From NCBI GenBank assembly GCA_023228245.1, contig JALOBN010000060.1, positions 1-13,802 on the forward strand: a stretch of 13,802 bases of DNA, in the 5' to 3' direction. Positions 1-13,802 of this stretch are shown in pieces (the stretch's first letter is position 1; each line of letters opens with the position of its first letter). Source of the stretch: Candidatus Pacearchaeota archaeon (GTDB lineage: Archaea > Nanoarchaeota > Nanoarchaeia > Pacearchaeales > GW2011-AR1). A program made the position numbers and the translations under genes. Under the pieces are notes generated by a model. The model was not told the DNA's origin and searched no databases. It saw only the letters and a list, made by a program, of their open reading frames with translations.

Positions 1-126
1 TATGTGGGCCGGAATACCTCATCATACGAGGAGATTGCCAGAACGGGCGATAAAGTGCATGATATCGCCACAATTAAGCGGCTTGTGCCCTGCGACAAAA
101 AGACGGTGGAGATGTATCGAGCATGA
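1..126 (+). CDS. Partial hypothetical protein (C-terminal 41 residues)
   Basis: An open frame enters from the left edge in frame 1 and ends at TGA 124-126. The visible C-terminus begins YVGRNTSSYEEIARTGDK and ends in KKTVEMYRA; it is charged and probably alpha-helical. The stop overlaps the next start in an ATGA (123-126), the same junction used throughout this window, which supports this frame as the real one and places the gene in an operon with the next gene. I do not recognise the family from this fragment. Confidence 0.6.
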   Translation, partial: YVGRNTSSYEEIARTGDKVHDIATIKRLVPCDKKTVEMYRA

Positions 127-542
127 ATCAAGAAACGATAGCGGTTCCCGTCATGTCCTCCATGCAGAAGCTTGCCCTGGCAAGCGATAGGCTCGCGGAG
201 CTGAAAGCCGAAGCGAAACGCTGGCAGGAAGAGTATGATGCCAGGTTGGAAGAGGTCTTGGCGGGCGGTCCCGTTTTCGGGACCAGCAAGTTCCTGAAGG
301 CCACAAAATCGAAAGGCGACGCTTACCAGGCTGATCATGTGATGCTGGTTAGGTCGCCTGTCGTGAAAAGAATTATCCGACAGGATGAATTTATTGAGAA
401 GTATCCCGCGATCTTCCAGCAGATCGGAGTAGTGGCAATCAAGGACGCGGAGGCCGCGATAGGCAGCGATCGCCTAAGCGAAGTATGCGATCTGAAAACG
501 GATTATCGCTATAAGGTGATCAGAACGGAGGTGCCTGTATGA
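123..542 (+). CDS. Hypothetical coiled-coil protein, 139 aa
   Basis: The ATG at 123 overlaps the upstream stop by 4 nt. Residues 12-47 (SMQKLALASDRLAELKAEAK and onward) are rich in Ala, Glu, Lys and Leu and read as one long helix or coiled coil. The rest is a mixed, possibly globular part ending in a basic-aromatic stretch (DLKTDYRYKVIRTEVPV). There is no catalytic motif, signal peptide or membrane segment. A Gam-like or other DNA-end or recombination accessory role is conceivable from the helical N-terminus and viral setting, but the sequence does not establish it. The gene ends in an ATGA junction with the next small ORF. Confidence 0.8.
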   Translation: MNQETIAVPVMSSMQKLALASDRLAELKAEAKRWQEEYDARLEEVLAGGPVFGTSKFLKATKSKGDAYQADHVMLVRSPVVKRIIRQDEFIEKYPAIFQQIGVVAIKDAEAAIGSDRLSEVCDLKTDYRYKVIRTEVPV

Positions 543-676
543 GTCCCATCCTGTCGCTTAGGCACGATCTATGTCGTGCATTGGCCGAGGTATCTGATCC
601 GAGTATCCGCGCTCGGATACCGGCCCTGATAGCAGAATGCGATGAGGTGTTGTATCCCGCGGAGAAAATAGCATGA
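539..676 (+). CDS. Small hypothetical protein, 45 aa
   Basis: The ATG at 539 sits in an ATGA overlap with the preceding stop (540-542). The frame runs 45 codons to TGA 674-676, where another ATGA follows. The product (MSPILSLRHDLCRALAEVSD...) is predicted helical, with no motif I recognise. Support comes mainly from the coupled start, which matches the other junctions in this window, and from the lack of a competing plus-strand frame here. A long minus-strand frame covers the same stretch but has no promoter or neighbours and is probably a shadow. Confidence 0.5.
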   Translation: MSPILSLRHDLCRALAEVSDPSIRARIPALIAECDEVLYPAEKIA

Positions 677-723
677 CATTTCCACATATTCTGAGTGAGG
701 AGGTGAAATCTAGATCGACCTAG
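673..723 (+). pseudogene. 16-codon ORF, possibly the stub of a truncated gene
   Basis: The ATG at 673 is in an ATGA overlap, but the frame stops at TAG 721-723 after only 16 codons. Inside it, at 697-704, is GGAGGTGA, a near-perfect archaeal Shine-Dalgarno sequence with no start codon at usable distance. A coupled start and an unused ribosome site next to a non-coding stretch suggest that the operon end has been cut and replaced, perhaps where the tRNA-like element arrived. It could equally be a meaningless short frame. Confidence 0.3.
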
Positions 724-785
724 GCCATCGTTCATATCTTCCTTGGCGGTCTCGCGTCTCGCTGTATTCGCGGGGCCGTCTTTGT

Positions 786-867
786 AGAGCGGCGCATTCC
801 CGGTCTGTTGGCCACAGATACCGAATGCGGAACTGGAATTAAGAGAGTTCAATTCTCTCCCGCTCTA
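786..867 (+). ncRNA. tRNA-like structured RNA candidate (acceptor plus T-arm)
   Basis: AGAGCGG (786-792) pairs 7/7 with CCGCTCT (860-866), followed by an A in the discriminator position (867). Directly inside the 3' strand is a perfect T-arm: stem GAGAG (843-847), 7-nt loop TTCAATT (848-854) and stem CTCTC (855-859), with T54-T55-C56-A57-A58 and the G53-C61 closing pair as in true tRNAs. The middle is not a normal D-arm plus anticodon arm: CGCATTC (793-799) pairs with GAATGCG (823-829), enclosing a second stem of about 7 pairs, and a 13-nt linker (830-842) follows. No CCA is encoded, which is common in archaea. It may be a decayed tRNA, a split or intron-bearing tRNA I failed to fold, or a genuine tRNA-mimic RNA. 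The structure is visible; its function is inference. Confidence 0.45.
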
Positions 868-900
868 TTTGTCTGACCTATCCCCATAGGCGGGCATGTT

Positions 901-942
901 CCCGGCTAATATTGAGAGGTCCCTGTTGGCCGGGCAATTTTT
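901..942 (+). terminator. Stem with T-run, possible terminator
   Basis: CCCGGC (901-906) pairs with GCCGGG (929-934) across a 22-nt loop, and five T's follow at 938-942. It lies between the tRNA-like element and the promoter at about 954, so it could end transcription from the left operon or from the RNA element. The loop is long, so this is a modest call. Confidence 0.35.
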
Positions 943-945
943 AGA

Positions 946-963
946 AAGCGAAACATATAAATA
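946..963 (+). promoter_or_regulatory. Archaeal BRE/TATA promoter of the main operon
   Basis: AGCGAAA directly followed by CATATAAATA (954-963) closely matches the archaeal BRE plus TATA consensus. A start about 25 nt downstream (near 983-985) leaves a very short leader. GGAGG at 986-990 precedes the ATG at 998. This is the best promoter before the long operon that starts at 998. Confidence 0.8.
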
Positions 964-997
964 GTATTAATTACATGGTACACGCGGAGGTTGAAAC

Positions 998-1615
998 ATG
1001 ACAGAATTTGAAGTGGGAGATCGTGCCCTAGTAACCAGAAAATTGAGCGCGTGCGAAGACGACCATAACTGCGGTTGGCTTCCACCGATGGATGACATGG
1101 TGGAAAAAGAGTACATAATTGAAGAAATCAGTGAGCATGGCAATTATCGTTTAGGTGGGTTTTATTTCCCACCGGTGGTTCTCCGGCGTGTCAATAAGTT
1201 GCATGTTGCCAGAATCCTATTCGAAAAGATCCTGGTAAACGGCATGAAATGCCGCCGGATAACGGGATTCGAAGGCATATTGGGGAGAGATGCGCTGCCT
1301 AAAAAGTATGTCGAGGGTCAGCCCGCATTCTGGTATGATGATCATGCTTTTTCTGGAGCACATATATTCAACGGAGCGATGATGGATTGGCAACACCCGG
1401 ATGGCTCCAATTGCAGGCTCTTCTTGGAATTGCCAGATGGTGCAAAAATCGACGTTGGATGCTATTGTTTTGTGGGTATTAACGTGGGTGACGTCTGGCC
1501 AGAATCCACCTATCAGGAATTACTCACCTGGCTCAAGCGGGCCGGTTCCCGGTTGGCCAAAATTCGGCAGCAAGAACGAGAGGCCTGGTCAGGCTCCGGG
1601 GCCGATGAGATATGA
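998..1615 (+). CDS. Hypothetical protein with N-terminal SH3-like barrel, 205 aa
   Basis: First gene after a clear BRE/TATA promoter; the ATG at 998 has GGAGG at 986-990. Residues 4-66 read as a small beta-barrel: FEVGDRALVTRKL at the start and a strand ending YRLGGFYFPPVVLRRV, the pattern of SH3/KOW-like domains that bind nucleic acid or protein. The remainder carries strands rich in aromatic residues and a charged C-terminal helix (about 175-199). No catalytic motif is evident. Two later genes (2173 and 4181) also show a 'GD.v...' barrel pattern, so this virus appears to have expanded such modules. The stop shares an ATGA with the AbrB-like gene. The exact function is unknown. Confidence 0.8.
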   Translation: MTEFEVGDRALVTRKLSACEDDHNCGWLPPMDDMVEKEYIIEEISEHGNYRLGGFYFPPVVLRRVNKLHVARILFEKILVNGMKCRRITGFEGILGRDALPKKYVEGQPAFWYDDHAFSGAHIFNGAMMDWQHPDGSNCRLFLELPDGAKIDVGCYCFVGINVGDVWPESTYQELLTWLKRAGSRLAKIRQQEREAWSGSGADEI

Positions 1616-1770
1616 TCAAGAATGATATCCGCCGCGTCCAAAAGCATGGGCTCGGCAGCCTGGCGGTATCGCTTCCAAAAGATTATTGCGAAGCGAACGG
1701 GATCACAGACGGAACTGCATTGCGGTTTACTGAGTGCCCGAACGGGCTGATGGTAACGAAGGTGATTTGA
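1612..1770 (+). CDS. AbrB/SpoVT-type swapped-hairpin DNA-binding protein, 52 aa
   Basis: The ATG at 1612 is in an ATGA overlap and the frame ends at TGA 1768-1770. The product follows the AbrB/MazE pattern: an N-terminal strand (IRRVQKHGLGSLAVSLPKDY), a short helix, then GITDGTALRF and a final strand NGLMVTKVI. These proteins dimerise into a swapped-hairpin barrel that binds DNA and often serve as autoregulators, antitoxins or archaeal transcription factors. Fifty-two residues is about the length of one domain with nothing added. No toxin-like gene is adjacent, so a viral transcription regulator is more likely than an antitoxin. It is a candidate for binding the dyads near 7456 and 9281, but that link is only inference. 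Confidence 0.8.
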   Translation: MIKNDIRRVQKHGLGSLAVSLPKDYCEANGITDGTALRFTECPNGLMVTKVI

Positions 1771-1973
1771 TGAAAGATCTAGCAAAAATGATTGGCAAGC
1801 GCATAGAGGCCCGTATCTTACAAGGCGCGCCGTTTGATGTGGTCATTCTGGAAGTAGACGATGAGGAAATCCGTTGTCATGATGACGACGGGCAGGAATA
1901 TCAGATACGCCGCGATGCAATCATCACGTGGCGGGAAAAGCCGGTAAAGGTAGTGAAGAAGAAGGTGGAATGA
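1770..1973 (+). CDS. Small Sm-like/SH3-like barrel protein, 67 aa
   Basis: The start is taken at ATG 1770, which overlaps the AbrB-like stop by one base (TGATG); an in-frame upstream start at 1734 would lie inside that gene and is less likely. The sequence alternates short strands (IGKRIEARILQG, DVVILEVDDEEIRCHD, YQIRRDAIITWRE), a five-strand pattern like LSm/Hfq or other small barrels, with a basic tail KPVKVVKKKVE. It is followed without spacing by a second protein of similar pattern. A role in RNA or DNA binding is plausible from the fold and basic tail. The family name is not certain. Confidence 0.75.
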   Translation: MKDLAKMIGKRIEARILQGAPFDVVILEVDDEEIRCHDDDGQEYQIRRDAIITWREKPVKVVKKKVE

Positions 1974-2183
1974 ATGGAAGAAGAATTCTTGAAGAAGTTC
2001 GTTGGGAAACAAGTTGCGATCCTACCATTTGGTGGATCGCTAAACGCGGGCATCCGTGGCAAAGTCGCATCTATGGACGGAGCTATCCTGCGTTTGGTGG
2101 ATGATGACGAATCCATATACATCGATATCGACGGCATCATGGCTGTAATGTCATGTTGTGAGGCGATCCAAGATGAAGATTGA
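1974..2183 (+). CDS. Small Sm-like barrel protein, 69 aa
   Basis: The ATG at 1974 follows the previous stop (1971-1973) directly. After an N-terminal helix (MEEEFLKKFVGKQV) come strands in the order expected for Sm-like barrels: VAILPFGGSLNAGIRGKV, then GAILRLVDDDESIYIDIDG, then IMAVMSCCEA. The glycine-rich turn followed by 'G.v..mdgaiLrLvDdd..iYIdid.I.AV' is typical of small bacterial and archaeal Sm-fold proteins. It is probably a distant paralogue of, or partner for, the 1770 product, and such proteins usually form rings. Whether it binds RNA is not shown by the sequence. Confidence 0.75.
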   Translation: MEEEFLKKFVGKQVAILPFGGSLNAGIRGKVASMDGAILRLVDDDESIYIDIDGIMAVMSCCEAIQDED

Positions 2184-2799
2184 AGACATTAGGCTAGGTA
2201 TGCCAATGGTTTCAGCCAGCGGTATCCCGGGCACAGTAGTGGCGATATCCAAAGAAGGTGGCCTGTGGCTGGAGACGGCGGATAGAACGAGGTTTCCGGT
2301 ACATGTGGAATGTGTGAGACAAATAGAGACGGCATTTCGGCTCGGTGATCAGGTGCGGGCATCTGGTCTTTCTTACACATTCCGGGAATGCGTTGATGGA
2401 AAGATCGGCAAAATTGATTATCTAGTCACATATGGCGGCACGAAATGCGCAAATGTGATATGGGCAGATGGTGGTGAAAATGTCGTTCCCGTTGCGCAAT
2501 TGGCAAAATGCGGAGAATGCCTATTCGATGAAGTTCTCGCGCGGGAATATTGGAAGCCAATTGCCGAGGTAGCCAAATGCTACAAGCAAGTGGGGCCAGA
2601 GCAGTTGCTCCTCTCCGCCGAAGCCCGGCGCGTGATAGAGTACCTGAAAGCTCGTGATTGCCCAATTTGCATCAATAACCTGCTGGGTTGCATGGAAAAT
2701 ATCATGTCTGGAATGGCAATCATGGATGGACTAATTGAGGCCAGGGACGCCGGAATTGTAAGGTTGGACGACGGCAAATATAGCATAGTGAGGGATTGA
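2173..2799 (+). CDS. Hypothetical protein: barrel modules plus winged-helix-like C-terminus, 208 aa
   Basis: ATG 2173 is preferred over the in-frame GTG at 2158 because GTGAGG at 2158-2163 can then serve as the ribosome site. Residues 1-50 form a short strand-rich unit (IPGTVVAISKEGGLWLETAD). Residues 57-112 form an SH3/KOW-like unit (RLGDQVRASG ... NVIWADGGENVVPVAQL). Residues 146-206 have the order of a winged helix (LLLSAEARRVIEYLKARDCP, a recognition-like helix, then GIVRLDDGKYSIV as the wing). Cysteines at 113/116 and 163/166 could bind metal. It is probably a nucleic-acid-binding regulator; its partner is unknown. Confidence 0.75.
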   Translation: MKIEDIRLGMPMVSASGIPGTVVAISKEGGLWLETADRTRFPVHVECVRQIETAFRLGDQVRASGLSYTFRECVDGKIGKIDYLVTYGGTKCANVIWADGGENVVPVAQLAKCGECLFDEVLAREYWKPIAEVAKCYKQVGPEQLLLSAEARRVIEYLKARDCPICINNLLGCMENIMSGMAIMDGLIEARDAGIVRLDDGKYSIVRD

Positions 2800-2801
2800 A
2801 C

Positions 2802-2951
2802 ATGTTAGCCAAATGCGATTGCAAAAATGCCTATCAGGATGCCCATCATGGTCCGGGCGTCCGGGTGCACAACCTGATGAAGGCGGCTAAAGCCGATAGC
2901 ACCGCGAAACAGGGAAGATGTGTGGTATGTGGAAAAGAGAGGATGATCTAG
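2802..2951 (+). CDS. Small zinc-binding protein (CxC...CxxC), 49 aa
   Basis: The ATG at 2802 follows the previous stop by two bases and the frame ends at TAG 2949-2951. The protein starts MLAKCDCKNAYQDAHHGPGV, continues RVHNLM and ends GRCVVCGKERMI. The Cys pairs C5/C7 and C40/C43 would form a one-zinc ribbon, with His15/His16 between them. I recall small phage proteins with the pattern 'CDCkn.yQD...G.g.RvhN...C.vCg.e', all without known function. It is short but clearly constrained, and it is tightly packed with its neighbours (the next ATG is at 2953). Confidence 0.75.
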   Translation: MLAKCDCKNAYQDAHHGPGVRVHNLMKAAKADSTAKQGRCVVCGKERMI

Positions 2952-2952
2952 C

Positions 2953-3294
2953 ATGGAAGAGCTACGAATCAAGATCGAATCTGCCTTTGACAACGTCATC
3001 AATGCCAGGAAGGGGCTGCTCGATGCAAAAGAGGTCACCGCCAATGCGAAATGTGACCTAACGGATGCAGAGGTCCGGTATATCCTGTCGGGCCTGTCTG
3101 GAAAAAACGAGAAGGAGCGGGAAGCGCAATTGTGGCGTCTATGCGCGGGGTGGCGAGATTCGCTAACTGCCGCGGAAAAAGATGAGCGCGTGGCTACATT
3201 GGCGCTTGAGATGGCATTGGATGCACGTAGGAACCTGGAAAGCATATTGAAAATTGAGGAGATGGAGAAATTTGAGGAGATGGAGAAATGGTAG
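2953..3294 (+). CDS. Hypothetical all-helical protein, 113 aa
   Basis: The ATG at 2953 comes one base after the upstream stop. The protein is almost entirely charged helix (IESAFDNVINARKGLLDAKE, ... SGKNEKEREAQLWRLCAGWR, ... LALEMALDARRNLESILK) and is a likely coiled-coil or helical-bundle dimer. The 'KNEKEREA.L' segment resembles small phage helical proteins often located near recombination or single-strand DNA-binding genes; I treat that as a hint only. The last residues come from an 18-bp tandem duplication (3254-3289), giving EEMEKFEEMEKW. The stop overlaps the next start by 7 nt. Confidence 0.8.
   Translation: MEELRIKIESAFDNVINARKGLLDAKEVTANAKCDLTDAEVRYILSGLSGKNEKEREAQLWRLCAGWRDSLTAAEKDERVATLALEMALDARRNLESILKIEEMEKFEEMEKW
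3254..3289 (+). repeat. 18-bp perfect tandem duplication across a gene junction
   Basis: TTGAGGAGATGGAGAAAT occurs twice back to back (3254-3271 and 3272-3289). Each copy contains GAGGAG, so the ribosome site for the gene starting at ATG 3288 is doubled, and six residues are added in frame to the C-terminus of the upstream protein. The absence of any difference between copies suggests a recent slippage event. Confidence 0.9.
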
Positions 3295-4184
3295 CATTAC
3301 GCAAACAAGTATTAGTCGACGCCGCAAAAACCTATGCGGCAAAGGCAGGGAAAGAAGTATCGATCAATGACGCGGGCGGGCTGTGCCTGCAACCAGGGGA
3401 CATCCTGATTTCATGTACTGACGGGAAGCTGGAATGCAACGATCCGGGGACCAAGGAAGCCCTGGCTGAAATCATCATGGAGATGGCTGAGGATGAACCC
3501 AGGGGCTCAAATTTGCCCGCAAAGCAGACGACGCGCATGACTAGTCGATCTCAGGCCGGATCTGTCCCTGGCAGCGGCATAAACGCCGCTCAAGCTATCA
3601 TGACCATGCAGAGCGGTAAAGAGCTAACCTACCAGGTGAACAAGAAGCCTGCTCCAAATGCTACAATGGCTCTCATGGCAGCAACTGACGCCAAAATTGA
3701 CCTGGTTGAGGTTAATGCCATACTAACTGATGAGCTGGCATCGAGTACCATTAGAGCGAGCCGCAAGAACGGGCGCGTGGTGGATGCAACTGTCAGTATT
3801 CGAAAGGCCGATTTCATCAACCTACTTGCATGGAAGGAAGTTGATACTCAGGAAAAACTCAAGAATTTTATCTTGGATGACTCTGACCCTCTGAATATTG
3901 CCCTGCCCAATGGCTTTCCGCGGATTAAGCCAGACGCAATGGTCTCTATCAGGATCAAAGGCGAAAATTCAAACACGATAGAGAAGCGCAGGGCAATTGT
4001 CCACATCTACATAGAGGCTATGCAGCAATGGATCTTCCAACAGCGGCAATGCCAGACAAAGGCAATACGGAATTCGATTATCCAAATACTGACATCGTCG
4101 GGCAATCCAATGGAAGTACTTGATGATGATGAGTTAGCAGATGAAGCGCGAGAGGTTGAGATGGTGGAGGGAAGCAAAGCATGA
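3288..4184 (+). CDS. Hypothetical protein, 298 aa
   Basis: The ATG at 3288 has GAGGAG at 3274-3279 just upstream. An N-terminal domain (1-70) reads as small alpha/beta, followed by a low-complexity linker rich in Ser, Thr, Gln and Gly (about 72-100). A core domain (about 110-265) contains the strand-turn-strand stretch ASRKNGRVVDATVSIRKADF and later PRIKPDAMVSIRIKGENSN. The C-terminus is acidic (DDDELADEAREVEMVEG), a common trait of single-strand DNA-binding proteins that use the tail for partner contact. Together with the helical gene upstream and the nuclease downstream, a replication or recombination role is possible, but I cannot assign a family. Confidence 0.8.
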   Translation: MVALRKQVLVDAAKTYAAKAGKEVSINDAGGLCLQPGDILISCTDGKLECNDPGTKEALAEIIMEMAEDEPRGSNLPAKQTTRMTSRSQAGSVPGSGINAAQAIMTMQSGKELTYQVNKKPAPNATMALMAATDAKIDLVEVNAILTDELASSTIRASRKNGRVVDATVSIRKADFINLLAWKEVDTQEKLKNFILDDSDPLNIALPNGFPRIKPDAMVSIRIKGENSNTIEKRRAIVHIYIEAMQQWIFQQRQCQTKAIRNSIIQILTSSGNPMEVLDDDELADEAREVEMVEGSKA

Positions 4185-4951
4185 CGCCTCCCATTTTCAA
4201 CCTAGGGGATGAGGTGGAAGTAATCGGGACGGATCGATATGGCAACGACACCGGAAAGAAGACACTAACTATCTGTATGATGTGGTCCGATGATGGAAAA
4301 ACGTTCTACTCTGATCGATATAGTCCCTGGTATCCTGCCAATAGCCTGCGATTAGTAAACGAAAAACCACTGTCTCCCATGCAGGTGACCTGCACATATG
4401 ATCCGGTTGATTGTGAATGTAGGGCTATCCAGGTATCCTGCCCATGTGGACGAAAGGCGGAGATTGCCCTTCCAGAAAAAAGTGAATGGAAAGAGGTGTC
4501 GGATGAGCTGAAGATAGGTGATTATGTAGCCATCGTTGGACCAAACCGGTTTGGCAATTCTGGCGCACTTGGTCATATATTTCAAATCACGCAAGTATAT
4601 CATTCTGATCAGCCGGTTGTGGTTTGGTATTCATCTGAAGGCGAAAACTGTTATCCTGCCAAGAGCTTGCGAAAGCTCACCCCCGAAGAAATCGCCGATC
4701 ACATGCAACCAAAAGACGAAACGATAATCAGAATGGCAAGCACCATAGAAAGGTGCTGTGAGCGGCTATCTGCAATCGAGAAGCGACTTTCCGCTATCGA
4801 AACGTTGCAGTTCTCGCAACAAGACGCGATCGTGCATTTTGAGAATCGTCTTACCTTTGTCGAAAAATTCCAACGTGACCAAGACGATTTCGTGGGCCGG
4901 GCAATTCGGGATGGGGTAGCCGAGATATCAGATTTTAGGAGGAAAGCATGA
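4181..4951 (+). CDS. Hypothetical protein with duplicated SH3-like domain and coiled coil, 256 aa
   Basis: The ATG at 4181 is in an ATGA overlap. Two related barrel modules are visible: residues 7-60 (NLGDEVEVIGTDRYGNDTG to WYPANSLRLV) and 111-166 (KIGDYVAIVGPNRFGNSGA to CYPAKSLRKL). Both share 'GD.v.viG..R.GN' and end in YPA-x-SLR, so they arose by internal duplication. Between them lies a cysteine cluster (C71, C78, C80, C87, C89) that could bind zinc. Residues about 185-245 form a coiled coil (IERCCERLSAIEKRLSAIET repeats). The layout of tandem barrels with an oligomerising tail suggests a scaffold or nucleic-acid-binding factor. No enzyme motif is seen. Confidence 0.8.
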   Translation: MTPPIFNLGDEVEVIGTDRYGNDTGKKTLTICMMWSDDGKTFYSDRYSPWYPANSLRLVNEKPLSPMQVTCTYDPVDCECRAIQVSCPCGRKAEIALPEKSEWKEVSDELKIGDYVAIVGPNRFGNSGALGHIFQITQVYHSDQPVVVWYSSEGENCYPAKSLRKLTPEEIADHMQPKDETIIRMASTIERCCERLSAIEKRLSAIETLQFSQQDAIVHFENRLTFVEKFQRDQDDFVGRAIRDGVAEISDFRRKA

Positions 4952-5274
4952 ACCAGATACGCTTTTCCCATTTTTACAACAAGTTGCCGCGCGATTACCA
5001 ATATTCCGAGTTGCTCCAGGTAATACCTATCCGGCTTGCAGAGCTATCCCCGGAATTCAGGCATTATGATACCACCTACCTAGACGGCGGAGAAGAAAAG
5101 CAATATCCGCTGCCCGCGGCAGGTAATTACATGATCCTCCTATTGCAGGGCGGATCTGGTCATGGGAAGCTGTGGACTACTATTAGGTCGCAGAAAGGAA
5201 AGGGCGGTCTGGATAAGTTGGGATATTATAAATCAATGGTGGGCGAAATATTTGAGTGTAAGGTGATAGGATGA
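4948..5274 (+). CDS. Hypothetical protein, 108 aa
   Basis: The ATG at 4948 is in an ATGA overlap, with AGGAGG about ten bases upstream. The protein shows FSHFYNKLPRDYQYSELLQV, DTTYLDGG, QYPLP, YMILLLQG, KLWTTIR and a terminal GYYKSMVGEIFECKVIG. I recall phage and mobile-element proteins of this length with the same landmarks (a KLP..Y.YS..LQV start, L.TTIR, then YY.s..Ge.F), all annotated hypothetical. The pattern suggests a compact beta-rich domain, but no function is known to me. The stop overlaps the next start in ATGA. Confidence 0.75.
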   Translation: MNQIRFSHFYNKLPRDYQYSELLQVIPIRLAELSPEFRHYDTTYLDGGEEKQYPLPAAGNYMILLLQGGSGHGKLWTTIRSQKGKGGLDKLGYYKSMVGEIFECKVIG

Positions 5275-5435
5275 CATTGCTAGCCATGCTCTCAAACGAA
5301 TTTGCCATTTGGCGGGGGCCTATATTAGCCATCATACTCATTGGTCTGGCAGCTACCGCTTGCCTTGCCTATATGACTGGCTACTATGACGGCTATCATG
5401 CCGGGGCTGTAATCTATGTCGGAGGGACCCCATGA
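5271..5435 (+). CDS. Single-pass membrane micropeptide, 54 aa
   Basis: The ATG at 5271 is in an ATGA overlap and the frame ends at TGA 5433-5435, itself overlapping the nuclease start. Residues 16-37 (GPILAIILIGLAATACLAYM) form one hydrophobic helix, followed by an aromatic-glycine stretch TGYYDGYHAGAVIY. There is no signal-peptide cleavage site. It is one of five tiny membrane proteins around the nuclease gene. A role in lysis, superinfection exclusion or membrane anchoring is possible but not shown. Confidence 0.65.
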   Translation: MTLLAMLSNEFAIWRGPILAIILIGLAATACLAYMTGYYDGYHAGAVIYVGGTP

Positions 5436-6253
5436 ACCGCATACAGGTTTGCATGGCCCCGGGCGAAGGAGCCCGCGAACAAGATTTGCGAATTGCCTTG
5501 TCGCATGATCCTAGGTTCGAGCCGCTGCAAATCGATTCCAATATACCGGTCGATCTGCGTTTCGAATTGCGAAACGTTTCATGGGAAGACACGCCGGATG
5601 GGTTGCTCACCGTTCCGAGATTGAGCTGTCATGTTTTGCATGTGGAGCTTAAACGTCCTGAGGACTTCGTACAATCCGTCCTGTCTGGTCACCTGGCAGA
5701 GCAGACTCTATCTATCAGAGAGAGCGGTTATAATGGATGTGTGGTCATCCTGGGGAGCTTAGACGACATATATGAGGCCATAAAGGACGCTTCCAAGTCG
5801 CGGGCTGGTAAGTACCTGAGGGGCAGCGAACTGTCTCAGGCAATAAGTAGCAACCACCTGAGATGCAAAAGCTTCAGGAAGAGGTCGTTTTTGAACGGTA
5901 TCCCAATATTCTATGTGGGAGACGACAGCGGGTTTTTCGATCACGTGGAGGAAGACGACAAAGGAAACAAAATCGGTGTCTGGAAAGATATACTGGAATT
6001 AGCACATGATTATTTGCTAGACGGTGACATGTTGGGGTTTAGGCAGCGCCCGGCTGAAAACGAACGTGAGATTTGCGCCGCTGCGACTTTGTTTAAAGGG
6101 ATTGGGTCAGATTCCATGCGGGTGCTTCTGAAGGAGTACACGTTGGCATTTGTGCCGAGGGGCATTTATGCGAAGCCAATAGAGGAGCTGCCGGGATGGG
6201 GACCTAAGCGATGTCAGATGATAACAAGCAGGGTTAGGATGGTTTACAGATGA
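5432..6253 (+). CDS. XPF/ERCC4-family structure-specific endonuclease with C-terminal HhH, 273 aa
   Basis: The start is the ATG at 5432 in an ATGA overlap. The central nuclease signature is VELKRPEDF (residues 71-79), matching the ERCC4 motif E-x-K-x3-D with E72, K74 and D78; an acidic loop (WEDTPDG, 51-57) lies upstream where the family has its GD element. The following AEQTLSIRESGYNGCVVILG is the usual helix plus strand after the motif. The C-terminus carries a double helix-hairpin-helix: FKGIGSDSMRVLLKEY and IEELPGWGPKRCQMITSRV. The family (Hef, XPF, Mus81) cuts flaps, forks and other branched DNA, usually as a dimer through the HhH. No helicase domain is present. In a virus it probably resolves replication or recombination intermediates before packaging. 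Confidence 0.85.
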   Translation: MNRIQVCMAPGEGAREQDLRIALSHDPRFEPLQIDSNIPVDLRFELRNVSWEDTPDGLLTVPRLSCHVLHVELKRPEDFVQSVLSGHLAEQTLSIRESGYNGCVVILGSLDDIYEAIKDASKSRAGKYLRGSELSQAISSNHLRCKSFRKRSFLNGIPIFYVGDDSGFFDHVEEDDKGNKIGVWKDILELAHDYLLDGDMLGFRQRPAENEREICAAATLFKGIGSDSMRVLLKEYTLAFVPRGIYAKPIEELPGWGPKRCQMITSRVRMVYR

Positions 6254-6327
6254 GTATATATAATGTGGGAAGACTTTTTATGTTGGTATCGTTCATGCTT
6301 GGGTTTTTGGCAGGGCGGTATGCATGA
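6250..6327 (+). CDS. Membrane micropeptide, 25 aa
   Basis: The ATG at 6250 overlaps the nuclease stop (ATGA) and the frame ends at TGA 6325-6327. The product is essentially one hydrophobic helix, ending LGFLAGRYA. The same LGF-x-x-GRY ending occurs in the micropeptide at 6532, which suggests two paralogues. Its short length makes it uncertain, but the coupled junctions on both sides and the repeated motif favour a translated gene. Confidence 0.5.
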   Translation: MSIYNVGRLFMLVSFMLGFLAGRYA

Positions 6328-6449
6328 GTCCAATTGATAAACTGGTCGGGGAGTCAACTTCTGATAGAATCTCTACGCTACTTACGTTCTTTATGATAGG
6401 ACTTGATTTCGGCATTGGATTCTGGTTGGCATATAGGTGGATTGCATGA
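6324..6449 (+). CDS. Membrane micropeptide, 41 aa
   Basis: ATGA junctions on both sides (ATG 6324; TGA 6447-6449). A short polar N-terminus (MSPIDKLVGESTSDRIS) leads to one membrane helix (TLLTFFMIGLDFGIGFWLAY) with a basic-aromatic end RWIA. Orientation is probably N-out or N-in with one pass; there is no cleavage site. It belongs to the cluster of tiny coupled membrane genes. Confidence 0.55.
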   Translation: MSPIDKLVGESTSDRISTLLTFFMIGLDFGIGFWLAYRWIA

Positions 6450-6535
6450 CAAAATTAGAAGCTGTTATATTCCTTTGTGCTATGATGTGGCTCATAAATG
6501 GAATTTTATATTTTGCAAATTGGTGGTTTACTTGA
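6446..6535 (+). CDS. Membrane micropeptide, 29 aa
   Basis: ATG 6446 in ATGA; TGA 6533-6535. The product starts MTKLEAVIFLCAMMWLINGI and ends FANWWFT, a single hydrophobic helix with a tryptophan belt at its end. It is coupled to the next frame through TTGA (6532-6535). Function unknown. Confidence 0.45.
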   Translation: MTKLEAVIFLCAMMWLINGILYFANWWFT

Positions 6536-6621
6536 ATACTGAAACTGAATTCTTTCTGGCCTATTTGGGCAGCATGATAATCTTATTTTTACTGGGATTT
6601 GTATGGGGGCGGTATCTGTGA
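6532..6621 (+). CDS. Membrane micropeptide with TTG start, 29 aa
   Basis: The TTG at 6532 overlaps the upstream stop as TTGA, the same geometry as the ATGA junctions; the frame ends at TGA 6619-6621 inside GTGA. The product has a polar N-terminus NTETEFF and one helix ending LGFVWGRYL. That ending matches LGFLAGRYA of the 6250 peptide. The next in-frame ATG (6574) would remove half the peptide, so TTG is preferred. Confidence 0.45.
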   Translation: MNTETEFFLAYLGSMIILFLLGFVWGRYL

Positions 6622-6779
6622 AGAAGTCCGAGATGGCTGCCACCATCGAGGCATTGCGAAAAGAGAACAGGGAGCTCAAAGAGCAAATCATCATGTACAA
6701 ACGTAGTTTTGAGGTGGGAGATGACATATATTTGCCCATTCGATACCCCAGCAGGATGCACCGCAATCTTGTGCTATGA
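6618..6779 (+). CDS. Small coiled-coil protein with GTG start, 53 aa
   Basis: The GTG at 6618 overlaps the upstream stop as GTGA and the frame ends at TGA 6777-6779. Residues 1-30 form a clear amphipathic coiled coil (AATIEALRKENRELKEQIIM); the rest is FEVGDDIYLPIRYPSRM. The 3' part overlaps the following gene (from 6721) by 59 nt in another frame. That is unusual for this window and means one of the two ends may be misjudged; a frameshift joining the two frames cannot be excluded. Confidence 0.45.
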   Translation: MKKSEMAATIEALRKENRELKEQIIMYKRSFEVGDDIYLPIRYPSRMHRNLVL

Positions 6780-7008
6780 TTCCAGAGAATGTAATGTCCG
6801 TTTACGGGAACAGCGAAATGTGGGTATCATAAAGCAGTTTCGCGACATAGAGGAAACCGGCGATCTACCGCCGGGTTTCAGATGGACATCGATCGAGTGG
6901 GGAGAATCTACCGGCTGGATGGGGTGGGTATGTGGGCCGAATGGCTGCAACGATTGGATTAAGTGCCGGAAGATACCGGACGATTTGCTTGGTGAACTTC
7001 AATGCTAA
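6721..7008 (+). CDS. Cysteine-rich hypothetical protein, 95 aa
   Basis: ATG 6721 is chosen over an in-frame TTG at 6709 because GAGGTGGGAG lies directly before it. Eight cysteines are spread over 95 residues (5, 13, 18, 24, 71, 76, 82, 95). The group C71-GPNG-C76-NDWIK-C82 near the end looks like part of a metal site. The middle contains LPPGFRWTSIEWGESTGWMG, rich in Trp. No family is recognised. It ends with a short overlap (ATG 7002) into the HTH gene. Confidence 0.65.
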   Translation: MTYICPFDTPAGCTAILCYDSRECNVRLREQRNVGIIKQFRDIEETGDLPPGFRWTSIEWGESTGWMGWVCGPNGCNDWIKCRKIPDDLLGELQC

Positions 7009-7205
7009 ATCATGGCCGTCATCCCACCACCAAGCGCAAAGGTCACAAGCTCGGCCAACCCAGACGGCAGGTCGATCCCTCCGCATATCCGGCCATGTCG
7101 CAGATGGAGGCAGCTGGTTGGGGCTGGGGCGCAATCGGGAAGGTGTTTGGCGTTACGCCAACGACCGCTAGCAGGCTGGTGCGGAAATACAGGGGCGAGC
7201 TATGA
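7002..7205 (+). CDS. Small helix-turn-helix protein, 67 aa
   Basis: The ATG at 7002 overlaps the previous TAA (7006-7008). The N-terminus is strongly basic (HGRHPTTKRKGHKLGQPRRQ). Residues 42-63 (WGAIGKVFGVTPTTASRLVR) are a textbook helix-turn-helix of the resolvase or Hin type (A-I-x-K-x-F-G-V-x-x-x-T-A-x-R-L-V). With no catalytic domain it is either a transcription factor or a DNA-targeting subunit. It lies just upstream of the dyad and promoter at 7456-7488, so it could regulate that site. Confidence 0.7.
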   Translation: MLNHGRHPTTKRKGHKLGQPRRQVDPSAYPAMSQMEAAGWGWGAIGKVFGVTPTTASRLVRKYRGEL

Positions 7206-7441
7206 ATGCCACATCTTCCATTGGCTGGTATCTTTTGGAGCACAAGATAGATCCTGTTATCTTATCTGGCTTTCCAAAACGACTATCAGAGCTCCCGCCT
7301 CACCTGGTCACGCGCCTATCGACCAATGGCATGATCAGGAAGCATGAGCGCACATTGCAGCACGGCGCTTGGAGGTGGTTGTGGGTGGCAGGGCCGAAGT
7401 TGCCAGGATTGTTGTGCTGGATGGGTAAGCGAAAACGTTAA
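7202..7441 (+). CDS. Hypothetical protein, possible small winged helix, 79 aa
   Basis: The ATG at 7202 is in an ATGA overlap with the HTH gene. The middle (LPPHLVTRLSTNGMIRKHER) reads like the recognition helix and turn of a winged-helix domain, followed by a strand WRWLWVAGPKL and a basic end MGKRKR. It is the last gene of the long operon: T6 follows at 7443-7448. Its pairing with an HTH gene suggests regulation. The call is weak beyond the open frame and the coupling. Confidence 0.55.
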   Translation: MNATSSIGWYLLEHKIDPVILSGFPKRLSELPPHLVTRLSTNGMIRKHERTLQHGAWRWLWVAGPKLPGLLCWMGKRKR

Positions 7442-7442
7442 C

Positions 7443-7448
7443 TTTTTT
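7443..7448 (+). terminator. Poly-T terminator of the long operon
   Basis: Six T's two bases after the last stop codon (7439-7441) and before the next promoter. Archaeal transcription commonly ends at such T-tracts without a hairpin. Confidence 0.55.
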
Positions 7449-7455
7449 CTGAATA

Positions 7456-7473
7456 GTAAGCGATTATGCTTAC
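7456..7473. promoter_or_regulatory. 18-bp dyad operator, copy 1
   Basis: GTAAGCGATTATGCTTAC: perfect 6-bp arms around a 6-bp centre. It ends where the BRE of the following promoter starts (7473), a position suited to a repressor or activator. A second 18-bp copy with the same arms lies at 9281-9298 in the same position relative to a poly-T and a TATA box. A weaker look-alike with 4/6 arm pairing occurs at 7425-7442. Confidence 0.65.
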
Positions 7474-7489
7474 GTAAAAGCTTAAATAG
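7473..7489 (+). promoter_or_regulatory. Archaeal BRE/TATA promoter of the repeat-tract unit
   Basis: CGTAAAAG followed by CTTAAATAG (TATA about 7481-7488). The expected start near 7508-7513 is only some ten bases before the pentamer tract begins (7522), so the tract would be almost the first thing transcribed. Confidence 0.65.
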
Positions 7490-7521
7490 TAATAGATGCT
7501 ACTATACATTAGATGAGGCGC

Positions 7522-8119
7522 GTCTAGTCGCGTTGAGTCTAGGTGGCCTTGTTGCGGCGGGGCAGTTGCGGTTAGTCAAGTCCGGTCCTGTTATGTAGGG
7601 TCGACGCATGGCAGTTCCGTTGGGGCAGGGCAAGTCGGGTCAAGGCGGTGTATGGCTAGGCAGTTGAGGTTCGGCACGTCGTGTCTTGTTACGTCTCGTC
7701 AAGGCAGTCGCGTTGTGTCATGTCCCGTCCTGTTGCGTTCCGGCAAGTCTGGGCAGTCTCGGTAAGTCGTGGCTAGGCTATGCGTGGCAGTTGTGTCCCG
7801 GAAGGTCTAGTCGCGTTAGGTCCAGTTTCGGCAAGGCAGTCGAGTCGTGTTTAGGTAGGCATGGCAGATAGGTTGCGTTTTGCCATGTATGGTCTTGTCC
7901 AGTTGGGCTGTGCCTTGCTAAGGCAGTTGGGTCAAGTCTTGTCGTGTCTCGTCTCGCCCCGTTGCGTCATGTAGAGTCAAGTCGGGCCGAGTCCTGTTGA
8001 GTCTAGTCATGGCAGTCGAGTCGTGTCCAGTCGCGTCGGGTTGAGCCCAGTCGCGTCCTGTCTAGGCAGTCAAGTCAGGTATAGTTATGTCTCGGCGAGT
8101 CAAATCATGTCAAGGCAGT
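7522..8119 (+). repeat. GTCNN pentamer tract with GGCAGT reset blocks (about 600 bp, non-coding)
   Basis: Reading in fives gives long runs of GTCNN with free NN, for example 7981-8010 and 8015-8064. GGCA acts as a 4-nt unit that shifts the phase. GGCAGT starts at 7561, 7610, 7659, 7703, 7752, 7786, 7835, 7922, 8011, 8065 and 8114, with a GGCAGA variant at 7863. Five spacings are exactly 49 nt (nine pentamers plus one tetramer); the others are 44, 34, 54 and 89, all equal to 5n+4. Only 87 deviates, and it spans the variant. By eye there are about fifty GTC and one GAC, so the tract is strongly strand-biased. No frame is coding, since 5-nt units break the codon period. It probably forms the leader of the 8137 gene or a separate RNA; DNA roles such as an origin or partition site are alternatives. 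Confidence 0.9.
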
Positions 8120-8136
8120 CTATAGGAGAGATAAAA

Positions 8137-8766
8137 ATGGTTGCAAAAGCAAAGAAAACCGAGGTTCCAAGCGGACCTATAACATTGAAAAGAATCGCAT
8201 TACAGACTCTTAGAATACCCATTGTCGGAATATCCGAACTGATAGTTCATCAATGGTCTGAGAAAGCCAAACGGCAGATGCTGGAAAAGCAGATGTCTCC
8301 TGGCATCAAGAGCAAACGAGATGCCAAAGACCCCATAGCAGACTATGAGGCCACAAAATACAAGATGCCAGATGGATCGGATGGCTTCCCGGCGGTTGCC
8401 TTCAAGCAGGCAATGGTTGACGCTCTACGATTTTACGAAGGCGTTACAATGGTAATGGGCAAGATGGCATTTTTTGTTGAGGGCGATCTAGTAAAGATCG
8501 AAGGCGAACCTCGGATGAGGGAGGATATGGTAAGGCTGGAGACCGGGGTTGCTGATATCAGGCACCGTGCCGGGTACCCCAACTGGTCTGCGATGCTCAC
8601 CATAAGCTACAATCCTGAGCTACTTACCGCAGAATCGGTTCTTGCCCTGGTAGATGCGGCGGGCCGTATGGTGGGCGTGGGCGAATGGCGGCCATCTAGT
8701 AAGAAGAGGACGGGGCCTTATGGAAGGTTCCAGGTTGATGATAGCAGGGCGGTCGAAAAGTCATGA
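8137..8766 (+). CDS. Phage-type hypothetical protein with 'VGEWRP...G.fGRF' motif, 209 aa
   Basis: ATG 8137 is preceded by TAGGAGAG (8123-8130); the in-frame upstream extension runs through the repeat tract and is rejected. Landmarks: RIPIVGISELIVHQWSEKAK (27-46), DGFPAVAFKQAMVDALRFYE (82-101), AFFVEGDLVKIEG (111-123), RMREDMVRL (126-134), IRHRAGYPNWSAML (141-154) and VGEWRPSSKKRTGPYGRF (181-198). I recall this set of landmarks in uncharacterised proteins of many bacterial phages. The glycine-rich end faintly recalls the RAMP/Cas7 loop, an unproven idea. It sits behind a leader of about 630 nt and overlaps the next gene by ATGA, so the two products probably act together. Confidence 0.85.
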   Translation: MVAKAKKTEVPSGPITLKRIALQTLRIPIVGISELIVHQWSEKAKRQMLEKQMSPGIKSKRDAKDPIADYEATKYKMPDGSDGFPAVAFKQAMVDALRFYEGVTMVMGKMAFFVEGDLVKIEGEPRMREDMVRLETGVADIRHRAGYPNWSAMLTISYNPELLTAESVLALVDAAGRMVGVGEWRPSSKKRTGPYGRFQVDDSRAVEKS

Positions 8767-9266
8767 AGCAAACTTATGCATGGAAGATGGGGATGAGTAT
8801 CCCCGTCAAACCCGATGTCGCGGGAACGATATTCGAAAAGATCATAAAAGAGCGTGGCGAACTGAAGCCGTCGTTTGTGGTCGAGGAAGCAAAGCCTGTC
8901 AAATCTCCGCTACATCCATGTTTTGAATGGGACAACGAAAAGGCAGCTTTGGAATGGAGAGAACACCAGGCACGTCAATTGATACGGTATCATGTGGTAC
9001 TGATTCATCCAGACACATTGCCTAAATCGAGTGTTCCTATTGAAATCAATGCAAGAAATACTACAAGAACGTTTGTGAGTGTCAGAGAGCCAGACGGGAA
9101 AACGAAATACCTGCACGTTGAAACCGTGATGTCGGACGCGGTTCTCAGGGATCAATATATCAAGCGAGCATTTAAGGAGATCCAAGATTGGTCAGTTCGT
9201 TATGAGTCGATCGCAGAATTCGCTGGAGTCCGGGCGGAAATAAAGAAAATTAAGCTAGATTGATTA
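8763..9266 (+). CDS. Phage-type hypothetical protein, partner of the 8137 product, 166 aa
   Basis: The ATG at 8763 is in an ATGA overlap; the last sense codon ends at 9260 and TGA is 9261-9263, after which a poly-T follows. Landmarks: an N-terminal strand WKMGMSIPVKPDVAGTIFEK, then SPLHPCFEWDNEKAALEWRE (48-67), HQARQLIRYHVVL and later TRTFVSVREPDGKTKYLHVE, with a helical C-terminus. 'LHP.FEWDd.kAA..yR..qAR.LIr' is a pattern I remember from hypothetical phage proteins. Its tight coupling to the 8137 gene suggests a conserved pair. No catalytic residues can be named, and a role in nucleic-acid handling is inference. Confidence 0.8.
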
Positions 9267-9279
9267 CCCTTTCTTTTTT
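9266..9279 (+). terminator. Pyrimidine/poly-T terminator after the 8137-8763 unit
   Basis: ACCCTTTCTTTTTT directly after the stop codon, with T6 at 9274-9279, just before the second dyad. It mirrors the arrangement at 7443-7473. Confidence 0.6.
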
Positions 9280-9280
9280 C

Positions 9281-9298
9281 GTAAGCATATTCACTTAC
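9281..9298. promoter_or_regulatory. 18-bp dyad operator, copy 2
   Basis: GTAAGCATATTCACTTAC: the same outer arms (GTAAG/CTTAC) and the same 18-bp length as copy 1 at 7456, with a different centre. It lies between poly-T and a BRE/TATA box, as copy 1 does. The same regulator probably binds both. Confidence 0.65.
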
Positions 9299-9303
9299 CA
9301 CAA

Positions 9304-9320
9304 ATCAAAAGATATATATA
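9304..9320 (+). promoter_or_regulatory. Archaeal BRE/TATA promoter of the 9343 gene
   Basis: ATCAAAA followed by GATATATATA (9311-9320). A start 24-27 nt downstream of the box centre falls at about 9341-9343, on the GTG start codon, so the message is likely leaderless. Confidence 0.75.
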
Positions 9321-9342
9321 CAATGACGTGCAATAGATAGCC

Positions 9343-9651
9343 GTGCACGGACGATTCGCTCATGAAGGCCATGTCAATCGAACCAACCAGGCCTGGAAAG
9401 CAGAATCCGTCCAAGTTTTCGTCCAAGATCCAATGACAAAGCAGCATCTTATTTTCAATATGCCGCGGGGCAACAAGACATGCTCAAAATGCGGCGAAGT
9501 AATTCGATATGACACGCGCGGCTATGCGTTTTGCCAATGCCAGATTCACAATGAGATGGTGCATAGGTCAATATCAGATATTGCAAAACAAGTCAGAGCT
9601 GATATCAGAATGAGACGAACTAAGCGTTTTGCCAGATCATTAACCGTTTAA
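9343..9651 (+). CDS. Zinc-ribbon protein, leaderless GTG start, 102 aa
   Basis: The GTG at 9343 lies at the predicted transcription start, so no ribosome site is needed. The frame ends at TAA 9649-9651. Residues 47-66 (CSKCGEVIRYDTRGYAFCQC) form a zinc ribbon with C47, C50, C64 and C66. The C-terminus is strongly basic (RADIRMRRTKRFARSLTV), typical of nucleic-acid binding. The N-terminal 40 residues lack a clear domain, and an internal in-frame ATG (near 9433) would start just before the zinc part. It is the only gene after the second dyad and may encode a regulator or an RNA/DNA-binding effector. Confidence 0.7.
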   Translation: MHGRFAHEGHVNRTNQAWKAESVQVFVQDPMTKQHLIFNMPRGNKTCSKCGEVIRYDTRGYAFCQCQIHNEMVHRSISDIAKQVRADIRMRRTKRFARSLTV

Positions 9652-9681
9652 GCGGGCCGATTTGGGGTTGAACCGCGCTTT

Positions 9682-9690
9682 CTATTTATA
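9682..9690 (+). promoter_or_regulatory. Archaeal TATA box before the 9711 ORF
   Basis: CTATTTATA at 9682-9690, centred 25 nt before the ATG at 9711, again the leaderless geometry. No purine-rich BRE is obvious upstream. Confidence 0.5.
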
Positions 9691-9710
9691 CACTTTATCG
9701 AGGTCTACTC

Positions 9711-9845
9711 ATGGAAGAAGATACCTATGCACCATCTACCAAGCCTATACTTGTTGCGGGCCGCCTATCCCATCCCGAGTTCGAACCATCCAAGATCAAG
9801 CTGCCCAACCTGCTAGAAATTTGCGGGATGCAAAGGCATAAATAG
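9711..9845 (+). CDS. Small hypothetical protein, leaderless, 44 aa
   Basis: The ATG at 9711 sits 25 nt after the centre of a TATA box and has no Shine-Dalgarno sequence. The frame ends at TAG 9843-9845. The product (MEEDTYAPSTKPILVAGRLS..., ending LLEICGMQRHK) has no motif I know. Support is the promoter position. A longer minus-strand frame overlaps it completely, and only one of the two is likely to be real. The frame stays open for 60 more codons beyond the TAG, which I regard as chance. Confidence 0.4.
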   Translation: MEEDTYAPSTKPILVAGRLSHPEFEPSKIKLPNLLEICGMQRHK

Positions 9846-10147
9846 GTTGGCTGTATAGGTAACTTGTCTTTATCCAAGACCATCAGCCGGTGCCCATTGG
9901 CCCAACTTTGGACACCGGACCTCATAGTCTCATGTAGACACTCCATAGGCAGCCCATCACTGCCTATTATTGTCATCGCGAGCGCCAACTCGCTTTCGAC
10001 TCCAGGGGAAAACATCGGAGATGCATGAAATAGGGCATCCTGCATATCGCGAGTAATCGCATACGAAGTACCCTGGCTATCCTTGTTATCTACAGACCGA
10101 TAACATATCCCTCCACATCTCCGCCTGCTGCCGGGCGGGAGAACCAA
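9725..10147 (-). CDS. Doubtful minus-strand ORF, 140 aa
   Basis: This is the only long frame in the gap before terS. The stretch DALFHASPMFSPGVESELAL and on to SWANGHRLMVLDKDKLPIQP has a protein-like composition and codon use similar to its neighbours. The first 25 residues (MVLPPGSRRRCGGICYRSV) look like non-coding translation. No minus-strand TATA box or ribosome site is visible. A second minus frame (10090-10293) overlaps its 5' side, so an old frameshifted gene is one explanation. It overlaps the plus-strand 9711 ORF. Confidence 0.25.
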   Translation of the reverse strand: MVLPPGSRRRCGGICYRSVDNKDSQGTSYAITRDMQDALFHASPMFSPGVESELALAMTIIGSDGLPMECLHETMRSGVQSWANGHRLMVLDKDKLPIQPTYLCLCIPQISSRLGSLILDGSNSGWDRRPATSIGLVDGA

Positions 10148-10496
10148 TACGGCAGCGAATCCTCGTCATTGCAGTTGATCTCTGCATTCGACCTCTTGCA
10201 AGAGCGCCTTCCCACGGTTGGCCGTGGTGGGTTGAGCACAAGATCAACGGCCCGTCGAAGGGAGGTACACCACCAATTGTTCGTTCCCTTCATCCATTTA
10301 TGACGAAATTCACAAAAGCTAAACAGGGGTTGTGCAAATTGCCCTATCCGACCACGGGGTGAGAGTACGTGAGATCACGCACAACCCATGCGATTCGTAG
10401 GCCTGGATATGCCTTGAAACCATCTATCGGAGCATCATGTCAGGCGAACTTTTCCCGGAAATCCTCACCAACCAGATAGCAGAGACATAGAACGAT
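9846..10496. other. Gene-poor stretch before the packaging module
   Basis: No convincing plus-strand gene lies between the 9711 ORF and terS. It holds the doubtful minus-strand frame, a small hairpin CCACGG-TTGG-CCGTGG (10212-10227), the inverted repeat at 10327-10387, and a 17-codon ORF (10437-10490) ending 6 nt before terS. It could be a decayed gene region, a late-promoter and packaging-signal region, or both. Confidence 0.5.
10327..10387. repeat. 9-bp inverted repeat enclosing 43 nt upstream of terS
   Basis: GGGTTGTGC (10327-10335) and GCACAACCC (10379-10387) are perfectly complementary. Inside is a smaller dyad CGTGA-GA-TCACG (10369-10380 region) that touches the right arm. The element lies about 110 bp before the terS start, a usual neighbourhood for packaging signals, and could also fold as RNA. 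Confidence 0.6.
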
Positions 10497-10958
10497 ATGA
10501 CCAACCCACGAAAAACCGGCTATTGTGCCGTATGCGAATACATAAAGAAGCACAAGAAGTGCGGCCTCAACACAAAACTCATGGAAGGGGCCTCATATCG
10601 ATCTATCGCAATTGAGACCGGCCTGGACCAGCGAACGATAGCAAAACATGCCAAGGCCGGGCATGGGATGCGGCCTGTGATTGCGCAGGCGGGCAGGACC
10701 AAAGCGGTGAAAGAGGGGTTGGAACTGGTGAAATGCCAGAAGAAGGTATGGGACGATGCACAAGAAGCTGTGGATTATGCACTTGGACGAAAGAAGCCAC
10801 CACAGAATCCATTAAACTTAGGCGTATTTGGGCAATGCATCGCGCCGCAGGTGAAGATTATAGAAGTGCTCGCGAAGGTAAGCGATATCAAAGATGACGA
10901 TGTCCCTGGCATAGATCGAGCCATAGCCAAAATGAAGGAATCGCGAGATGGACAATGA
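10497..10958 (+). CDS. Putative terminase small subunit, 153 aa
   Basis: The ATG at 10497 lacks a clear ribosome site. The gene directly precedes and overlaps terL by 11 nt (ATG 10948, stop 10956-10958), the standard position of TerS. Residues 32-53 (ASYRSIAIETGLDQRTIAKH) form a helix-turn-helix like the DNA-recognition domain of TerS. C10, C13 and C22 could bind a metal at the N-terminus. The central part is helical (about 65-100), suited to ring formation, and the end is acidic-basic mixed. The protein would recognise the viral packaging site and load TerL. The call rests on position and HTH, since TerS sequences diverge strongly. Confidence 0.7.
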   Translation: MTNPRKTGYCAVCEYIKKHKKCGLNTKLMEGASYRSIAIETGLDQRTIAKHAKAGHGMRPVIAQAGRTKAVKEGLELVKCQKKVWDDAQEAVDYALGRKKPPQNPLNLGVFGQCIAPQVKIIEVLAKVSDIKDDDVPGIDRAIAKMKESRDGQ

Positions 10959-12201
10959 GTTCTATGATGGTTGGCTATTCCCGGATGCCGGAAGCAAGCA
11001 TGAAGATGTTCTCATAGACTTCATATATTCCGATTACAAGCTATTTTCGCTATGGGGGTCTGTATCATCTGGTAAAACTGTGACCTCCTCACAGGCATGG
11101 GCGGGCCTAATCAAGCAAACCCCGAAACAATATCCATTCGCGATGATTGGTAAGACGGAACTTACCCTAGAGGCAAATGTCCTAGATCCATTAACTGACT
11201 TTTTGGGGTCGAAAAACTGTTATAAGTCTGGCAACGTGGCCTACATATACGGGCACAAGGTAAGGCTTTATGGGGCAAATGATGCCAAATCAAGATCTAA
11301 GATCCAAGGAAAAAGCCTGTATGCCTGGTATGGGGACGAAGTGACCACCTGGCCAGAAGATTTCTTTATGATGGCTCTAAGTCGCCTTCGCGTGGGGAAG
11401 GCAAAAGCCATCATGACCATGAATCCTGAGAGCAAATTCCATTGGTTTCATAAACAGGTCATCGAGCGGGCCGACAATCCGGCCATAAAAGCGAAGCTCT
11501 ACCATTTCACAATGGCAGACAATCCGCACCTACCAGATGATTACAAGGCATGGATTTCCAGTATGTACGTGCCGGGCACGGTATGGTACAAACGCTGGAT
11601 TATGGGCGAATGGGCCGCGGCAGAAGGTGCAATATTCCCATTTCTCACAGATGATCCCAAAGATGGCTTCATAATCAATGAACTGCCCAACGATTTTATT
11701 CGCTATCTGGTTGGCATGGACTACGGCCAACAGCACCCCACCGTTATGCTTCTGGCAGGATTTAGTTCTTCCCTGAATAAATGGGTAGTCATAAAAGAAT
11801 TTTACACTTCGAATAAAACCAACACCGTCTATTCCAACGAGTTCAAAACTGAGATATTGGATTTCGCGGGCGGCATAGTTCCCGATTCGATTGATGTGGA
11901 TTCGGGCGGCGGTGGGTTAAGCTTGATCTACCAACTCCGAGACGATTATCATGGCATGAATGTAAGACATGCCATAAAAGTCGATGTCAGCAAAGAAATT
12001 CAGGATCTGGCAACGCGCCTTTTCCGTAAGCAATGGGCCATATATAGTCCGGGATGTCCTAAGCTTTTTGAAGAACTGATGAACTACCTATGGGACGATT
12101 CGGCCAAATTCAGAGGGAAAGATGAACCTCTTAAGAAAAATGACGACGGCCCGGATGCATTCAGGTATTTGAATAATAGGGTGGTTCATAGTTATGGCTA
12201 A
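10948..12201 (+). CDS. Terminase large subunit (packaging ATPase and nuclease), 417 aa
   Basis: All hallmarks are present. Walker A is GSVSSGKT (37-44) and Walker B is LYAWYGDE (124-131, with D130 and E131). The coupling motif is TMNP (157-160). The RNase H-like nuclease has D258 (VGMDYG), D316/D318 (SIDVDSG) and D403 in NDDGPDAFRY. 417 residues is a normal length for a compact terminase. The protein docks on the portal, pumps viral DNA into the procapsid using ATP and cuts the concatemer. The linker between domains (GEWAAAEGAIFPFLTDD) is also typical. It overlaps terS upstream and the HNH-like gene downstream (ATG 12194, stop 12199-12201). Confidence 0.95.
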   Translation: MDNEFYDGWLFPDAGSKHEDVLIDFIYSDYKLFSLWGSVSSGKTVTSSQAWAGLIKQTPKQYPFAMIGKTELTLEANVLDPLTDFLGSKNCYKSGNVAYIYGHKVRLYGANDAKSRSKIQGKSLYAWYGDEVTTWPEDFFMMALSRLRVGKAKAIMTMNPESKFHWFHKQVIERADNPAIKAKLYHFTMADNPHLPDDYKAWISSMYVPGTVWYKRWIMGEWAAAEGAIFPFLTDDPKDGFIINELPNDFIRYLVGMDYGQQHPTVMLLAGFSSSLNKWVVIKEFYTSNKTNTVYSNEFKTEILDFAGGIVPDSIDVDSGGGGLSLIYQLRDDYHGMNVRHAIKVDVSKEIQDLATRLFRKQWAIYSPGCPKLFEELMNYLWDDSAKFRGKDEPLKKNDDGPDAFRYLNNRVVHSYG

Positions 12202-12394
12202 CGGCAAATGTGCCATATGTGGCAAAGAAATTCCCGAAAAACCAGACGGTCAAGGCTCCTACATGTCCGCCAAAATCGAATTGCACCATCCGTTATTTCC
12301 ACAGCTTAAGACAATTTACGAGAATAGATGGATTTGCCACCTATGCGTGAAAACGATAGCTAATCACATATCAGACAACGACGCGCTCTTTTAG
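12194..12394 (+). CDS. HNH-like zinc mini-protein next to terminase, 66 aa
   Basis: The ATG at 12194 overlaps the terL stop by 8 nt. Layout: C6-AI-C9, then IELHHP with H31 and H32, N44 in YENRW, C48-HL-C51 and H58 in ANHIS. This CxxC...HH...N...CxxC...H order is that of an HNH endonuclease with a structural zinc, but shorter than most, and the final His spacing is not quite standard. HNH proteins encoded beside terminase genes assist DNA packaging in several tailed phages. If it is not catalytic, it is a treble-clef zinc protein. Confidence 0.6.
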   Translation: MANGKCAICGKEIPEKPDGQGSYMSAKIELHHPLFPQLKTIYENRWICHLCVKTIANHISDNDALF

Positions 12395-12403
12395 GATGAT
12401 AGT

Positions 12404-13802
12404 ATGTTACACAACCTAGATTTCTTGGAACCGGGCCAGTCATGGCCGCCGGAATCGGAGCGTGCTCGTATCGATGCCTACACTGAAAACCAGCGACTTC
12501 GGGATGGTAAGTTTGAAAAGGTTTGGCCTGATCTGGCGAAGTATCTGAGGAAGGGCGAGACCACTAAGGGCATTGAGTTCTGTCTCGATTATCCTGATTT
12601 AATAATTACAAAGACATGTGATCTCGTACTAGGAGGGCCGCCGGATTTCTGCATTCCAGAGAAAGGCGAATCCGAGAATCCAGCCGAGGCAAACGTATCT
12701 GATCTGGTTGCACGGGTCAATTTCATCGAGACACTTGACGCATTTATCGCCAATGTGGACTGTCTAGGCGACGCGGTTCTCAAGCTATCTCAGGCAGATG
12801 CGGTCAAGATCGCCAACGTCTGCCCAACTCACTGGTTCCCGGTGGTCAAGCGAGGTACTGATGAGATCATCTACCATGTGCTTGGGTTCAAGTTCCGGGA
12901 AGGCGATACCTGCTATCTGGAAGTTGAAATACATGGCAAAAACGAGTCTGGGAAGCATGTAATTGATCATAGGCTCTATAGGTTGAATGAGTCCACCATA
13001 AACACATCAACAAATTCTACAATCGGTGAACGGCTGCCGTGGTCAAATCCTGACGTAAAAGAGATCGAAGAGAACCCGATAGATGACTTTCTGGTAATCA
13101 CCGCTCACAACAAGTCAGATGGTATATTTGGGAAAAGTAGCTTTAAGCCATCCCTGAAGGCGATCCTGAAGAAGCTCATAATTAGGTATGCGCTTGAGCA
13201 GGATGTCCTAGATACCTTCTCGCGGCCTACTTTTTTTGGGCCAAAAGAATTTCAGGACATCGATCCTGTAAGCAAGAAGCCGGTATTCCGTCCAGGCGGC
13301 TACATTGGCCTAAATCCAGATCCGCATGTCAGCCCGATATTACCAGCCGGGCTCGTATGGGATGCGCACCTGGGCGAGAACGATGTATCCAAGCGGTCAC
13401 TGATGGACAGGCTTTTTGATGTCTCGGAGATGTCACCGGTGCTATTCGCCGGTAATCTGGCTGGCATGGCCGAATCCGGCACCGCTCTCAGGCTGCGGCT
13501 CACAAACACATTGGCCAAATGCTCTCGTATCCGGCGAAAGGTCGATGGGTCAGCAAGGAAAGCGATATCTATCGCGTTGCAACTGGAAGGTAACCCAGTC
13601 GATGGCCTATATATTGAATGGAAAGACGGGCTGCCTAAGATTCCATTGGAAGAAGCTCAGAGGTTTTCCTTATGGACCATGACGCCACAGTTTGCGGGTG
13701 AGGTGGGCGGGAAGTACTTGCTGAAGGAATTTGGCTATGACGAAGATGACGCCGATGCAATAATGCGAGACCCGACGCGAAATGGTGGCATGGGGGGTGG
13801 TA
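12404..13802 (+). CDS. Portal protein, N-terminal 466 residues (runs off the window)
   Basis: The ATG at 12404 is preceded by AGGATGAT (12394-12401). The frame stays open to the window end. The position after terL and the length support a portal. A typical portal stem/wing segment is visible around 13460-13590: GNLAGMAESGTALRLRLTNT followed by LAKCSRIRRKVDGSARKAIS, matching the 'SG.AL...' helix of SPP1 gp6-like portals. The N-terminal part contains a Lys/Glu-rich arm and LDFLEPGQSWPPESE. Twelve copies would form the ring at the capsid vertex through which TerL pumps DNA and to which the tail attaches. The C-terminal end is outside this window. Confidence 0.85.
   Translation, partial: MLHNLDFLEPGQSWPPESERARIDAYTENQRLRDGKFEKVWPDLAKYLRKGETTKGIEFCLDYPDLIITKTCDLVLGGPPDFCIPEKGESENPAEANVSDLVARVNFIETLDAFIANVDCLGDAVLKLSQADAVKIANVCPTHWFPVVKRGTDEIIYHVLGFKFREGDTCYLEVEIHGKNESGKHVIDHRLYRLNESTINTSTNSTIGERLPWSNPDVKEIEENPIDDFLVITAHNKSDGIFGKSSFKPSLKAILKKLIIRYALEQDVLDTFSRPTFFGPKEFQDIDPVSKKPVFRPGGYIGLNPDPHVSPILPAGLVWDAHLGENDVSKRSLMDRLFDVSEMSPVLFAGNLAGMAESGTALRLRLTNTLAKCSRIRRKVDGSARKAISIALQLEGNPVDGLYIEWKDGLPKIPLEEAQRFSLWTMTPQFAGEVGGKYLLKEFGYDEDDADAIMRDPTRNGGMGGG

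What the first reader, a model, noticed from the sequence alone, without database searches (positions are those of the whole stretch)
7522..8119. A 600-bp GTCNN pentamer tract with a 49-nt super-period
The sequence keeps a 5-nt register (GTC followed by two free bases) across about 600 bp. It is interrupted by GGCA tetramers that reset the phase. Eleven GGCAGT blocks are spaced 49, 49, 44, 49, 34, 49, 87, 89, 54 and 49 nt apart; nine of ten spacings equal 5n+4, and the exception spans a GGCAGA variant. The two bases before GGCA are mostly A/T. There are about fifty GTC and one GAC, so the tract is highly strand-asymmetric and has little strong self-pairing potential apart from GTC-GGC wobble. 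Free NN with fixed GTC argues that the register, not the exact sequence, is selected. This would suit a filament or ring protein with a 5-nt footprint, on RNA or single-stranded DNA. I know of no described element of this form.
Basis: seen in the sequence. Interest (0 to 1): 0.93.

Follow-up and report, generated by a model that had tools for sequence, protein, structure and literature searches.

The report
RNA-guide array of an archaeal virus
This 600-base tract is predicted to be a string of about twelve RNA guides that a virus, likely of the methane-making archaeon Methanothrix, would use together with the Cas7-like protein encoded beside it to silence genes of rival viruses, as in the recently described VIPR systems.

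Summary
The next gene (8137-8766) encodes a RAMP/Cas7-fold protein whose family profile matches the solved SUSP1 Vipr protein. The tract is best read as the guide-RNA array of a VIPR system, described in a 2026 preprint (PMC13142463, main text read, supplement not seen).

Of 51 loci fetched by vipr homology, 46 carry the tract on the vipr strand; 98 contigs not chosen by vipr score at most 12.8. Three things go beyond the preprint's main text: a GTY scaffold instead of GGY in six arrays; guides delimited by GGCA/GCCA tetramers without a tail; and guides of two cousin arrays (L003, L004) that decode to terminase and replication genes of presumed Methanothrix proviruses. In one search skip 1 gives 14 hits against 0-3 for shuffled guides; skips 0/2/3 give 0/1/0.

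For the window's own guides evidence is suggestive only: two neighbouring guides fall in codon phase, with 2 of 18 mismatches, in primase-like genes. Expression and activity are inferred.

The parts
7440..7513 (+). Predicted promoter block: TATA-like CTTAAATAG at 7481-7489, about 26 bases before the array start, and inverted repeat GTAAGC 7456-7461 / GCTTAC 7468-7473
   Evidence: Mostly invariant across window, L001, L002, L031; coordinates checked; promoter reading rests on recalled archaeal spacing, not on a test
7514..8117 (+). Guide-RNA (vrRNA) array: 109 pentamers G-[T/G]-[C/T]-N-N and 11 GGCA separators
   Evidence: HMM score 193.6; segmentation
7522..7564 (+). Guide block g1 (7 pentamers around an odd unit GGTG), ends in GGCA
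7565..7613 (+). Guide block g2 (NN: GC TA AA CG CT AT GG GA AT); best in-phase match in the primase-like ORF of L154, 2 of 18 mismatches
7614..7662 (+). Guide block g3 (NN: CC GG AG AA GG AA GG AT TA); in-phase match in the homologous ORF of L272, 2 of 18 mismatches
7663..7706 (+). Guide block g4 (8 pentamers)
7707..7755 (+). Guide block g5 (9 pentamers)
   Evidence: no target found
7756..7789 (+). Guide block g6 (6 pentamers); its NN word TC AA GT TA is shared with L001, L002 and L031
7790..7838 (+). Guide block g7 (9 pentamers)
   Evidence: no full-length target found
7839..7866 (+).
7867..7925 (+). Guide block g9 (11 pentamers)
7926..8014 (+). Guide block g10 (17 pentamers, perhaps two guides that lost a separator)
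   Evidence: no target found for its centre
8015..8068 (+). Guide block g11 (10 pentamers)
   Evidence: no full-length target found
8069..8117 (+). Guide block g12 (9 pentamers), last GGCA directly before the vipr leader
   Evidence: no target claimed
8125..8130 (+). GGAGAG, likely ribosome-binding site of vipr
   Evidence: Sequence
8137..8766 (+). vipr: 209-aa RAMP/Cas7-fold protein (phrog_4652)
8763..9263 (+). Candidate vap accessory gene (phrog_15946), overlaps the vipr stop codon
   Evidence: phrog_15946 E 9.8e-19; relatives beside vipr in L006 and L007; fold unresolved, pLDDT 68

Best explanation
The tract is most likely the guide-RNA (vrRNA) array of a VIPR system carried by a virus that is predicted to infect the methanogen Methanothrix. 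The array is predicted to be transcribed from an archaeal promoter as the leader of the vipr-vap operon and to be bound by the Cas7-like Vipr protein, one subunit per pentamer. The fixed G-T/G-C/T bases would hold the protein, and the two free bases of each pentamer would pair with two of every three bases of a DNA target (1-nt skip). Each run of mostly 8-11 pentamers ends in the tetramer GGCA (GCCA in two cousins), which shifts the register and would separate one guide from the next. The guides would repress packaging and replication genes of competing proviruses in the same host. Shown here: the register, the separators, the predicted RAMP fold, Vipr homology, linkage of tract and gene across hosts, and decoding of two cousin arrays. 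Inferred: transcription, processing, protein binding, repression, the host, and the targets of the window's own guides.
Against: No RNA or protein data. None of the window's 9 guides of 7 or more NN hits, and six guides give 2, 1, 4, 0, 10, 7 hits against reversed-pattern controls of 4, 4, 8, 0, 1, 3; only g3 stands above its control, and of its 10 hits 8 were examined, one in a primase-like ORF in phase. Part is circular: the provirus set was reached through a terminase found with the L003/L004 guide, so hits of that one guide do not count as independent; those of L004 1583, 1691, 1426, L003 4659 and L031 4658 do. The scaffold is GTY, not the GGY of the preprint, and no 3' tail is seen. One locus with full context, L005, has vipr but no tract. 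vipr is found in only 1 of 50 genomes of the family, so the host rests on one MAG contig; the family of G001 is unnamed in the tool and taken as Methanotrichaceae.
Confidence: 0.9

Rival explanations
1. The tract is a regulatory leader: an oligomeric RNA-binding protein (Vipr itself or a host protein) binds the repeated triplets, as TRAP binds GAG/UAG triplets, and controls vipr-vap expression. NN would carry no target information.
For: Six GTY arrays lie upstream of vipr behind a conserved promoter-like block.
Against: In 36 of 46 loci the tract starts after vipr. NN content turns over in blocks, and cousin guides decode to genes at skip 1 only.
Confidence: 0.05
2. The tract acts as DNA: a partition, recombination or packaging site read by a protein with a 5-base repeat.
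For: The window also encodes terminase and portal genes, and the tract is strand-asymmetric (52 GTC, 1 GAC).
Against: The linked protein is an RNA-guide-type RAMP; the tract is always on the vipr strand in the 46 loci; NN decodes to genes in cousins.
Confidence: 0.03
3. A decayed minisatellite kept by replication slippage, without function.
For: Tandem pentamers with slips; TRF sees a weak 5-base array at 7974-8057.
Against: The fixed positions persist while NN is free and whole blocks are replaced between close relatives; the register occurs beside vipr in loci of many phyla and not in 98 other contigs.
Confidence: 0.01

Closest known systems
VIPR systems (Vipr protein and vrRNAs; PMC13142463, main text read)
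   Same: RAMP-fold protein gene of about 20 kD, an accessory gene beside it, tandem pentamers with free NN dinucleotides, viral carriers including archaeal viruses, guides that decode with a 1-nt skip, skipped base at the codon wobble position, targets in competing mobile elements.
   Different: Triplet GTY rather than GGY as majority; guides packed without a tail and delimited by GGCA/GCCA tetramers, which the main text does not mention (it does mention 'a related consensus' and 'staggered arrays with overlapping vrRNAs' in supplementary figures not seen here); targets in presumed Methanothrix proviruses.
Class 1 CRISPR-Cas effectors (Csm3/Cas7)
   Same: Predicted fold of the protein; RNA-guide logic.
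   Different: No CRISPR repeats or cas genes seen here; 5-base instead of 6-base unit (6 recalled and stated in the preprint as every sixth position); guide information in NN pairs only.
TRAP-binding leader RNAs (recalled, not searched)
   Same: Repeated triplets with short spacers along an RNA bound by one protein oligomer.
   Different: Over 100 units, separators, and spacers that carry sequence information in cousins.

Membership tests
VIPR | Gene for a RAMP-fold Vipr protein | tested here: met
   PDB 36pp SUSP1 Vipr E 5.4e-9; RAMP fold by Foldseek and VIA
VIPR | Adjacent tandem pentamers of a fixed triplet and free NN, GGY or a related consensus | tested here: met
   109 pentamers; triplet GTY majority, position 2 T 0.73, G 0.18; preprint allows a related consensus
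VIPR | 9-16 repeats per vrRNA | tested here: inconclusive
   Window blocks between GGCA marks hold 9, 9, 8, 9, 6, 9, 4, 11, 17, 10, 9 pentamers, first block 7: 7 of 12 within 9-16; true RNA ends unknown
VIPR | Accessory vap gene | tested here: inconclusive
   A phrog_15946 gene follows vipr here and in L006, L007; comparison with vap1-6 not possible (supplement not held); no PDB match
VIPR | Guides match DNA by the 1-nt-skip rule | tested here: inconclusive
   Met for the cousin arrays L003 and L004; for the window's own guides only two suggestive in-phase matches
VIPR | vrRNA expressed and bound by Vipr; target repression | not testable with these tools
   Needs RNA sequencing, pull-down and a reporter assay
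VIPR type II (SUSP1 clade) | Invariable structured 3' tail after each repeat tract | tested here: not met
   Blocks follow each other with only a GGCA tetramer between them; so not filed as type II
CRISPR-Cas class 1 | CRISPR repeat-spacer array and cas genes | tested here: not met
   No cas family in Pfam or PHROGs for 10 window ORFs nor in PADLOC for 5; tandem repeats found are short and unlike CRISPR; no Rfam match

The most novel reading that the evidence does not exclude
Archaeal viruses run their own branch of VIPR: a GUY-scaffold array without tails, read guide by guide at GGCA register slips, with which viruses that share Methanothrix fight over the host by silencing each other's terminase and primase genes. 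The tetramer is the end-of-guide mark of this whole VIPR branch, from archaea to actinophages.
Probability: 0.6. Interest if true: 0.8.

Novelty: new variant of a known kind. Interest (0 to 1): 0.72.

Why it matters
VIPR, proposed as the viral ancestor of CRISPR effectors, was described months ago with E. coli and Pseudomonas examples. This window shows a form with a different scaffold triplet, likely archaeal, and its cousins support the 1-nt-skip code on independent sequence data. If right, pairs of Vipr proteins with GTY and GGY arrays can show which residues read the scaffold. The GGCA mark would let guides be cut out of raw sequence and decoded to degenerate peptides, so that who attacks whom among viruses could be read from metagenomes. 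It also makes virus-virus conflict in methanogens, which are hard to culture, testable from sequence.

Tried and rejected
A 49-nt structural period: rejected. Coding function: no long ORF through the tract. Known RNA family or hammerhead ribozyme in the window: no Rfam match at E 1. Known defence family: no PADLOC match for 5 window proteins. Fold of vap: weak model and no PDB match.

Targets of window guides: cores of 8 NN of four guides scanned in viral contigs gave 41, 4, 14 and 6 contigs, none matching the full guide exactly. A repeated 16-of-18 match to one virus family (11 of the 14 contigs for g7) is not claimed. Six guides in 50 genomes of the family of G001 at up to 2 mismatches gave 2, 1, 4, 0, 10, 7 hits against reversed-pattern controls of 4, 4, 8, 0, 1, 3. 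Of the 10 g3 hits 8 were examined: one in phase in a primase-like ORF (L246/L272), two in phase antisense in ORFs of 152 and 181 aa, five whose longest ORF is out of phase. NN composition against codon positions gave a weak preference for positions 1-2 in four of six arrays, not in L001 or L031; not used. The first local scan (skip 1, 17 hits, shuffled 2, 0, 0) is inflated, because some loci in it had been fetched with the guides themselves. A peptide-level scan listed the same targets plus weaker single hits that are not claimed.

Of 9 contigs found with the shared L003/L004 guide, 3 are terminase genes in phase and 6 have their longest ORF out of phase. Loci without a tract: L005 (full context), L033 and L037 (contig ends at vipr), L048 (partial vipr match); L050 is weak at 16.8. 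Only 2 of the 33 phage records with a vipr match were opened.

Full report
What is there. Window 7514-8117 keeps a 5-base register: identity at lag 5 is 0.481 against 0.272 +/- 0.019 in 500 dinucleotide shuffles. A small HMM splits it into 109 pentamers, G - T .73/G .18 - C .68/T .28 - N - N, and 11 GGCA tetramers besides a few other off-length units. The 49-base super-period is not a period: blocks hold 4 to 17 pentamers, and power at 49 is below the shuffle mean.

Surroundings. Before the tract lies a block that is mostly invariant in four relatives, with a TATA-like CTTAAATAG about 26 bases before the array start and an inverted repeat (the promoter reading rests on recalled archaeal spacing). 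After it lie GGAGAG and two overlapping genes, 8137-8766 and 8763-9263. Further on are terminase and portal genes, so the window is a tailed virus or provirus.

Linkage. Of 51 loci fetched by homology of this gene (7 from viral contigs, 2 from phage records, 42 from named genomes), 46 carry a tract scoring 29-252 on the gene's strand: 10 start before vipr, 36 after it. The exceptions are L005, L033, L037, L048 and the weak L050. Ninety-eight contigs not chosen by vipr score at most 12.8 over 1.01 Mb. Position 2 is T-rich (0.54-0.73) in six arrays (window, L001-L004, L031) and at most 0.33 in the other 42. Of the six, L031 is a Methanothrix MAG; the window, L001 and L002 share its promoter block; L003 and L004 are put with them by their triplets and targets. 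Separators are GGCA or GCCA in 226 of at least 290 off-length units.

Turnover. L001 has a 95%-identical Vipr but shares no full guide with the window, only one short NN word (TC AA GT TA) that is also in L002 and L031. L002 (92%) shares the first four blocks, one with one changed NN base, and then diverges. The register survives in both.

Decoding of cousins. A guide shared by L003 and L004 was scanned with 1-base skips in viral contigs: 9 contigs, three of them terminase genes at the same codons (L060, L061, L065; E-I-P-A-x-K-C-P-R), with the skipped base at codon position 3; in the other six the longest ORF is out of phase. A second L004 guide, not used to choose these contigs, matches L060's terminase 18 of 18 in the same frame. 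L060's terminase has relatives in 18 of 50 genomes of the family of G001, the Methanothrix MAG (names are not told, presumably Methanotrichaceae). In 541 kb around 25 of the 29 places found, 44 guides give 14 hits from 9 guides at skip 1 (shuffled guides 0-3 in 20 rounds) and 0, 1, 0 at skips 0, 2, 3; 13 of 14 are in codon phase 0 of the longest ORF. Guides with hits: L003 2 of 5, L004 4 of 8, L031 1 of 6, L001 2 of 10, L002 0 of 6, window 0 of 9. The two L001 hits lie in an unexplained short ORF and out of phase, and are not claimed. Targets of the rest are the terminase, the gene before it (its relative in L153 has a weak DUF433 match) and a long replication ORF (its relative in L154 has a primase/helicase PHROG). 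One L003 guide (4728) fits the gene just upstream of the array in its sister L004 slightly better than its own copy, as if aimed at a rival's version. Because the provirus set was reached through one of the guides, hits of the shared guide are not independent; those of L004 1583, 1691 and 1426, L003 4659 and L031 4658 are.

Window guides. g2 falls, in phase with 2 of 18 mismatches, in the primase-like ORF of L154. g3, its neighbour, falls in phase with 2 of 18 mismatches in an ORF of L272 that belongs to the same family (43% identity), at a P-loop-like place that reads GPGRNGKG in relatives. Two neighbouring guides meeting in one gene family is suggestive, not proof. For g2, g5, g7, g11 and g12 the genome scans are at or near control level, and no target is known for the others.

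Verdict. A VIPR-type locus of a virus that is likely archaeal, with a variant scaffold and tail-less, tetramer-delimited guides. Transcription, processing, binding and repression are inferred from the preprint's experiments on other members.

Noticed in passing
L009 2480-2866 (Mycobacterium phage Donkeykong): The pentamer tract (2498-2844) lies inside an annotated 'hypothetical protein' gene (gp48), so guide arrays may sit in databases as spurious proteins.
   Followed up: partly
window 3249-3289: Tandem 18-base repeat (2.3 copies) at the end of an ORF.
   Followed up: no
window 9264-10496: Stretch with negative GC skew whose longer ORFs are on the minus strand, unlike the rest of the window.
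   Followed up: no
window 5432-6253: 273-aa ORF with ELKR and a helix-hairpin-like end, reminiscent of ERCC4-type nucleases (recalled); no Pfam or PHROG match.
   Followed up: no
window 7756-7789, L001 2145-2177, L002 4769-4801, L031 4707-4739: One short element (NN word TC AA GT TA) is conserved in four arrays that otherwise share few guides; it may be a constant part or a guide to a lasting target.
   Followed up: partly
L041 5215-6067, L051 5650-6714: Very long GGY arrays (853 and 1065 bases) in gut bacterial contigs, up to 194 pentamers.
   Followed up: no
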